Positions 1-64,000 of a DNA stretch of 64,000 bases are shown piece by piece. The notes below the pieces were generated by a model, which saw nothing but the letters and a program-made list of their open reading frames with translations, had not been told where the DNA came from and did not search any database. Location: the NCBI GenBank assembly GCA_024399275.1, contig JAKSHS010000004.1, positions 1 through 64,000 of the forward strand, in the 5' to 3' direction. The position numbers were made by a program, and so were the translations under genes. This DNA comes from an archaeon. Lineage in GTDB: Archaea; Thermoplasmatota; Thermoplasmata; Methanomassiliicoccales; Methanomethylophilaceae. Numbering within the stretch: position 1 is the first letter of the stretch; the number at the start of each line of letters is the position of its first letter.

Positions 1-1
1 T

Positions 2-74
2 GGGCTCGTGGTCTAGGGGTTATGACGTCGTCCTTACAAGGCGAAGGTCGCCGGTTCAAGTCCGGCCGGGCCCA
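2..74 (+). tRNA. tRNA-Val (UAC)
   Basis: A full cloverleaf can be folded. The acceptor 5' strand GGGCTCG pairs with 3' CGGGCCC, followed by discriminator A at 74. The anticodon loop is CTTACAA, giving anticodon TAC, and the T arm is GCCGG-TTCAAGT-CCGGC. No 3' CCA is encoded, so the CCA-adding enzyme encoded at 28559-29890 would add it. There is no intron. Its promoter would lie left of the window. Confidence 0.93.
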
Positions 75-191
75 CTACCTGTTTCAAAGAATAATCCTCC
101 CCCAGCTGATCAGCCGTGAGAAAACAGTGGGATATATCAGATCATCAAATTCACATAGCAAGAGCGCCCCATCAGGAGAAGACACACCCTC

Positions 192-1343
192 CTAAAATTC
201 AATGGATTCTAATCTCACGAGGGCATCTTCGATCCTAGTAACTGGCTGTGTCACTGTCATTCTTACATACCCTTCCGCAGATTCACCAAATTTGGAACCG
301 GGTGTTGCTACAACTCCAACATCCAACATCTTTTTAGTGCACTCCAGCGACGTTTTACACATGCCATCAAACCAAATATAAAAAGTTCCTTTTGGCAGTC
401 TCACATCAAATCCAATTTTATTAAGGCCATTTACAAGAACTTTTCTTCTCTCAGCATATTCGTTCATATTCTTTTGAATATCCAAAGGCATAGATCCGTC
501 ACTACCATACATGCCGAGAGCCCGTGTCGCAGCTTTTTGTATAAAAATAGGCGCACCAGAGTCAATTTGCCCTTTACACCTTTTAAGACCTGCAATAAGG
601 TCTCTATTTCCCACTGCATAACCAAGCCTAAAACCCGTCATATTAAACGTCTTAGAAGACGACCCAAATTCAATAGCATCTATTCCAGCCTCTAAAATAG
701 ACGGAGCCTTATATCCATCATAGCACATTTCGCAATACGCATTGTCATAGCAAAGAATAGTTCTATTCTCTTGACACCAATCATATATGCCCCTCAAATA
801 CGACAAGTCACATGTCGCACCTGTGGGATTGTTTGGGTAGTTGATATAAAGGATCTTTGCCCCAGCCGGGCAATCATCCACATCAAGAAGCCAGTTATCA
901 TCCGCCCTTATAGGAATCTTGGCACACACCGCATTATTAAACACGGTTGCCGCCCCGGAGTAAACTGGATAGCCGGGGCTCGGAGCAATTATAATGTCTT
1001 TAGGGTTAACAAATGCCTGAGCAATATTGAATATTCCCTCTTTTGACCCAATAGTAATACATACTTCATCTTTGGGATCAACATCAACTCCAAACCTTTT
1101 CTTATACCATTCTGCGACAGCCTCCCTTAAATCCTCTTCACCCGCGGACGAGGAATACTTCTGATTCGAGGTTATCGTCGACGCTCTTTGCATCTCTTCC
1201 ACAATTATACTTGGAACCGGAAGGTCTGAATCTCCAATTCCGAAATCAATTACGTCCGAACCCTTTCTTCTTACCATGTCCTCAAATTCAGCAAAGAGGT
1301 AAGGCGGCAATTTTTTCAGTTTTTCTGAAAATTCGTATCTCAT
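192..1343 (-). CDS. dapL: LL-diaminopimelate aminotransferase-like class I/II aminotransferase
   Basis: PLP-dependent fold-type I aminotransferase, 383 aa, the usual length. The PLP lysine sits in SSSKTFNMTGFRLGY (about residues 229-243). The motif INYPNNPTGA (about 166-175) is the pyridoxal-binding Asn region, and YDNAYCE (about 197-203) carries the Asp/Tyr pair. Its start overlaps the dapF stop as TAATG, and lysA-dapF lie directly upstream on the same strand. I therefore infer that it makes LL-diaminopimelate from tetrahydrodipicolinate in lysine synthesis. By sequence alone it could be another amino-acid aminotransferase; the operon supports DapL. Confidence 0.8.
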   Translation of the reverse strand: MRYEFSEKLKKLPPYLFAEFEDMVRRKGSDVIDFGIGDSDLPVPSIIVEEMQRASTITSNQKYSSSAGEEDLREAVAEWYKKRFGVDVDPKDEVCITIGSKEGIFNIAQAFVNPKDIIIAPSPGYPVYSGAATVFNNAVCAKIPIRADDNWLLDVDDCPAGAKILYINYPNNPTGATCDLSYLRGIYDWCQENRTILCYDNAYCEMCYDGYKAPSILEAGIDAIEFGSSSKTFNMTGFRLGYAVGNRDLIAGLKRCKGQIDSGAPIFIQKAATRALGMYGSDGSMPLDIQKNMNEYAERRKVLVNGLNKIGFDVRLPKGTFYIWFDGMCKTSLECTKKMLDVGVVATPGSKFGESAEGYVRMTVTQPVTRIEDALVRLESIEF

Positions 1344-2188
1344 TACACACTTCTTGAAGTATCATACTCGCCTGCATATACGTAATTAGCAGATCCTTCC
1401 ATCACTACGGATTCGAGATTCCTATCTACAGTAATTTTTAACCATCCACCAGGAAGATGCACATCAATTGGCACATTAAAAGGCACAAAACCGTTAATTG
1501 CAGCCGCAACAGTAGCAGCACATGCACCTGTGCCGCATGCCAAAGTCCATGCCACTCCCCTCTCATAAACACGGATATACATCTTCCCATTCGAAACTTT
1601 AGCGAACTCAACATTCGTCTTCCTAGGAAATATGCAGTATGATTCAAGCACTGGACCAAGTTTTTCAATAATTTCATCACTCAAATTATCGAACGTAACA
1701 AAATGAGGATTACCCATTGACACCGCCGTTCCAGTAATCTTTAAACCATTAACTTCCAGCTCCTGGGCAATCATCTTCCCCTCAAAATCGACAGGTATCT
1801 TTGTACACTCAAAAATAGGCGCACCCATATCAACTCTTACTGTTTCAACCACTCCGTTTCCCAAAAATACTTCGACTCCAAGATTTCCCTTCAACGTTTT
1901 AATAATAAATTTTGTTCTATTTACAAGTCCAAAGTCATAAGCAAACTTAGCAGCACACCTGATACCGTTTCCACACATCTCCGCTTCAGAACCATCTGCA
2001 TTAACAATTCTCATTGTCAGCTGAGAATCTCCCTCTCCAGGTGTTATATAAAGAACGCCGTCCGCCCCTATGCCAAAATTACGATTACAAATTTTTTTGC
2101 ATAGATCGTTATCGATTCTAACAACACTGTCGACGCCATTTATAATAATAAAATCGTTACCTATCCCCTCATACTTCCAAAACTTCAT
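1343..2188 (-). CDS. dapF: Diaminopimelate epimerase
   Basis: Converts LL- to meso-diaminopimelate, the substrate of LysA. Both catalytic cysteines are visible: MCGNGIRC in the N-terminal half and ACGTGACA in the C-terminal half. The protein opens with the family's FWKYEGIGNDF segment. I start at ATG 2188, which overlaps the lysA stop as ATGA. A longer frame from a TTG at 2224 would add 12 residues with no family match. About 281 aa, the normal length. Middle gene of the lysine operon, so probably translationally coupled on both sides. Confidence 0.93.
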   Translation of the reverse strand: MKFWKYEGIGNDFIIINGVDSVVRIDNDLCKKICNRNFGIGADGVLYITPGEGDSQLTMRIVNADGSEAEMCGNGIRCAAKFAYDFGLVNRTKFIIKTLKGNLGVEVFLGNGVVETVRVDMGAPIFECTKIPVDFEGKMIAQELEVNGLKITGTAVSMGNPHFVTFDNLSDEIIEKLGPVLESYCIFPRKTNVEFAKVSNGKMYIRVYERGVAWTLACGTGACAATVAAAINGFVPFNVPIDVHLPGGWLKITVDRNLESVVMEGSANYVYAGEYDTSRSV

Positions 2189-3456
2189 TTGAGCAACCTC
2201 TCGGGAATTATTTGGTGTTTCCAAATATCCTCCATAGTCTCCGAATCACGAATGAGTTCTGCATTTCCGTTATTAACGAGAACCTCTCTACACCTCGGTC
2301 TCGAATTATACACACTTGACATTGAAAACCCATACGCACCCGCGTTATAAACGGCCACAATATCTCCTACTTGCGGATCAGGAAGAGCTCTGTCATAAGC
2401 CATGCAGTCCCCTGACTCACAAATTGGGCCAACTACATCATATTTTGCGGTACAAGCCTTATTAAATTTATTGGCAAGCACAACATGGTGATATGCACCG
2501 TAGAGCGTAGGGCGTATTAATGTGTTAAATCCCGCATCTGTTCCAATGTATTTTTTAGGCCCGGCATCTTTAATATCATTACATTTTGTAAGCATTATTG
2601 TCGAATCACAAACAATATACCTCCCAGGTTCAAGACAAACTTTTCTTATGCTGCTTTCTTCGAGTATCATTTCAGAAATCGACGACGCGAGATTCTCGAC
2701 ATTAAATTCCTCCTCTTGAAGTTTGTATGGTACTCCGAGACCTCCACCAAAATTAAGAAATTCCAATTTAATGCCTAGCTCTTCTTCTAATTGATTAGCT
2801 ATGTCAATGAGTACCTCAACAGCATCCAAGAATGGATCTATGCTATTGCCTCCTGAACCTGTATGGGCATGTATCCCCTTTAGACTAAAACCCAACTCCT
2901 GTGCTCTAATGTACACCGGAAGCACACGATTCATAGGTATTCCGAATTTAGAACCCTTTCCACCTGTCATTACTTTGGTGTCGTAACCAGATACAACACC
3001 AGGTGTAATTCTTATAGACAACGGAAACCCTCTTGTCTTAGGCCCCAGTATCTCTGCGAGTTTTTCCAATTCCATCTCTGAATCAATGTTAATTTTACAT
3101 CCTGTCTTTACAACTGACTCCAACTCTCCTGTGCCCACACTAACTCCAGTGTACATTATCTTATCAGGCGAAAACCCAGCCCTAAGACATGTAAGTATTT
3201 CCCCAATAGATACTGTGTCAACACAACTTCCTTCTTGATTTAAAATCCTCAATATCGCAAGATTGGTATTTGCTTTGCATGCATAATAAATATCAGTATC
3301 CATAAATTTTGAGAACGCATCATAGACCTTACGATAATTATGTCTAAGAATCTGTTCATCAGTGACATAAACAGGTGTCCCAAACTCATTAGCAAGATCC
3401 GTAACGGACACCCCTCCGAATTGCATAATACCATCTTCACTTTCAAAATCTCTCAT
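2185..3456 (-). CDS. lysA: Diaminopimelate decarboxylase
   Basis: Fold-type III PLP decarboxylase that makes lysine from meso-DAP. The PLP lysine is in YYACKANTN near the N terminus. The glycine-rich phosphate loop is NFGGGLGVPY, the substrate-site EPGRYIV follows, and CESGD plus the late YNAGAYG complete the active site at the dimer interface. ATG 3456 is chosen because GTGAG lies about 3 nt upstream; a TTG at 3474 would add six residues. First gene of lysA-dapF-dapL. No clear TATA box or operator is visible just upstream. Confidence 0.93.
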   Translation of the reverse strand: MRDFESEDGIMQFGGVSVTDLANEFGTPVYVTDEQILRHNYRKVYDAFSKFMDTDIYYACKANTNLAILRILNQEGSCVDTVSIGEILTCLRAGFSPDKIMYTGVSVGTGELESVVKTGCKINIDSEMELEKLAEILGPKTRGFPLSIRITPGVVSGYDTKVMTGGKGSKFGIPMNRVLPVYIRAQELGFSLKGIHAHTGSGGNSIDPFLDAVEVLIDIANQLEEELGIKLEFLNFGGGLGVPYKLQEEEFNVENLASSISEMILEESSIRKVCLEPGRYIVCDSTIMLTKCNDIKDAGPKKYIGTDAGFNTLIRPTLYGAYHHVVLANKFNKACTAKYDVVGPICESGDCMAYDRALPDPQVGDIVAVYNAGAYGFSMSSVYNSRPRCREVLVNNGNAELIRDSETMEDIWKHQIIPERLLK

Positions 3457-3982
3457 AATCTCACTTTCTCTCAATAAAGAACATTTTGTAAAGGATCCTG
3501 GAAACGATTATTGTGCTATCACCGCAACACAAAATCGAATGACGACCCATTGAAAACCATCTCCAACTAACCAATGCCTCCATCATCGCAGAAATATGCC
3601 TCTGCAGAATCCATCTCCGCTAGGAAAATCGCCACCGGTATACAAGCGCGCCATTGTTCCTCACATAAGATTCCAGACGCCCGCACGCTCTGCTAGCTTA
3701 TTAAAGTACTTTAATGACCTGTTTTGTACTCCATACCATAAACAAGAAATCCAGTCAAGAGAAATGTAGACATACTAAATGCATCCCATTCTCAATCAAA
3801 ATACGACACTCATCCTAATAGCTACAAGATTTGGCCAACATGTACGATCGCTTAAGAGATCAAATTTCAGTAATCATACACACTAATAGCACTCTTCAAA
3901 GACCAGCAAACCTCTTCTATCACTCCTTACACTGCACTAGATAATCAGGAATAGCACGTAAACCAAAATATCAACTTAGTGT
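3457..3982. other. Intergenic spacer, no gene recognised
   Basis: About 525 bp between the thiL 3' end and the lysA start, both on the minus strand. No long reading frame or tRNA fold is visible. The only structure I noticed is a perfect 16-bp palindrome, ATTAAAGTACTTTAAT, at 3700-3715, about 245 bp upstream of lysA. It is AT-rich and could be chance. Confidence 0.6.
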
Positions 3983-4930
3983 CTAACACCAATATTGCCC
4001 GGCTCTATACCTTTCTAATACACTTCCATCCTTCAAAATACTGATATTTTCGCCACCAGTAACGTATCCAATAACCGAAAAATGAACGTCACAGTCTTGC
4101 AAAGCTTCGATGTCGCTTTTCGAAATTGTAAACATTAGCTCGTATTCTCCTCCCCATTTAAGCATCATATTCTCTTTTGAAATACCACTCTGCTGACTGA
4201 CCACATCAACATCACAACCCTCTGGCAGAAACTCCCAAATAATTTCCATTCCAACGTGGCTCTGCTCACATACAATGCTCGCTGCGGTTGCTAATCCATC
4301 TGATAAGTCGATACACGATGTGACTTTACCAGACTTAGCAAGCGCCATACCTTCCTTTATATGAGGAGTCGGAGCCATTAACGAAATCACTGTGTCTTTC
4401 GCCACCTTAATTTTATTCTTGATAGCATAAAATCCAGCTGCAGGAGAGCCCAACGATCCTGTCACAGCAACAATGTCGCCGATCTTAGCTCCGCTTCTCA
4501 TCATAGGCCTATGATTCCCCATCCTTCCTAGTGCAGTACATGATATAATCCCAGTCCCAGGTTTTGTATCGCCCCCTATAATAAACGCATTGCAAACTTT
4601 TGCGCATTTATCTATTCCTCTAACTATGTCGTATAAGCACGATTCATTCAGATCTGGAGGAAGTGCCAAAGATGTAATGAGACCTATAGGCTCCGCTCCC
4701 ATCGCAGCCAAATCACTAAAGTTTACAGCCGCTGCAGTCCACCCAAATTCTTCATAAGTCATTGTTTCCGGCATGTGTCTCTCGAAAGTGACAATGTCCG
4801 AACACACAACTATATCGTTAGTCTCAACAATGGCAGCGTCATCATCCACCCCAAGTATTCCACTCGGCCTTATTATATTCTTAATGTTTTTGACAAGCTG
4901 ATGCTCACCCACATTTTTCAACAATGCCAT
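3983..4930 (-). CDS. thiL: Thiamine-monophosphate kinase
   Basis: Phosphorylates thiamine monophosphate to thiamine diphosphate. It has the PurM/ThiL fold: the metal-binding acidic cluster GVDDDAAIV (about 29-37), the FSDLAAMGA segment, IIGGDTKPG, and CIDLSDGLATAA in the second half. About 315 aa, normal for the family. I start at ATG 4930 because GAGGGT lies just upstream; a GTG at 4948 would add six residues. It stands alone, with spacers on both sides and folP divergent. No other thiamine gene is in the window. Confidence 0.92.
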   Translation of the reverse strand: MALLKNVGEHQLVKNIKNIIRPSGILGVDDDAAIVETNDIVVCSDIVTFERHMPETMTYEEFGWTAAAVNFSDLAAMGAEPIGLITSLALPPDLNESCLYDIVRGIDKCAKVCNAFIIGGDTKPGTGIISCTALGRMGNHRPMMRSGAKIGDIVAVTGSLGSPAAGFYAIKNKIKVAKDTVISLMAPTPHIKEGMALAKSGKVTSCIDLSDGLATAASIVCEQSHVGMEIIWEFLPEGCDVDVVSQQSGISKENMMLKWGGEYELMFTISKSDIEALQDCDVHFSVIGYVTGGENISILKDGSVLERYRAGQYWC

Positions 4931-5053
4931 TGCACCCTCTTCATTCACTAAATTTTATAAATAACTAAAGAGAGAGATAGCATCTTTTAGGACATTTTGC
5001 GAGGTTAGTACAAATCCAAGTATTTATTTTACTCAATGACACAGATAAGATTC

Positions 5054-5075
5054 AATAAAATAACACAATGTGTTA
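5054..5075 (+). promoter_or_regulatory. folP promoter with operator-like palindrome
   Basis: An AT-rich TATA-like element (AATAAAA, 5054-5060) abuts a 15-bp palindrome, TAACACA-A-TGTGTTA, at 5061-5075. The palindrome ends 26 nt before the folP ATG. That places it between the TATA box and the expected transcription start, where a bound repressor would block initiation. The palindrome is seen directly; a regulatory role is inferred. Confidence 0.45.
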
Positions 5076-5100
5076 GTCTCCTCACTGAAGGGAATATATC

Positions 5101-5961
5101 ATGAATGCCCTACAAACTCTATTAACATCTAGCAGACCCAAAATCATGGGAATACTGAACGTAACTCCCGATTCTTTTTCAGACGGCGGAAAATATTACA
5201 AAAAAGGCGCACTGGAACACGCCTTCGATATGATCGACCAAGGTGCAGATATAATAGATGTAGGTGGAGCATCAACACGTCCCGGCTCCGATCCAGTGTC
5301 TACAGAAGAGGAACTATCTAGGACTATTCCAATACTAAAGGATCTAATCCCATCCATTAACACCCCAGTATCCATAGACACAATGAATACAGAGGTCGCG
5401 CGAGCTGCCTTAAATATCGGCATCAACATGATAAACGATGTCAACGCCCTAAAATCTGATGGCATGATGGAATTAGTAGCCTCATATAACGTTCCCTGCG
5501 TAATCATGCATATGAAAGGAATGCCAAAAACTATGCAAAACAGTCCAATGACTTCAATTCATGAGATAATAAATTTCCTGAGGAAAAGAAAAGAAACCGC
5601 TTGTACTGCCGGAATTAAAAACATAATCCTTGACCCTGGAATAGGTTTCGGAAAAACTCCAAAACTAAATATGGAAATAATCGACAACATCCATTGTATC
5701 TCCACTAAAGATCCAATACTCGTGGGCATATCACGGAAAAAATTCCTTTCACAGTTTTATCCTGATGTAGATATCGACGATGCTACAGCACAAGTATCTA
5801 TGAAGGCAATAAACAACGGAGCATCAATAGTACGCGTCCATAATGTTAAAAGAATGATCGAAGAGATACGTCGCCAGGCGGATCTATCGCCGCGAGCTCT
5901 CAATACCCCATACTCCGAACACTGTTTCTCCGTCCCTAACAATCTTTCAGAAAGAGATTAA
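5101..5961 (+). CDS. folP: Dihydropteroate synthase family protein
   Basis: TIM-barrel pterin-binding enzyme, 286 aa. Family signature 1 is MGILNVTPDSFSDGG (about 16-30). DVGGASTRPG (about 57-66) and DPGIGFGKT are pterin-site loops, and GISRKKFL (about 207-214) holds the pABA/phosphate-site Ser-Arg-Lys. AAGGG lies about 9 nt before the ATG. Known role: joins p-aminobenzoate to pterin diphosphate. Archaea that use methanopterin normally use a different enzyme for the pABA step, so its pathway here (folate or a modified pterin) is open. MptE at 40345 could supply the substrate. Transcribed alone. Confidence 0.85.
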   Translation: MNALQTLLTSSRPKIMGILNVTPDSFSDGGKYYKKGALEHAFDMIDQGADIIDVGGASTRPGSDPVSTEEELSRTIPILKDLIPSINTPVSIDTMNTEVARAALNIGINMINDVNALKSDGMMELVASYNVPCVIMHMKGMPKTMQNSPMTSIHEIINFLRKRKETACTAGIKNIILDPGIGFGKTPKLNMEIIDNIHCISTKDPILVGISRKKFLSQFYPDVDIDDATAQVSMKAINNGASIVRVHNVKRMIEEIRRQADLSPRALNTPYSEHCFSVPNNLSERD

Positions 5962-6043
5962 CTCACCTTGAAACATAAAAATCGTATAACGACAGTAGAC
6001 AAATCATAAAGCCCCCATCTCAGTGCAATTCATTGCTAGTGTC

Positions 6044-7162
6044 TCACCCTGATCTTTTGTCCAACTTTCCGTCCATGATTGAAGAAGCCATGAGCTCTGC
6101 TTCAATCTCCTCCTTCCTCTTGATGCGAAGCTCTCTAGAAACCCTTCTACTAAACGCTCTTTCATAAATAATTCTCATATACATTGCATCATGTTCGAGA
6201 AGCGGAGAGGACGAGATAATGGTCATATTCGGTCTAAGATCAACAAGACATTCAGCAAATGTATCAAATCTTAAATCCCCTTTCTTTATAGGTGTTAATC
6301 TGTAAGAGTTATCCTCTGTATGTTCAATACCTGAAAATATCGTGTGGATGTTTTTACCATTGTAGTATGGAGCAATGTCATCAATTACATTTTTAAAATC
6401 TTCAGCCTCTAAGAGGTAGTCATCTGAGTCACTCATAACCATATTGTCTATATTATTATCGCGACTCCGTGAATGATAATTAGGCCAATTTACAACAGGA
6501 ACTAGTCCATCAAAATCGTCACAAAGGCTGCAAACTTGTTCTAGGGATCCGAAAATATCCTGATGCCCTGTAATTTCGATACCAAGCTTTGGTCTCAGTT
6601 TCATATCCCTCCACCAATCCACAATCTCCGATATGTTATTACGTATGTTGTTTTCAGTCTCGTCATCATCATCTAACGTATAAAGTCCCAAATTAGTCGT
6701 TACAATATCCCCTCCCAGCGCATCAATGACGAGTCCAGAACGTCTAATGGTGTCCATTCCTATGTCTGTCAGTTCAGAATTAGAGCCAAGATCCATGTAG
6801 TTGGGAGTATGAATTGAAAGATTTATGTCTAATCTCTTTGCCATTGAGCCCAATTCATAAAGTGAGCAGAAGTTTGGGGCTATGCCTATATCCATACCTA
6901 TTAGCACATCATTTTCCTCCACAACAGTCCTAGGATCTGAAATAACCTCGCCGCACCTGATAATTTCCACAACAAAATGTCCGTCTACATCTTTGAAAGG
7001 AATACCAATATCCTCATCTTCAGGACATATTTCGTACGTCCCCGTTCTGACCAGTTGAATCTCCAGGGCTGTAAGGCTTAGATTGTGAATATCTTCAATG
7101 CCATCTTTAAGCGTGCGTCCCTTACACGACAAAGGTATTCCCGCCGGGCCAAATCTGATCAT
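6044..7162 (-). CDS. TIM-barrel protein of the xylose isomerase/AP endonuclease 2 fold
   Basis: 372 aa. The N terminus (IRFGPAGIPLSCKG) and the segments NLSIHTPNYMDLGS and GLYTLD resemble the sugar-phosphate isomerase/endonuclease IV-type barrel: His after strand 3, Glu in GIEITGHQD. The C-terminal 70 residues are helical and charged (RIKRKEEIEAELMASS). Catalytic function cannot be read with confidence. It may be an endonuclease IV-like repair protein or an isomerase. Divergent from the L18e operon and convergent with folP. Confidence 0.6.
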   Translation of the reverse strand: MIRFGPAGIPLSCKGRTLKDGIEDIHNLSLTALEIQLVRTGTYEICPEDEDIGIPFKDVDGHFVVEIIRCGEVISDPRTVVEENDVLIGMDIGIAPNFCSLYELGSMAKRLDINLSIHTPNYMDLGSNSELTDIGMDTIRRSGLVIDALGGDIVTTNLGLYTLDDDDETENNIRNNISEIVDWWRDMKLRPKLGIEITGHQDIFGSLEQVCSLCDDFDGLVPVVNWPNYHSRSRDNNIDNMVMSDSDDYLLEAEDFKNVIDDIAPYYNGKNIHTIFSGIEHTEDNSYRLTPIKKGDLRFDTFAECLVDLRPNMTIISSSPLLEHDAMYMRIIYERAFSRRVSRELRIKRKEEIEAELMASSIMDGKLDKRSG

Positions 7163-7256
7163 TTTGAAACACCTAACAATGCACCCAAATCATCCACATA
7201 TTTAATTAATAGTGGGGCACTTATCAATATATCTTAATGCCACCACGTGGAACAAC

Positions 7257-7268
7257 ATTTATTAATAT
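7257..7268 (+). promoter_or_regulatory. TATA box of the L18e-L13-S9-rpoN operon
   Basis: CATTTATTAATA lies about 50 nt before the L18e ATG at 7313, in the gap divergent from the TIM-barrel gene. Initiation about 25 nt downstream would leave a short leader. No second promoter is visible inside the operon. Confidence 0.45.
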
Positions 7269-7312
7269 TGTACCTATAGGGCCACCACTCGAATGTCGAT
7301 GGAGTCAGTAGG

Positions 7313-7678
7313 ATGAAGGGAAACATCAACAAAACAGATCCAACTCTCATTTCTCTGATCGGTGATTTAAAGTCAAAGGAGAGAGAGAACGGAGCTGCTG
7401 TCTGGCGAGACATTGCTAAGAGGCTCGAGAAACCCAGGAGGAATTGGGCAGAAACTAACCTCAGCAAGCTTGAAAGACACGCTAGGGATGGAGAGGTAAT
7501 CGTCGTTCCTGGAAAAGTATTGGCAGCCGGCAGCATTGGGAAAAAAATCGTTGTTGCCGCGTACAGTTTTTCAGAAGCTGCAAAAGCAGCCATTATTACG
7601 GCAGGTGGGAGAGCCATCCACATCTCAGATCTTATGATCGAAAATCCTCAAGGTTCTAATATTAAAATCATGAGGTGA
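7313..7678 (+). CDS. rpl18e: 50S ribosomal protein L18e
   Basis: 121 aa archaeal/eukaryotic large-subunit protein of the L15/L18e superfamily. The ARDGEVIVVPGKVLAAG segment (about 60-76) and the KAAIITAGG tail (about 92-100) are typical. It is the first gene of L18e-L13-S9-rpoN, a conserved archaeal order. Its stop codon (TGA 7676-7678) is embedded in the GAGGTGA Shine-Dalgarno of L13, so the two are translationally coupled. Confidence 0.95.
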   Translation: MKGNINKTDPTLISLIGDLKSKERENGAAVWRDIAKRLEKPRRNWAETNLSKLERHARDGEVIVVPGKVLAAGSIGKKIVVAAYSFSEAAKAAIITAGGRAIHISDLMIENPQGSNIKIMR

Positions 7679-7683
7679 TGTAA

Positions 7684-8109
7684 ACGGTCACGGTTATTAA
7701 CGGAAAAAACGTGATTTTGGGCAGACTAGGAAGTGTTGTGGCCCAGAGAATCATGAGTGGCGAGGACATTATTGTCATAAACGCTGAAGGTATCATAATT
7801 ACAGGAGAAGAATCCTTCATTTTCGAGGATTATAAACGGAGGGTGGATCGCGGTGACGCAACTAAAAGAAAGGGGCCGTTCTATCCACGCCGCGCTGATT
7901 TATTATTCAAAAGAAGTGTTAGAGGAATGATACCGTGGACGACGACCTCCGGTAGGAACGCATATCGGAAACTTCATGTGTTCGTCGGAACACCTAAGCA
8001 GTTTGAAAAGATAGAAAAAGAAGAAATCAAACCCGCAATGAGGAAGGTAAGCAGCAAGTACACCACTCTTGGGTCTGTGTCTAAATATCTCGGCTCCAAC
8101 ACTAGGTGA
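7684..8109 (+). CDS. rpl13: 50S ribosomal protein L13 (probable ACG start)
   Basis: Large-subunit protein L13, about 141 aa. [21 protein letters not shown] and the RGMIPW segment are diagnostic. The first ordinary start, GTG 7711, would cut off the conserved strand TVINGKN that is encoded in frame just upstream. In that frame ATG 7678 is followed at once by TAA 7681. GGTGA at 7674-7678 then lies exactly 5 nt before ACG 7684, the same spacing as for S9. I therefore infer ACG initiation at 7684 (Met-Val-Thr-Val-Ile-Asn). The alternatives are GTG 7711 or a sequence error in the TAA codon. Confidence 0.85.
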
Positions 8110-8114
8110 TATCG

Positions 8115-8513
8115 TTGAATAGCATCAATACAAGCGGAAAAAGAAAAACGGCAGTCGCAAGAGCCGTTGTGAAAGAAGGTACTGGAAGAGTTATCATTAA
8201 CAAAGTTCCGATTGAACTTTATACTCCTAGCCTAGCGAAACTTAAAATTCAAGAACCCCTCAGTCTTGCACATGACAAAGCGTCCGGAGTAGACATCTCA
8301 GTCACAGTCAAAGGCGGAGGAATTATGGGACAAGCAGCAGCCGTCAGAACAGCTGTTGCGAGAGGCATATGTGAGTTTTTCAAAGATGAAGAACTTGAGG
8401 CGTTATACAGGTCGTACGATAGAACGCTCATCATCAATGACGACAGAAGAAAATTACCGAAAAATGTGGCGGGACCTGGTGCACGTGCAAAGAAGCAGAA
8501 ATCGTACCGTTAG
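8115..8513 (+). CDS. rps9: 30S ribosomal protein S9
   Basis: Small-subunit protein S9, about 132 aa. It begins [12 protein letters not shown] and ends with the basic [14 protein letters not shown] tail that reaches the P-site tRNA. The start is TTG 8115: GGTGA (8105-8109) overlaps the L13 stop and leaves a 5-nt spacer. A GTG at 8106 would sit inside that Shine-Dalgarno. Third gene of the ribosomal operon. Confidence 0.95.
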
Positions 8514-8522
8514 GGTGATAGA

Positions 8523-8714
8523 ATGATGGTGCCCATCAGATGCTTTACATGTGGAAAGGTCATTGGCTCTGACTACGTCGAATATGAGAAGCGCGTCGGC
8601 ATGGGTGAAGACGCCCAGAAAGTGCTTGACAGTCTGGGTATCGAGAGATACTGCTGTCGTAGGATGTTCATATCTCATGCAGACTTAATCAAGGACATCG
8701 CCCCCCTTGGTTAA
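8523..8714 (+). CDS. rpoN: DNA-directed RNA polymerase subunit N (Rpb10 homologue)
   Basis: 63 aa zinc protein of archaeal RNA polymerase. [10 protein letters not shown] near the N terminus and YCCRRMF near residue 45 give the CX2C...CC zinc site. ATG 8523 follows GGTGA by 4 nt; a second ATG at 8526 could also serve. In many archaea rpoK and enolase follow, but here the operon ends and a tRNA-Pro gene begins 24 nt later. Confidence 0.95.
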
Positions 8715-8738
8715 TTGCACCTTTTGCCAGTTTTGGCT

Positions 8739-8811
8739 GGGCCCGTGGGGTAGCTTGGTATCCTTCTTGCTTGGGGTGCAAGTAACTCCAGTTCAAATCT
8801 GGGCGGGCCCA
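8739..8811 (+). tRNA. tRNA-Pro (GGG)
   Basis: Acceptor GGGCCCG (8739-8745) pairs with CGGGCCC (8804-8810), followed by discriminator A. The anticodon stem-loop is CTTGC-TTGGGGT-GCAAG, giving anticodon GGG, and the T arm ends in GTTCAAATC. No intron and no encoded CCA. It lies 24 nt after the rpoN stop, so it may be co-transcribed with the ribosomal operon. Confidence 0.93.
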
Positions 8812-8950
8812 TCACCCTACTCCATTTCATTCACCGCACAGTTGCAATGCCCTAAACCTACCCTCCGAAGAATCCGTCTTTATAGGCTAAGTACAGGATT
8901 AGTCAAGTCCATACAAAGAAATTCCATCCCACCACTTGGGTTATACTTCA

Positions 8951-9994
8951 CTATCCTGTCCCATCATTTATGTTAGCTTCATAATTGACTATCAGCAGGT
9001 GTCTAGCCCTTTTATTATTACGATTTTTAAAACTTACAAGATAATTTTTGTCATACTCTATTTGCGGAAAACCCATATATAAATCTTTTATAAAATCCGT
9101 CTTTTTTATAAGTAGCATCCACCTAGTTTTAGAACGACTCAACACCTTATGAAGTCTTTTTTGTTCGGACACACCAAAAGAATTTCCATCATACGTCGAA
9201 AAATCACTGTCATAAGGAGGGTCCAAAAAAACAAAATCGCCATTATCAGGTTCATATTTTCTCAAAAAATTCTCAAAATCCATATTTTCAATAGTCGTAT
9301 TTTTTAAATAATCTATCACTTCACCAGATAACATATAGTTAATCTTCTTATCAAGCGACTTCTTGTTATAACTCAACCCCCCATAAGGAACATTAAAAGA
9401 ATTATTCTTAGAAAAACGAAACATTCCTGAGTAGCAATATTCTCTCATAAAGAAAAAAAACGCAACGTGTTGCGGATTATCCTCATGCAAATTATAAAGG
9501 TCTCTTATGGAATTAAATATTGCCCCCTTTCTTGCAGTCTCTATCGCACACTGTTCACTTATCGAATCTAATGTGATCCCAAGTTTTTTGTACATGCCTA
9601 GAAGCTCTATCTTCCTCTCCACCAGCGCAGCATAATGCCTTTTATAATTCGTTTTTATATTCAATACATTCAGATATCCACCTAGATCAGTTCCTAAAAA
9701 TGCATTCTTCCAAAGTTCATTTAAAGTCCTTAACGTATCTATAAAGACGGGATTGCTCTCTTTCACATAGACATACAGATTCATGAGATCTTTTGATAAA
9801 TCATTGATGAAAGAGTTAGAAATACACATATTAAAGAATGTAGAACCTCCACCAACGAACGGTTCGAAATAGCGATTTATTTCTTTTGGAGCGTATTTTT
9901 TAATGACAGGCTGCTCTCTAATTTTACCTCCAGGGTACTTTATGAAAGGTCGAAGGGATTGCGTGACAATAGCAGCACTATCACGATATAAAAT
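8951..9994 (-). CDS. D12-class DNA adenine-N6 methyltransferase, start unresolved (possibly broken)
   Basis: Dam/DpnM-type methyltransferase. The first ATG (9829) gives 292 aa but would omit the SAM-binding motif. The same frame stays open 55 codons further up, to TAG 9995-9997, and that stretch encodes RPFIKYPGGK and FEPFVGGGST, the essential family motif I. The catalytic motif FLDPPYDSDF is near the C-terminal third. The extension contains no ATG, GTG or TTG, so either a rare start is used or the 5' end has decayed. Long A/T runs and low GC suggest recent transfer. No restriction endonuclease gene is adjacent. Confidence 0.7.
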   Translation of the reverse strand: MLYRDSAAIVTQSLRPFIKYPGGKIREQPVIKKYAPKEINRYFEPFVGGGSTFFNMCISNSFINDLSKDLMNLYVYVKESNPVFIDTLRTLNELWKNAFLGTDLGGYLNVLNIKTNYKRHYAALVERKIELLGMYKKLGITLDSISEQCAIETARKGAIFNSIRDLYNLHEDNPQHVAFFFFMREYCYSGMFRFSKNNSFNVPYGGLSYNKKSLDKKINYMLSGEVIDYLKNTTIENMDFENFLRKYEPDNGDFVFLDPPYDSDFSTYDGNSFGVSEQKRLHKVLSRSKTRWMLLIKKTDFIKDLYMGFPQIEYDKNYLVSFKNRNNKRARHLLIVNYEANINDGTG

Positions 9995-10024
9995 CTAAAT
10001 CCTTACCTGAGTGCAATCCCTCGA
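9950..10024. repeat. Inverted repeat flanking the 5' end of the methyltransferase frame
   Basis: TCGAAGGGATTGC at 9950-9962 and GCAATCCCTCGA at 10013-10024 form an inverted pair that matches except for one extra A. About 50 bp separate the arms. The left arm falls within the codons just upstream of RPFIKYPGGK and the right arm beyond the in-frame TAG, so the repeat brackets the point where a start codon should be. It may mark a rearrangement, or be an RNA hairpin. Confidence 0.4.
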
Positions 10025-10264
10025 AATATCTTGTAAAACACAAAAATCTAACGTTTGTGTAATGAACTAATATCTACCCTCTTGTCAATCAATGATTGAG
10101 AAGGTATAGACTGTTCATTATGATTTTTACTCCACATCCGGCATCTAAACAGAGGGCTATTAAGCCTGTCCTAAATGCAAACAGAAAACATCATCAATAA
10201 TCGCTGACCACAGCTACATAAGCAATATAATTTCAATAAGAAGATACCATGGCCAAACTTCACA

Positions 10265-10807
10265 CTAATCATCAAACGCAATTATCGATGTAAATATCCT
10301 ATCTGTTAAAGACATTCCATTCCTCGTCTTAATAAATGCATCTGTTGACGGCGTAGGGGATACTCCAATAGGTTTTTTGCATCCTGCCACATTTTTCTCT
10401 ATTTCAGGAATATCAAATGGATAAAGCACAAACGATTCCTCGCCTTTTCCGATCACGTTTGGGAAAACAGCAAAATCATCTGAAACTAAAATAACATCAT
10501 CTCTACCACGATATTCTTCTGATTGATCTGAAGTGATTGTTGTGCCCATTATAGTCCCATCTTCTGTCACAAGCTTTAGAATGGTTCTCTTTTCAAAAAT
10601 ATACCCTTTTACGAAAAATACACACAATCTGTATTTTTTATCCATAGCCATGTCATAACCCACATTTTTGTAGGTATGGTTAGTTCTAGTCCTCACAGAC
10701 CTTTCAATATCTCTTATTTCCAGCGACGTTTCTTTATCTAATACCGTGACCTTAATGACTCCAGTGATACTGCTAACATAATCTACAACTCTCTCAAGAA
10801 CATTCAT
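10265..10807 (-). CDS. Hypothetical protein, 180 aa
   Basis: I do not recognise this protein. It is soluble, with no membrane segment or signal peptide, and predicted mixed alpha/beta. It opens with a helix (MNVLERVVDYVSS), then beta-rich segments such as IKVTVLDKE and YRLCVFFVKGYIFE. There are few cysteines and no catalytic motif. ATG start at 10807. It stands between the methyltransferase and the RamA-like gene, divergent from the latter across about 240 bp. Codon usage is AT-rich like that of its neighbours. Confidence 0.6.
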   Translation of the reverse strand: MNVLERVVDYVSSITGVIKVTVLDKETSLEIRDIERSVRTRTNHTYKNVGYDMAMDKKYRLCVFFVKGYIFEKRTILKLVTEDGTIMGTTITSDQSEEYRGRDDVILVSDDFAVFPNVIGKGEESFVLYPFDIPEIEKNVAGCKKPIGVSPTPSTDAFIKTRNGMSLTDRIFTSIIAFDD

Positions 10808-10913
10808 AAGCCAGCTTGTACCTACCTATAGCATTCATTCTTGCAATCTAGTGTCTAGTTGATATTAAAGAACTTCTCACTCTATTAAGCTACAATTTAT
10901 CCATGAAATTCTG

Positions 10914-10986
10914 AAATATAAATGTTAACTAATGTAACCTCCTACAACAAAGTATGTTTTAACACAAACAGATCCCATTTGTTTGT
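10914..10986 (+). promoter_or_regulatory. Promoter and inverted repeat upstream of the RamA-like gene
   Basis: A TATA-like AAATATAAATG spans 10914-10924. About 40 nt downstream is the perfect inverted repeat ACAAACA (10964-10970) / TGTTTGT (10980-10986) with a 9-nt loop. It lies about 20-40 nt after the expected transcription start and 62 nt before ATG 11049. It could be an operator or a leader hairpin; the repeat is observed, the role inferred. Confidence 0.4.
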
Positions 10987-11048
10987 TCCATCAAAAGAAA
11001 GCATTATCCCCCGTCCTGCTTAATTACTTCTTCATCAATACAAGCTAT

Positions 11049-12692
11049 ATGGCATCGTACGGAATAGCTTTAGATCTCGGCACAAGTGGTTTTAGGTCAC
11101 ATTTAGTTGACCTTAATAAAAACGGAAAAATCCTCGATACCATAGTAACGTCAAGACACCCTCTCCCCGGGGCAAACATAATGGATCACATGCATTTCTG
11201 GATGAAATCTGGGCGAGATATAACACATAAAATAATCATACAAACAATTCACGACCTAATGAGCCTGTACGGAGAGAGCAGGCTCTCAGATGTTAAAAAA
11301 CTCTCCGTCTGCGGGAATCCTATTCAGCTATCTTTATTCGAAGATATCGAAATAAGAGATCTTGCATTCGCCGGGAAAAATAAATTAAAAAAACTTGGTG
11401 TAGTCGCTCCATCAAGAAAGGCACACACAATAACTGCTGGTGACATTGGACTTAATGGAATTAATCCTGAAGTCGAAATACTAATACCGCCAGCAATAAG
11501 ACATGAGATTGGGGCAGATGCACTTGCCATGATAATTAAGTCGAATATGCTTGAAAAGAAGGAAACGTGCATCGTAACAGATTACGGAACCAACGCTGAA
11601 ATGGGCCTTTATTATGATGGGGAGCTTTATTCTGGATCGGCCGCAGCTGGTCCTGCGATGGAGGGACAATCAATTGAGCAAGGTGTTCTTGCCTCTCCTC
11701 ACTCCATCTCTGACCTCAACATAAATGATGACGGAACATGGAGTAATATAGTTCTGAATGACAAGCTTGCTCCCATAGTAACATCGAAGGTCAATCCTAT
11801 AACAGGCGAAACAATCAAAATTCTTGACTATGCCGCGAAAGGAGTCACAGGCACTGGAACAATCTCATGTATTGCAAATGGGTTAAAATCAGGTGTCATT
11901 TTATTACCTCATATTTCGTCACCAGATCATAAAATTCATCTTACAGATAATATCTGTGTGACAGAACATGACGTCACAGAAGCAGGAAAGGCCATGGGTG
12001 CAATACGTGCTGGACATCGAACACTAATGTATGAGATTGGGCTCTCTGACAGTGACATCAAAACGATGTACATGGCAGGCGCCTCTGGAACATATGTGGA
12101 CCCAATCAAAGCACAATATTGCGGAATGATTCCTCGCGTTCTCAAAGAAGTATATCAGCTAGGAAATACATCCCTTATGATGGCTCACGATCTTCTTAAA
12201 TCGGATAAAACACTAGACAAAATGCAGGATATTGCCAACTCCATTTCTGCCAACCATATAATGTTCGCTGGTAACAAAAAATTTGAAGATATGTATGTCC
12301 TAGAGCTAGCATATTGGGAAGAAGGCATGCCATTTGAAATGTACAATAATATGATGATCGAGTCAGGATTCCCACCACTTCCTGATATCACCCCCCCAAA
12401 GCTCTGCAGGAGAATATATAAATCAGATATTCCCGACGTTGGAACAGGACTATACACTCTAGAAAAAGTTGGAATGATAATGAAAGGCGTATTTGATGGG
12501 TGTACAGGTTGCAGAAAATGCCAGCGTGAATGTCCTGAAAGCGCACTTACCGTACGTGATTTAGAAAATGGATCACATGAAATTAACGTCCGCTCTGACT
12601 TATGCCTCGGCACTGCGTGTCAAGCATGTGAATTCCACTGCTCTGAAAAAGTATACAAGTTTACGGATCTTCAAGTGAATTATGGTACTTGA
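11049..12692 (+). CDS. ramA: RamA/RACo-type corrinoid reductive activase (ASKHA ATPase with ferredoxin domain)
   Basis: 547 aa. It uses ATP and reduced Fe-S centres to bring inactive Co(II) corrinoid proteins back to Co(I). The N terminus YGIALDLGTSGFRSH is close to RamA. The ASKHA phosphate motif DYGTNAEMGL (about residues 178-187) and the AAAGPAMEGQ segment follow, then MAGASGTYVDP. The last 70 residues carry two [4Fe-4S] motifs, CTGCRKCQREC and CLGTACQACEFHC. ATG 11049 is chosen because RamA starts here; an upstream ATG at 10983 adds 22 unrelated residues. The 3' end overlaps the DUF1638 gene by 13 nt, tail to tail. Confidence 0.9.
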   Translation: MASYGIALDLGTSGFRSHLVDLNKNGKILDTIVTSRHPLPGANIMDHMHFWMKSGRDITHKIIIQTIHDLMSLYGESRLSDVKKLSVCGNPIQLSLFEDIEIRDLAFAGKNKLKKLGVVAPSRKAHTITAGDIGLNGINPEVEILIPPAIRHEIGADALAMIIKSNMLEKKETCIVTDYGTNAEMGLYYDGELYSGSAAAGPAMEGQSIEQGVLASPHSISDLNINDDGTWSNIVLNDKLAPIVTSKVNPITGETIKILDYAAKGVTGTGTISCIANGLKSGVILLPHISSPDHKIHLTDNICVTEHDVTEAGKAMGAIRAGHRTLMYEIGLSDSDIKTMYMAGASGTYVDPIKAQYCGMIPRVLKEVYQLGNTSLMMAHDLLKSDKTLDKMQDIANSISANHIMFAGNKKFEDMYVLELAYWEEGMPFEMYNNMMIESGFPPLPDITPPKLCRRIYKSDIPDVGTGLYTLEKVGMIMKGVFDGCTGCRKCQRECPESALTVRDLENGSHEINVRSDLCLGTACQACEFHCSEKVYKFTDLQVNYGT

Positions 12693-13318
12693 AGGCAACC
12701 TTTATCCTCCTTGCCCGCAAGCCTTTTTACCTTCGTTATGGCCTCTGTAATAGAACTAGTACCACATGTTCTACAACAAAGTCTGAGTTTAAGCTGCTTA
12801 GCAACATCTTCAGCCTTTTCTTTGTAGTATTTAGTTCTTCCTATGCCATCATCGATAAAAAGACATCTTTGATAGGACTCGAATAACATATCCAGAAAAA
12901 ATTGTGGATCGACTCCCTCGAACGAATCAAGGTGCATTTCTTTAACAAGACCTTTAATACCCTGTTCAGCCCAACCAGGTGTAATAAACCAAGTTCCGCA
13001 ACATATCCTCTTTTCTTTTGTATACTCTTCACTCCCAAGCAACGCATCAATGCAATCCGCTCCTGGAAGCATAACAGCTGGAACTTTTAACTCTTCAACA
13101 ATTCCGTCAAGAGATTGACATATAGCATATCCTAAAAATATGGCATCCAGTCGATGCTCGTACTTATTCACAGTTTCAATGATCTCTCTCCTCATTTCCT
13201 GAGGATACTCGTGCAAGGCGAATTCAAGATATTCTCTCACAACGAAATCAGGGTCGTCCTTTGTTAGATACTCAATTTCTGGCTTTAGAATATCACACGC
13301 GACAATACCCAGCTTCAT
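12680..13318 (-). CDS. DUF1638 family protein
   Basis: 212 aa cytoplasmic protein matching the DUF1638 pattern. It has an N-terminal KLGIVACDIL, a LGYAICQSLDG region, and cysteine-bearing segments (RICCGTWFITPGW, and LRLCCRTCG near residue 187). From my knowledge of methylotrophic methanogens and acetogens, DUF1638 genes often sit beside corrinoid methyltransferase genes; its biochemical role is unsettled. Here it follows the HyuA-like gene on the same strand by 118 bp, so it may be the last gene of that operon or have its own promoter. Convergent with the RamA-like gene. Confidence 0.8.
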   Translation of the reverse strand: MKLGIVACDILKPEIEYLTKDDPDFVVREYLEFALHEYPQEMRREIIETVNKYEHRLDAIFLGYAICQSLDGIVEELKVPAVMLPGADCIDALLGSEEYTKEKRICCGTWFITPGWAEQGIKGLVKEMHLDSFEGVDPQFFLDMLFESYQRCLFIDDGIGRTKYYKEKAEDVAKQLKLRLCCRTCGTSSITEAITKVKRLAGKEDKGCLQVP

Positions 13319-13436
13319 AAATCGAAACCATTGGCAAACATGATAAAAGTTACCTGTCTTTCATAACCAAAACTCAAATTTAAATGGCATATTTCTTCCA
13401 ACACCACAAACAACATACCTTCCCTAATGGGGGCCA

Positions 13437-15470
13437 TCAAATAAATCCAAATCCTTTGGGCTTTCCCACGGCAACAATCGTTACATTGCACTCAATAAGA
13501 ACAGAACCCTCATACCCCTCATTAAATCCAAACTTCTTATTCTCCACCTTTACTTGAACATCGAACTTATCAGCACCAGCTGTTCTAATGCGCTGTGAAA
13601 CTACCTTTGAACCTTCTTCCTTGGCAAACTCTAACGCATCACTAAATTTATCGAAATCATATCTTCCAAACGACGCAAACAAAGTACATCTTGGATTTTC
13701 TCCCCCTCCCTCTCCCTTCAAAGGGGTAATAGTAATGGCAAGGGATTCAACAACATTTCCTGTAATGGCCCCGACAGCGCTTCCTACATGAGAGTACTCG
13801 GACAAAAGTAACTCTGTACCGAACTTTTCAACCACCTGCGGTAAATATGCCCTCGCTGGAGCACCAATACCAACAACTGGCTTATTAATCTTAACTGTAA
13901 CTCCGTAATCTAGCCCACTTTTCCCAGATATTGCCTTATCCATTATATCCTTACTAATAGCATCCATTCTAGTGTGTCTCGTCTCCTCATAGAACAATTT
14001 CTTCAGAAGTTCTCTTGCAATTTTATCAACGACTGCCTGCTTTGCTAATTTGACAAATTTTTCATTAGAAATTTTGAGTTTGTTAGCAAGATGAGCCACA
14101 CCATAGACAGCTGCCTTCCTATTAAACTGTACATAAGACCCATCTGCATGGAGAATATCTGTGGGCGTTAAACCAATACGCTGAACAATGCCGAATTCCT
14201 CCATCTTAAGAACATTAAACGAGTATGGATGAATTCCAGTTTCATTTCCAACTTCAGTAAGGGACTTTGGCTCAGACCTAATTGCATCAATAAACTCTTT
14301 GTCATACCCCGTTAAAACAATCGAAGGATTATCTTTCAAATTAACGAAGAACTCCATTTCTTGAATTATTTTACCCCCGTCTAGGTACTCCGGAACAAAC
14401 CTAGTGGGAGCGGTAGAAATCACTTCAAGTTTTTCCTCTAAAACTGGCCACCTATCAGCTGCAATGCATAACGGAATCACGCGCAAAGCGGTAAGTTGTA
14501 ACTTGTTGCCATTAACAATAATCCTGCTATCCCCCCCAATACCAGATGTCGAAATTTCTGCAGCCATCACTCTCGTTCTTCTTCCACCAATAATCGCGCC
14601 ATCCTTTTCCAACCTTGGAATACCATTTCTGAGAATGCCTATATCCGTTGTTGTACCACCAATATCCATAACAATAGCGTTCTGTCTTCCAGTCAAAGTT
14701 TTTGCACCGATTAGTGAAGCTGCCGGCCCTGAAAGTATAGTTTCTACAGGCCTCTCTAAAGCTAAACTCTCACTCATTATAGAGCCGTCCCCTTTAACAA
14801 TCATCAGTGGTGCAACTATGCCAGCGTCTTTAGCAACCTTCTTCACCGACATAACGAGTTCTTTGATTATAGGAATAAGACGCGCATTCATGACACACGT
14901 CGTCGTACGCTCGTTAAAACCAAGGTTTGATGATAGCTCATGTCCACACACTACTGGAACATCGAGTATCTCTCTCGTCAAGGAAGCAATGCATTTTTCA
15001 TGTTCAGGATTTCTTACGCTAAAGTAAGATGATATGGCAACACCATCTACCCTGCCTTCCAAAGATTTAAGAAAATTCCTAGCAGCATCTCCATCCAAAG
15101 GTTCCTTTTCCTTCCCAGCAAGTGTATGCCCACCCTTTATGCAAATGCATTTATCAACAGGAACAGACCCATCGAAGTCACGCCCTATTGTTATAAGCGC
15201 TACACGACAACCCTTTCCTTCCACTATTGAATTTGTTGCTAAAGTAGAGGACAGAGACACCATCTTCACATTTCTAAAAAGCTCTCTATCAAAATTTCCT
15301 ATCGACTTTGCAATACCTATAGATAAGTCGTTACCTGTTGTGGGAGATTTAGAACTGCAAACAATCCTCCCGTTACTTAGATCAACGATAACTGCATCGG
15401 TATAAGTTCCTCCGGTATCAAGGCCAAGTCCATAGTTTATCGAGTGGTCATCTATTTCCAACGTATCCAT
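13437..15470 (-). CDS. HyuA-type hydantoinase/oxoprolinase family ASKHA ATPase, no HyuB partner
   Basis: About 677 aa. The ASKHA phosphate-1 loop GLDTGGTYTD (about 16-25), the phosphate-2 loop VMDIGGTTTDIG in the middle and SGIGGDSRI are clear. No HyuB subunit is adjacent, which argues against a simple hydantoinase or 5-oxoprolinase. It lies in one operon with a corrinoid protein, a methyltransferase and a cysteine-rich protein whose 3' end overlaps this start by 23 nt. I infer a methyl-transfer role, possibly reductive activation like RamA, which shares the ASKHA fold. ATG 15470 is preceded directly by AGAGGT; TTG 15461 and an ATG at 15488 are alternatives. Confidence 0.8.
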   Translation of the reverse strand: MDTLEIDDHSINYGLGLDTGGTYTDAVIVDLSNGRIVCSSKSPTTGNDLSIGIAKSIGNFDRELFRNVKMVSLSSTLATNSIVEGKGCRVALITIGRDFDGSVPVDKCICIKGGHTLAGKEKEPLDGDAARNFLKSLEGRVDGVAISSYFSVRNPEHEKCIASLTREILDVPVVCGHELSSNLGFNERTTTCVMNARLIPIIKELVMSVKKVAKDAGIVAPLMIVKGDGSIMSESLALERPVETILSGPAASLIGAKTLTGRQNAIVMDIGGTTTDIGILRNGIPRLEKDGAIIGGRRTRVMAAEISTSGIGGDSRIIVNGNKLQLTALRVIPLCIAADRWPVLEEKLEVISTAPTRFVPEYLDGGKIIQEMEFFVNLKDNPSIVLTGYDKEFIDAIRSEPKSLTEVGNETGIHPYSFNVLKMEEFGIVQRIGLTPTDILHADGSYVQFNRKAAVYGVAHLANKLKISNEKFVKLAKQAVVDKIARELLKKLFYEETRHTRMDAISKDIMDKAISGKSGLDYGVTVKINKPVVGIGAPARAYLPQVVEKFGTELLLSEYSHVGSAVGAITGNVVESLAITITPLKGEGGGENPRCTLFASFGRYDFDKFSDALEFAKEEGSKVVSQRIRTAGADKFDVQVKVENKKFGFNEGYEGSVLIECNVTIVAVGKPKGFGFI

Positions 15471-15738
15471 ACCTCTTTCGGTAATCATCCACAACTTCGC
15501 ACACATGGTCCGCCATTGACTTCTGCATATACTCAGTACCAATGCGCGGAATTTCTTTTATAAAAAATTCAGTATCGCACTTCCCACATCTAACTTTCGG
15601 ACAACTTTTTAATGCCTCGGAACATCCTTGGCAGGCGAACGTTCTTGCATAAAGCAATGAAAATTCAAATCCACAGTACGGGCACCTAAACTTCCTTATT
15701 GACTCTGTTGTCTCGTACTGAAATCCCTTTCTTCTCAA
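15448..15738 (-). CDS. Small 7-cysteine protein (copy 1)
   Basis: 96 aa, not a family that I can name. Seven cysteines follow C-X2-C-X13-C-X2-C-X6-C-X4-C-X2-C (residues 19-54), then a charged helical tail ending RKRYGYV. Spacing fits a zinc ribbon pair or an Fe-S protein; the odd number leaves one site with three Cys or a free thiol. The paralogue at 22671-22973 has identical spacing. The only ordinary start is TTG 15738. The frame stays open upstream to a TAG, and an ACG there follows GGAGGCAGGTG. It is between the UROD methyltransferase and the HyuA-like ATPase, overlapping the latter. Confidence 0.75.
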   Translation of the reverse strand: MRRKGFQYETTESIRKFRCPYCGFEFSLLYARTFACQGCSEALKSCPKVRCGKCDTEFFIKEIPRIGTEYMQKSMADHVCEVVDDYRKRYGYVGNR

Positions 15739-15806
15739 TGCTTCCGCAAATCCGTCCGTCGCACCTGCCTCCGATGAATTTACCCAAAACTAAAGTATGT
15801 TTTTAC

Positions 15807-16895
15807 TTAGAATACACCGTAGGCCTTCGTGGCATCAACCATTGCCTCAATGTTCTCCATCTTTGTTCTACGGTCTGGCGGGACTTCACACCCAGACGCA
15901 ATACAATACTGAGACTTAAGCCCCCTCTTACACAAAGATGTCTTGACCTCTTGGCACAAATCCTTCGTAACCTTTGTAACCGTTTCCGCCGAACCTCTAA
16001 TGAAAACCTGAGGGTCAATTTGTCCAGCTACGAGACAGTGATCCGCATATCCCTTCTCAATGACTTCTGCCGCCGTCGGTGAACCAGGAATCAACGGATA
16101 ATACGCCATCGAATAAATAGCCGGTTTATAGTGAAGGATCTGTGTGTCTAGATGAGGTAAATCAGCACAATTATGAATGCAAACTGCCATGCCTTCACGC
16201 CTAACAATGTCATTCAGTTTGTCAGCGTAATCTCTCTCAAACTCCTTGTACTCTGAATCTCCAAGGCACGAATAATTTGCCCAGAGATAATCCCAGCAAA
16301 GACCATTGATACCAGTCGTTCCGAATGCCTTAATCATCTCTGTATCATACGCGCTAGTCACTTCCAATGCCTTGTGGACAGCAGAAGGCGAGCTGAATAT
16401 ATCCATAAATAGCCTCTCGGCACCTGCAGATTGTGAAAGTGCAAGCAATGGTCCCTCAAGGAATCCAGCTGTAACAACCTGCCCTGCGAGCTCTTTCGCA
16501 AAATACCTTGTGCCTTCTATAAGAACATTAGACCTTCCTTTTCTAATATCAGGAGCCTCAATTTTCTCATAGTCCTCAACATCTTTCACAATGTGCTCAT
16601 CCACGAAGGGCGTATTCTCTTCGTCCATTCTCACATGAGCTCCAAGATCTCCTGCCATCACCGAGAGATCCATAAGTCCGATCGCAAAATCGAAACCAAA
16701 ACGTTTTTGTCCTGCAACAAAAGCTTGCCCAAACAGCTTGGGGTCGCTGACCCATTGCTGATATGTAACATCTCCAGGAAGAAGCTTCCTACAAACACCG
16801 CATGCTATCGGATAAACTGTAAGCCTATCAACTGCCTCACCAGAGAGTGCTGCAAGACCTCTCTCCATATGTGTCATTTTGTCCGTCATCTTCAC
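15807..16895 (-). CDS. UROD-fold corrinoid:CoM methyltransferase, MtsA/MtbA-like
   Basis: 362 aa TIM-barrel of the uroporphyrinogen decarboxylase superfamily. The zinc ligands expected in MtaA/MtbA/MtsA are visible as HNC (IHNCADLPHLD, about residue 243) and a late Cys in ASGCEVPP (about 337). Known members move a methyl group between a corrinoid protein and coenzyme M. The start GTG 16895 overlaps the stop of the corrinoid-protein gene as GTGA, so the pair is co-translated. That resembles the two-protein MtsA/MtsB methylthiol system, or a split CmuA. ATG 16889 is an alternative start. Substrate unknown. Confidence 0.85.
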   Translation of the reverse strand: MKMTDKMTHMERGLAALSGEAVDRLTVYPIACGVCRKLLPGDVTYQQWVSDPKLFGQAFVAGQKRFGFDFAIGLMDLSVMAGDLGAHVRMDEENTPFVDEHIVKDVEDYEKIEAPDIRKGRSNVLIEGTRYFAKELAGQVVTAGFLEGPLLALSQSAGAERLFMDIFSSPSAVHKALEVTSAYDTEMIKAFGTTGINGLCWDYLWANYSCLGDSEYKEFERDYADKLNDIVRREGMAVCIHNCADLPHLDTQILHYKPAIYSMAYYPLIPGSPTAAEVIEKGYADHCLVAGQIDPQVFIRGSAETVTKVTKDLCQEVKTSLCKRGLKSQYCIASGCEVPPDRRTKMENIEAMVDATKAYGVF

Positions 16896-17530
16896 AACAC
16901 TTCCTTAAGCCACGCAACACAATTCTGCGCATTGTTATCCCTGTGATCTGCCCCAATTTCCTCCGCAAATGATGGTGATGTTGGCGGCCCCCCGATACAA
17001 ACTTTGACTTTTGATCTGTTTCCATTTTCTATAAGCCCATCAATAGCTGCCTTCATTCCATCCATCGTAGGCGTCATAAGTGTCGACATCGCAACTGCAC
17101 TGAGCTTATACTTATCAACTGCCTCAACTATTTTTTCAATTGGAGTATCTTTGCCAAGATCGACAACGTCGAATCCTCCAGCTGTAAGCATCGTCTTAAC
17201 AATATTTTTGCCTATATCGTGAACATCTCCCTCCACGACACATACCGACGCCCTTAACATCTTATCCATCTGTGTCTTAGGAATCGCGGGCAGAAGAATA
17301 TCGAGACCTGCGTACATTGTATGTGCTGACATAAGTACCTGCGGCAGGTAAACCTGATGTGCTGCATACCTGTCACCGACTATTGACATCCCGGCGACGA
17401 GGCCATCATTTATCGCATCAAGTGCTGGCATTCCTACATCCAAAGCCTCTTTAGCTGCAGCTCTGGACGCATCAACTTTACCGTTTACGACGGCATCGCT
17501 CAGTTTTCTGAGAATCTCATCATTCGTCAT
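16892..17530 (-). CDS. Methyltransferase cognate corrinoid protein
   Basis: 212 aa. An N-terminal four-helix cap (about 1-90, with GLVAGMSIVGD) is followed by a Rossmann-like B12 domain. The cobalt-ligating loop is EGDVHDIGKN (about 104-113), with STL and the glycine pair CIGGPPT later, the DXHXXG...SXL...GG set. It belongs to the MtmC/MtbC/MttC/MtsB group and carries the methyl group as methyl-Co(III). ATG 17530 follows GGGGAGG by 5 nt. First gene of the operon, with a TATA box just upstream. No MtmB, MtbB, MttB or MtaB gene is adjacent to name its substrate. Confidence 0.9.
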   Translation of the reverse strand: MTNDEILRKLSDAVVNGKVDASRAAAKEALDVGMPALDAINDGLVAGMSIVGDRYAAHQVYLPQVLMSAHTMYAGLDILLPAIPKTQMDKMLRASVCVVEGDVHDIGKNIVKTMLTAGGFDVVDLGKDTPIEKIVEAVDKYKLSAVAMSTLMTPTMDGMKAAIDGLIENGNRSKVKVCIGGPPTSPSFAEEIGADHRDNNAQNCVAWLKEVL

Positions 17531-17987
17531 TTTTCCTCCCCGAAAAACAGGGAAGGGATTCAGTTTCAACTATTAAATATACCACTCACCACACTGCCCT
17601 ACCTGTCAAACAAACGCTAGCTTGGGCCTAAGCGGCATCCTTCAGAGGAAAAACTCAACGACTCAGACTCCCAAAGGGGCAACTCACTTTCTTCAACCGA
17701 TGTGACTGTATAGTAATAACCCGATACACGGACACATGTACTCCAACTATTACTTCACCAAAACTTTCGTAAGGTAATCTGGCAGAAACTTCGTACTAAT
17801 GCATCAAAGCTATACCGTGCATTCACATCCATTCCGCGGATTCTACTCTTCCTATTTGTCCATCTAAGAAGCCAGCTCGAAATCGTAAAAAAAGTATCGA
17901 GAGAAATCCAACGTCATTCTCATTCAACTTCGTATACCAACAAATATACTCGCTCCCTTGCCCCAATAATAAGACAGGCCTCCAAAT
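17531..17987. other. Intergenic spacer, promoter at its left end
   Basis: About 455 bp between the corrinoid-protein start and the 3' end of the zinc-ribbon gene. Beyond the TATA box at 17571-17582 I see no long frame, tRNA or repeat. Confidence 0.55.
17571..17582 (-). promoter_or_regulatory. TATA box of the corrinoid-protein operon
   Basis: Read on the minus strand, GTATATTTAATA lies 41-52 nt before the ATG at 17530. Initiation about 25 nt downstream gives an 18-nt leader that holds the GGGGAGG ribosome site. It would drive corrinoid protein, methyltransferase, 7-Cys protein and HyuA-like ATPase. Confidence 0.5.
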
Positions 17988-18458
17988 TTAGCCATCACAA
18001 TCCTTGCAACAAGAGTAAGCATCTCTCTTCAGTTGTTGTGAGACTTCTACTGAACCTTTCTTTGACTTTCTCCTTTTCCTTACAAAGATATACCTTCCAG
18101 GCGAATTTTTTCCAGCACTCGCTAAAAACGGGCAGACTGAACACTTTTTTCCAATTTCTATAACCTCTCCACTCAAACTGCAGTTACTTATCGGTATTAT
18201 ATCGTTCCCGCAAACAGGACAAACATTCCCAACTGCGGTGTTAAGATCCCTATAATCTATGATCACACGAACGAGGCCACTATTAATGGCTATGTGCCTA
18301 ATACGTTCACAACTTATGTTAAATTTCTCCAATCCCTTATTAAGCTCATTCCTTACAAGATTTGCCAACTCCCTCTGCGACCTTACCGTATGATTATTAT
18401 ACATGACAATAAAAATCGCGTCTTTTACGCGCTCATCGTCAGGTATATTAAATGCCAT
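17988..18458 (-). CDS. Zinc-ribbon protein with helical N terminus, function unknown
   Basis: 156 aa. The N-terminal 70 residues look like a small helical, possibly winged-helix domain (VRSQRELANLVRNEL, then SCERIRHIAINSGLVRV). Next comes a treble-clef-like ribbon with CPVCGNDII, SNCSL and KKCSVCPF, a basic stretch (VRKRRKSKKG) and a final SCCKDC. I infer nucleic-acid binding from the basic ribbon. ATG 18458 is preceded by GGGGAG. A perfect palindrome lies 13 nt further upstream (18471-18486), which could be an autoregulatory site. No specific family recognised. Confidence 0.65.
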   Translation of the reverse strand: MAFNIPDDERVKDAIFIVMYNNHTVRSQRELANLVRNELNKGLEKFNISCERIRHIAINSGLVRVIIDYRDLNTAVGNVCPVCGNDIIPISNCSLSGEVIEIGKKCSVCPFLASAGKNSPGRYIFVRKRRKSKKGSVEVSQQLKRDAYSCCKDCDG

Positions 18459-18470
18459 AGCTCCCCACAC

Positions 18471-18486
18471 ATTATTTCGAAATAAT
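18471..18486. promoter_or_regulatory. 16-bp perfect palindrome upstream of the zinc-ribbon gene
   Basis: ATTATTTCGAAATAAT is perfectly self-complementary. It lies 13-28 nt before ATG 18458, just upstream of that gene's GGGGAG, so it falls within the promoter or leader. Candidate operator; no second copy was found nearby. Confidence 0.4.
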
Positions 18487-18521
18487 AATCAGTTCGGTTC
18501 ATCGCAGGTTAAAGTTAAGCA

Positions 18522-18529
18522 TTTTATAC
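18522..18529 (+). promoter_or_regulatory. TATA box of tRNA-Leu
   Basis: TTTTATAC is centred about 28 nt before the first tRNA-Leu base at 18554, the standard archaeal distance. The same AT block could serve the divergent zinc-ribbon gene, since its complement reads GTATAAAA. Confidence 0.45.
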
Positions 18530-18553
18530 AGGGCAAACATGTTGCCCGGCCAT

Positions 18554-18653
18554 GCGGGGGTAGCCAAGTCGGCCAAAGGCGCAGGACTTAAGATTCTCTG
18601 AAGAGGATATTCTGTCTCGTAGGAGTTCAGGGATTCGAATTCCCTTCCCCGCA
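18554..18653 (+). tRNA. tRNA-Leu (UAA) with 16-nt intron
   Basis: The acceptor GCGGGGG (18554-18560) pairs with TCCCCGC (18646-18652), discriminator A 18653. The T arm is AGGGA-TTCGAAT-TCCCT. The gene is 100 nt, about 16 longer than a normal type II tRNA-Leu. Anticodon-stem strand CAGGA does not pair with the adjacent TTCTC but pairs fully with TTCTG 16 nt later. Removing 18593-18608 restores loop CTTAAGA, anticodon TAA, and a variable arm CTC-GTAG-GAG. The intron therefore sits at the canonical 37/38 position. Confidence 0.9.
18593..18608 (+). other. tRNA-Leu intron
   Basis: The 16-nt insert ATTCTC-TGAA-GAGGAT folds into a 6-bp hairpin with a TGAA loop. ATTCT is repeated at the intron start and just after it, so the borders can slide by up to five bases. 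The 37/38 site is chosen by convention. Removal would need the archaeal splicing endonuclease. Confidence 0.8.
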
Positions 18654-18718
18654 CATTCACGTTTTAAGTTTCGGGAATACTCTTTTATTCCTGCTAATAC
18701 ATCTCAGCGTCGTCGGAT

Positions 18719-18997
18719 ATGGGATCTGTAGTTGAGGAGTTCAAGGTACAGTTCTTGGAAACTGTCAGTACGCTTGTCACAGCGGCATTCGGACTTGTAG
18801 CCGCACTGGCATGGAATGAAACAATCAAAACAGCAATCGAACAGGTATTCACAACCAAAGAAGGCATTGTTGGAAAGTTTATCTATGCGTTTTCCGTCAC
18901 TATCATCGCAGTTGTGGCCACGCTCCTAGTGGCCCATGCTCTCGCTAAGGCGAAAGGAGAGCTAAAGGAAAGTCAATCTAAACGATTGCAAGAATAA
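18719..18997 (+). CDS. DUF5654 family membrane protein
   Basis: 92 aa. A short N-terminal amphipathic helix, then two membrane segments (about 17-31, TLVTAAFGLVAALAW, and about 55-75, AFSVTIIAVVATLLVAHAL), and a charged C-terminal tail. The LVTAAFGLVAALAWNETI segment matches the DUF5654 pattern found in archaea; function is not known. ATG 18719 follows shortly after tRNA-Leu. Next to an unknown basic protein on the same strand. Confidence 0.75.
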   Translation: MGSVVEEFKVQFLETVSTLVTAAFGLVAALAWNETIKTAIEQVFTTKEGIVGKFIYAFSVTIIAVVATLLVAHALAKAKGELKESQSKRLQE

Positions 18998-19032
18998 TGA
19001 TTAGACTTTTGGATTCTTAAATCGTTAAATAG

Positions 19033-19443
19033 TTGGAAGTTATCCCCCGCCCCGGAGTCGTGCACTTGGCGACACGAAAAGATTTTACAAAGAGAACCGA
19101 TAGAGCTACACCACCCGATAAGGTGCTGCCCACAAAATCGACACAGTTATCAGACTCGCAGAGGCCAAAGCCTAAGGCGAAGAGTTCTACCAAAAGGCAG
19201 TCAATGCTTAATACGCACAAGCTAGCCCCCTTCAAGTATGACATGAACGAAATATTTTCCGCCTCTCAAATGGATGAATCTAAGTCATCAGCACTCCTAG
19301 CGTCCGTCATAGCCAAAGCATCTCGCCAATCCACAAAGAAGGCGAAAGAATTCGTCAAGACATTTTTCGATGCAGGGGACATTACCAAAGAGGAGTATGA
19401 CAAAATAGGAAAACTGATGGACAAATACAGTAAATATCGCTAA
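19033..19443 (+). CDS. Hypothetical protein with SHOCT-like C terminus
   Basis: 136 aa from TTG 19033. The first 60 residues are basic, rich in Lys, Pro, Ser and Thr and probably disordered. The C-terminal 35 residues (VKTFFDAGDITKEEYDKIG) resemble the short SHOCT helical hairpin that often tails membrane or oligomerising proteins. Start uncertain: GGAG at 19054-19057 favours TTG 19066, and GTG 19060 is also possible. Same strand as the DUF5654 gene upstream. Function not recognised. Confidence 0.5.
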   Translation: MEVIPRPGVVHLATRKDFTKRTDRATPPDKVLPTKSTQLSDSQRPKPKAKSSTKRQSMLNTHKLAPFKYDMNEIFSASQMDESKSSALLASVIAKASRQSTKKAKEFVKTFFDAGDITKEEYDKIGKLMDKYSKYR

Positions 19444-19556
19444 AACATCGATATTTCATTCATAAATTACTGATATATGCAAAATTGTTCCATCGTCCCC
19501 CTTAAAACACCCAGCTATGAAATAATGTTACCATTTTGACTAAACAACGTATATAT

Positions 19557-20711
19557 ATGGATAGAATCGTAATACCCGCAGGGATTGTTATGGGTTACGA
19601 AGAGTTATTCCCTACCAACGACCTCAAAGGCTGGCATGCAAATGCGGCTAAAAGGTTCGCAAGCCCCTTTGTGGACAGTTACCACGACAGGATTGACGTA
19701 GATCCTATCATCCTGTCAAACGCTGCCGTACATTGCGGATTCACAATCAGGGACTTTTACGAGAAACCAGAACTTGGAATTCATACGGTCGGATATATAT
19801 CAGAATTGTTTGACCTTCTGCCAGTCACTCACTGGTTCTTCTCACTGCCATGGCTCAGAGACCTTGGCGTGACGTTAGAGTACAAGGATACACTTCCTCC
19901 AGTCTCGACTGGACCAATTATCAGTGAGCCTGAAGAAGTCGACAAACTTGAGCCAATATCTAAAGAGAAGCTTGCGGGCGGAAGCACTGATACGCTATTC
20001 CACAACTTATACGGCTATGTCCAAAAGAACATTCCTCACACCCTCGTACCGATTTCGTATGGTTTCGACCTTTGTGGTGCGGGAGCTGAAATCTGTGGTG
20101 TTGAGAACTTCATAATGTGGACATTCACAGAGCCTGAGATTGCTCATAAACTTCAAGATGTCTACGTTGAAACATCGATCAACGGAGCGGACCTTCTGTC
20201 TGACACCTACGGTATGGCTATGCTAATAGTTGGATCTGTCCTTGCCAACAACGATATCTTTAGCGACGAACAGGTCGAAGAGTTCTCAGCAAAAGTCATG
20301 CACCACTACGTAGATCAATGCTTCAGGAAAGGAGCGGGGCCACAGGTATTCTATCATCTCTGCGGTAACCACGAAACAGACTACAAAGTTTTCAAGAAGA
20401 ACCTATTGTGGTCACCATTTAACGTCCTACACATTGGGTATATGGGTCAAAAAGAATTCCCAACCGAGATTTTGAAGCAGGAATTCCAAGATGTGACGAC
20501 GATTATGGGTTCCGTTGACACAAAACTCATGATCCAAGCCAACCCCAAGAAAGTCTACGATAGGGCAAAGGAATCTCTTCTTGCCGGCCGTGACGCAAAG
20601 AAAGGTTACATTCTCGGTACAAGCTGTGAGACACCTCCGTACACCATTCCGGGACAACTTCTCGCACTCACGAGAGCAGCTAGAGACTTCGGTACATACG
20701 GAACGTGGTGA
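19557..20711 (+). CDS. UROD-fold methyltransferase, second copy
   Basis: About 384 aa of the uroporphyrinogen decarboxylase/MtaA superfamily. The zinc motif is FYHLCGNHETD (about 272-282), HXC plus a nearby His, and a C-terminal Cys in GTSCETPPYTIP (about 356-367). It differs strongly from the copy at 15807 and has no corrinoid protein beside it. It could use the corrinoid protein at 16892 as a substrate-side (MT1-like) enzyme, or serve another one. ATG 19557 is preferred; TTG 19536 would add seven residues, and neither has a good ribosome site. The stop leads straight into the Shine-Dalgarno of the next gene. Confidence 0.8.
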   Translation: MDRIVIPAGIVMGYEELFPTNDLKGWHANAAKRFASPFVDSYHDRIDVDPIILSNAAVHCGFTIRDFYEKPELGIHTVGYISELFDLLPVTHWFFSLPWLRDLGVTLEYKDTLPPVSTGPIISEPEEVDKLEPISKEKLAGGSTDTLFHNLYGYVQKNIPHTLVPISYGFDLCGAGAEICGVENFIMWTFTEPEIAHKLQDVYVETSINGADLLSDTYGMAMLIVGSVLANNDIFSDEQVEEFSAKVMHHYVDQCFRKGAGPQVFYHLCGNHETDYKVFKKNLLWSPFNVLHIGYMGQKEFPTEILKQEFQDVTTIMGSVDTKLMIQANPKKVYDRAKESLLAGRDAKKGYILGTSCETPPYTIPGQLLALTRAARDFGTYGTW

Positions 20712-20721
20712 GGTGACAAAC

Positions 20722-21159
20722 ATGGCAGTAATTTCAGAGGCAGCGAAAAGTATCCTCGAAAAGAGAGGTTTAAAAGAAGCAGACGTTCTCTCAGTCGTCA
20801 ACGAGTGCGGCGATGACAAGATCTTCAACAAGGAAAAAGGGATATACATTGCCAGAAAAGAGATAGGGGAACTTACGGTCTACGCCGTCTTCGATGAAAG
20901 TGGTACAGTTCAAACGGCGTACAGTCACAAGATGAAGATCTTGGATATTGTCCTCGAAGGAGAGGAGGACTCTGGTTGGGTGTACTGCAAGAATGGTGCT
21001 ACTGTAAAAAGTGGACACACCAATCTCACATACCTTGGCGCGACTAGGTCTGGACCATCGCTAACAGAACCAATATCTGGACAGTCTTGGTTTGAGGAAT
21101 ATCTCGCGACTGGAGCGCTTACAACGGCAGAGGGACTTTTCCAACAAAAGAGGGCATAA
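20722..21159 (+). CDS. Unknown protein translationally coupled to the UROD methyltransferase
   Basis: 145 aa, no family recognised. GAGGTGA (20710-20716) overlaps the methyltransferase stop and stands 5 nt before ATG 20722, so the two are made together. The frame also runs upstream inside the methyltransferase gene, but that part is shadow. It has a helical first 30 residues, a beta-rich middle (YIARKEIGELTVYAVFD, ILDIVLEGEE, SGWVYCKNG), and a C-terminal TSGQSWF-like loop with helices. One Cys near 28 and one near 88. A partner or accessory subunit of the methyltransferase is inferred from coupling alone. Confidence 0.7.
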   Translation: MAVISEAAKSILEKRGLKEADVLSVVNECGDDKIFNKEKGIYIARKEIGELTVYAVFDESGTVQTAYSHKMKILDIVLEGEEDSGWVYCKNGATVKSGHTNLTYLGATRSGPSLTEPISGQSWFEEYLATGALTTAEGLFQQKRA

Positions 21160-21226
21160 ATTTACCTGTCGTAAGTTTTAAACCTCTTATCCTTATCTTT
21201 TTTCCATAAAACGCGCCTGGAATGTT

Positions 21227-21247
21227 AGGCGAATGAATTATTCACCT
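21227..21247 (+). promoter_or_regulatory. Inverted repeat before the radical SAM gene
   Basis: AGGCGAAT (21227-21234) and ATTCACCT (21240-21247) pair with one mismatch around a 5-nt loop, 18 nt before ATG 21265. It could be an operator or a leader hairpin controlling the radical SAM gene. TTTTAAACC near 21176 may be its TATA box. Confidence 0.3.
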
Positions 21248-21264
21248 CCTATTGTGTGATAGCA

Positions 21265-22626
21265 ATGATCGAGAAAATTGGGGAGACATTTGCACTCTGT
21301 CCGAAATGTTTGAAAACTATTAGAGCAAAAAAAATCGCCGAAGATGACACAGTATATCTTGTGAAGACATGCCCTGACCACGGAACATGGAAAGTAAAGA
21401 TATGGAAAGGTGTCAAACATTACAAGAATTTATATGACTTCGCTGCAACCCCGAAGATTCCAGAAAAATTCGCTGTTTCTTCTGTCAAAGATTGTCCTCA
21501 TGATTGCGGATTGTGTAACCAACACCTTCAGCACTCATGTGTGAATGTCATAGAAGTCACAAACCGTTGCAATCTAAACTGTCCAATATGTTTTGCATCT
21601 TCTGAAACATGCGGGTACGATTTTCACCCTGACATAGAAACGATTCGAGGAATGTTTCAAACTGTTGTTGATTTCGTGAATAGTCCTAGATGCGTCCAGA
21701 TATCTGGCGGTGAACCTACAATTAGAGACGACCTTCCAGAAATTGTGAAAATGGCGAAGAGCATGGGTATAGAACACATCGAAATTAATACCAATGCAAT
21801 ACGTATCGCGAAGGACTTAAACTACCTCCGAAAGCTGAAAGAAGCTGGTGTCGACGATTTTTACATGCAATTTGACGGTATAAACGACGCTATTTACCTT
21901 AAAACTCGCGGCAGATCACTGCTTGCATTAAAAGAGCAGGCAATTCAAAACTGTAAAGATATAGGCATCGGAATAACTCTCGTTGTGACAGTTTCTCCAG
22001 ACATTAATCTTGACCATGTTGGTGAAATCATTAGATACGCAGCATCAAAAACACCCATCGTTAAAGGTGTTCATTTTCAGCCCATATCATACTTTGGACG
22101 TTATCCCATCGAACCAACAGACAAAAATCGCATCACTCTACCTGAACTAACGGATGCTATCGAATCACAAACAGATGGTATGTTAAAGGCAGATAATTTT
22201 CTTCCAACATCATGTTCCAATATTCATTGTGACATAAAGTCTCTTTCAATTGTACTACCTGACGGATCATTATTTCCACTAACAACCATGGCACTAGGGC
22301 CACCCAAGAAAACTGACAATATTGCTGATAAAACCAGAACAGAAATATCTCAATTTTGGAGATTTATCGAATGCTCTATGGATGGGGGAGACATGAAAGA
22401 ATCCAATGACAACTCGTGGAAAACATTTATCAGTCGAGCAAAGACACACTACCTTACAGTATCAGCGATGGCATTCCAGGATGCATGGACTGGAGAGGTA
22501 GAAAGATGGAAACATTGCTGCATCCACGTTGTCACCCCTGACAAGAGACTAATTCCATTCTGCCTATTCAACACGACCGCAGAGAACGGAGCTACACTAT
22601 ATAGAGACAGAATTTTCCACCTATAA
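21265..22626 (+). CDS. Radical SAM protein of the MJ0619/Tes-like family
   Basis: 453 aa. An N-terminal CPKC and HGTW motif form a rubredoxin-like knuckle (about 12-40), then CPHDCGLC (about 77-84). The radical SAM cluster motif CNLNCPIC (CX3CX2C, about 105-112) and SGGEPTIRDDLPEI for SAM follow. Late cysteines (SCSNIHC, HCCIHVV, RLIPFC) could bind further clusters. This architecture resembles archaeal MJ0619 proteins, one branch of which is tetraether synthase; the chemistry here is unknown. ATG 21265 has GTGAT 4 nt upstream. Placement between methyltransferase and 7-Cys/ligase genes suggests a role in the methyl-compound pathway. Confidence 0.8.
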   Translation: MIEKIGETFALCPKCLKTIRAKKIAEDDTVYLVKTCPDHGTWKVKIWKGVKHYKNLYDFAATPKIPEKFAVSSVKDCPHDCGLCNQHLQHSCVNVIEVTNRCNLNCPICFASSETCGYDFHPDIETIRGMFQTVVDFVNSPRCVQISGGEPTIRDDLPEIVKMAKSMGIEHIEINTNAIRIAKDLNYLRKLKEAGVDDFYMQFDGINDAIYLKTRGRSLLALKEQAIQNCKDIGIGITLVVTVSPDINLDHVGEIIRYAASKTPIVKGVHFQPISYFGRYPIEPTDKNRITLPELTDAIESQTDGMLKADNFLPTSCSNIHCDIKSLSIVLPDGSLFPLTTMALGPPKKTDNIADKTRTEISQFWRFIECSMDGGDMKESNDNSWKTFISRAKTHYLTVSAMAFQDAWTGEVERWKHCCIHVVTPDKRLIPFCLFNTTAENGATLYRDRIFHL

Positions 22627-22670
22627 GTTGGAGTATGTAACACATACTTCTTAGAAGCACTTACAATTGT

Positions 22671-22973
22671 CTACCTTCTGTAGTATCCAAAAGACTTGTG
22701 GTAACTATCCACAACACCGTTCATATATCCCGATATGAACTTCTCTTTCTCCTTTGTATTGACTATAAAGCCATTAATTGGAAATTCTGCATCGCAATGG
22801 ACACACCTCACAAGTCTGCAATGTTTATTCGCCTGTGGGCATGCTCTACAAGCAATTGCCCTGGACTGGAATAAGCTAAACTCCTTTCCACACCTAGGGC
22901 ATTTGAATCTATGAGTAGACGAAAGTAACTGTGGAGTAACTCCCGCTCTCGCCATCTCTGGTGTCAAAGTCAC
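22671..22973 (-). CDS. Small 7-cysteine protein (copy 2)
   Basis: About 100 aa and a clear paralogue of the protein at 15448. It has FKCPRCGKEFSLF, the same C-X2-C-X13-C-X2-C-X6-C-X4-C-X2-C spacing (residues 25-60), and a tail ending in SFGYYRR against KRYGYV. GTG 22973 is preferred because GGGGAG stands 4 nt upstream; GTG 22985 or ATG 22955 are possible. It is tail-to-tail with the radical SAM gene and divergent from the PaaK-type ligase. Zinc or Fe-S binding inferred; family not named. Confidence 0.7.
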   Translation of the reverse strand: MTLTPEMARAGVTPQLLSSTHRFKCPRCGKEFSLFQSRAIACRACPQANKHCRLVRCVHCDAEFPINGFIVNTKEKEKFISGYMNGVVDSYHKSFGYYRR

Positions 22974-23058
22974 TAAACTCCCCACACACTCATAAATGTT
23001 CGACTATATAGCAAATTCCCAACCCAACATTATTATTATTTCAGATAGAATCACACAT

Positions 23059-24510
23059 ATGAGCATATGGGAAGCGATGAAGATTTTCATTATTCGGCGT
23101 CGGCTCTTATCGAATATGATTCCCAAGGAATGTAAACATCCACTGGAAGAATGGATGGCCATTAAAGCCAGAATGACATTTAAAAAAAATCGGGATTTGA
23201 GAGAACGCATAGGAAAAAACAAGCTCGAAGAAGTTACAAGAAAGGATTTTGATGAATATCAACTATTTTGTGTTAGAAGGCAGATGAAGTATGCTGAGGA
23301 AAACTCCCCTTACTACAGAGACAAATTTAAGAACGCCGGCGTTAAACCCGAAGACATTAATACATGGGACGATCTTCAAAAAATCCCATTTACCGAACCA
23401 TCTGATCTAGCAAAGAACTCAATGTACTTCTATGCAGTCTCTAGAACAAAACTCGCTAGAGAATTTACTACAACTGGAACAACCGGCCACCGAAAATTTA
23501 TAGGATACACCACAAACGATTTAGTCTCCAAAATCGACATAGTGGCTTCAGCACTGAAAAATATTGGCATGACCAGCGAAGACTCACTTCATATAATGTT
23601 CCCTCTTGTCACCGCTTGGGATCCTAGCATAATTATGGCAGGAGCCTGCAAAATTTTAGGTTACAAATCATCAATATGCTCTGATCCAGATGTCGACAAG
23701 CAACTTACAACTATAAAAGAAAACAAGACCACTTACATTATTGGAGTACCGTCATTCATCTACCGCATTACAACTTTATTAGAAAAAACTACTCCCCTAA
23801 AAAATCTTGGAATAAAAAAAGTAATATCCACTTCAGAACCCCTCCCAGAAAGCCTAAGACACTCATTGGAAGAAACATGGGGATGCAAAGTTCTTGATGT
23901 CTGGGGAATAACCGAATTCGGGTTAGCTTGTGCGGTTGAATGCGATTCTCAGGATGGGCTTCATACTGATGAAGCAAACATGCTCTTTGAAATAATTGAT
24001 CCAGAAACTGGAAAACATGTTCCGGATGGTACATTTGGAGAATTAGTGATAACGTCCCTCCACGCCGAATGTTCAGTGCTTATAAGATACCGTACACGTG
24101 ACATCGCTGCAATGATTGCCCCCCCATGCAAATGCGGAGCCCATTTCAATAGAAGATTAGCTAAACCAAAGGGTCGAATGGATCTACAATCCAAAATTGG
24201 AATGGGTCATAAAATATATCCGATTCTATTCGACGAGGTAATATTCTCAAACAAATCAATTGTTGACTATCGGGTGAAAATTACAAAGGAAGGATATAAA
24301 GATACTCTTACATTCGAGTTAGAGACAGACACTCAAACAGATGTTCTCAAAGAAAAGATTATTGATGATGTATCTCGCATTACAGAAATTAAACAAGGGT
24401 TAGAAGAGGACCTCATCAACAAACCAAGAGTAACATTTGTCGACCCAGGCACAATGAAATACACGGTGAAAGCGAAGAAAATATTAGATTGTCGGGAAAA
24501 TTTCGAATAA
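23059..24510 (+). CDS. PaaK-type phenylacetate-CoA ligase family protein
   Basis: About 483 aa AMP-forming ligase. After a helical N-terminal region comes YAEENSPYYRDKF, a PaaK hallmark. The P-loop-like TTTGTTGHRKF, the central DVWGITEFG motif and RYRTRDIA follow, and a CKCG motif lies before the C-terminal lid domain with its PGTMKYTVKAKK end. Known members activate aryl acids as CoA thioesters via an acyl adenylate. The substrate is unknown here. Start ATG 23059 is inferred because CTATATAG at about 23003-23010 looks like its TATA box; ATG 22996 would lie upstream of that box. Confidence 0.8.
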   Translation: MSIWEAMKIFIIRRRLLSNMIPKECKHPLEEWMAIKARMTFKKNRDLRERIGKNKLEEVTRKDFDEYQLFCVRRQMKYAEENSPYYRDKFKNAGVKPEDINTWDDLQKIPFTEPSDLAKNSMYFYAVSRTKLAREFTTTGTTGHRKFIGYTTNDLVSKIDIVASALKNIGMTSEDSLHIMFPLVTAWDPSIIMAGACKILGYKSSICSDPDVDKQLTTIKENKTTYIIGVPSFIYRITTLLEKTTPLKNLGIKKVISTSEPLPESLRHSLEETWGCKVLDVWGITEFGLACAVECDSQDGLHTDEANMLFEIIDPETGKHVPDGTFGELVITSLHAECSVLIRYRTRDIAAMIAPPCKCGAHFNRRLAKPKGRMDLQSKIGMGHKIYPILFDEVIFSNKSIVDYRVKITKEGYKDTLTFELETDTQTDVLKEKIIDDVSRITEIKQGLEEDLINKPRVTFVDPGTMKYTVKAKKILDCRENFE

Positions 24511-24526
24511 AAGCATAACCATCAAT

Positions 24527-25267
24527 TTAACAACCTTTCGCCGCCGCGATGACTTTTTTAATTTCATTTTCATCGGAACATAATTCAATAAATGTTCCAG
24601 TCACTATAACATCTGCCCCAGCCATTCTCACAGCTCTTGCAATTTCAGGCGTCCTAATACCTCCACCGACAACAAGAGGGATGTCAATTTGTTCTTTAAC
24701 AGCCTTAATCATTTCCTGAGGCACTTCTTTATCAGAACCACTTCCAGTTTCGAAATAGATAAGCCTCATTCCGAGGTACTGCGCCCCAAGAGCATATTCA
24801 ATAGCCGCCGATATATCGTTTCTTTTCAAAAGATCTGCCTTTGTAATCCTACCAACTTTCATTCCAGGCTCAACGATAACATACCCCATAGGAATAGTTT
24901 CAATACCAATCTTTTTGACGTATGGAGCAGCAAAAGCTTGTGCCCTTATAACCATATTAAGATCCCTACTATTAAGAATGGACATATAGTACATTGCATC
25001 GCACTTAGCAGAAAGTGCATGTGGTCCGGCTGGAAAATAAATTACTGGAAGATTCGTTGCCTTTTTAACCGCGTTGGCGGTCATATCAATATTCTTCGTC
25101 GTTATACCTGTAGATCCCCCAACCATAATCGCGTCAGTTCCCGCATTTTTACATCTAAATGCAATTCTAGCAGCATCTTCCGCCGATTGCTTTTCTGGAT
25201 CTATAAGAGTCATGTGAAGAGTTTTTCCTCTCTTCTTATTTTCATAAATATATTGCTCCACTGACAT
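24527..25267 (-). CDS. Geranylgeranylglyceryl phosphate synthase
   Basis: 246 aa PcrB/GGGPS TIM-barrel that attaches geranylgeranyl diphosphate to sn-glycerol-1-phosphate, the first step in archaeal ether lipids. The motifs are LIDPEKQ (about 22-28), MVGGSTG (about 48-54), YFPAGPH (about 77-83), YFETGSGS and VVGGGIRTPE with VTGTFIE. ATG 25267 is one base after the TAG of the UbiA-type gene, with GGGAG 8 nt upstream. The enzyme for the next lipid step is encoded immediately upstream. Confidence 0.93.
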   Translation of the reverse strand: MSVEQYIYENKKRGKTLHMTLIDPEKQSAEDAARIAFRCKNAGTDAIMVGGSTGITTKNIDMTANAVKKATNLPVIYFPAGPHALSAKCDAMYYMSILNSRDLNMVIRAQAFAAPYVKKIGIETIPMGYVIVEPGMKVGRITKADLLKRNDISAAIEYALGAQYLGMRLIYFETGSGSDKEVPQEMIKAVKEQIDIPLVVGGGIRTPEIARAVRMAGADVIVTGTFIELCSDENEIKKVIAAAKGC

Positions 25268-25268
25268 T

Positions 25269-26093
25269 CTAAATACTCCCAAAAAGAAAAGCCACTAATG
25301 ATACTGCCATAGCAACCTTAGCTGATTTTTGTGACTGATGTGGATAATTGGCTGCGGTAGTCGCAGAGTATATAAATAGTACATCTGCAACCAGCACGAT
25401 CAAATACATACTACCCAAAGTACCCGCCGCTATGGGAGTTGCGCTTAAAATTATTCCAACCACATAGAATAAGGCAGCAACCCTAGCCGAACTCTCTCTT
25501 CCTATCAACATTGGAAGAGTACACCTACCCTTATCCCCCTCCGCATCTTCAATGTCTTTAGTTATTTCTCTCCCAACAGTAACTACCATCGCCATACCAG
25601 CAATTTCAAAGACTCCCTCTATGTTGTCTGTAACACTTCCCCCCAATAAAAACATCATCCCAGTAAGAATCGCAATTGAAACATTGCCTACAAATCCCCT
25701 TTTTTTCAAGAAAATTTCGTATAATATGATTATAACGATTGCAGTTACCACTATCAATGTTGATTCAATATTTCGTTGAAAGAATGATAACACACATGAA
25801 AAAGTCAAACATATCATTCCCAAGCTTAACGCAGTTCGAGAACTTATCTTTTCAGATGGAAGAGGTCTACTGGGATGAGCTACCTTGTCAACTTCACGAT
25901 CTAGATAATCATTCAACGAGTTGCCACCAGCAATAAAAAGTACAACAATAACACATCCCAAAACAACAGTCGGCCAGTTAGCGAACACATTCCCGCCGGC
26001 AACAGACGTTGAGACTATGAAACCTATAAGGCCAATAGCCAGATTCTCCAGCCTAACGAGTTCAAAATACCTATTCACGGCCCGCCTCTGCAA
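25269..26093 (-). CDS. Digeranylgeranylglyceryl phosphate synthase (UbiA family)
   Basis: 274 aa integral membrane prenyltransferase with about eight or nine hydrophobic segments. The first Asp-rich motif is NSLNDYLDREVD (about 59-70), and the second DIEDAEGDKGR lies near 180. It adds the second geranylgeranyl chain to GGGP. Its operon with GGGP synthase supports the ether-lipid assignment over menaquinone or heme prenylation. Ends one base before the GGGPS start. Confidence 0.9.
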   Translation of the reverse strand: MQRRAVNRYFELVRLENLAIGLIGFIVSTSVAGGNVFANWPTVVLGCVIVVLFIAGGNSLNDYLDREVDKVAHPSRPLPSEKISSRTALSLGMICLTFSCVLSFFQRNIESTLIVVTAIVIIILYEIFLKKRGFVGNVSIAILTGMMFLLGGSVTDNIEGVFEIAGMAMVVTVGREITKDIEDAEGDKGRCTLPMLIGRESSARVAALFYVVGIILSATPIAAGTLGSMYLIVLVADVLFIYSATTAANYPHQSQKSAKVAMAVSLVAFLFGSI

Positions 26094-26096
26094 TAT

Positions 26097-27092
26097 TTAT
26101 AAATCTCTTCTAAAGACACAATAATGCCTTGATAAAGATCTATGCACCCTTTGAACAAACATGCACTCCCTCCTCAATCTCTTATCTTCCACAGGATATG
26201 GAAATATAATTCCTGCTGCCCCGCCAGGAACTAGTACATCATAAAATGAGTTCATCGCAGCTCGATATATGTTTTCAAGATTTTTTTCACTAATACGGGT
26301 ACTCCTGCCATAAGGAGGGTCTGTAACAACAGCGTCCACCTTTCCAAACCTATCTGCAATATCTGCAACATCAAGAACTTCTGAATCACACAATTTCATA
26401 CCATAGTAATCCATGTTCTCCAAAGTGCCAGCGACCATCTCTGGGTCAAAGTCAGAAGCCATTACTTTTATACCCATAGACGCCGCCTCAACAACAATGC
26501 CTCCTGTTCCACAAAAAGGATCAAGAATAGTACCCCCTTTTTTTATGCCAGTGAGGTTAATAATCGCCCTAGCAAATCTTGGATGCAGTGATATGGGTGA
26601 GAAAAATGGCCTTTCCCCAACTTTCCTAGCCTCGAAACTATTTCTATCAATGGTCCTATCTCCAATATACACATGCAAACGATCACTCATTAGCAACCGT
26701 ATTTCCTGTTCTGGATTCTCGAGATCTACATCATTATTTCTAGAAAAAATTTTCCCAACTTTTCTAATGACATCATATGAACTGATCTCTTTCATCATCC
26801 CTTTAAATCTCTTTCCCTTTATGGCAAATGTGCCAGCCGGAATTTTTACAAAGCTGAGACTAGAGAGATCATTCACATCGTAAGAACCTAAATACCTTCC
26901 TAATCTACGAGTCAACGAGATACGACTTGCGATAGGCTGAAGATACTTCTCATCAAACGACCCCACTACGAAACCTGGCCCCTTATCTACTATATCAAAA
27001 GAATCAGACTCGGCTTCAATGCACTTTATCGCCTCTGCCGAGCTCATTAAATCATGTTCTCCAGATAATTCAAAAAAAAAGGAAGAGTTCAC
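26097..27092 (-). CDS. THUMP-domain tRNA (guanine-10-N2) methyltransferase
   Basis: 331 aa. The N-terminal half (about 1-150) is a ferredoxin-like/THUMP region. The C-terminal half is a Rossmann methyltransferase with ILDPFCGTGGIVVEAA (motif I) and the catalytic VTDPPYGRS (motif IV). This layout is that of archaeal Trm-G10, which makes m2G/m2,2G at position 10. The related Trm14 (position 6) is the alternative. It precedes UbiA by 3 bp and follows radA on the same strand. Confidence 0.85.
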   Translation of the reverse strand: MNSSFFFELSGEHDLMSSAEAIKCIEAESDSFDIVDKGPGFVVGSFDEKYLQPIASRISLTRRLGRYLGSYDVNDLSSLSFVKIPAGTFAIKGKRFKGMMKEISSYDVIRKVGKIFSRNNDVDLENPEQEIRLLMSDRLHVYIGDRTIDRNSFEARKVGERPFFSPISLHPRFARAIINLTGIKKGGTILDPFCGTGGIVVEAASMGIKVMASDFDPEMVAGTLENMDYYGMKLCDSEVLDVADIADRFGKVDAVVTDPPYGRSTRISEKNLENIYRAAMNSFYDVLVPGGAAGIIFPYPVEDKRLRRECMFVQRVHRSLSRHYCVFRRDL

Positions 27093-27111
27093 GTTTCACA
27101 CAATGTTGTTT

Positions 27112-28050
27112 TTAATCTTTAATACCATCTTCTGTCACTGAAAATACAGCCTCTCCCTCAGGTAGGTTAGGAGAATCGATCAACCTCGCAACTCTCTTTC
27201 CCGCCTTTCCCTTACGTAGGTAAATACGGAAAGTCGCTGTATGGCCCACAATATGTCCGCCAATAGGCCTTGTCGGATCCCCAAAAAACATATCTGGTTT
27301 AGCTGCAACTTGATTAGTAACAACAATCGCCGCATTATTTATAGTCGCGAAATTCAGAAGGTCATGCATGTGTTTGTTTAGTATTTGTTGTCTACCAGCC
27401 AGTGCACCTCTCCCCACATACTCTGCCCTAAAGTGGGACGTGAGAGAATCCACTATCAACAACTTGATTTTCAGTTCCTTCGCTAGATCTCCCGCCTTGT
27501 CGACTAAAAGAACTTGATGCGACGAATTATATGCCCTTGCCACATGAATCTTATTGAGAGTCTCTTCAGGATCCACTTGTAAATAATTCGCCATCTGAAT
27601 GACTCTCTCAGGTCTAAAAGTATTCTCTGAATCAATTATAGCAACATCAGAGTTAAGGCCCCCCCTCTCCTCTGGAAGCGTTGCATTCACGGCAAGTTGA
27701 AAGCAAAGTTGGGTTTTACTACTCCCAAATTCACCAAAGAACTCCGTAATAGATTGACTCTCGATCCCTCCACCTATAAGCTTATCAAGCTCCTTCGAAC
27801 CAGTTGTAAGTTTGGTAATTTGCCTACGTTTCTCTAGAATCCCCGACCCCGTTTCGAAACCGCCAACTTCTGTACACAGCTTCGCGCCTTCGATTATATC
27901 AGCTGCCTTTTTTGCACCGATATCGCACTTATCCGCAAGATCCATTGGCGAAGCTATGGCTATGTCTAAAATATCGGTGTAACCTGCTTCTGACAATTTC
28001 TCAGCTATAGCCGGTCCAACTCCCGGTATGTCTTCAATGGTCTTATTCAC
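27112..28050 (-). CDS. radA: DNA repair and recombination protein RadA
   Basis: 312 aa archaeal RecA/Rad51 recombinase. An N-terminal helix-hairpin-helix domain ([12 protein letters not shown]) is followed by the ATPase core. Walker A reads GEFGSSKTQ, with Ser in place of the usual Gly before the Lys. Walker B is [11 protein letters not shown], and [11 protein letters not shown] is loop L2. The start is GTG 28050. The gene is followed 19 bp later by the Trm-G10 gene. The Walker A change is read directly from the DNA and should be checked against relatives. Confidence 0.95.
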
Positions 28051-28155
28051 CTTTATCGCCCCCTTTTCACTCGTAATTCCAATATATAATTCAAACTAAT
28101 AACACATATCGGAAACACTCATAAAACTCCTCTCCCACCACTTTGCTAGAGACAT

Positions 28156-28164
28156 CTTTATATT
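28156..28164 (+). promoter_or_regulatory. TATA box for a leaderless membrane-protein gene
   Basis: CTTTATATT is centred 26 nt before ATG 28186. No Shine-Dalgarno precedes that ATG, so the mRNA probably starts at the initiation codon. Confidence 0.45.
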
Positions 28165-28185
28165 ATGTGCTCAAATCACCTCGCG

Positions 28186-28557
28186 ATGGCGAGGAGAAGA
28201 CACATCATTCAGAAAAACACAGAAAAAGAATATGAATTTGTCCCTCCTCGGTTTGATGAGAAAGAGTTTATTGTCAAGGACATTTACGAAACGAAGGTTC
28301 TTGCGGTAATTGCTCTCATTTCTGTAATTACCGGACTACTCTGTTCGTACCTTCAAAAAAATTCACCGTCTGAGTATGGGCTAGAATTGAGCCTTTCACT
28401 TTTTTTCCTAACAATATTTTTCCTAAAGAACATTATGAAGATTCTCCACTTTAATGTGCACACTATTGAAACCAGGTCGTGGATCGGAAACTACATTATG
28501 TTTACGTTTCTGGGAATGGGTGTTTGGATTCTCATGATCAACGCACCATTTATGTAA
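28186..28557 (+). CDS. Small membrane protein, function unknown
   Basis: 123 aa. A basic start (MARRRHIIQ) and a 30-residue soluble segment precede three hydrophobic helices: about 39-58 (VLAVIALISVITGLLCSYL), 67-85, and 103-119 near the end. No family is named. ATG 28186 is preferred over ATG 28165 because the TATA box lies 26 nt upstream. It sits between divergent radA and convergent cca, ending 1 bp before the cca stop. Confidence 0.65.
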   Translation: MARRRHIIQKNTEKEYEFVPPRFDEKEFIVKDIYETKVLAVIALISVITGLLCSYLQKNSPSEYGLELSLSLFFLTIFFLKNIMKILHFNVHTIETRSWIGNYIMFTFLGMGVWILMINAPFM

Positions 28558-28558
28558 T

Positions 28559-29890
28559 TCAACGCTCCCAACTGTATCTTGGATTCATAAGTTCTGTTAG
28601 AATAGATAGGTCCACACCGTTTATTGTGCTCTCATGATCCAAAGTCTTTATTGTCCTTGGATCAATTTCCTTCCCAATACCAGTGATAGAAACTTCATGT
28701 TTAATCATATCTCCAGCCGTGAGATAAGGTCTTTTGGAAATAACCATCCAACGTCCGTTCTCTATAAATGGCTCATTATTGTCTTCTTTCTGCTTTGTGA
28801 GAAATAAATCACTAGATTTTACCCATATTGGCGGTCCAACATGTTTATATGATCTTGGCAGCACATCTCTCTCCAACTCAAAAACAAAAACAATTTTAGT
28901 CCCAACATATCCATGTACAACCCTAAGGACACCGAATGAAAACAAATCAAACTTCTTGGTCAGCGCATACTGTGTCTTCCACACTTGTGCTGAAAAATTA
29001 TCTTCATTAATATTTGGGCTGTCAAATATAACAGTGACAAGTTTTGTCCCATGCACACCCACCTTTTTTTTAATCTGCTCTCTAGACAGGGATCTAAATT
29101 CATTTGGATAAAAAAACGTCGTGCTTGGTTTTTTTAAGTACTCTCCACAAGCAACAATGAATTTCGCTAAAGTATCTATGTGCACTGCCGCTGCGACATT
29201 TCTCTTTGAATCAACAGGGTCATAAAGTACAAATGGAGCACTCATAGGAGGGCCACTTTTCTCAATGGAAATTGTTGTGCCTTTTTTCCACTTAGAAGCT
29301 TCCAAGAGTGCATTCCTAAATCCACCATAATATATCGTGATGAGTTCACACATATATCCTGAAAACCCCCTCACTTTAGGTTCAGCGCCATATACCCCAA
29401 TTCCTTTCATGAATTTCTTCATCAGGCGTATCTCATCCACCATATCAGGGTTAACTCTAGACTTTATATAATCTGCATGAAAAGGTGACCTATCTACAGG
29501 AGTCAGTATACTCTCAGCGGTTGATACATTGTAGCAAGGTACAACGTCTACATCAAACCCATGAAACTTTCCACGTGTATATGGATGGTCTGAATACGTC
29601 TTTTGACCATTGACGACATCCTTACCAATTTTCAGCCCTAAACGGATCATTTCTTCTTTTGAAACGGATTCTGGAAACATCAGAAATAAGTCAAGATCTG
29701 GATTAGAAAGATACGTCCCCTTTTCTACCGATCCCACAAACCTTATTTTAACGTCAATATCGTTGTTCTTAACGTAATTCGTAACTTCGTCTATAAGTGA
29801 ATCACGCGCGTGGCATATTTCATCAACATCTTCCTCAGACGGCCTGATTCTCCTTATAACTTCTGACTCAACACTCATCCGGTCAGGCAT
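28559..29890 (-). CDS. cca: CCA tRNA nucleotidyltransferase, archaeal class I
   Basis: 443 aa, the typical archaeal length. The nucleotidyltransferase motif GSVEKGTYLSNPDLDLFLMF (about 51-70) holds the metal-binding Asp pair, with a third Asp in GFDVDVVPCY. RGFSGYMCELL-type central and C-terminal domains follow. Adds CCA to tRNA 3' ends; none of the tRNA genes in this window encodes CCA. ATG 29890 was taken; ATG 29878 is possible. Confidence 0.93.
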   Translation of the reverse strand: MPDRMSVESEVIRRIRPSEEDVDEICHARDSLIDEVTNYVKNNDIDVKIRFVGSVEKGTYLSNPDLDLFLMFPESVSKEEMIRLGLKIGKDVVNGQKTYSDHPYTRGKFHGFDVDVVPCYNVSTAESILTPVDRSPFHADYIKSRVNPDMVDEIRLMKKFMKGIGVYGAEPKVRGFSGYMCELITIYYGGFRNALLEASKWKKGTTISIEKSGPPMSAPFVLYDPVDSKRNVAAAVHIDTLAKFIVACGEYLKKPSTTFFYPNEFRSLSREQIKKKVGVHGTKLVTVIFDSPNINEDNFSAQVWKTQYALTKKFDLFSFGVLRVVHGYVGTKIVFVFELERDVLPRSYKHVGPPIWVKSSDLFLTKQKEDNNEPFIENGRWMVISKRPYLTAGDMIKHEVSITGIGKEIDPRTIKTLDHESTINGVDLSILTELMNPRYSWER

Positions 29891-30034
29891 TATTGTTCAG
29901 TAATTTATCATTAGTTGTCCTCTAAGAACATGTTTCACAATTTGAACAGATTATCAACAAAACATAATGTCTTTACTAACAACATCCAACATACACACAT
30001 GGGGGTCAATAATATGTAGATACGTAAACAATAA

Positions 30035-30057
30035 CCGGGCCGCAAACCAAGGCTCGG
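30035..30057. other. GC-rich hairpin near the MBL gene 3' end
   Basis: CCGGGCC (30035-30041) and GGCTCGG (30051-30057) form a 7-bp stem with one G-U pair and a 9-nt loop, in otherwise AT-rich spacer. It lies 3 nt past the minus-strand MBL gene stop, so it may be a terminator. No clear U-tract follows. Confidence 0.35.
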
Positions 30058-30060
30058 GTG

Positions 30061-30891
30061 TTATAAATTCCAAATATTATTCCATTTCAACTTCATCGGT
30101 TTGAGTCTTCCAAAAACAAGATTTTTGTTCATGTCAAGTACCATTAAGTCTTCTCCTGCCACAGTCCTTACCCCTGTCACATTCCTTACCATTGCCGCTT
30201 CCTTCGCGGGATCTCGCTTAAGAATGGCTATTCCTAGATGAATAAATACACATAATTCTGGCTTTACACACTCTACAAAAAGTGTAGCGTCATCTGTGCA
30301 AAGATGCCCTGAAACACGATTATTGGAGGGCACTGTCACAGGCAGAAGCAGTACTCTCGTCCCTTTGTATTGGCTTGCAATCTCCTCTGAATAATTCGTG
30401 TCACTAACATAGGATAAAATGCCGTCAGCAGTATAAAATTTGAAACCAACGCTTGTTGGGTCACTATGATTAGACTTCGTAATGTCCATTTTTAAATCTG
30501 ACGTAACATACGTCTCTCCAGGTTTAACAGTAAAACATTTCTCCGGTAAGTTTTTATGATATAATGATACGGCAGGTCCCAGGTTGTACAGACCCTCGAT
30601 AACTGTAACACTTCCGTACAATTCCCCTCTTTTCACTAATCCCCCATGCGTCATGCCTTCGATCAAAACTTCCGCATCTGAACAGTGATCGGGATGACAA
30701 TGAGAAATTATAATGGCATCTATTTTTCGAACGTCGTATCCGATATTACGCAAATTAGTTAATGCGCCAGGTCCTGGGTCAATATGTATTCTTGATTTTC
30801 CAGTTTCTATTATAAATCCCCCGGTACTCCTAATCTGAAACATTGTGGTGTGTCGTCCTCCACCCGTACCTAAAAATATTATCTTCGTCAC
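30061..30891 (-). CDS. Metallo-beta-lactamase fold hydrolase
   Basis: About 276 aa. The fold starts TKIIFLGTGGGRHT. The metal motif HCHPDH (HXHXDH) is at about residues 65-70, followed by NHSDPTSVGF, SDTNYSE (the metal-bridging Asp) and VFIHLGIAI. This resembles RNase Z/PqqB-like MBL hydrolases, but the exact substrate is unknown. GTG 30891 after AAGGT is preferred, since the family begins two residues before the first strand. ATG 30924 would add 11 hydrophobic residues. Confidence 0.75.
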   Translation of the reverse strand: MTKIIFLGTGGGRHTTMFQIRSTGGFIIETGKSRIHIDPGPGALTNLRNIGYDVRKIDAIIISHCHPDHCSDAEVLIEGMTHGGLVKRGELYGSVTVIEGLYNLGPAVSLYHKNLPEKCFTVKPGETYVTSDLKMDITKSNHSDPTSVGFKFYTADGILSYVSDTNYSEEIASQYKGTRVLLLPVTVPSNNRVSGHLCTDDATLFVECVKPELCVFIHLGIAILKRDPAKEAAMVRNVTGVRTVAGEDLMVLDMNKNLVFGRLKPMKLKWNNIWNL

Positions 30892-31077
30892 GGACCTTAC
30901 ACTGCAAATGAAGTATATTTTCATCGTTTCTCTACGTAACAGCTACATGTAACGTTTTCAACGACCTTCTAAATTTGACATCTCAAAACGGATTACGATA
31001 TTTTCCAAAAATGAAATGCACTAAACAAAGTTTCAAAACTTTATTTTTATCCGAAGGAAATAACCATCTATGATAAT

Positions 31078-32367
31078 ATGATAACAGTTATTCATAATGC
31101 ATGGATCGTAACACAAAATGCGAATAGGGATATTCTGAAAGGCGACGTCGTCATTGAGAATGACAGTATTGTCTCAGTCGGTGGAGAATACAACAGCTCA
31201 GCTGACAAAGAAATTGATGCCAAAGGAGACATCGTAATGCCTGGTCTAATAAATACACATACACACGTCGCAATGGCTCCTCTCAAAGGTATCTGCGACG
31301 ATCTTCCATTTGATAAATTTTTAAACGTGACATCTGAAATTGATAAAAAAAGAGATACTTATGACATAGAGATGGGGGCCAAATTAGGCTGTATGGAAAT
31401 GATGAGGGGTGGCACTACAACATTCGTTGACCTTTACTACTCCGAAGATGTTATTGCAAAAGCTGTTCAAGAAGCAGGAATAAGAGGAGTTCTTTGCTGG
31501 TGTTGCCTTGACGAAGAGCTAACGACACAAAGAGGAAATCCCCTGAACAACTGTAAAAATTTTTGCAGAACTTATAAAAATCATAGAAAAATCATTCCAG
31601 GCGTGGGACTTCAAGGAGTTTACGTTTGCGGAGAGGAGACATGCCTCGGCGCAAAGGAATTTTCTGAAGAAAACAATTTACCTTTAAATCTTCACCTTTC
31701 AGAAACAAGAACAGAAGTTAACAATCACAAAAAAACAACTGGGCTCAGGCCAGTTGAATGGTTAAACAAAATTGATGCTCTGTCTTCAAATATGATTGCC
31801 GCTCATTCGGCGTGGCTAACGATAAATGAAGTCAGGCTTATGGGTAAAGCAGGAATGTCTGTATCTTTATGTGCTGTTTCTAATATGAAATTAGCCACAG
31901 GGGGTATTGCTCCTGTACCGGAATTAATTAGCAATGGGGTCAACGTTACTGTAGGCACTGACAGCAACAGCACAAATAATTCTCTTGACATGTTTTCTGA
32001 AATGAAGATCGCAGGGCTCCTTCACAAATTTGCAAGATGGGATACAACCGTGACGCCAGCACAGCAACTTCTTGATTTTTGCACAATAAATGGTGCAAAA
32101 TCTATAGGCATGAATAATAAGATTGGTTCTATAGAAACAGGAAAATATGCTGACATCATTATCATAGACGGCCATACGCCTAATATAAGGCCACTAACTC
32201 CGAATAATATAGTCACAAACCTAGTTTATTCCACATCCAGTCTCAACGTAAAAACAGTATTCTGTCAAGGTGACCTGCTTGTCGAACAAGGAAACATTCT
32301 CACTCTAAATGGTGAAAATATCATGGACAAGTCGGAGAACATATGGAACAAACTATCTGTAAGCTGA
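31078..32367 (+). CDS. S-adenosylhomocysteine/methylthioadenosine/5'-deoxyadenosine deaminase family amidohydrolase
   Basis: 429 aa metal-dependent amidohydrolase of the MtaD/DadD group. The metal ligands are NTHTHVAM (HXH, about 59-66), LHLSET (about 202-207), AAHSAW (about 240-245) and VGTDSNS (about 296-302). In methanogens this group deaminates SAH, MTA and 5'-deoxyadenosine, waste of SAM-dependent and radical SAM enzymes, to inosyl products. An amidohydrolase of another substrate is less likely. AT-rich upstream region, ATG 31078. A hairpin terminator follows. Confidence 0.85.
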   Translation: MITVIHNAWIVTQNANRDILKGDVVIENDSIVSVGGEYNSSADKEIDAKGDIVMPGLINTHTHVAMAPLKGICDDLPFDKFLNVTSEIDKKRDTYDIEMGAKLGCMEMMRGGTTTFVDLYYSEDVIAKAVQEAGIRGVLCWCCLDEELTTQRGNPLNNCKNFCRTYKNHRKIIPGVGLQGVYVCGEETCLGAKEFSEENNLPLNLHLSETRTEVNNHKKTTGLRPVEWLNKIDALSSNMIAAHSAWLTINEVRLMGKAGMSVSLCAVSNMKLATGGIAPVPELISNGVNVTVGTDSNSTNNSLDMFSEMKIAGLLHKFARWDTTVTPAQQLLDFCTINGAKSIGMNNKIGSIETGKYADIIIIDGHTPNIRPLTPNNIVTNLVYSTSSLNVKTVFCQGDLLVEQGNILTLNGENIMDKSENIWNKLSVS

Positions 32368-32425
32368 CCTTCGCCACCAACACCATAAACAAAACAGAAC
32401 CATACAAACTATACAAAAAATTTAG

Positions 32426-32446
32426 GGAGGAGGACTACACTCCTCC
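32426..32446. terminator. Hairpin terminator between convergent genes
   Basis: GGAGGAG (32426-32432) and CTCCTCC (32440-32446) form a perfect 7-bp stem with a 7-nt loop. It lies between the deaminase stop and the rubrerythrin stop. An A/T tract (AAAAATTT) follows within 10 nt on the plus strand, and AAATTT precedes it, so it may end transcription both ways. Confidence 0.55.
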
Positions 32447-32459
32447 AAACTCCAAAAAT

Positions 32460-33014
32460 TTAGAAGTATCTCTCGAGGAGCCCCTTAAAAGCCTTCCCAT
32501 GCCTGGCCTCATCTCTTGCCATCTCATGAACCGCGTCGTGGATCGCGTCAAGATTCGCAGCCTTTGCCATGTCAGCCAACTTAGTTTTCCCAATCGTCGC
32601 TCCAAACTCTGCCTCTACTCTCATCTCAAGATTCTTCTTCGTACTTTCCGTAACAACCTCACCAAGCATTTCTGCGAACCTGGATGCGTGATCTGCCTCC
32701 TCAAATGCTGCCTGTCTCCAGTACATTCCAATCTCTGGATACCCCTCACGGAACGCCACTCTTGACATTGCAAGATACATTCCGACTTCAGTACACTCAC
32801 CGTTGAAATTTGCTCTGAGACCTTCGACTATTTCCTCGGGAACACCATCAATAATTCCTACTTTATGCTCTGACGCCCATACAGCATCCTGGCCTTCAAC
32901 GACCTCCTCAAACTTTTCTCCAGGTGCTCCGCATGCAGGACACTTATCAGGACGCTTTTCACTCATAACAATTTCTCCACAAATCAGGCATCTCCACTTC
33001 CTAATTTTTGCCAT
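32460..33014 (-). CDS. Rubrerythrin with N-terminal rubredoxin domain (reverse rubrerythrin)
   Basis: 184 aa. An N-terminal rubredoxin-like site (CLICGEI, CPACGAP; residues 9-30) precedes a four-helix ferritin-like domain with [18 protein letters not shown] and DEARHGK supplying diiron ligands. Rubrerythrins reduce hydrogen peroxide in strict anaerobes. Domain order is the reverse of classical rubrerythrin. ATG 33014 has GGTGAT 4 nt upstream; an ATG at 33053 would add 13 hydrophobic residues and is rejected. Confidence 0.92.
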
Positions 33015-33608
33015 TAATATCACCCATATATACCACCCGAATCCCATTATCAAAATATAAATTTAACACACTTCACTCTGTCAAAATGGCATTTTTTGTC
33101 CTACATCCCCAATATTTTTGCGTCTTCTAAATGTAACAAACGCTACTTCGCTCGAATAAGCAAGTCATCATATTATCCCTAAGGACTCTGAAGTGCACTT
33201 TAATCAAAAATTCACTATGGGTACAACAATAATACGATAATATCATCAAATGAACGAAAATTCTCTTAATTCCAAACAATTGTCTGCTTGAATCAATGAT
33301 ATCAATGTTAAATGCTCAAATACTACTATCATCCAACAAATAAAGCATCTAATAATCAGCATACAGTTAACTAGCCGCCTCCTCCTCCCAAAAATCTAAA
33401 CTACCATGAAAGAAAAATGTAAAGATTCAATAAGGGACATTAGTCTCACTCGCATCAACGTAATACTGCGACCGTTCCGATCAAACTCGAGTAAGAATGC
33501 ATCACAAGTTCTGCATAACGCCACAACTCTCTTATATCCACACATAAGCGTGTATATTACACATTTTAACACATTTCTTTTTATAGAAGGTCTTTTATAG
33601 TCCTAGCA
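33015..33608. other. Intergenic spacer with the lonB promoter at its right end
   Basis: About 590 bp between divergent rubrerythrin and lonB. TTTTTATAG at 33577-33585 is a TATA box about 28 nt before lonB ATG 33609, implying a leaderless message. A 64-codon frame at 33406-33600 has no family resemblance and crosses this promoter, so I do not count it as a gene. Otherwise nothing recognised. Confidence 0.6.
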
Positions 33609-35642
33609 ATGGAATACAAAGAGGAATTTGTAACGCCTCTTGACGAATGGATAGAGCAACAGACCTTCGAAACCACAGATAGCATTGCCGTTCCTGACAA
33701 AATGGCTGACCAAGTTATCGGACAGGAAGCAGCTGTTGAAGTTGTGAAAAAAGCAGCTTCTCAGAAGAGACATGTTATGCTCATTGGAGAACCAGGTACT
33801 GGAAAATCTATGCTAGCCAACGCAATGACTGAATATCTCCCAAAAGGCGATCTTCAAGATGTAATTGCATATCACAATCCCGAAGACTTTAACGAACCAA
33901 GAATACGCGTATTATCAGCTGGCGAAGGAAAATCTATTGTAACAGAACAAAAAATTCAGGCAGCCATACAAAAAAATCAAAAGAATATTTTCCTGATCTG
34001 CATATTCATAGTTGCCGCTGCAATCGGTCTTATTTACATGTTTAGATACGGAGACACATCACTTCTTTGGATCGCCGTTTTATCGTCTTTTTTCATTTAC
34101 TTCATGTTTCGAATGCCTGGGCAAAAGCATGAAATAACAATAATACCAAAACTTTTAATTGGGCACAATCCGACAGATATGCCTCCTTTTGTAGACGCAA
34201 CGGGAGCCCATGCAGGAGCACTCCTTGGGGATGTAAGACACGACCCATTTCAGTCCGGAGGACTAGAAACGCCGTCACACGACAGACTAGAGCCTGGAGC
34301 GATTCACAAGGCAAACAAGGGAGTACTGTTCATAGATGAAATAAACATGCTCAAACAAGAATCACAGCAAGCTATCCTGACCGCTATGCAAGAAAAGGAA
34401 CTTAGCGTCACAGGACAATCTGAAAGATCATCAGGAGCATTAGTTAAAAGTGAACCAATCCCGACAGACTTTGTCCTCGTGTGTGCGGGTAACCTTGACG
34501 CACTTCAGGGGATGCACCCCGCCCTTAGATCGAGAATCAGAGGATACGGCTATGAAGTATACATGAAAGACACAATGCCTGACACGCATGAAAATCGTAT
34601 GAATGTGGTCAGATTTGTGGCCCAAGAAGTTAAAAAAGATGGTAAGATTCCGCCATTTAGCAAATATGCAGTAGGAGAAATCATAAGAGATGCTCAACGT
34701 CGTTCTGGAAGAAAAGGAGAACTCACACTTAGATTTAGAGAATTAGGAGGTCTTGTACGTATTTCTGGCGATCTAGCAATTTCTAAAAAAGAAAAAATAG
34801 TTACAGCTGAAGACGTCACCGAATCGAAAAAAACTGCGCGTAGCCTTGAACAACAAATCGCTGACCGCTCAGTTGAAAGTCACAAAAAATACGATCTATT
34901 CAACACAAAAGGCGAAGAAATTGGTACAATTAATGGTCTTGCAGCACTCAACTCCAGTTCTAGTATGGCAGAGTATTCAGGTATCGTCCTGCCAATAGTA
35001 GCAGAAGTATCTCCATCTCAAAACAAAAAAGGCGGTCGAATAATTGCCACAGGAAAACTTGGAGAGATCGCCAGAGAATCCATAGACAATATTTCGTCAA
35101 TTGTTAAAAAATACGCACTAAGAGACATAACCGACTCCGACATACACGTTCAATTTATTGGAACATACAGTGGAGTAGAGGGAGACAGCGCATCTATTAC
35201 AGTCACAACGGCAATTCTCTCAGCTCTTGAAGAAATCCCTATAGATCAATCCATGGCAATGACAGGTAGTCTTAATGTCCGTGGTATGGTTCTTCCTGTC
35301 GGAGGAATTACAGCTAAGCTAGAAGCTGCCGCGCAGGCTGGAATAAAGAGAGCAATAATACCTAAAGAAAACGCGAGAGATGTTATGATAGAGAAGAAAT
35401 ACTATGACACGATGGAAATAATACTCGTCGAAACATTTCGCGATGTTGTAGAATATGCATACATAGATTGCCCCAAAAAGAAAGAGTATCTTGACAAACT
35501 TTGTCCCCTTAATCTCGGCGGACAATCCACCGCCGAAAAACTTAAATTACAAAATATTCCCGCCACAAAAAATTTCCGAAATACATTGACAGAAGTCAAA
35601 AGCAGTAATTCCACTACAAGAAACTTACCCTTGTCGGTATAA
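33609..35642 (+). CDS. Archaeal Lon protease (LonB), membrane-anchored
   Basis: 677 aa AAA+ Ser/Lys protease. Walker A is GEPGTGKS (about 57-64). Two membrane segments (about 122-160, [19 protein letters not shown] and [15 protein letters not shown]) are inserted in the ATPase domain as in LonB. Walker B is [11 protein letters not shown]. The protease domain has catalytic Ser in EGDSASITV (about 521-529), with the catalytic Lys in the [10 protein letters not shown] segment. Degrades damaged and regulatory proteins at the membrane. Appears leaderless. NMN adenylyltransferase follows closely. Confidence 0.95.
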
Positions 35643-35680
35643 AATACTCGACATGTTAACTACAACGGGTGATGGGGTAC

Positions 35681-36223
35681 ATGCGAAACATAAGCTGGCA
35701 TGGCAATGATGCTCTGATTGTCGGAAGATTTCAGCCCATGCACAAGGGACACCTAGAAGTTATCAAAGAAATTTCTGCCAAATCAGATAAAATTATAGTC
35801 GGAATAGGAAGCGCTCAACACTCTCACATACCAGACAACCCATTCACCGCAGGTGAAAGATATCTAATGATATCCGATACATTAAAAGCCGAAGGCGTGG
35901 ACAATGCATACATTGTTCCAATCGAGGATATTAATAGATACTCTATCTGGGTATCTCATGTGGAATGCATGTGCCCTCCATTCTCCATAGTCTATTCGAA
36001 TAATAAATACACCAGACTTCTCTTCATGGAGGCTGGCTACGAAGTAAGAAAGTCACCGATATTCAACAGAAAAGAATACTCTGGCATAGAGGTAAGGCGA
36101 CGCATATTTGAAGATGATAATTGGGAAGATTTAATTCCGAAACAGGTCGTAGATGTCATCAGAGGTATAGGCGGAGTAAATCGTATAAAAGCTCTAATGA
36201 ATGGTTCGCCCGATAAACTTTAA
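35681..36223 (+). CDS. Nicotinamide-nucleotide adenylyltransferase
   Basis: 180 aa archaeal NMNAT. The nucleotidyl-transfer motif GRFQPMHKGH (about 15-24) carries the HXGH histidines, and IGSAQHSH and the EVRRRI segment near the C terminus match the family's ISSTKIR-like site. Makes NAD from NMN and ATP. ATG 35681 is preferred because GGTGAT stands 7 nt upstream; GTG 35669 and ATG 35672 are possible. Follows lonB by about 40 bp, perhaps co-transcribed. Confidence 0.9.
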   Translation: MRNISWHGNDALIVGRFQPMHKGHLEVIKEISAKSDKIIVGIGSAQHSHIPDNPFTAGERYLMISDTLKAEGVDNAYIVPIEDINRYSIWVSHVECMCPPFSIVYSNNKYTRLLFMEAGYEVRKSPIFNRKEYSGIEVRRRIFEDDNWEDLIPKQVVDVIRGIGGVNRIKALMNGSPDKL

Positions 36224-36546
36224 GATAAAATCCGTCTCGGGAGCCATAATGTCTCTTATAAATGTAACATGACAACTCCCAATTTTTGCAATTCAGCGCT
36301 ACCTAGCGAAACAAGTTCTTATCACTACACGTAATTGGAAGCAACAGGAAATAGACACAGTAGACATAAGAAGATCAATTGCTAATTGCTATATCAAGTT
36401 GGATATCGTACAAATTCTGCTTTTAAGGGTTCGATTATCAAATTATTCAAAATCAGTGTGTGTTAGCAACGGTTATATATCAATCGATTATAGGGTGCAC
36501 CGGTCACCGCGCGATAGACGTCGCACGGTATAAATGAGGTAAGTGA
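36224..36546. other. Intergenic spacer with S19e operon promoter and GC-rich leader
   Basis: No gene seen. TTATATAT at 36473-36480 is a TATA box for the S19e operon. The roughly 45-nt leader is GC-rich with self-complementary pieces (GGTGCACC, GGT...ACC, GCG...CGC) and ends TGAGGTAAGTG before the ATG. A structured leader is possible. Confidence 0.5.
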
Positions 36547-36975
36547 ATGATAACTGTCTACGATGTTCCAGCTTGGAAGCTCATTCTCAAGACAGTTGAG
36601 AAACTCAAGCAAAATTCAGCTATAACTCCGCCAGAGTGGGCCGAATTTGCGAAAACTGGCGTTCATACGGAGAAAGCGCCTGTCCAGGAAGATTGGTGGT
36701 TTACAAGAGCTGCATCAATTCTAAGAAAGCTCTATGTAAATGGTCCTATGGGATCTTCTAGATTAGCGGCGGAGTATGGCGGAAGTTGTGATAAAGGTTC
36801 CATGCCCAACAAAGCTGTAAAGGGAAGTCGCAGTATTGCTAGAAAATGTATGATTCAGCTTGAAAAGGCAGGCTATCTTACACGAGATGGCAAGAAAGGT
36901 CGTTGTGTCAGTTCAGGTGGAGTATCTCTACTTGATAGCATTGCAAAGGAAATTTATGACGAAACGAGATCTTAG
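36547..36975 (+). CDS. rps19e: 30S ribosomal protein S19e
   Basis: 142 aa archaeal/eukaryotic small-subunit protein. It opens TVYDVPAWKLI, with WFTRAASILRKLYVNGP (about 52-68), YGGSCDKGSMP and the conserved ARKCMIQLEKAGYL segment. First gene of S19e-PDCD5-L39e-L31e-aIF6, a classical archaeal order. GAGGTAAGTG immediately precedes ATG 36547. Confidence 0.95.
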   Translation: MITVYDVPAWKLILKTVEKLKQNSAITPPEWAEFAKTGVHTEKAPVQEDWWFTRAASILRKLYVNGPMGSSRLAAEYGGSCDKGSMPNKAVKGSRSIARKCMIQLEKAGYLTRDGKKGRCVSSGGVSLLDSIAKEIYDETRS

Positions 36976-36990
36976 AATGGAGGTCTGGAT

Positions 36991-37332
36991 ATGGAAGACC
37001 CTGAATTGGAGGCATTGAGACAAAAGAGGTTTGCGGATGCACAGGCCAGCCAGCGGCAAGCGGCAGCACAGCAGCAGGCTATAGAAGATCAGCGCAGACA
37101 AATAGACGCTCAAAAACAGGCAATCTTGAGACGAATCCTCGATCCGGAAGCCAGAGACAGACTCGGAAATATCAGAGCAGCAAATCCGTCCATGGCAGAA
37201 TCCGTTGAAATGCAACTTATCCAACTTGCCCAGTCTGGTAGAATCCATGAGGTTGTAACGGACGCAATGCTTAGAGACATCCTTAGAAGAATATCCCCCA
37301 GACATAGAGAGATTACCATTGAAAGGAGGTAA
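36991..37332 (+). CDS. PDCD5-family DNA-binding protein
   Basis: 113 aa, highly helical and rich in Gln, Arg and Ala ([19 protein letters not shown]). The core [13 protein letters not shown] (about 49-61) and the basic C terminus are typical of the archaeal homologue of human programmed cell death protein 5. Nucleic-acid or ribosome association is known or suspected for the family. Encoded between S19e and L39e; AGGAGG-like sites link the genes. Confidence 0.93.
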
Positions 37333-37334
37333 TT

Positions 37335-37490
37335 ATGTCGTCAAACAAACCGGCAGCGATGAAAATTAGACTTAACAAGGCAACAAATCAAAACCGCCGC
37401 GTTCCGGCCTGGGTAGTAACCAGGACTAACAGGCAGTTTATCCGGCATCCTAAGAGAAGATCCTGGCGTGTAAGCAGACTTAAGGAGTAG
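37335..37490 (+). CDS. rpl39e: 50S ribosomal protein L39e
   Basis: 51 aa, very basic. The sequence runs [13 protein letters not shown], then [12 protein letters not shown] and [15 protein letters not shown], the L39e pattern. It lies in the polypeptide exit tunnel. GGAGGT stands 4 nt before ATG 37335 and overlaps the end of the PDCD5 gene. Too short for many gene finders, but position and sequence are unambiguous. Confidence 0.96.
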
Positions 37491-37495
37491 ATTAA

Positions 37496-37771
37496 ATGGG
37501 CAACAATACGGAAAAGACTGTTATAATCCCACTCAGAGCTACGAAAATGGCTCCACGTACCAGAAGAGCAATACGTGCGATAAAAGAAGTTAGGGATAGC
37601 GTCGCCAGGCATATGGGTGCAGATTCTGATAAAATATGGATTGATAAAACTCTCAATGAAAAAATTTGGGAGAGGGGAATTCAAAACCCTCCGAAGAAAA
37701 TTTCTCTTAAGGCAGTCAAGTTTGATGATGGTCTCGTAGAAGTCTCTCTTGCAGAGACCAAAGTCAAGTGA
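37496..37771 (+). CDS. rpl31e: 50S ribosomal protein L31e
   Basis: 91 aa. The RTRRAIRAIKEVRD segment (about 21-34) and IWIDKTLNEKIWERGIQNPP (about 47-66) are diagnostic for L31e, which surrounds the tunnel exit. AAGGAG lies at the end of L39e before ATG 37496. Its TGA (37769-37771) sits in the GTGAT that serves aIF6, giving translational coupling. Confidence 0.95.
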   Translation: MGNNTEKTVIIPLRATKMAPRTRRAIRAIKEVRDSVARHMGADSDKIWIDKTLNEKIWERGIQNPPKKISLKAVKFDDGLVEVSLAETKVK

Positions 37772-37775
37772 TCAC

Positions 37776-38438
37776 ATGATGAGATATTCACGTTGCGGAG
37801 GAAACTCCAATGTTGGGGTATTTGCAACCGTGAATGAAAGTCTCGCTTTCGTGGCGCGCAATGCGACCTGTGAGTTTGTCGATGATGTAGAAAGCACATT
37901 TTGCGTTGAAGCTGTAAGGACAACAGTCGCTGGAAGTTTCGCTATAGGCATGCTAATGGCTATGAATGAGAACGGAGCGATTGTTTCAGGACTGGCAATG
38001 GACAGGGAGCTAGAAACTATCAGAAAAAAGATTCGAATTATGTCAGTCGATGACAAGCTCAATGCGGTAGGGAATAACATTCTGGTCAACAATAAAGGAG
38101 CAATTGTCAACCCCGAGCTCGAAAAGGCGGTGGTTGGACAGATACAAGACGTTCTTGGCGTAGAGTGTATTAAATCTACAATAGCTGACATCAACACCGT
38201 AGGTTCTGTGTGTAGAGTCACTAGCAAAGGCGCTGCGGTACATCCTAATGCCACTGAAGAGGACATCCAACTCATTAAAGATGTTTTCAAAGTGAATAAT
38301 GTCGTCAGGACAACTCTCAATCACGGATACGGCTTCATAGCACTGTGCGCCCTCGTAAATTCCAAAGGCGCTATTGTAGGCGATGAAACCACACCAATTG
38401 AAATGGGGAAATTCGAAGACGCACTAGACTTTTATTAA
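37776..38438 (+). CDS. eif6: Translation initiation factor 6 (aIF6)
   Basis: 220 aa anti-association factor that binds the 50S subunit. The five-fold pentein repeats recur: NSNVGVFATVNE, NENGAIVSG, NNKGAIVNP, TSKGAAVHP, NSKGAIVGD. ATG 37776 (or 37779) follows GTGAT; an upstream ATG at 37749 lies inside L31e and gives a non-family extension. Last gene of the ribosomal operon. Many archaea continue with L18a/LX, prefoldin and ftsY; here a convergent MBL gene follows with no gap. Confidence 0.95.
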   Translation: MMRYSRCGGNSNVGVFATVNESLAFVARNATCEFVDDVESTFCVEAVRTTVAGSFAIGMLMAMNENGAIVSGLAMDRELETIRKKIRIMSVDDKLNAVGNNILVNNKGAIVNPELEKAVVGQIQDVLGVECIKSTIADINTVGSVCRVTSKGAAVHPNATEEDIQLIKDVFKVNNVVRTTLNHGYGFIALCALVNSKGAIVGDETTPIEMGKFEDALDFY

Positions 38439-39080
38439 TTATATACTAAAAATCCAGCACTCTTTTGCTTCAGGTAGTTTATCCTTGGAAAACTCCACTG
38501 AATCTTTTAGGTGGATGGTCCTGAGTCCTGGCATTACAGAAAGGAATTCATCAACACTCGCTACTGGTATCGTCAAGCCGTCTATATGATAGTGCATTGG
38601 AACAATTACTCTTGCATCTACCATTTCAACGAATTTTCTTATTACCCGATTACCCATGGTATAAACACCACCTACAGGAATAAACAAAAAATCTGTCTTT
38701 CTAATATTATCAATAACTCTCTCATCAGGAATATCCCCAAGGTCTCCACAGTGACAGAATGACATATCTTCCATTCTAAAAGTGTATATAGTGTTTAGTC
38801 CCCTACTCTTGCCCCTGGTGTCATCATGATAAGTTCTATACCCATTAAATGTCATCCCGTTGTGAGTGAATTCCCCATCACATGCTAAATAGTCTCTGTG
38901 ACTGCCACTAATGACATATGATGCATTGTGGTCATAATGGTCATGACTCATAAGAACTACGTCTGCTGACGTCTTTGGAGGTTTAACTCCTATGGATTCT
39001 CCATCGTGCGGGTCCACAACAACTCTGTTCACGCCGTCATAGAATTCGAAACATGAATGGCCGTGCCATTTAACAATCAT
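38439..39080 (-). CDS. Metallo-beta-lactamase fold hydrolase, UlaG-like
   Basis: 213 aa. VKWHGHSCFEF (about 3-13) is the UlaG-like opening, SHDHYDH (HXHXDH) binds metal at about 45-51, and HCGDLGD and PMHYHIDG supply further ligands. Such proteins are annotated as metal-dependent hydrolases of unknown substrate. ATG 39080 is preferred; TTG 39089 adds three residues. The stop codons of this gene and aIF6 are adjacent, tail to tail. Confidence 0.85.
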   Translation of the reverse strand: MIVKWHGHSCFEFYDGVNRVVVDPHDGESIGVKPPKTSADVVLMSHDHYDHNASYVISGSHRDYLACDGEFTHNGMTFNGYRTYHDDTRGKSRGLNTIYTFRMEDMSFCHCGDLGDIPDERVIDNIRKTDFLFIPVGGVYTMGNRVIRKFVEMVDARVIVPMHYHIDGLTIPVASVDEFLSVMPGLRTIHLKDSVEFSKDKLPEAKECWIFSI

Positions 39081-39266
39081 AAAACGCAACCTAGTTACAG
39101 CAGGGCATTATTATACATCAAATTTTTGTCTTTTCAGGACAAAACCATATTTTATTATATCCGTGACACAACATCAAAATAGGCCTTTTCAGCAATTTTA
39201 AACTTACATACTTAATCTCACATCATTTCGAGCGTATTATATAAGAAGGACATAGATCATGACCAC

Positions 39267-40355
39267 GTGACTGAGATTCTAGTTCTCGCCATCGATAGGG
39301 ACAACGATTTTGGCTTTAAAGGTAAGGTTAAAACACCTGCAATAGGAATCGAAAAGGTTACGAATGCCGTTCTGGCTCTCGGCATCGCCGATCCAGAAGA
39401 TTCAGATGTCAATGCACTTTTAGCAGCGATAAGCATATACAGAGATTTAGAAAAAAATGGCGAAAACGCTGAAATTGCTCTAATATGTGGAAATAGAAAA
39501 GTTGGCTACGAATCAGACTTACATCTAACTGAAGAATTAAACATCGTCATGAAAACTACCAGTCCTAAAAGATCAATTCTTGTGGATGATGGAGCAGAAG
39601 ACGAACTCATTTATCCAATAATTTCATCTCACATTGCCATCGACTCTGTTAGACGGGTGTATGTCAAACAAGCCCCAGGCATTGAAAGGTCGCTATATAT
39701 TTTAAAAAAAGCTATCACTGACCCACAAAAAAAGAAGAGATTTCTCACTCCGTTGGGAGTAATAATGGTTATCTCCGCTTTCATCTACATCTGCGCAAAT
39801 AGTTGCTCATTCACAAAAGACGTCGGGGAAATAGTATCTGTAGTTACCGCATTTACTATTTTCATAATCGGTTTAACAATCATACTGTATAGCAACGATA
39901 TTCTAGGCACAATTACAAAATATATCGGCAAATGGAAAGAACGAATCAAAATTAACAAAATTCTATTTGTATTTGCATCTTTTCTACTAACCATAGCAAT
40001 TGTCGGTACTCTTACAATAGTTAACTCGTTCAGGGATTTAGCAAGATACGGACTTGTTTTTACCTCATTGGTTATATTGTCTCGTACGTTGTGGATTTTG
40101 TCATTTACAATAGTTCTCTTCAGCTTTTGGAAATTTCTCAATGAATGTGTTGTTAAAAAAAGAGAAAATTTCAATTATATAACTAGAACCTCACTTATTC
40201 TTATACTTGTGTTCCTTGCCCAGAATTTAATCGATCTAATCGATAGTATTGAATCCACTGTGTTTACAATGCTTAGTGCAATTGGCATGACTACAATATT
40301 GATCATAGAACTTATCATATTTTCAAGCATGAAGAGAGAAGTTAATGAAATTTAA
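39267..40355 (+). CDS. DUF373 family membrane protein
   Basis: 362 aa. The N-terminal 150 residues are soluble (LVLAIDRDNDFG, ALICGNRKVGYESD, VDDGAEDE). About six to eight transmembrane segments follow from residue 160. This is the DUF373 layout, archaea-specific and of unknown function. Start GTG 39267. The end overlaps MptE by 11 nt, so the two are coupled. Confidence 0.88.
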   Translation: MTEILVLAIDRDNDFGFKGKVKTPAIGIEKVTNAVLALGIADPEDSDVNALLAAISIYRDLEKNGENAEIALICGNRKVGYESDLHLTEELNIVMKTTSPKRSILVDDGAEDELIYPIISSHIAIDSVRRVYVKQAPGIERSLYILKKAITDPQKKKRFLTPLGVIMVISAFIYICANSCSFTKDVGEIVSVVTAFTIFIIGLTIILYSNDILGTITKYIGKWKERIKINKILFVFASFLLTIAIVGTLTIVNSFRDLARYGLVFTSLVILSRTLWILSFTIVLFSFWKFLNECVVKKRENFNYITRTSLILILVFLAQNLIDLIDSIESTVFTMLSAIGMTTILIIELIIFSSMKREVNEI

Positions 40356-40995
40356 TGAGTGGCGTCCTTTCTATTTTGACATTTTAGCTGACATGGGTTA
40401 CGACATGTCTGAGGATGAAAAATCTGCCAATATATTAAAAAATTTGATGCTAGACTCGAACCTTACCTCAGAAAACGAACTCTTTATAAAAAATGAGGTT
40501 TCTGTCTTCGGAGGATCCAATTCTCTCTCCCGTGACATTGATTACTTTAAACCTAGAGGGACTCTGATATCAGCTGGCTCTGCAACAGAAACAGTAATGG
40601 CAAAAGGCATAATCCCAAACATTTTGGTTACAGACCTAGACGGAAATATGGAATCTCAGATCAAAGCATCTTCAAAAGGGGCTATAACACTAATTCACGC
40701 ACACGGAGGAAATGTAAATCTAATTACTAAATATGCCAAAAAATTTAAAGGAAAAGTCATCCTCACAACACAGTCTGTTCCTGATTTTATTTTACATAAC
40801 TTTGGTGGATTTACTGATGGAGATAGATCTGTATGTCTTGCAAGACATCTTGGTGCAAAAAAGATATATCTCTACGGGTTCGACTACGAACATCCCTCAA
40901 GTAAACCGGACTCCGACCCCTTAATAAAACTCAAAAAATTATCGTGGGCTAAAAGGATAATAGAATTACGAACCAACGATATAATCAAAATATAA
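40345..40995 (+). CDS. mptE: 6-hydroxymethyl-7,8-dihydropterin pyrophosphokinase MptE (DUF115)
   Basis: 216 aa archaeal-type HPPK of the DUF115 family. FGGSNSLSRDI (about 52-62), SAGSATETVMAKGIIPNILVTD (two halves near 76-97) and IHAHGG (about 117-122) are typical. It makes the pterin diphosphate used for methanopterin or folate synthesis. ATG 40345 lies inside the DUF373 end (11-nt overlap). Its own 3' end overlaps the convergent site-2 protease gene by 11 nt. Confidence 0.88.
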   Translation: MKFNEWRPFYFDILADMGYDMSEDEKSANILKNLMLDSNLTSENELFIKNEVSVFGGSNSLSRDIDYFKPRGTLISAGSATETVMAKGIIPNILVTDLDGNMESQIKASSKGAITLIHAHGGNVNLITKYAKKFKGKVILTTQSVPDFILHNFGGFTDGDRSVCLARHLGAKKIYLYGFDYEHPSSKPDSDPLIKLKKLSWAKRIIELRTNDIIKI

Positions 40996-42505
40996 ATGCA
41001 ATCATGACAACAAACAGCGTGAGAAGCATCACATAAGTCACTCCTGCACTTATAGTACTAACTATTGCCTCTCTCTTTACCTCATCTTTTACTCCAATTT
41101 TTTCAGCGATCCAATCGATTCCTCCAGTAAATAAAAATCCCCCATCAAAAGGCATCGCTGGGATGGCATTTGTAATACCTATAGCAATATTAAGCCAGAA
41201 TATCCAATAAATTATCTGTACTACGACCCAAAACACATCATCCGTAATGTTGCTATGAAACCACCATTGTGTTGCCTCTGGCACAGGCGAAAGCCCGTGT
41301 AGTGCGTTACCAATGTACGATAGGGTAGTATATCCAAACTCGCCTAACGTATTGCAGTTATAACACGGATTAGTGCCCATACCGAGAAGTATTTCAGGTG
41401 TTATCCACAGATATCCAGAGAAGCTTGGAAGTATGCCTATATATCCTATACCATCCTTCCCCCCAAGACAAAGCTCAATAGATCTGTGATCACCGTCTCT
41501 TAGACATGTAATCCTAATTTGGTCTCCAGGTGAAGTGGAGCCCATAAAACCCATGAAACCATCCAGAGCTTTAAACGATTCAGAAGTTCCATTACTAATA
41601 TTCTCAATTTTCTCTATAAAATCCCCTTTTTTGAGTTTATCAAATGCAGGAGAATCATCTATCACATTTTCTACGTAGATGCCGAGTCGTATATCTCTGG
41701 TTTCCTCTTTGTCTTTATATATATAAGTAACTCCATGGATTTCCGACGGATTAATTTCATTGATAAACTCTCTGTAATTCGAAATATTGTGCCCGTTTAC
41801 TTTTGTAATTATAGCAGACGTCGGAATTTCACACTCACACGTTGAAGATTGGAGAGACAGAACAGCAGGGCTATCTTTGTATTCAGTCACAGTTGTAGAC
41901 ATCAATAAAAATAAGACCAAAAACGAGATCAAAGATGTAATAAAATTAGCAGTAATTCCAGCAGCATAAAGGTCTATTTTAACTCCTCTACTACACTTCT
42001 TCACATGTTCTCCGTTAGGTTCTACAAACGCCCCAACCGGAATAACTGCATATATGAGCCCTGTAGACTTTACCTCCATGTCATTAGCTTCTGTTTGTAT
42101 ACCATGTGCAACTTCATGAACAATTAACGCAACAATAAGTGCAATCCATCCATATGTTAGTGGTAACATTGGATTGATACCTGGAATAACAAGAGCATAT
42201 TCTATGCCCACTCCTTCTACACTAGCTATTTCTGATATCAATGAGAGATTAATAACTAGTATAGAAACAACACAGAACATCAGAACTATCGCAACAACTC
42301 TTGAAAATAGGCCACAAATTTTCCAAAAACGCTTAAATCTTGCAAGTTTTCTTATTAAGCAAATTCCCGTCTTAGTTTTAATAATAATAGCTGGACCATA
42401 GGTAACAGGGCCTCTTTCTCTAGACCTATCTTTTTTCCTAACGCATATATAAAGGGGAACATAAATGGCAACAAGCGCCATCAAAATTACATGCGTTGTA
42501 TTCAT
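40985..42505 (-). CDS. Site-2 protease family zinc metalloprotease (M50) with PDZ-like domain
   Basis: 506 aa membrane protein with about six transmembrane segments. The zinc motif HEVAHG (HEXXH, about 130-135) lies in one and NAIPAMPFDGGFLF (about 444-457), with the third ligand Asp, in another. Between them is a soluble region with a PDZ-like stretch (DDSPAFDKLKKGDFIEKI). Known family role: intramembrane cleavage of anchored regulators. The substrate is unknown here. Single gene. Confidence 0.92.
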   Translation of the reverse strand: MNTTHVILMALVAIYVPLYICVRKKDRSRERGPVTYGPAIIIKTKTGICLIRKLARFKRFWKICGLFSRVVAIVLMFCVVSILVINLSLISEIASVEGVGIEYALVIPGINPMLPLTYGWIALIVALIVHEVAHGIQTEANDMEVKSTGLIYAVIPVGAFVEPNGEHVKKCSRGVKIDLYAAGITANFITSLISFLVLFLLMSTTVTEYKDSPAVLSLQSSTCECEIPTSAIITKVNGHNISNYREFINEINPSEIHGVTYIYKDKEETRDIRLGIYVENVIDDSPAFDKLKKGDFIEKIENISNGTSESFKALDGFMGFMGSTSPGDQIRITCLRDGDHRSIELCLGGKDGIGYIGILPSFSGYLWITPEILLGMGTNPCYNCNTLGEFGYTTLSYIGNALHGLSPVPEATQWWFHSNITDDVFWVVVQIIYWIFWLNIAIGITNAIPAMPFDGGFLFTGGIDWIAEKIGVKDEVKREAIVSTISAGVTYVMLLTLFVVMIAFIF

Positions 42506-42621
42506 AGCTCGCCAGCCCTACTGATGCAAAGTATTTTTATGTATGGCATTTACGAAGAACAATTCCTACACTACCATTGCTGGGTTACATATTTATGATG
42601 TGGATCCAGTGGGGTACACGC

Positions 42622-43614
42622 ATGATGCTGGACAAAATAGTTGAAGCAATAAAAACGTTCCCAGGCGTCACAAGAAAGCACACTATCCATGAAATTGTAA
42701 AGTATCTACCAACCAATTCATTCGCTAACATCGCAGCCAATGAAGGAGAAGACGCTGCAGCCATAGAGTACGGCGACAACTACCTCCTATTTGCCGCGGA
42801 CGGCATTATGGAATCGTTATTAAAAATTAATCCGTTCTATGCCGGATACTTCGCAGTTCTAGTAAATATAAATGACATTGCGGCAATGGGAGGAAGAGCT
42901 CTTGCAATGGTTGACGTTATGTCAGTGAAGGATGAGAGAATATGTTCCCAAATCCTTAAAGGCATGGAATATGCCGTCAAAAAGTTTAACGTTCCTATTG
43001 TTGGGGGTCACACACATCCAGATTGTCAATATCATGCCATTGATATATCTATTATAGGCACCGTACCAAAAGCAGATATAATTCTTAGCAGCACAGCAAA
43101 ATGCGGAGATGACATAATATTCGCAATGGACACATACGGGTTTTTCCCTCCAGATCTAAAATACGCGTACGATACCACAACAAATAAAGAAGATAAACTG
43201 GTGCGCAGCCAAATAGAAGCCATGCACGAAATTGCCTCAAAAAGGTTGGTGCATGCAGCCAAAGATATAAGCAATCCCGGATGTATAGGTACAATGGGCA
43301 TGCTTCTAGAATCTTCCGGAAAAGGAGGATGCGTTGATATTGATAAGATTCCAGTACCGAGCGGTAACGTCGACCTTATTCAATGGATACTATCATACCA
43401 GGGATACGGTTTTGTACTCTCATGCTCCCCTAAAAATTCTCAAGAAGTTATAGACATCTTTAAAAATGTCGAGTGTGAAGGAGCCATCGTCGGCAAAGTG
43501 AACGATTCTCAAATTTTCTCACTTAAAATGGGCACCGAGGAAAAAATCCTCTTCGATTTTAACAATGACATAATTACTGGTTGCAATCCAATAAGAAAAC
43601 TGAAACATCAGTAG
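42622..43614 (+). CDS. PurM/ThiL-fold ATP-binding protein, probable methanogenesis marker protein 2
   Basis: 330 aa, AIR-synthase-like. The metal-binding acidic loop is GEDAAAIEYG, NINDIAAMGG resembles PurM, and VGGHTHPD and KDISNPGCIGT follow. The pattern matches methanogenesis marker 2, a protein conserved in methanogens with unknown function; HypE- or SelD-type proteins are less likely because their extra motifs are absent. ATG 42622 (or 42625) is preferred, with a TATA-like CATATTTATGA about 30 nt upstream. Overlaps the convergent exonuclease-like gene by 41 nt. Confidence 0.65.
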   Translation: MMLDKIVEAIKTFPGVTRKHTIHEIVKYLPTNSFANIAANEGEDAAAIEYGDNYLLFAADGIMESLLKINPFYAGYFAVLVNINDIAAMGGRALAMVDVMSVKDERICSQILKGMEYAVKKFNVPIVGGHTHPDCQYHAIDISIIGTVPKADIILSSTAKCGDDIIFAMDTYGFFPPDLKYAYDTTTNKEDKLVRSQIEAMHEIASKRLVHAAKDISNPGCIGTMGMLLESSGKGGCVDIDKIPVPSGNVDLIQWILSYQGYGFVLSCSPKNSQEVIDIFKNVECEGAIVGKVNDSQIFSLKMGTEEKILFDFNNDIITGCNPIRKLKHQ

Positions 43615-44479
43615 TGAATAACTCACTAGGTCTTATCACTTTAATGTGATCCATAAAATAAATCGGTCCTAACCTTTTCGATGTCGAACTTCCATCCCAG
43701 ATAAAGACGTCAGCTTCCGAAGATCTTTTAGTCATTATTCCGCCATTGCCTATAACATATTCACCAATTCTAAAACCAAGCTCTATATTCTCATTTTCAA
43801 AGGACTCAGACATAGCGAACTTTACATTGTTAAACTTCCCATTTTTAACGACCATCTTATTCGAATAAAATAGATCCAGCCGTTTCTGCTTAAATGCAGT
43901 AAGGATCTTGTGGTTTATTATCTCAGAATCTACCAAGGCTCCTCTTCCACACACTTCTACAAATCTTTCTAAAGAAATTCTTTCCTCTTTGCATACATAT
44001 TCGACTATTCTTACACAAGTTTTAGCTCGATGATTACTCTCAGAATAATCAAATTTGATTCCTAAAATACTAGCAATGCCGGATAAACTATAAAGATGAA
44101 TATTAGCATAATTTCTCAACAAAGTAAGAATGTCGTACGCCTTGCATTTCACAGGCGAAAAGCTATGTATCCTATCCATAATACATAAATGACGAAAGTT
44201 ATTCTCTGGCGAATGTGCGATAAATACGGCATCCTTCAGGCCAAAGATCTGAGATATAATTTTTCTAACAGCTCTATAGTCAGGGGCCATCGAAAGCTTT
44301 TTAGAATCAACTTTAACAACATTTCTAAGTCTACCAGTTGGCTTATTTGCCTTAATAAGAATGCATTCTGACGTCTCAATTTCAAAATTTTCATTGGCTA
44401 TAACAAATCCAAACAGACACATTTCACAAAAGTTATTATAATCTCTCGAGCACCCGGTATCAAAAGCCACGAGTTTCAC
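43574..44479 (-). CDS. Degenerate DEDD-exonuclease/BRCT-like protein
   Basis: 301 aa. The N-terminal domain (about 1-165) has the layout of DnaQ-like exonucleases. The first motif reads AFDTG where DXE is expected, the second AHSPENN where the catalytic Asp follows AHN, and the third SNHRAKTC where HD is expected. Catalytic acids therefore look lost. The C-terminal 90 residues (KFNNVKFAMSES, IGNGGIMTKRS, DVFIWDG, HIKVIRPSELF) resemble a BRCT domain. I infer a non-catalytic binding protein. Family assignment is by pattern only. Confidence 0.55.
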   Translation of the reverse strand: MKLVAFDTGCSRDYNNFCEMCLFGFVIANENFEIETSECILIKANKPTGRLRNVVKVDSKKLSMAPDYRAVRKIISQIFGLKDAVFIAHSPENNFRHLCIMDRIHSFSPVKCKAYDILTLLRNYANIHLYSLSGIASILGIKFDYSESNHRAKTCVRIVEYVCKEERISLERFVEVCGRGALVDSEIINHKILTAFKQKRLDLFYSNKMVVKNGKFNNVKFAMSESFENENIELGFRIGEYVIGNGGIMTKRSSEADVFIWDGSSTSKRLGPIYFMDHIKVIRPSELFTTDVSVFLLDCNQ

Positions 44480-44809
44480 ACCGACCAGACTGATAATATT
44501 CTATAAAACATACACTGAATTGACTTTAAATAAGATAGAATCAACACATACGGGTAACAGACAAGTAAAAATAACGCCTTCACAGACCTTCATTACAACG
44601 CTTGCAATAAGATTACAATCAAGAATGCTAAGAATCCGGCGAGAGTATAACAAATCACACGAATCCACACGTACACGATAAGAGTAACGAGTGTTTTTCT
44701 CAAGATAACCAAAAAACATTCGCACTTTTCCAACACAGTATTGAATATTACCGATCAGTCGCGGCGTTAAAGATACATTTTATAGATATCTACTGAATTC
44801 AGAAAATCA
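44480..44809. other. Intergenic spacer with promoter for the PAPS-reductase-like gene
   Basis: 330 bp between divergent genes. TTTTATAG at 44778-44785 lies about 28 nt before GTG 44810, so the message is probably leaderless. A 74-codon minus frame at 44501-44725 shows no protein-like pattern. Nothing else seen. Confidence 0.55.
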
Positions 44810-46720
44810 GTGACGGCTATCAGACTTGGTAAGAATCACCTCAGATGGTGTTATCATTGCAACTTTCCCATTTTAGAATCAAAATTATGTCCAATTTGTG
44901 AAAATGATACGTATGAAGTGAAAGTTACACCACCTGGGGAAATTAGACCAGCATTTGATCACGACATCAATTTAATAAGAAAAATTGTGGACTCGCAATA
45001 TGGTGATGGGGTTGGTTTACTTATCATTCCTGAAAACCACGTGGTCTTACTTAATAAAATGCCATCACTAGATCGAATGGATGAAATAATTATCGATGGC
45101 AAGCCCATAGCATCAATGAGATTTGATCTTGGTAGAGGATGGGTGTTCATCAATCGTATGCAAAGTGCGATGAGGATGGCCCCCGCAATGAAGAAAGGAT
45201 ACGTTGTATGTGATTCTACTACTGTTGTATTCATACAAAACAGCAGGAATCTTATGGCGCCAGGAGTAATTTATACATCTCCAGACGTTAAAGAAGGCGA
45301 TGAGGTCGTTATTGTAACCCCCAATAGAAATGTTGTAGGCACTGGCATAGCAAAAATGTCAGCCACAGAAATGATAGAAGCAAGTCGTGGTGTAGCTGTC
45401 AAAACAAAATGGACAAAACCAGAAAAACTTGTTTTATCAGAAACATGCCACACATGGGATGAAGTCATTGAAGCAAATAAGAATGTAATTAAAAAGAGAG
45501 TTAGTGAAGCGACATCTTTTATCAGAAAGAACATTGAATCTGTAAATGTACCGGCAGTCGTATCGTTTTCAGGGGGAAAAGATAGTTTAGCTACACTCCT
45601 TCTTACCATTGACGCTGGGTACAATCTGCCCGTCTTGTTTATTAATACAGGGCTAGAATTTAATGAAACAGTAAAACACGTTAGAGAAGTTACCAAAAGA
45701 CACAATCTCAAACTCATTGAAGAAGCAGCATCAGCAGATGTATTTTTTAATAATTTGGCCCAATTTGGGCCTCCAGCTAAAGATTTTAGATGGTGTTGTA
45801 AAACCAATAAACTTAGCCCAACCGTAAAAGCAATAAACAAAAACTTTCCAAACGGAGTCCTTTCATTTATCGGACAAAGAAAGTACGAATCCGAATCAAG
45901 ACACAACAAACCTAGAATATGGAATAATCCATGGATCCCTGGACAAATAGGAGCATCTCCAATACAATCATGGAATTCAATTCATGTATGGATGTACCTC
46001 TTCTTGAAAAAAGAACCATACAACGTGTTATACACGCAAGGTCTTGATAGAATAGGGTGCTTTTTATGTCCCGCCTCTGACATCGCGGAATTTGATATCG
46101 CTTCAGGAAGATCTAGTAAGTACTCTCAGTGGAACAAATACCTGGATGATTATATAAAACTAAAAAATCTTCCAGAAGAATGGAAAGAGTACGGGCTTTG
46201 GAGATGGAAAAGAATACCCTCATCAGTAAAAGAGGAAGTGAATAGAATCTCTGGAAAAGATATCTTAAAATCAACAACACAAATAAATTCATCAGAAACA
46301 GATAACCTTTCCATAAACATACAGGAAGGGTATTCTCCTTGTGTAATAGGCTACAGCATTGAAGCTGCACTTTCAAGGTCAATAAACATAGATCGCCTTT
46401 CAAATTTTATGCACATATTGGGTAGAACCATTAAAAAAGACAGTGATGGCCAATGGGCATCCGTCAACTATATTACCATATACAAAGAGGGGGCCATAGT
46501 TTCTAAGGCCAATGTCAAAGATGATGCACGTCAAAATATCAATAAACTATTCAACCTTGTCATAAGATCCGAAAAATGTGTTGGTTGCGGTCTTTGTGTA
46601 TCTAGGTGCAAACAGAAAGCACTGTATATGAAAAACGGAAAAGTCGAAATCGAATATAGCAAATGCATAAGGTGTCAAGACTGCTTTGGGCCGTGCCCTG
46701 CGGTAAACTTCAATAAATAG
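44810..46720 (+). CDS. PAPS-reductase-like protein with zinc ribbon, PUA and ferredoxin domains
   Basis: 636 aa four-part fusion. The N-terminal ribbon is WCYHCNF...CPICEND (13-34). A PUA-like domain (about 100-200) is followed by the PP-loop ATPase SFSGGKDSLATL (about 249-260) with DFRWCCKTNKLSP and CFLCPA as the PAPS-reductase Cys sites. The C-terminal 2[4Fe-4S] ferredoxin has CVGCGLCVSRC and CIRCQDCFGPC. Known in archaea, function unsettled: sulfate assimilation or RNA/sulfur transfer (PUA suggests RNA). No sulfate-assimilation genes are nearby. GTG start, leaderless. Confidence 0.85.
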   Translation: MTAIRLGKNHLRWCYHCNFPILESKLCPICENDTYEVKVTPPGEIRPAFDHDINLIRKIVDSQYGDGVGLLIIPENHVVLLNKMPSLDRMDEIIIDGKPIASMRFDLGRGWVFINRMQSAMRMAPAMKKGYVVCDSTTVVFIQNSRNLMAPGVIYTSPDVKEGDEVVIVTPNRNVVGTGIAKMSATEMIEASRGVAVKTKWTKPEKLVLSETCHTWDEVIEANKNVIKKRVSEATSFIRKNIESVNVPAVVSFSGGKDSLATLLLTIDAGYNLPVLFINTGLEFNETVKHVREVTKRHNLKLIEEAASADVFFNNLAQFGPPAKDFRWCCKTNKLSPTVKAINKNFPNGVLSFIGQRKYESESRHNKPRIWNNPWIPGQIGASPIQSWNSIHVWMYLFLKKEPYNVLYTQGLDRIGCFLCPASDIAEFDIASGRSSKYSQWNKYLDDYIKLKNLPEEWKEYGLWRWKRIPSSVKEEVNRISGKDILKSTTQINSSETDNLSINIQEGYSPCVIGYSIEAALSRSINIDRLSNFMHILGRTIKKDSDGQWASVNYITIYKEGAIVSKANVKDDARQNINKLFNLVIRSEKCVGCGLCVSRCKQKALYMKNGKVEIEYSKCIRCQDCFGPCPAVNFNK

Positions 46721-46862
46721 CAAAACAACCGCGCGTTCTGCCTCAGTTTCTTAAATGATTTACAGAGCGTTAATCCTCTTGGCAATCTTATATCGCCTTC
46801 ATAACTTACATCCCAGCACCGGTATTATAAAAACATAACCTGAAAATCATCAAAATAACATT

Positions 46863-47513
46863 TCATACAGAATGAAAGCCTCTTTTGACCCAATTCAAGA
46901 TAGATTCCGTCACGTACCTCAAACTTTCAATAAACCCACAATTCGAACTAAAAGCCCTCACTTGTCTGTCCTTGATAGCTTGGATGACATCTTGCCATGT
47001 CTTACAGCTATCTGGAATCACCAGATATCCCTCACCAATCGACGTACATCTGTGAGCATCACTACCCGCCGTAATAACTTTTCCAAAACTTTCCGCAAAC
47101 TTTTTTGACTTTAAATTAGCACCCTTTGTCGATCTTGCATTAAGCGCTTCCACACCATCGAATTCCGGTATAATATTTTTCTCTCCAAGTCCGGTCCTTA
47201 TTCTGTAAGGATGTGCTGCAATCGCTATCCCGCCAGCCTCGTGAATTGCATTAATAGTGTCTATCACCGACATCCGATCATTAACTTTCTTATTAATCCC
47301 ATATGCGAGAATATGTCCTGAACTAGAAGATATCTCCTCCGCTGGAACAATAATAATATCGCTACTTTTGATCCTAAAAAACGCCTCGAAGCTATTATGA
47401 TCGGTGATCGCCACACAGCCAAGGCCGCAATCTGCAGCCCTAGCCAATATGGCCTCAGGTGTCTGCCACCCATCATCTGAATATGTCGAATGAATATGCA
47501 AATCTGCCTTCAT
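46863..47513 (-). CDS. PHP domain phosphoesterase
   Basis: 216 aa. The metal ligands are DLHIHSTYSDDG (about 4-15), ITDHNS (about 36-41), AAHPYR (about 99-104) and GSDAHRC (about 150-156). It is the polymerase/histidinol-phosphatase fold; likely substrates are 3',5'-bisphosphates or nucleotide phosphates, unknown here. Its start overlaps the metG stop by 4 nt (47510-47513), so it is co-translated with methionyl-tRNA synthetase. Confidence 0.88.
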   Translation of the reverse strand: MKADLHIHSTYSDDGWQTPEAILARAADCGLGCVAITDHNSFEAFFRIKSSDIIIVPAEEISSSSGHILAYGINKKVNDRMSVIDTINAIHEAGGIAIAAHPYRIRTGLGEKNIIPEFDGVEALNARSTKGANLKSKKFAESFGKVITAGSDAHRCTSIGEGYLVIPDSCKTWQDVIQAIKDRQVRAFSSNCGFIESLRYVTESILNWVKRGFHSV

Positions 47514-49768
47514 CTTATATTCGCACCATTTATAAGTTCTCCATCAACCGTTACAAAACAGCCATCACCATCAGATAGAGCTATAACTTTACTCCCATCA
47601 ATAGCCACTGCGACATAGCATGGGGCGTTAACAGGTACCTCAACATCCATGCTATTGCCGTTAAGTTCGAACTTACCACCTTCAACGTGTACAACTTTAA
47701 GTGTCACCTTAGTAAAATCTTCATATCGAATTTCCGCAGAATTGTTTTCACAACCCGAGTTAATACTAGTTCCAACTGGGACGTTCCTCGACGGTTCAAG
47801 AAGAAGAACTGTAGACCCTCCAAGCTCCTCATCATCAGCAGCTAAAAGCATACCCTCCGATAAAATTCCCCGAAGTTTCGACGGTTTAAGATTACATAAA
47901 CAGAGAACTTTCTTTTCAAAAAGTTCCTCTTTTTTATAATATCGCTTAAGTCCCGCAACAATTGATCTTGGCTGTTCCTCACCAACATCGACTTTCATAT
48001 GATACAAGTTATCTGCACCAGAATGATCATCAATCCAAACTATTTGTCCAACCCTTATATCCAGTATTTTAAAATCGATAAGTGGAGTCACCTGCAATTT
48101 CGAATTTTCCCCATTCTTTTTTAATTCTGGTGTTTTTACCCCTTCAAAAAACTCAATTTTTCTGAAAACAGGCGTTGGTTTTGTCAAATGAAATTCTGTC
48201 GTTAATGGCCTTGTAATATTCGTAAATCCAACATCTCTAAGAGGCTCATCAATTCCCAGATAGCCCCATATCTTTTCTGATGCTTTTGGCATAAAGGGCC
48301 ACGACATAAGTACCAACGCTTTTACAAGCATAAGATTTGCGTTCATTACAGAGCCACATCTCTTTTTATCTGACTTAATAAGAATCCACGGTTTCATAGA
48401 ATCAAAGTATCTATTCCCGAATTTTGAAAGTTCCATAACAACTTTAATGGCCTTTTTAAAATCACACGAATCCATATACTTGCAGTACTCATCAAAAGTT
48501 TCCCTGATTTTATTAGCAATCTGTCCTAATTCATCCTCATCTGGCTCTGGAATAACTTCAAAATTTCTCTGAGTAAAACTTAGGCACCTGTGATAATAAT
48601 TTCCGAGGTTTGAAACAAGCTCGTTATTAATCTTTATTTGAAAATCTTCCCAGGTAAATTCCGAATCATGTGTGTCCGGCATCACAGATGAAAGGTAAAA
48701 TCTTATAACATCAGAATCGTGCTTCTTCAAGACAGTTGGCACATCGATAGCTCCTCCTCTACTCTTCGATAGTTTCCCACCATTAAACATGAGGTATTCG
48801 TTGGCCGGTATGTCGTACGGAAGATTCAACCCACCGTATCCCATAAGTATCGATGGCCAGATAATCGAATGAAACGGAATGTTATCTTTTCCCAGAAAAT
48901 AATAATGCTTAACTTTTGGATCTTTCCAAAAAGACTCCCAATAGTCAGGTTTTCCGATAATTCTTGAATACTCTTTAGAAGCGGAAAGATACCCTATCAC
49001 CGCGTCAAACCATACATAAATAACCTTTTTTTCCCATCCTTCGACAGGTACAGGAATTCCCCACTCCATGTCTCTCGTTACAGCCCTGTCATTCAAACCA
49101 TTCCTGAGCCAGTTAGACGTAAACGATATGACATTTGATCTCCACCATTTTTTCTCATCTAAATACTTCAGAAGTGGTTCACTGAACGCGCTAAGTTTAA
49201 AGAAATAATGTTCTGTCGGCCTAATCTCAGGCTCAATCCCACAATTAGTACATCGCGCCTTATCCAGCTCTCCAACCTCAAACATAGCACCGCACGAATC
49301 ACACTGATCCCCACGACATTTTTCTGCCCCACATTTTGGACAAACTCCCTCGATATATCTATCTGGAAGAAATTTCTCGCATTTCGTGCAAAAGTATTGA
49401 TCAGTTTTTTTAATGTAGAGGTATCCATTATCCAAAAGTGTGTTAAAAATATCATTGACCACACTTAGATGATTATCACTATGCGTTTTCGTAAATAAAG
49501 AAAATTCAATATCCATATCCTCGATCGCTTTTTTGTTAACTTCGTGATACCTGTCAGCTATAACACACGGCGAAACTCCCTCTCTATCAGCACTTACCGT
49601 AATGGGTGTGCCGTGCTGATCGGAACCTGATACCATCAGAACTTCATTCCCAAGAAGTTTATTGTACCTGCTAAAAATGTCGGGCGGAAGAATAGACCCG
49701 GCCAAGTGACCTAAATGTATAATACCATTCGCATAGGGCCACGCTGCGCATACTAATACCTTGGGCAT
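47510..49768 (-). CDS. metG: Methionyl-tRNA synthetase with C-terminal tRNA-binding domain
   Basis: About 752 aa class I synthetase. The HIGH motif is HLGH within WPYANGIIHLGH, and KMSKS is KLSKS (GGKLSKSRGGAI, about 324-335). A zinc knuckle region has four CXXC pairs at about 120-165. A Trbp111/EMAP-II-like domain (IDFKILDIRVGQI to LRGILSEGMLLA) lies near 590-680, followed by about 75 extra C-terminal residues. ATG 49768 fits the family; ATG 49810 adds 14. Forms an ATGA-type overlap with the PHP gene. Confidence 0.95.
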   Translation of the reverse strand: MPKVLVCAAWPYANGIIHLGHLAGSILPPDIFSRYNKLLGNEVLMVSGSDQHGTPITVSADREGVSPCVIADRYHEVNKKAIEDMDIEFSLFTKTHSDNHLSVVNDIFNTLLDNGYLYIKKTDQYFCTKCEKFLPDRYIEGVCPKCGAEKCRGDQCDSCGAMFEVGELDKARCTNCGIEPEIRPTEHYFFKLSAFSEPLLKYLDEKKWWRSNVISFTSNWLRNGLNDRAVTRDMEWGIPVPVEGWEKKVIYVWFDAVIGYLSASKEYSRIIGKPDYWESFWKDPKVKHYYFLGKDNIPFHSIIWPSILMGYGGLNLPYDIPANEYLMFNGGKLSKSRGGAIDVPTVLKKHDSDVIRFYLSSVMPDTHDSEFTWEDFQIKINNELVSNLGNYYHRCLSFTQRNFEVIPEPDEDELGQIANKIRETFDEYCKYMDSCDFKKAIKVVMELSKFGNRYFDSMKPWILIKSDKKRCGSVMNANLMLVKALVLMSWPFMPKASEKIWGYLGIDEPLRDVGFTNITRPLTTEFHLTKPTPVFRKIEFFEGVKTPELKKNGENSKLQVTPLIDFKILDIRVGQIVWIDDHSGADNLYHMKVDVGEEQPRSIVAGLKRYYKKEELFEKKVLCLCNLKPSKLRGILSEGMLLAADDEELGGSTVLLLEPSRNVPVGTSINSGCENNSAEIRYEDFTKVTLKVVHVEGGKFELNGNSMDVEVPVNAPCYVAVAIDGSKVIALSDGDGCFVTVDGELINGANIR

Positions 49769-50256
49769 GTAGGCATAACTGAAAAAGTCATATATATCCT
49801 CGCGGTGCACGGAAGGTCAGAATGAATGCAGGGCATTTTCTAGAGCTATTCTCTTTCATTAATCAAAATGTATATTATAATCAATCATAACTGCAGATAA
49901 AATGGGTAATAAAGACACATGCATGCCGTACTTCAATTTTAATAAAAAGCAAGCCATGCGAGTATTAGCATCATTTCCAAATCTACTATTGTATGTTTTG
50001 GAGTTAAGCGCACGAAGTACTAAAATACGAAATGCAGAAAGCCACGCGCGAAATTGTTTAAATGTTTACCAAACATCCAATTAGAATAACAAAAGTAATG
50101 TAAAGCGCTTTTCTAGTAACATCCAAACTTTTTTTTACCAAATCAAAAACCGTGAAAATTTAAGAAGTAGCAAATGAACTACGCTTACGCGCAAGCCTTA
50201 ACCCAATGACCTATAATCTTAGTAACAATAATAAGCACAAAAAATCATAGCTAATC
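49769..50256. other. Intergenic spacer
   Basis: About 490 bp between divergent metG and adk. It holds an inverted repeat ATGTTT-ACC-AAACAT at 50062-50076 and a TATA-like CCTATAATC at about 50211-50219 before adk. A 60-codon frame at 49902-50084 resembles no protein. Confidence 0.5.
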
Positions 50257-50889
50257 ATGAAGTCGAGAATTGTTCTCCTTGGTCCGCCAGGTGCTGGAAA
50301 GGGAACGCAAGCAGAGATTCTTGAAAAAGAGTTGGGCTTTACAAAACTTTCAACTGGGGATATGCTTCGCGAAGAAATCAGAAACAAAACTGAGCTTGGA
50401 GAAAAGGCTAAGATTTATGTAGAATCCGGTAACCTCGTGCCAGATGAAATCGTTATAGAAATGATAAAAAAGCGAATCAGAGACATTTCAGGAGCAATTC
50501 TTTTTGATGGATACCCAAGAACAGTTAAACAAGCAGATGCCCTCGCACACATTACTGACATTGATCTTGCAATCAATATCGATGTCAAGGACGAAGTCCT
50601 CATCAATAGAATCGCCAAAAGACTTATGTGCCCTAAATGTGGGGCAGTTTATCATTTGGTAAATAAACCGCCAAGGAAAGATTGGGTGTGCGATAAATGT
50701 AGCACAAATTTATATCAAAGAGACGACGATAGAGAGGAAACGGTAGTTAATAGATTAAAGGTATACCGCCAGAACACACTCCCTCTCATCAACTACTATA
50801 GTGAGAGAAATAAACTTGTCGTTATCGATGGAAACAAAGGCACCATTCACAATATCTTCGAAAGAATTAGAGTTGCACTCGAGAATTAA
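50257..50889 (+). CDS. adk: Adenylate kinase, bacterial-type with zinc LID
   Basis: 210 aa. The P-loop is GPPGAGKGTQ (about 8-17), the AMP site STGDMLREE, and the FDGYPRTVKQ motif follows. The LID has four cysteines, CPKCGAVY and CDKCSTN (about 126-150), which bind zinc. This is the long bacterial type rather than the archaeal AdkA, which suggests an old transfer. It interconverts ATP, AMP and ADP. Many archaea have adk in the secY operon; here it stands alone. Confidence 0.95.
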   Translation: MKSRIVLLGPPGAGKGTQAEILEKELGFTKLSTGDMLREEIRNKTELGEKAKIYVESGNLVPDEIVIEMIKKRIRDISGAILFDGYPRTVKQADALAHITDIDLAINIDVKDEVLINRIAKRLMCPKCGAVYHLVNKPPRKDWVCDKCSTNLYQRDDDREETVVNRLKVYRQNTLPLINYYSERNKLVVIDGNKGTIHNIFERIRVALEN

Positions 50890-51187
50890 AGGTCTCGAGT
50901 TCCATTTTTTAGTTACCACAAAGTTTAATAATACCTGACGCGACAACCAAATTGAACAAACGAAACCTCTCTCAAAAGTGATATACTTAATTCATCTCCC
51001 CTACCAGGTCATGACATATTTATCTAAACTATAAGCCAGTAACGTGACAAATTGCTCATGTGTAAATTTCATACGGCACTACTGTGCACGCCGTCACTCA
51101 AACTAGATAGTTAAAACATTTCTGAATAATAAACAATCAGACGTTGTCGAAATCTATTAAAACAAGATTAGTATAGCACACCGTAAC

Positions 51188-51260
51188 AGCCTCGTAGTGT
51201 AGTGGTCAATCATTCTGGACTCTGGATCCGGAGACTGCAGTTCGAATCTGCACGAGGCTA
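51188..51260 (+). tRNA. tRNA-Gln (CUG)
   Basis: The acceptor AGCCTCG pairs with CGAGGCT (51253-51259), discriminator A 51260. The anticodon stem-loop is CTGGA-CTCTGGA-TCCGG, anticodon CTG. The T arm includes TGCAG-TTCGAAT-CTGCA. Encoded without CCA or an intron. About 300 bp of spacer lie upstream with no gene seen. Confidence 0.93.
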
Positions 51261-51307
51261 CTGTGTCATTCTAACCGATTCAAGAGTAAGACGTGTATCC
51301 CCTAATT

Positions 51308-51883
51308 TCAGAATTCCGTTTTTACCCCACTGGCAATATCAGAAAAAAGCTCTGAACTCTCTTCTGGGCCTCTCACGATCAAAACATCATTAGCAAGAAT
51401 CAGAGCATTCTTATCCGGACCATACATAAATCTATCTCCACGCTTGATAGCCAGTACGTATGTTCCGCAACGACTTCCAAGATTAACTTCCCCAAGTGTC
51501 TTTCCTGCAATTATCGACCTATTGTTGATGACAACTCTCCCAATAGTAACTTCCGACTCCCTAATACTCATTTGTATAACAGGATGATCGCTTAACCCCT
51601 TAAGAACTACGTCCGCTATAGACGCAGCCGCGTCTGCAATCTCCTCTGCTGCCATTTGTAACCTCAATATAACTGAAAATTTAGAAATTTCATCAGGTTG
51701 TTCCCTCCCGAGATTTATAATATGTTCCTGAATATCAGAACTAAACTCGTTCATTTTTCTCTCAAGAAATATAACCTCCTTTGCAATCTCTATGTCATTA
51801 TAGAGCAATGAAGCGTAAGCGAGATCTACCATAAATTCTGATGTATCTTTAAGTTCAAGAAGCATAGATTCAGTTTTATTCAT
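51308..51883 (-). CDS. PhoU-like/TrkA_C (RCK_C) domain protein, copy 1
   Basis: 191 aa. The N-terminal half is a PhoU-like helical bundle (FMVDLAYASLLYNDIEIAKEV, about 15-35, in two parts). The C-terminal half is a TrkA_C/RCK ligand-binding domain (AGKTLGEVNLGSRCGTYV, ILANDVLIVRGPEE). Such proteins regulate cation channels and transporters by binding ligands. ATG 51883 is preceded by AGGAGTGA; the 5' end overlaps the stop of the paralogue upstream by 8 nt. Confidence 0.85.
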   Translation of the reverse strand: MNKTESMLLELKDTSEFMVDLAYASLLYNDIEIAKEVIFLERKMNEFSSDIQEHIINLGREQPDEISKFSVILRLQMAAEEIADAAASIADVVLKGLSDHPVIQMSIRESEVTIGRVVINNRSIIAGKTLGEVNLGSRCGTYVLAIKRGDRFMYGPDKNALILANDVLIVRGPEESSELFSDIASGVKTEF

Positions 51884-52514
51884 CTTCACTCCTCTCGGCA
51901 TCTGGAAATTCCCATGGGCATTTTCCAGTCGTAAAGTCCTTTAAGCGAAGAAATCCCTCATCAAGGCCCCTAACCACAATGTCATCCCCCGCATGAACTT
52001 TAATTTCGTCATCCGGGTCATATATCCACCCACGACGATTCTTCAACGCAATAACTCTCGTCCCAGTACACGCCTCTATAGCCAATTGACCAAGGGTGTT
52101 GCCGACCATATCTGACCCTTCTGAAATCCGAATAATATCAAACTTCTCATCAGACTCGCAGAGTATATTTGTAATAAACGGCTTCTTCTCCGGTGGAAGA
52201 TTTATTAACTTAGCTATTTCCGCAGCTGATCTCGAAATCCTCTCAGCTGCAGACACAACTTGAAGAATACCTGAAAGCTGTTTTGCCTCTTCCATTGTTC
52301 TAGCTGCAAGAAGCATTTTGACTCTTATAGCGTACTCTAGACCTTCCATCTCTTCTTTCAGTTCGTCTACCTTTTTTGCCATGTCAAGGCTATCATACAT
52401 CAGTGAAGCGTAAGCAAGGTCCACAATAACTCCAGACTTATCCTTTATCTCCGTAAGAAGCTCTCGAACAGTCGTCTCATCTAATTCTGAGCATTCATCA
52501 CACGCGCCGCTCAT
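51876..52514 (-). CDS. PhoU-like/TrkA_C domain protein, copy 2
   Basis: About 212 aa and paralogous to the gene that follows it. It shares VDLAYASLMYDS (about 31-42), an EEMEGLEYAIR helix, and a TrkA_C domain with VGNTLGQLAIEACTGTRV and VHAGDDIVVRG. The N terminus has CDEC. ATG 52514 has GGAGG 10 nt upstream; ATG 52568 would add 18 residues. The two genes are co-translated, suggesting a heteromer. Divergent from the MgtE-like transporter, which is the probable target. Confidence 0.85.
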   Translation of the reverse strand: MSGACDECSELDETTVRELLTEIKDKSGVIVDLAYASLMYDSLDMAKKVDELKEEMEGLEYAIRVKMLLAARTMEEAKQLSGILQVVSAAERISRSAAEIAKLINLPPEKKPFITNILCESDEKFDIIRISEGSDMVGNTLGQLAIEACTGTRVIALKNRRGWIYDPDDEIKVHAGDDIVVRGLDEGFLRLKDFTTGKCPWEFPDAERSEDE

Positions 52515-52733
52515 TAAGAAGCATCCTCCGCAGCGCTGCTCAGAAAGTCGCTGCCGTCCTCCGTACATCCGGAGTCAGCCAACAAAACAGTAACCTGCAT
52601 GGCTAACCTAACAGGAATACCAATCACTTTGACATATTTAAACTAATAAGTTCGACATTTCTTCCTTTCAGTTATATAGTAATGTTCACTTCCTGAACAC
52701 GGCAGAGACTAAAATGTCATGAGGTGATCTTTC

Positions 52734-53942
52734 ATGGGTTACAGGACTGAGACCGAAAATTTCTTCCAACGCAACAAATCAGTCTTAGTAATGGGGTTAA
52801 TAGCACTCACTATTGCTGTTTCTGCTGAAATTGTGGCCGGTCACGCCTTTGCCGATGCAATGAACGATAGAAGAAGTGGGATGGCAACTATTTTTTGCTG
52901 CTCTGCTGCTATGAAAGGATACATTTTTTGTGCTATGGGCAGTCGTCTCGGAACTTCAATGCATATAGGCACTTTTAGAGTATCTTTTGAAAAGGGAAGT
53001 GTTCTAAGATCCAATGTTGAAGCTGCAATGGTCCTAACTCTTGATTTTTCTATTCTGATAGGTGTCATTGGGTGGATCATTGCCAAAATACTTGCGACTG
53101 GCGAAGAAGGAGTTGAAGTTTATGTCTTTATTTCCATTGTTGGCGGTCTTCTTTCGGGAGCGATAGTAGTAATATTCAACATTCTTGTTGCGTACATTGG
53201 ACACGTAATGGACTGGAATGTTGACGACATTACAGTTCCAATCATTGCTGCTGTAGGAGACATCGTAACAATTATGATGATCCGTGTTGCAATGTTAGCC
53301 AATGAAGAAGTCAGCCATCTCTACACAGGTTTAACATGTTTAATTTTCTCAATTATTATGACCTACATCACCATCAAAATTATCAATGGCAAGATAGAAA
53401 ATGAAGCAAAAAGAATTGTCAAGCAGTCCTTTCCAGTACTTCTCGCCTGCATGATATTCGGAATTCTAGTAGGAGCAGTTATTGAGCGCGGGACAGAAGA
53501 CATAACCAATAAGTCAATTTTATACGTACTACTGCCCGCATTCCTCAACGAAGGAAACGCACTATCTGGTATGCTTACATCAAGATTCGGCTCGATGTTT
53601 CACTTAGGTATTCTAAAACCCACAAAAATACCATCGAAAAAAGTATGTGAAAATTTTATAGTGACGTGTTTGCTGGCAGCCATTTCGCTTCCATATATGG
53701 GGGTGATAGCCCTAGTAAATGTAACATGCACTATCTCATACGCGTCATTAATCCACATCATCCTCTTAGCCGGGTTTGTTGTCGTTGCGGCAGTAATTTT
53801 CTTGTCATATTACATTGCCGTGACTGCTATCAAATTTAAATTTGACCCAGATGACTGTTGCATTCCTGTGGCATCATCATTTATAGACGTGATTGCAACA
53901 ACATCCCTTATCATAATCTACTATATGATTGCCCACGAGTAA
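52734..53942 (+). CDS. MgtE/SLC41-like divalent cation transporter, membrane domain only
   Basis: 402 aa with about ten transmembrane segments in two related halves. Repeat 1 holds SRLGTSMHIGTF and repeat 2 SRFGSMFHLGIL. Each half ends with an acidic motif typical of MgtE pores (VDDITVPIIAAVGD, and PDDCCIPVASSFID). The cytosolic N and CBS domains of bacterial MgtE are absent, so gating may come from the two PhoU/TrkA_C proteins encoded divergently. GAGGTGAT stands 5 nt before ATG 52734. Mg2+ or a related ion is inferred. Confidence 0.85.
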   Translation: MGYRTETENFFQRNKSVLVMGLIALTIAVSAEIVAGHAFADAMNDRRSGMATIFCCSAAMKGYIFCAMGSRLGTSMHIGTFRVSFEKGSVLRSNVEAAMVLTLDFSILIGVIGWIIAKILATGEEGVEVYVFISIVGGLLSGAIVVIFNILVAYIGHVMDWNVDDITVPIIAAVGDIVTIMMIRVAMLANEEVSHLYTGLTCLIFSIIMTYITIKIINGKIENEAKRIVKQSFPVLLACMIFGILVGAVIERGTEDITNKSILYVLLPAFLNEGNALSGMLTSRFGSMFHLGILKPTKIPSKKVCENFIVTCLLAAISLPYMGVIALVNVTCTISYASLIHIILLAGFVVVAAVIFLSYYIAVTAIKFKFDPDDCCIPVASSFIDVIATTSLIIIYYMIAHE

Positions 53943-53995
53943 TTTCCTCCTCTTTTATATGCTCAAAGGGAATGCCCCTACAGGGGATGGCCCTG

Positions 53996-55153
53996 ATGAT
54001 CGATAGAGGTAAAATTTTAACGAACCTTAGAAGGTATGATCTTAAAAATGTGAAGATTGGGGTAATCGCATCCCACTCCGCGCTTGATGTGTGTGATGGT
54101 GCAAAATCGGAAGGATTTACATCTGTTGCAATATGTCAAAACGGCAGAGAAAAAACATTCGATAGGTACTTTAAATCGACATCCGACAGATACTTTAATC
54201 GAGGGTGTGTGGACAAAACCATTATCCTTAATAGATTCAATGATATCCTCGACCCTCATGCTCAAGAAAAATTAATTGGAGACAATATTCTCTTCGTACC
54301 GAATCGTTCATTTGTATCATATTGTGGTATTAATGCCGTTGAGAATGACTTTGAAATTCCTATTGTTGGAAGTAGAAACCTACTAAGATCTGAAGAGAGA
54401 GGAGGCGATAGAGACTATTATTGGATTCTTGACAAGGCAAAGTTACCATTTCCTGCAAAAGTCGAAACACCAGAACAAATAGACGATGTAGGACTTACTA
54501 TTATCAAAGTTCACCACAAACAGAAAAAGCTTGAAAGAGGATTTTTTACAGCGAAATCATACGAGCAATTTTGTCAGAAGTCGTCAGACCTAATAAGAAA
54601 CGGAGTGATTGAGGAAGATTTCCTTGAGCATGCAAGAATGGAGCGATATGTTATTGGTCCCGTATTTAACCTTGATTTTTTCTATTCCCCTCTCATGGAA
54701 AACGGGGAGAAAATTGAACTACTTGGTATCGACTGGCGATTCGAGAGTTCTTTAGACGGATTTTGTAGACTTCCCGGAAAACAACAGGTTGAGCTCGAAG
54801 ACGATGGAATTCTTCCAGAATACACTGTTTGTGGCCACAATTCTGCAACGTTAAGGGAATCTCTTTTGGAAAAGGCTTTTGAATTAGCGGAAAAATACGT
54901 TTCCGCAACCAAAAAATATTACAATCCTGGAATCATCGGCCCCTTCTGTCTCCAAACATGCGTTGACAAAGATCTTAACTTTTACATATATGACGTCGCC
55001 CCTCGTATTGGAGGTGGAACCAATATTCACATGGCTACAGGCCATGCATATGCAAATTCTCTTTGGCGCCGTCAAGTGAGCACAGGGAGAAGACTCTCCA
55101 TGGAGATTAAGAGAGCAATAGACGAAGAACGCATAGACGAAATCGTCACATGA
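53996..55153 (+). CDS. purP: FAICAR synthetase PurP
   Basis: 385 aa archaeal ATP-grasp enzyme that formylates AICAR with formate and ATP in purine synthesis. IASHSALDVCDGAKSEGF (about 25-42) resembles the N-terminal family segment, and APRIGGGTNIHM (about 345-356) its conserved late motif. The start ATG 53996 matches family N termini; ATGs at 53972 and 53987 give unneeded extensions, and AGGGG at 53982 serves the choice. TTTTATAT (53953-53960) is the likely TATA box. A PurP paralogue with another substrate cannot be excluded. Confidence 0.88.
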   Translation: MIDRGKILTNLRRYDLKNVKIGVIASHSALDVCDGAKSEGFTSVAICQNGREKTFDRYFKSTSDRYFNRGCVDKTIILNRFNDILDPHAQEKLIGDNILFVPNRSFVSYCGINAVENDFEIPIVGSRNLLRSEERGGDRDYYWILDKAKLPFPAKVETPEQIDDVGLTIIKVHHKQKKLERGFFTAKSYEQFCQKSSDLIRNGVIEEDFLEHARMERYVIGPVFNLDFFYSPLMENGEKIELLGIDWRFESSLDGFCRLPGKQQVELEDDGILPEYTVCGHNSATLRESLLEKAFELAEKYVSATKKYYNPGIIGPFCLQTCVDKDLNFYIYDVAPRIGGGTNIHMATGHAYANSLWRRQVSTGRRLSMEIKRAIDEERIDEIVT

Positions 55154-55232
55154 ACAAACATAAATGCACAACAACATGCCAGGCTCACACGGCACAAGTC
55201 AGTTAAGTGTCATATATGCTCTAAATCTTCGT

Positions 55233-55736
55233 CTAAAAACGTGGCTTTGTCTTAATGGAGCTACAGTCATACAAAGCCACTTCACGCCTATCCATAAAAA
55301 ATCCAAATTTCTTATGGAGCATAATCGACGGAACGTTACTTGGTTGAATAGAACTATGAACAATAGTTGCACCTTGTTTAACCCCCTCATCGACGGTTGT
55401 GCGAAGCAGTTTATATCCTATCCCGTTCCGCCTTAAATAGGGATGAACGCCCATATTTTCAATCCAAACAAGGCTCTCAGCATTATTAACGTGATGAAGC
55501 ATCTGTGCAAATATAAATCCCATTATCTCTCCGTCTTCTTCCGCCACAAAACTCAATCCAGACTCGATGTATATTTTAAAGGACTTACTGCTGCTCGCAC
55601 CAAGATCATCTTTCCATTGCTGTGGAAGAGATTCCCACTTATTTTCAAGAATATCAGAAAAATATTCTTTAATACACGAGATCTCAAGTTCTCTAACTTT
55701 TACAATGTCTTTCATTTTCATCGAACGTATATTCAT
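55233..55736 (-). CDS. GNAT family N-acetyltransferase
   Basis: 167 aa. The acetyl-CoA pyrophosphate loop is HPYLRRNGIGYKLL (about 97-110, RXXGIG), preceded by the beta4 strand VWIENMGV and followed by the SIMLHKKFGF C-terminal motif. Substrate unknown; the overall shape (METI-type ending) resembles RimI-like protein N-acetyltransferases. Encoded 2 bp downstream of argS on the same strand, so likely co-transcribed. Confidence 0.85.
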   Translation of the reverse strand: MNIRSMKMKDIVKVRELEISCIKEYFSDILENKWESLPQQWKDDLGASSSKSFKIYIESGLSFVAEEDGEIMGFIFAQMLHHVNNAESLVWIENMGVHPYLRRNGIGYKLLRTTVDEGVKQGATIVHSSIQPSNVPSIMLHKKFGFFMDRREVALYDCSSIKTKPRF

Positions 55737-55738
55737 AT

Positions 55739-57481
55739 CTACATCTCTTCAGGTGCACCCATACCAAGGCATGTAAGCACATTTTTAAGAACAATTTTGA
55801 AACATTTAACAAGTGTCAAACGAGCATCCCTTTTTTCTATAGAGCTGATGACAGGCACCGTCACATAAAACTGATTGAATGCAGATGCAATTTCATGCCC
55901 GTATGCAGGTAAAAGGTGAACACGTCTACGTTCCCCTGCTAACTTAACTATACTTCCAAATTTAGAAAGAATTTTTATCAGGCGAATTTCGTACCTATCC
56001 ACAAGCTTCGATGCATCAACAACATCATTGAATCTACCCGCTCTTTTAAGTATACTGCAAGCTCTCGCATACGAGTATTGAAGGAACGGTCCACTATTTC
56101 CATCAAAATTAAGGGCTTCGTCCCACTTGAAAGTGAATTGTTTTTCTGGCTGAACACGAATAATATTATACCTAATCGCACCCACACCGATAACTCTCGA
56201 AATTTCTTTTATTTTCTCGTCAGACATCCCGGGGTGTCTTAATTTAACTTCAGTATATGCCCTCGAAACAGACTCATCTATAAGATCATCAAGATACACA
56301 ACGACTCCTCTTCTAGTGGACATCCTTCCCTGTGGAAGGTTAACAAACGCATAGAATAATGATTCTGGAATTCTCTTGCTTCCAAGAATTTTTAAGACAG
56401 AACAAAGCTGCTTACTTCCAAGCTTTTGATCTTCACCTAGAACGTCAATAAGCTCATCAGCCCTTCCAAACTTGTCAAGATGATACGCCAAATCACGGGT
56501 AGTATACAACGTTGTGCCGTCAGATCTTAAAAATATAAATTTGGTACTTCTCCCCTGTACACCAAAATTTTTAAGGTCAATGGACCAAGCCCCATCTATT
56601 TTTTCTGCATAAACAGACTTTTTAAGAGTTTCCACAATCGCCTTGGCAGAACCATTTCTAATAAAATCAGATTCCCACGTATATGTATCCAAAAAAACAT
56701 TTATGTTAGCGAGTGTCTCTCTCAGCCCATCAAGCATAATTTCTGCAGTTTTATGAACAGATGAAGTTATCTCTTCCTCACCAGCTTCAAATCTTCTAAG
56801 CATTTCTGCAATTTCTTCCCTAACTACGGGGTCTTTCTCAACTATAGCATTGGCGGCACGATATAATGAGACAAGTTTATGGTCAATCTTATTACGATGA
56901 TCTTCCGCTACTTCGGAACTGGCAACTTCAGAACGAACTCCTTCTCTTAAATTATTAATGCCCCATGTAAGAATCACAACTTGCTTCCCAACATCATTGA
57001 CATAATACTCTGTCGAGACATCATATCCGCACATTTTGAGTATTCTTGCCAACGTATCGCCAATAATGGGGTTTCTTGCCCGCCCTACATGAATCGGCCC
57101 AGTAGGATTCGTAGAAGTATGTTCAACATTAATCTTCTTCCCTTTTGGAGGACAACTTCCATATGTATCCCCCATCTCGATAATATCTCGAATCGTATTA
57201 GAAATAAGGACACTCTCGTTCACAGAAAAATTAACATAACCTCCAGATGCACTCACAGAGCCTATCAATCCACCAGGTTTAACATTTTCAGCTAATTTTT
57301 TTGCAATATCATCTGGTTTTTTTCCAAGCACCTTAGACATAGAAAAACAGGGAATCGCAAGATCTACATCTTCCACCGAAGGAATCTCTGTATCAAATTC
57401 GATGTCCGGTATTCCCATTTCTAATAGTGCTCTTTTAACAGAATCTTTTATTTCCTCATCAAATGAGTCTATAATTGGCAT
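55739..57481 (-). CDS. argS: Arginyl-tRNA synthetase
   Basis: 580 aa class I synthetase. The N-terminal tRNA-recognition domain (about 1-95) leads to EHTSTNPTGPIHVGRARN with HVGR as the HIGH variant, and MSTRRG (about 363-368) as the KMSK variant. The C-terminal domain is helical with GPFLQYSYARACSIL near 460-475. About 5 bp after the release factor gene and 2 bp before the GNAT gene, so a three-gene unit prf1-argS-GNAT is likely. Confidence 0.95.
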   Translation of the reverse strand: MPIIDSFDEEIKDSVKRALLEMGIPDIEFDTEIPSVEDVDLAIPCFSMSKVLGKKPDDIAKKLAENVKPGGLIGSVSASGGYVNFSVNESVLISNTIRDIIEMGDTYGSCPPKGKKINVEHTSTNPTGPIHVGRARNPIIGDTLARILKMCGYDVSTEYYVNDVGKQVVILTWGINNLREGVRSEVASSEVAEDHRNKIDHKLVSLYRAANAIVEKDPVVREEIAEMLRRFEAGEEEITSSVHKTAEIMLDGLRETLANINVFLDTYTWESDFIRNGSAKAIVETLKKSVYAEKIDGAWSIDLKNFGVQGRSTKFIFLRSDGTTLYTTRDLAYHLDKFGRADELIDVLGEDQKLGSKQLCSVLKILGSKRIPESLFYAFVNLPQGRMSTRRGVVVYLDDLIDESVSRAYTEVKLRHPGMSDEKIKEISRVIGVGAIRYNIIRVQPEKQFTFKWDEALNFDGNSGPFLQYSYARACSILKRAGRFNDVVDASKLVDRYEIRLIKILSKFGSIVKLAGERRRVHLLPAYGHEIASAFNQFYVTVPVISSIEKRDARLTLVKCFKIVLKNVLTCLGMGAPEEM

Positions 57482-57485
57482 ACCA

Positions 57486-58712
57486 CTACACCTTATACCT
57501 CAAAATAGCAGCAATTCCACCAAACGCTGTCATCAACATTTGACCTTCCTCCGACTCTGAAGATATTATTTTAACATCGGTATTGTACTCGGACGCAAGT
57601 TCAAAAAAATTATCGATAAGATCCTCATTTGCTACAACCAATGATATTGTTCCACATATCTTACATCTGACTCTATCATCTACTGACGAGACAGTATCTT
57701 CATACTTATGCCCCGATGGACACACCACAGAAATACGTCTTTTGTTAACATCCTCTGAAAGAAGAACGACATCTACTGCACCAACACCAATGTCACTCCT
57801 GACCTCATCTTCCCCGTAAGCTGAGAGACCACCATCAGTTTTCCTAATTTCTCTGAAAAATCTTTGGATATACTCCTTTTCTTCCATTAAGTCAATATCT
57901 TGAATCGAGTCTCTTGCCACATCAACAAGTTCTTTTAGTCCCGATTCGTCAGTATATCCCACATCGAACGTGCTAATAACTTTTTTCTGAAGTTCGTGAT
58001 GAAGGTATCCCTCATCAATAAAGAAATCCTTTGTCGCACCTGGACCACCAATGAGAAGTCCTGCAAGTTCGGTCCTTGAAAGAAAAATATCTGTGGCACT
58101 ATCCGCCACTTTTTTGAAAAATTCATGTGCAGCAATTCTGATAAGCCTTTCAAATCTCAATGACGATTGACCACCTTGATGATGCTTACTCGGAACAAGC
58201 GAGTCAAAATGTTTCATAGGAACTATCCTACTTCCTGTAAGAACACCAAGTGTAGCTTCACGTCTGTCGATTACTATTAAGCCGTATGACTTTTTATCAG
58301 CTAACATGGCCTCTAATGGTTCTGTGTAAAACACTGAATCACATCGATACAAAAATGTCGTAATTGCCTCTGGGGGTTCCACAACATACTGTACCATCTT
58401 CGTTTGATCCCCAGCTCGCGGAATCTCTCCGCAGAAAACAACAATTCCGTTAGGAGGAGCTACTTTATACGTTTTTAATCTTGACATTATAGAATCAATA
58501 GCCCCTTGAACGTTCTTCATAGTAGACTTCGATTTGATATTAGATGACTGTGAATATTCATCCCGCAGGTATGCCATAACGTCCGAAATTTGCCTTGTTG
58601 CTGGAACATATAGGGAAATAAGTTCAGTACCACGACCTCGCACTCCCATAATTTCTTGCATTACCTTTTTAAAGTCATATCTCGCCTTCTGAATCGATTC
58701 AGATTCTGCCAT
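57486..58712 (-). CDS. prf1: Peptide chain release factor aRF1
   Basis: 408 aa class I release factor that reads all three stop codons. The decoding motifs NIKS (SNIKSKS, about 57-63) and YXCXXXF (YRCDSVF, about 121-127) are present, and the catalytic GGQ is in HHQGGQSSLRF (about 177-187). A C-terminal zinc knuckle has CPSG...CKIC. In methanogens using pyrrolysine this protein competes with amber suppression; no pyl gene is in the window. Heads the argS-GNAT unit. Confidence 0.95.
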   Translation of the reverse strand: MAESESIQKARYDFKKVMQEIMGVRGRGTELISLYVPATRQISDVMAYLRDEYSQSSNIKSKSTMKNVQGAIDSIMSRLKTYKVAPPNGIVVFCGEIPRAGDQTKMVQYVVEPPEAITTFLYRCDSVFYTEPLEAMLADKKSYGLIVIDRREATLGVLTGSRIVPMKHFDSLVPSKHHQGGQSSLRFERLIRIAAHEFFKKVADSATDIFLSRTELAGLLIGGPGATKDFFIDEGYLHHELQKKVISTFDVGYTDESGLKELVDVARDSIQDIDLMEEKEYIQRFFREIRKTDGGLSAYGEDEVRSDIGVGAVDVVLLSEDVNKRRISVVCPSGHKYEDTVSSVDDRVRCKICGTISLVVANEDLIDNFFELASEYNTDVKIISSESEEGQMLMTAFGGIAAILRYKV

Positions 58713-58767
58713 ACAAACACTCTAAACTCAGGCAAACTAATAATTATAATAAAAGTGTCGGTAATAT

Positions 58768-59451
58768 ATGGACAAAGTTGTTGTTTCAATCGGTGGTTCA
58801 GTACTAATTCCCGGAAAAGAAGATTCAATTTATATCAAAGCCCTTGCCAATATGTTAAAGGAAGTTTCTAATGAAGTATACCTTATAGTTGTCTGTGGAG
58901 GAGGCCAAGTTGCTAGATATTATTCAGACGTAGGAAAAAATCTTGGGGGCAGTATCAAACAAATTGATGAGCTCTGCATTGAAGTTACTAAAATTAATGC
59001 AGGTCTCCTGTCCATAGCTCTTGGTGAAAATGGATTAAGAAGTATTCATACGAACATAGAAAACTGCATCAATATGACGAGTGTCGGCAAAGTTTCCATT
59101 ATGGGCGGCACAGAATCTGGGCACACAACTGATGCAGTAGCTGCAATGATAGCTAAAAAATACAAGGCAAATCGTATAATTAACGCAAGCAACGTCAATG
59201 CAATTTACTCTGACGACCCGAAAAAAAATCCTAATGCAAAAAGATATTCAGAAATGACAATAGACGAACTTAGCATGATCATATATAACGAACACGCTCC
59301 CTGCAAATCTTCCATCTTCGACCCACTAGGCGTAAAAATCATAAGAGATTCTAAGATCGACCTTACTGTAGTGAATGGAAGAAACCTCAAGGAACTAAAG
59401 AACGCAATTCTTGGAAAAGAGATAGAAGGCACACATGTTAGGCCCAATTAG
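58768..59451 (+). CDS. pyrH: UMP kinase, archaeal type
   Basis: 227 aa amino-acid-kinase-fold enzyme making UDP from UMP. The N-terminal SIGGSVLIPG (about 7-16), VCGGGQVARYY, the GGTESGHTTDAVAAMIA region (about 113-129), and NASNVNAIYSDDPKKNP (about 141-157) are characteristic. AT-rich TATA-like TAATTATAAT (58741-58750) precedes it and no Shine-Dalgarno is seen. Divergent from prf1, and its 3' end overlaps the convergent dtdA by 4 nt. Confidence 0.93.
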   Translation: MDKVVVSIGGSVLIPGKEDSIYIKALANMLKEVSNEVYLIVVCGGGQVARYYSDVGKNLGGSIKQIDELCIEVTKINAGLLSIALGENGLRSIHTNIENCINMTSVGKVSIMGGTESGHTTDAVAAMIAKKYKANRIINASNVNAIYSDDPKKNPNAKRYSEMTIDELSMIIYNEHAPCKSSIFDPLGVKIIRDSKIDLTVVNGRNLKELKNAILGKEIEGTHVRPN

Positions 59452-60278
59452 ATTCTATCAACGTTTCTTGATGAGATTCTCTCAAAACCCAATGAATCAA
59501 CCAAATCTTCTATTCTTTTCTCTTCGGGCTCTCCTATTGAATTGTGATGAATGTAAATAACATCAGCACTAGATTCCCTCACAGCACTACTTATCATTCT
59601 AATAATTTCATCATCCGTAGCACCTTTGAGCTGATAAGTCGGAATCATATGTCCAAAATCTACCTTGTAGGTAAATGCCATCTCAGAAAATCTTGGTGCA
59701 TAATGCCCTCCTCCTATTCCAACTGCCACCATATAATTTTCACTATTTCGTCGTAAAAACGCATCTACAAGAGTATCGGCAGCGCGAATATCTGTCCACC
59801 GATTTCTATCACTTCCAATCTCCATGTACATTGTCGGTACATTAACAAATGGGCCATGATGAGTAACCTCAAAAGATACGCTATATTCAGAATTATTGTT
59901 CAACTCTTTTATCGATCTAAGCGTTGCCGTCATTGTATGTGGTGTCGCTTTAACTAATGTCCCACACATTCCTCCCATTTGGTTATCTCTGTAATTTCCA
60001 ATAGCATGGACGGTGAGAGCGGGTTTGTTACTTGCAGAACTATGGCGGCTGAGAAATACAATTTCATCCACCTTTATACCAAAATTTTTAGCTTCTTGAT
60101 CTATATTCTCAGCAAAAACATGCATGCGATCAATGGTCATCATAACCATTTCATCACACGAAGCATATGTGTTAACACCATCTGAACCAATATCCTCCCA
60201 CTCATATTTAGAGAAAAATCGGTTTTTCATATTCAAGGACGGAGGATCACCATCATAACACACTAGGAGAATCGACAC
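59448..60278 (-). CDS. dtdA: D-aminoacyl-tRNA deacylase, archaeal type
   Basis: 276 aa DTD2-type enzyme that removes D-amino acids from mischarged tRNA. SRHSSASNKPALTVH (about 78-92), EVTHHGPF (about 137-144), GIGGGHYAPRFSE (about 188-200) and the final DVIYIHHNSI hold the conserved residues. Normal length. ATG 60278. Convergent with pyrH. It lies close to argS and metG but is separately transcribed. Confidence 0.92.
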   Translation of the reverse strand: MSILLVCYDGDPPSLNMKNRFFSKYEWEDIGSDGVNTYASCDEMVMMTIDRMHVFAENIDQEAKNFGIKVDEIVFLSRHSSASNKPALTVHAIGNYRDNQMGGMCGTLVKATPHTMTATLRSIKELNNNSEYSVSFEVTHHGPFVNVPTMYMEIGSDRNRWTDIRAADTLVDAFLRRNSENYMVAVGIGGGHYAPRFSEMAFTYKVDFGHMIPTYQLKGATDDEIIRMISSAVRESSADVIYIHHNSIGEPEEKRIEDLVDSLGFERISSRNVDRI

Positions 60279-60548
60279 AAAACCACCACTCTTCCATACA
60301 CAGACACTCCGCCAACTCCAGAAACTTCATGCCGGTGCCACATACTTTTGCGCATGTGTTCACGCTCCAACTAGTTCTTATCACCATAGCCATCGATAAA
60401 TTCTCATCCACTCGTGGCTAATCGATCACCCAGCCAAATATTGAAACAACGACTCCGCTATAGAGCCTTACTATAAAGATCCATCTCACATTTATAAAAA
60501 AATAAAATCGATATTCACACTAATCAAAACACTCGTTTAAATTAAACA

Positions 60549-62456
60549 TTACCTCAATCTAACGGTCTCAAGGTTAAGTGGTGCCTTCGTCTCAATCTTG
60601 TATCTCTGATATATCGAAGACGCAAAATCAATGCATTTACGATCTTCCCCATGTCCAACAATGATCTTAGAAGGTTTTGGTTCAAGTGTTGAAATGAATT
60701 TTATCAATTGCTTACGGTCTGAATGCCCAGAAAAACCATCAATGGTGGCAACATTCATCTCAACATCAAGATCAATATACCTCCCCCTATCGTTAAGTGT
60801 AATCTGTTTCATGCCCTTCTGAATCCTACGACCCATAGAGTTCTCACTCTGGTATCCAACAAATATGAGCCAATTTTTCTTGTCATCTACCCATTCTTTA
60901 AAGTATTCCATAACAGGCCCTCCTGTCATCATACCACTTGTCGCGAGGACAATACAGGGATCGGGCATATGACATATCTCTTCCCTCATTGCGGCTGTTT
61001 CAACACGTTTAAAAATAGGTGAAAGAAAAGGATTTTCATTTTGCTGAAATATTTGTGTCTTTAACTGACTATTGAGATATTCCGGATATGCCGTATGGAT
61101 AGATGTTGCCTCCCAAATCATGCCATCAAGATAAACAGGAACCTCAGGAATGCGCTTTAAACGCATCATCTCTTCGATGACAAGCATAACCTCCTGTGAT
61201 CTTCCTACTGCAAAGACAGGGACTAGTACTTTACCACCGGTGTTACTTGCCTGCCTAAGAAGATCTTCCATTACAGCAGAAGCCTCTATACGACTAGGTT
61301 GCATATCATTACGTCCCCCATACGTCGATTCAATAACCATCGACTCCAACCGAATAAATTTATTAGTTGCCTGATTAAAAAGCCACGTCTTCTCAAACTT
61401 AGTATCTCCAGTAAACGCAACATTATGGAATCCATTGCCGATATTAAAATGAGCAATTGATGAGCCAAGAATGTGCCCTGCATTAAAAAAAGTTAGTCTT
61501 ACGTCCGGTGAAATATCCGTAGTCATATCATATCCTATCGGAATCGTATGTAGAATTTCGTTTCTCACATCTCCTGCATCAAACATGGATTTTCCAGACT
61601 CACTCCATGTAAGTTTAATAGAATCTAGCTGAAGAAGTGCCATTAAGTCTCTCGTCGGAGGCGTGCAGTAAACAGGGCCATCATACCCAAGTTTAAATAA
61701 GGCAGGAAGAAGCCCGCAATGATCCATATGTGCATGCGTAACAACAACAGCATCTAGACTTGATAGCGGCTGCACTTCTGGCATTCTAAGATAAGGCATA
61801 GCATCACTTGACGGATCTAAACCGCAATCAATCAGAATTTTACTTTCCTTCGTCGTCAGAAGTGTACATGACCTTCCAACCTGTCTAAATCCACCAAGGG
61901 CAGTAACTCTAGCATACTGCTCTCCGGAATCAAGCGTATCTCGTGATATTCGTCTCCCAATACGCTTAAGAATATTTTGTCTCTCTTCGCGACTATATCT
62001 AAGATATCCGCGAATATCATCAATAGTCTTAGATTGAATCGGAGGAGCTCTAACAGGTTTTACATTCCACCCTGTCTCCCTCTTCATATCATTGAGTAAT
62101 CGCCCACCCTTGCCAATAATAGAGCCGGGATTAGTTGTTTCCACAGTAACAACACTTGTATCATAATCAAAATACAACCCTGTAATCTTTGCACTGTCGG
62201 AAGTCATATCCATAATTTTTTTCTCTACTTCATCTGTATTCTCCAGAGTAGACGGGTCTGGACGTACATCAAATCTTCTTTTAAGATTTTTTGCAAGTGC
62301 CTTTGTAATATCAGGATTTTCAGAATACTTGTCAAAATTTCTAGTATATATAACAATCATTGGTCCTTCAAATTCAATAGATGCAATATCATAATCAGAA
62401 GGAACATTTTTTCTGATCTCTTCCCTCAAATAATCGAACAACTTATCTGTGTTCAT
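60549..62456 (-). CDS. aCPSF1/FttA: KH-MBL-beta-CASP ribonuclease
   Basis: 635 aa, the usual length. Two N-terminal KH domains (about 1-180, with GSIIGKGGRLLND around 111) lead to the MBL core with THAHMDH (about 242-248) and TGDTKFEK, then the beta-CASP insert (VFAVGRSQEVML, SGMMTGGPVMEY) and the late FSGHSDRKQ and VGHGEDR. Known as the archaeal transcription terminator that cleaves nascent RNA after U-tracts. ATG 62456. Encoded 63 bp downstream of psmB, a common archaeal pair. Confidence 0.95.
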   Translation of the reverse strand: MNTDKLFDYLREEIRKNVPSDYDIASIEFEGPMIVIYTRNFDKYSENPDITKALAKNLKRRFDVRPDPSTLENTDEVEKKIMDMTSDSAKITGLYFDYDTSVVTVETTNPGSIIGKGGRLLNDMKRETGWNVKPVRAPPIQSKTIDDIRGYLRYSREERQNILKRIGRRISRDTLDSGEQYARVTALGGFRQVGRSCTLLTTKESKILIDCGLDPSSDAMPYLRMPEVQPLSSLDAVVVTHAHMDHCGLLPALFKLGYDGPVYCTPPTRDLMALLQLDSIKLTWSESGKSMFDAGDVRNEILHTIPIGYDMTTDISPDVRLTFFNAGHILGSSIAHFNIGNGFHNVAFTGDTKFEKTWLFNQATNKFIRLESMVIESTYGGRNDMQPSRIEASAVMEDLLRQASNTGGKVLVPVFAVGRSQEVMLVIEEMMRLKRIPEVPVYLDGMIWEATSIHTAYPEYLNSQLKTQIFQQNENPFLSPIFKRVETAAMREEICHMPDPCIVLATSGMMTGGPVMEYFKEWVDDKKNWLIFVGYQSENSMGRRIQKGMKQITLNDRGRYIDLDVEMNVATIDGFSGHSDRKQLIKFISTLEPKPSKIIVGHGEDRKCIDFASSIYQRYKIETKAPLNLETVRLR

Positions 62457-62519
62457 AGCTGAGCCAACTGAAATTGTAAGAAAAATGTTTAAAAATGAAA
62501 GAAATCTGTTCTACGGTAC

Positions 62520-63152
62520 TCAATAAGGATACCTGAATCCAAGTTCAGTAACACGTGTTCTAGTTTCCTCATCAGAAAGAAACCTCATGCCATCTTTGTC
62601 TATCACTGAAACTAACATCCCCCCACCAGACGCATTGTCTCTGCTTATAGCAGAGTTGAGTGCAGTTATGACAAGGTCTCTCCCCTCTTCAAATGTCATA
62701 TTCGGCTTGTAACCAGCCTCAAGAGCCCCAAGAGCGTAAACCGATCCCGATCCAGTAGAGATAACATTGTCCTCAATATATCCCCCAGCCCCATCTATAC
62801 TATACACATGGCCGCCTGTCTTATCATACCCTCCTATGATGAGACCAAGGTAAAATCCCTGCCGAATTATATCAGAAGCCAATGTCGCCGCAGCATTAGC
62901 AGTAATGCTTCCTCCTTTTTTCATCTCATAAAGGGCAATCTCGCTTTGCATGTATCTGACCATTAACTGCGCATCACCGACAAGACCTGCAATGGTCATC
63001 CCAATATTATCGGCGATTTTGTAAATCTTCTGAACGTGTGAATGTGCAATCTGATTTGCCATTGTCGCTCTTCGATCAGATGCCATAATAACACAATCCT
63101 TACATCTTATTCCGATCGTAGTAGTCCCAGTTTTGAGAACACCTTCAGTCAC
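62520..63152 (-). CDS. psmB: Proteasome subunit beta
   Basis: 210 aa including a 9-residue propeptide. The mature N-terminal threonine follows KTG in VLKTGTTTIGI, with DRRATM, the catalytic-Lys region (CVIMASDRRA), AGLVGDAQ and SGSGSVYALG downstream. GTG 63152 is chosen because GGGAGG is 7 nt upstream and the short propeptide matches Thermoplasma-type PsmB. The long frame from 63302 adds about 50 unrelated residues. Forms the catalytic core of the 20S proteasome. Confidence 0.93.
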   Translation of the reverse strand: MTEGVLKTGTTTIGIRCKDCVIMASDRRATMANQIAHSHVQKIYKIADNIGMTIAGLVGDAQLMVRYMQSEIALYEMKKGGSITANAAATLASDIIRQGFYLGLIIGGYDKTGGHVYSIDGAGGYIEDNVISTGSGSVYALGALEAGYKPNMTFEEGRDLVITALNSAISRDNASGGGMLVSVIDKDGMRFLSDEETRTRVTELGFRYPY

Positions 63153-63762
63153 ACATACGCCTCCCAAGAACCCAAACTTCGTCAAAAGGCGGCCAACCAG
63201 CCAACCCGCAGGAGCGCCGAACACATGATTCTTTATATAACTTATGTACCACCAGCCACAGCGTTTTTCCACATTAGTTGCAGCGATGAACTCATAACGC
63301 ATAACTCATGTGTTTCACGCTCCTTGTTCTGAAGGGGCACACCAAACTAATAAGCAGCCAACAAATTCACTACACGAACAGCCTCACGGGATGAGTGTGA
63401 TGAAATTTGTAATAACACGGCCCCCGCTCCACAAGATCTGAAAATTAAATAATTGCTATCACGCTATAAGTTAAGCACCTATCCTTCACATGCACATTCC
63501 AATAGTATATCGCGCAGCACGCCCATACGAAACATAAAACTTCGCCGGTTGGACTGTATAGAACCTAACAATCCTACACTTCTGACTCGTCATGCATATA
63601 CAACAACACTGAACATCAAAATCGTTACAAATGCTGACTGGATGCAACGCACATCATAATGCGTTAAACAACGTATCCGTAATAAAATAATTTTAAACGA
63701 GACAGACATACAAACCATATTTCGATAAATGTATTGAAAATCGAGGCGCGGAGCGATTATGT
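63153..63762. other. Intergenic spacer
   Basis: About 610 bp between psmB and hel308, which diverge. No tRNA or convincing frame was found; a 68-codon plus frame at 63453-63659 has no family match. The psmB ribosome site GGGAGG lies at its left end. Confidence 0.55.
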
Positions 63763-64000
63763 ATGAACGTTGACGAACTCAATATTTCAGACGATGTTAA
63801 ACAAGCTTTAAGAAGTCAAGGTTACACAAAGTTATATCCACCACAAGAAGTCGCAATTCCTAAAGCACTTTCTGGAAAAAATTTAGTCGTAGAGGCACCT
63901 ACTGCAAGCGGCAAATCTCTTATTGGACTTACCGCCGCTATTAAGACTATACTTGAGAGAAAAAAGAAAGTTTTGTACATCGTTCCCCTAAAAGCGTTGG
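63763..64000 (+). CDS. Hel308-type superfamily 2 DNA helicase (5' end only)
   Basis: The first 79 codons, from ATG 63763, run off the window edge. The reading frame gives a Q-motif region (YTKLYPPQEVAIPKAL, about 21-36), Walker A in APTASGKSL (about 46-54) and the Ia motif YIVPLKAL. That is the Hel308/Ski2 pattern used in archaeal replication-fork repair. A shorter out-of-frame ATG at 63759 ends at once. No Shine-Dalgarno seen. Confidence 0.85.
   Translation, partial: MNVDELNISDDVKQALRSQGYTKLYPPQEVAIPKALSGKNLVVEAPTASGKSLIGLTAAIKTILERKKKVLYIVPLKAL

Follow-up and report, generated by a model that had tools for sequence, protein, structure and literature searches.

We analysed a 64,000-nucleotide stretch of archaeal DNA, hereafter the window (positions 1 to 64,000 of contig JAKSHS010000004.1, assembly GCA_024399275.1; Methanomassiliicoccales, Methanomethylophilaceae). 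On its minus strand, a corrinoid (B12-binding) protein resembling MtbC/MtgC (CorrP), a UROD-superfamily methyltransferase (URODa), a small cysteine protein (ZnR1) and a HyuA-type ATPase form one operon, as the initial annotation had claimed, and all four genes were found where it had placed them. The GTGA overlap between CorrP and URODa (16892-16895) is present provided that GTG is the true start, and so is the 23-nt overlap between ZnR1 and HyuA (15448-15470), provided that the first ATG is the true start. The operon is longer than first noted, since a DUF1638 gene follows 118 bp past HyuA on the same strand. The gene for the corrinoid reductive activase RamA is convergent with the operon and ends against DUF1638 from the opposite strand; its open reading frame was listed from TTG 10983, while the first ATG fitting the family start lies at 11049. 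The features on which this work draws are the following:

11049..12692, plus strand: RamA corrinoid reductive activase (TIGR04270, 703 bits, cut-off 500)
12680..13318, minus strand: DUF1638 protein, end of the operon (PF07796, 4.7e-31)
13437..15470, minus strand: HyuA-type ASKHA-fold ATPase (PF05378 and the N-terminal half of PF01968)
15448..15738, minus strand: ZnR1, small Cys protein (alignment of 61 relatives, predicted structure)
15807..16895, minus strand: URODa, UROD-superfamily methyltransferase (PF01208, 2.8e-42)
16892..17530, minus strand: CorrP, corrinoid (B12-binding) protein, MtbC/MtgC-like (PF02607, 5.9e-22; PF02310, 1.2e-22)
19536..20711, plus strand: URODb, second UROD-superfamily protein, part of the ZnR2 module (PF01208, 8.7e-24)
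22671..22985, minus strand: ZnR2, paralogue of ZnR1 with the same seven Cys

The corrinoid protein and its methyltransferase

CorrP carries the DxHxxG motif in the form DVHDIG and scores 201.3 bits against TIGR02370, under the cut-off of 215.3. URODa is MtaA/CmuA-like, yet far under the cut-off (84.9 versus 235.4), and has MtaA (4ay7) as its sole PDB match. It possesses a putative zinc site, His241-x-Cys243 ... Cys336, of which the histidine and both cysteines are invariant in 31 out of 31 orthologues. According to a rule described for UROD methyltransferases, a His-Cys-Cys zinc site goes together with methyl chemistry on sulfur or selenium (PMC10418091), which for URODa favours S- or Se-methyl chemistry. 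The same paper defines type 1 mlp gene clusters as at least two Mlps, a corrinoid protein and a co-directional Ram gene. Our operon shares with these clusters, for which S/Se-methyl chemistry was proposed, the combination of a His-Cys-Cys UROD methyltransferase and a corrinoid protein, but it has one UROD and a convergent RamA.

Conservation of the operon and its accessory genes

Conservation was surveyed in the genomes of 147 species of the order. The usual block in relatives runs CorrP, URODa, a CobW-like GTPase, a small acidic protein, ZnR1 and HyuA, optionally followed by DUF1638, and it was found in several families of the Methanomassiliicoccales. As this gene order is kept across genera and families, the block is not a product of chance. 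In the loci of one family (f6; e.g. L068-L071), HyuA is convergent to the remaining block. DUF1638 follows HyuA in four further loci (L065, L103, L106 and L107); in Phaeobacter, the DUF1638 family shows co-fitness with a RamA-like protein, providing a genetic link to B12 reactivation (PMC5764234). RamA itself is present in 146 of the 147 genomes.

A CobW-like GTPase of the operon type lies within 6 kb of ZnR1 in 54 out of 62 cases and within 1.2 kb in 44 out of 62. It resembles the CobW-related selenoprotein NF041053 (E about 1e-35), below the curated cut-off. The operon in the window is without a CobW-like gene and its own genome has only distant ones (36% and below); a relative of the same genus (L101) carries such a gene immediately after HyuA. 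The small acidic protein has a His/Asp-rich N-terminus in L065. For a second type of CobW-like G3E GTPase, at least 13 of 38 cases were no more than 1 kb away from RamA (e.g. L243, L253, L072), and the CobW-like genes beside RamA are often accompanied by a small partner gene, as if the GTPase went with the known corrinoid activase RamA.

The HyuA-type ATPase

The ASKHA fold that had been attributed to the HyuA-type protein is borne out by the predicted structure, as the model (pLDDT 91.4) matches the entire HyuA fold (E 1e-23 to 5e-28) and the phosphate motifs DTGGTYTD and DIGGTTTD as well as the GIGAP motif are intact. The best PDB matches of the model are N-methylhydantoinase, acetone carboxylase, acetophenone carboxylase and caprolactamase, with RACo far down the list (TM about 0.2), and the sequence match to such HyuA-type enzymes is confined to about the first 325 residues. 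Like RamA, RACo and RACE, the protein is predicted to have an ATP-binding ASKHA fold and is encoded with corrinoid methyltransferases. Unlike them, it belongs to the HyuA subclass and has no Fe-S domain, no match to the RACo/RamA families PF14574 and TIGR04270 and no invariant cysteine in alignments of 22 and 51 sequences. With the HyuA proteins of N-methylhydantoinase, 5-oxoprolinase and the acetone and acetophenone carboxylases it has the full-length fold and the N-terminal sequence in common; it differs from these in standing in a corrinoid operon without a HyuB or carboxylase partner.

The initial annotation had reported that no HyuB is adjacent, and the case proved stronger than that: there is none in the window's own genome (79% complete), and HyuB (PF02538) occurs in 1 of the 147 genomes of the order, in a search that works, being positive in 6 of 14 control genomes. 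Using an alignment as query (a single-sequence query of the contigs gave none), we retrieved 80 relatives of HyuA, 48 of them bacterial according to their record titles, and HyuB was found within 10 kb of none of the 80. Loci of at least 9 kb were scored for a nearby corrinoid-type gene, counted as a corrinoid protein, MttB, UROD, a methyltransferase-II-like protein or RACE, and such a gene was found in 21 out of 28 archaeal and 23 out of 39 bacterial loci. The other 16 bacterial loci imply that part of the family may act otherwise. Among loci without a counted gene, L153 has a B12-binding neighbour and L161 a weak match to the MetH activation domain. Within the Bacillota the pattern CorrP-MttB-HyuA-methyltransferase is recurrent, and in some bacteria RACE directly adjoins the HyuA relative in the order RACE-HyuA-DUF1638 (L129, L133, L173). 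In the tree, most HyuAs of the order form one clade, adjoined by a bacterial group that consists mainly of Bacillota; the ZnR1-linked HyuAs are clustered (9 changes needed versus 27 in shuffles) and do not form one clade. The absence of HyuB (146 of 147 genomes, 80 loci), combined with the bacterial CorrP-MttB-HyuA-methyltransferase operons, makes a HyuB-free, corrinoid-linked role for the HyuA-type ATPase well supported, and the link of this family to corrinoid methyltransferases in archaea as well as bacteria is a part of the original reading that holds.

Some genomes contain additional members of the family. One of them, G125, has a HyuA paralogue two genes past RamA and a PylC-like ATP-grasp gene in the same stretch (L097:4850-11553). 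Methanolobus genomes encode two or three relatives of HyuA, in loci (L132, L145, L146) that also hold MttB, corrinoid genes or both. The open-access literature that we searched contained no paper on this operon or assigning HyuA a corrinoid role, and a paper on methyltransferase expression in M. luminyensis does not mention the operon. A 'HydA' hydantoinase is drawn, with no role given, in the glycine betaine clusters of strain DCMF, Sporomusa ovata and others (PMC9768040). Going by its drawn label, it resembles our HyuA as a HyuA-type gene between a corrinoid protein, methyltransferases and RACE, but a Cys protein is not mentioned for those clusters.

The cysteine proteins ZnR1 and ZnR2

ZnR1 had been described as a protein with seven cysteines. 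Seven are indeed invariant in 61 distinct relatives (C19, C22, C36, C39, C46, C51 and C54), but the protein has eight in total, of which C80 is not conserved. The alignment gives the spacing C-x2-C-x13-C-x2-C-x6-C-x4-C-x2-C for both ZnR1 and ZnR2. As called, the N-terminus of ZnR1 is shorter than that of its orthologues. The frame upstream (15739-15786, minus strand) reads ...ATDGFAEAL, comparable to MADGFYEAM in the orthologues, and contains no ATG, GTG or TTG codon. The true N-terminus probably lies about eight residues farther upstream, in which case the missing start would reflect either an altered start codon or a sequence error.

In its predicted structure (pLDDT 79), ZnR1 consists of two strand-CxxC-strand units and a long helix. 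Sequence and fold searches only returned weak matches, mostly to zinc ribbons and other zinc-binding proteins, and ZnR1 is a probable double zinc ribbon. Foldseek with the ZnR1 model gave nothing significant (best E 0.73). The top PDB matches are summed short CPxCGxxFS stretches against artificial zinc fingers and were given no further meaning, and similarity did not bear out an Fe-S reading, the weak matches being mostly to zinc-binding proteins. The dual CXXC motif small (seleno)protein NF041197 resembles ZnR1 (E 0.03) and ZnR2 (E 0.007), both below the curated cut-off; ZnR1 has no Sec codon, and this relationship was set aside and kept as a lead.

Throughout the order ZnR1 and HyuA are neighbours, another part of the earlier reading that stands. 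Of the 81 copies of ZnR1, 72 have a HyuA no farther than 6.5 kb away and 46 adjoin HyuA on the same strand, often only a few bases apart. For most of the copies without a nearby HyuA, the contig carries no HyuA. None of the 69 copies of ZnR2 adjoins HyuA, and in a control using the same search as for the ZnR1 loci, a corrinoid protein was found in none of the 11 ZnR2 loci examined (L084-L094). ZnR2 is part of a second conserved module (window positions 19536-24510) that comprises URODb, a 148-aa protein, TrsS, which is a radical SAM protein scoring above the NCBIfam cut-off, ZnR2 and a DVU_1553-like CoA ligase; the same set was present in 10 of the 11 relatives' loci examined (L084, L085, L087-L094).

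In six species of one genus (g20), a seven-Cys ZnR module is fused to the C-terminus of a UROD protein (L225:7058-8443; L248, L249, L250, L251, L252). The fusion is 435-461 aa long in five of the species, and in the sixth a 310-aa frame was read next to a UROD frame of its own; the UROD partner is a paralogue other than URODa. In L225, a radical SAM/SPASM protein is encoded a few genes beyond the fusion. Minimal proteins of 45-66 aa with the same dual CxxC pattern occur in other Thermoplasmatota (L217-L230), next to unrelated genes (FeoB, HypF, TFB, DUF63 and others), and the role of ZnR may therefore be a general one.

Discussion

On balance, we lean towards reading the whole locus as an operon for corrinoid-dependent methyl transfer that brings its own service genes, in which HyuA and DUF1638 work beside RamA, and ZnR1 works on the methyltransferase side. 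The roles that we infer for its proteins, including the exact step of HyuA on the corrinoid protein (activation, repair or loading), are the following. CorrP would carry the methyl group, and URODa, as a zinc (His-Cys-Cys) methyltransferase, would pass it onto, or take it from, a sulfur (or selenium) compound and would probably supply coenzyme M in this way. The stand-alone HyuA would work on CorrP, most likely in ATP-driven activation, repair or maturation, acting with DUF1638 and alongside RamA without replacing it. The double zinc ribbon ZnR1 would partner the methyltransferase/corrinoid side, for instance as a docking aid or in the handling of metal or thiols, and the CobW-like GTPase and small acidic protein that stand beside it in most relatives could supply metal. 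The part concerning HyuA builds on the absence of HyuB, the corrinoid neighbours in archaea and bacteria, the loci with RACE, HyuA and DUF1638, the fold and motifs, and the co-fitness of DUF1638 with a RamA-like protein; the part concerning ZnR builds on the UROD-ZnR fusions, the position of ZnR2 beside URODb, the CobW-like GTPase near ZnR1 and the weak zinc-ribbon matches. The invariant zinc site of URODa and the co-divergence of ZnR1 and of HyuA with CorrP (see below) are also in line with the proposal. Against the proposal stand the bacterial HyuA loci without a corrinoid gene, the constant neighbourhood of ZnR1 and HyuA, the fact that the fusions are not with URODa, the minimal ZnR-like proteins beside unrelated genes, and the missing CobW-like gene in the operon of the window.

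That constant neighbourhood is what would be expected from the mechanism put forward in the initial annotation, a split activator, apart from RamA, in which ZnR1 would supply the corrinoid with electrons from Fe-S and HyuA would power the step by hydrolysing ATP. The seven invariant cysteines of ZnR1 also suit it, as does, though weakly, the ASKHA fold common to HyuA and RACo. Several results speak against such a joint function, to which we now give little credence. ZnR2 occurs without HyuA, no ZnR was found near any of the 48 bacterial HyuA relatives, and ZnR occurs fused to UROD proteins. The cysteine spacing and the weak database matches of ZnR point to zinc ribbons. HyuA, having no conserved cysteine, would share no cluster of the kind found in HgdC-type activators, and RamA is present practically throughout the order. 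When co-divergence was examined in 26 operons, a basis that consists of short proteins and is suggestive only, ZnR1 and HyuA each tracked CorrP (partial r 0.585 and 0.512, respectively) and not each other (-0.004). ZnR1 is better read as a putative metal-binding partner on the methyltransferase side than as an electron carrier.

The nearest solved folds of HyuA are all substrate-phosphorylating HyuA-type enzymes, and the methyltransferase of the operon varies across the family (MttB, UROD), as could be the case for a substrate enzyme. HyuA could accordingly be a catabolic enzyme of the methyl-transfer pathway, phosphorylating one of its carbonyl or amide substrates or products in the manner of acetone carboxylase or N-methylhydantoinase. 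This seems unlikely to us, as those relatives all need HyuB or carboxylase subunits, which are absent here, the constant neighbour across taxa is CorrP with its methyltransferases and no fixed catabolic partner, and DUF1638 and RACE adjoin HyuA in several loci. Rather improbable, too, is an explanation that centres on metal supply, in which the CobW-like GTPase, the small acidic/His-rich protein and ZnR1 would constitute a zinc-loading route for the UROD methyltransferase, with HyuA a passenger retained by operon inertia. The closeness of the GTPase to ZnR1, the composition of the small protein in L065, the invariant zinc site of URODa and the fusions are all in keeping with it. A passenger, however, is not expected to adjoin corrinoid genes in bacteria as well, and the second-type CobW-like genes beside RamA point to corrinoid activation rather than zinc.

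Extending the preferred proposal, of corrinoid service by HyuA and a methyltransferase-side role for ZnR1, beyond this operon, we tentatively suggest that HyuB-free HyuA-fold ATPases may form a hitherto overlooked second class of ATP-driven proteins that service corrinoid methyltransferases, in bacteria as well as archaea, beside RACE/RamA, to which the Methanomassiliicoccales may have added a ZnR/CobW-GTPase set for a zinc methyltransferase. The UROD-ZnR fusions offer a direct way to test what the Cys protein does. If the HyuA family does serve corrinoid proteins, many hydantoinase and oxoprolinase annotations in methylotrophic methanogens and anaerobic bacteria would be misnamed and corrinoid activation would involve a second ATPase besides RACE, which would matter for methylotrophic methanogenesis in the gut and for the breakdown of quaternary amines.
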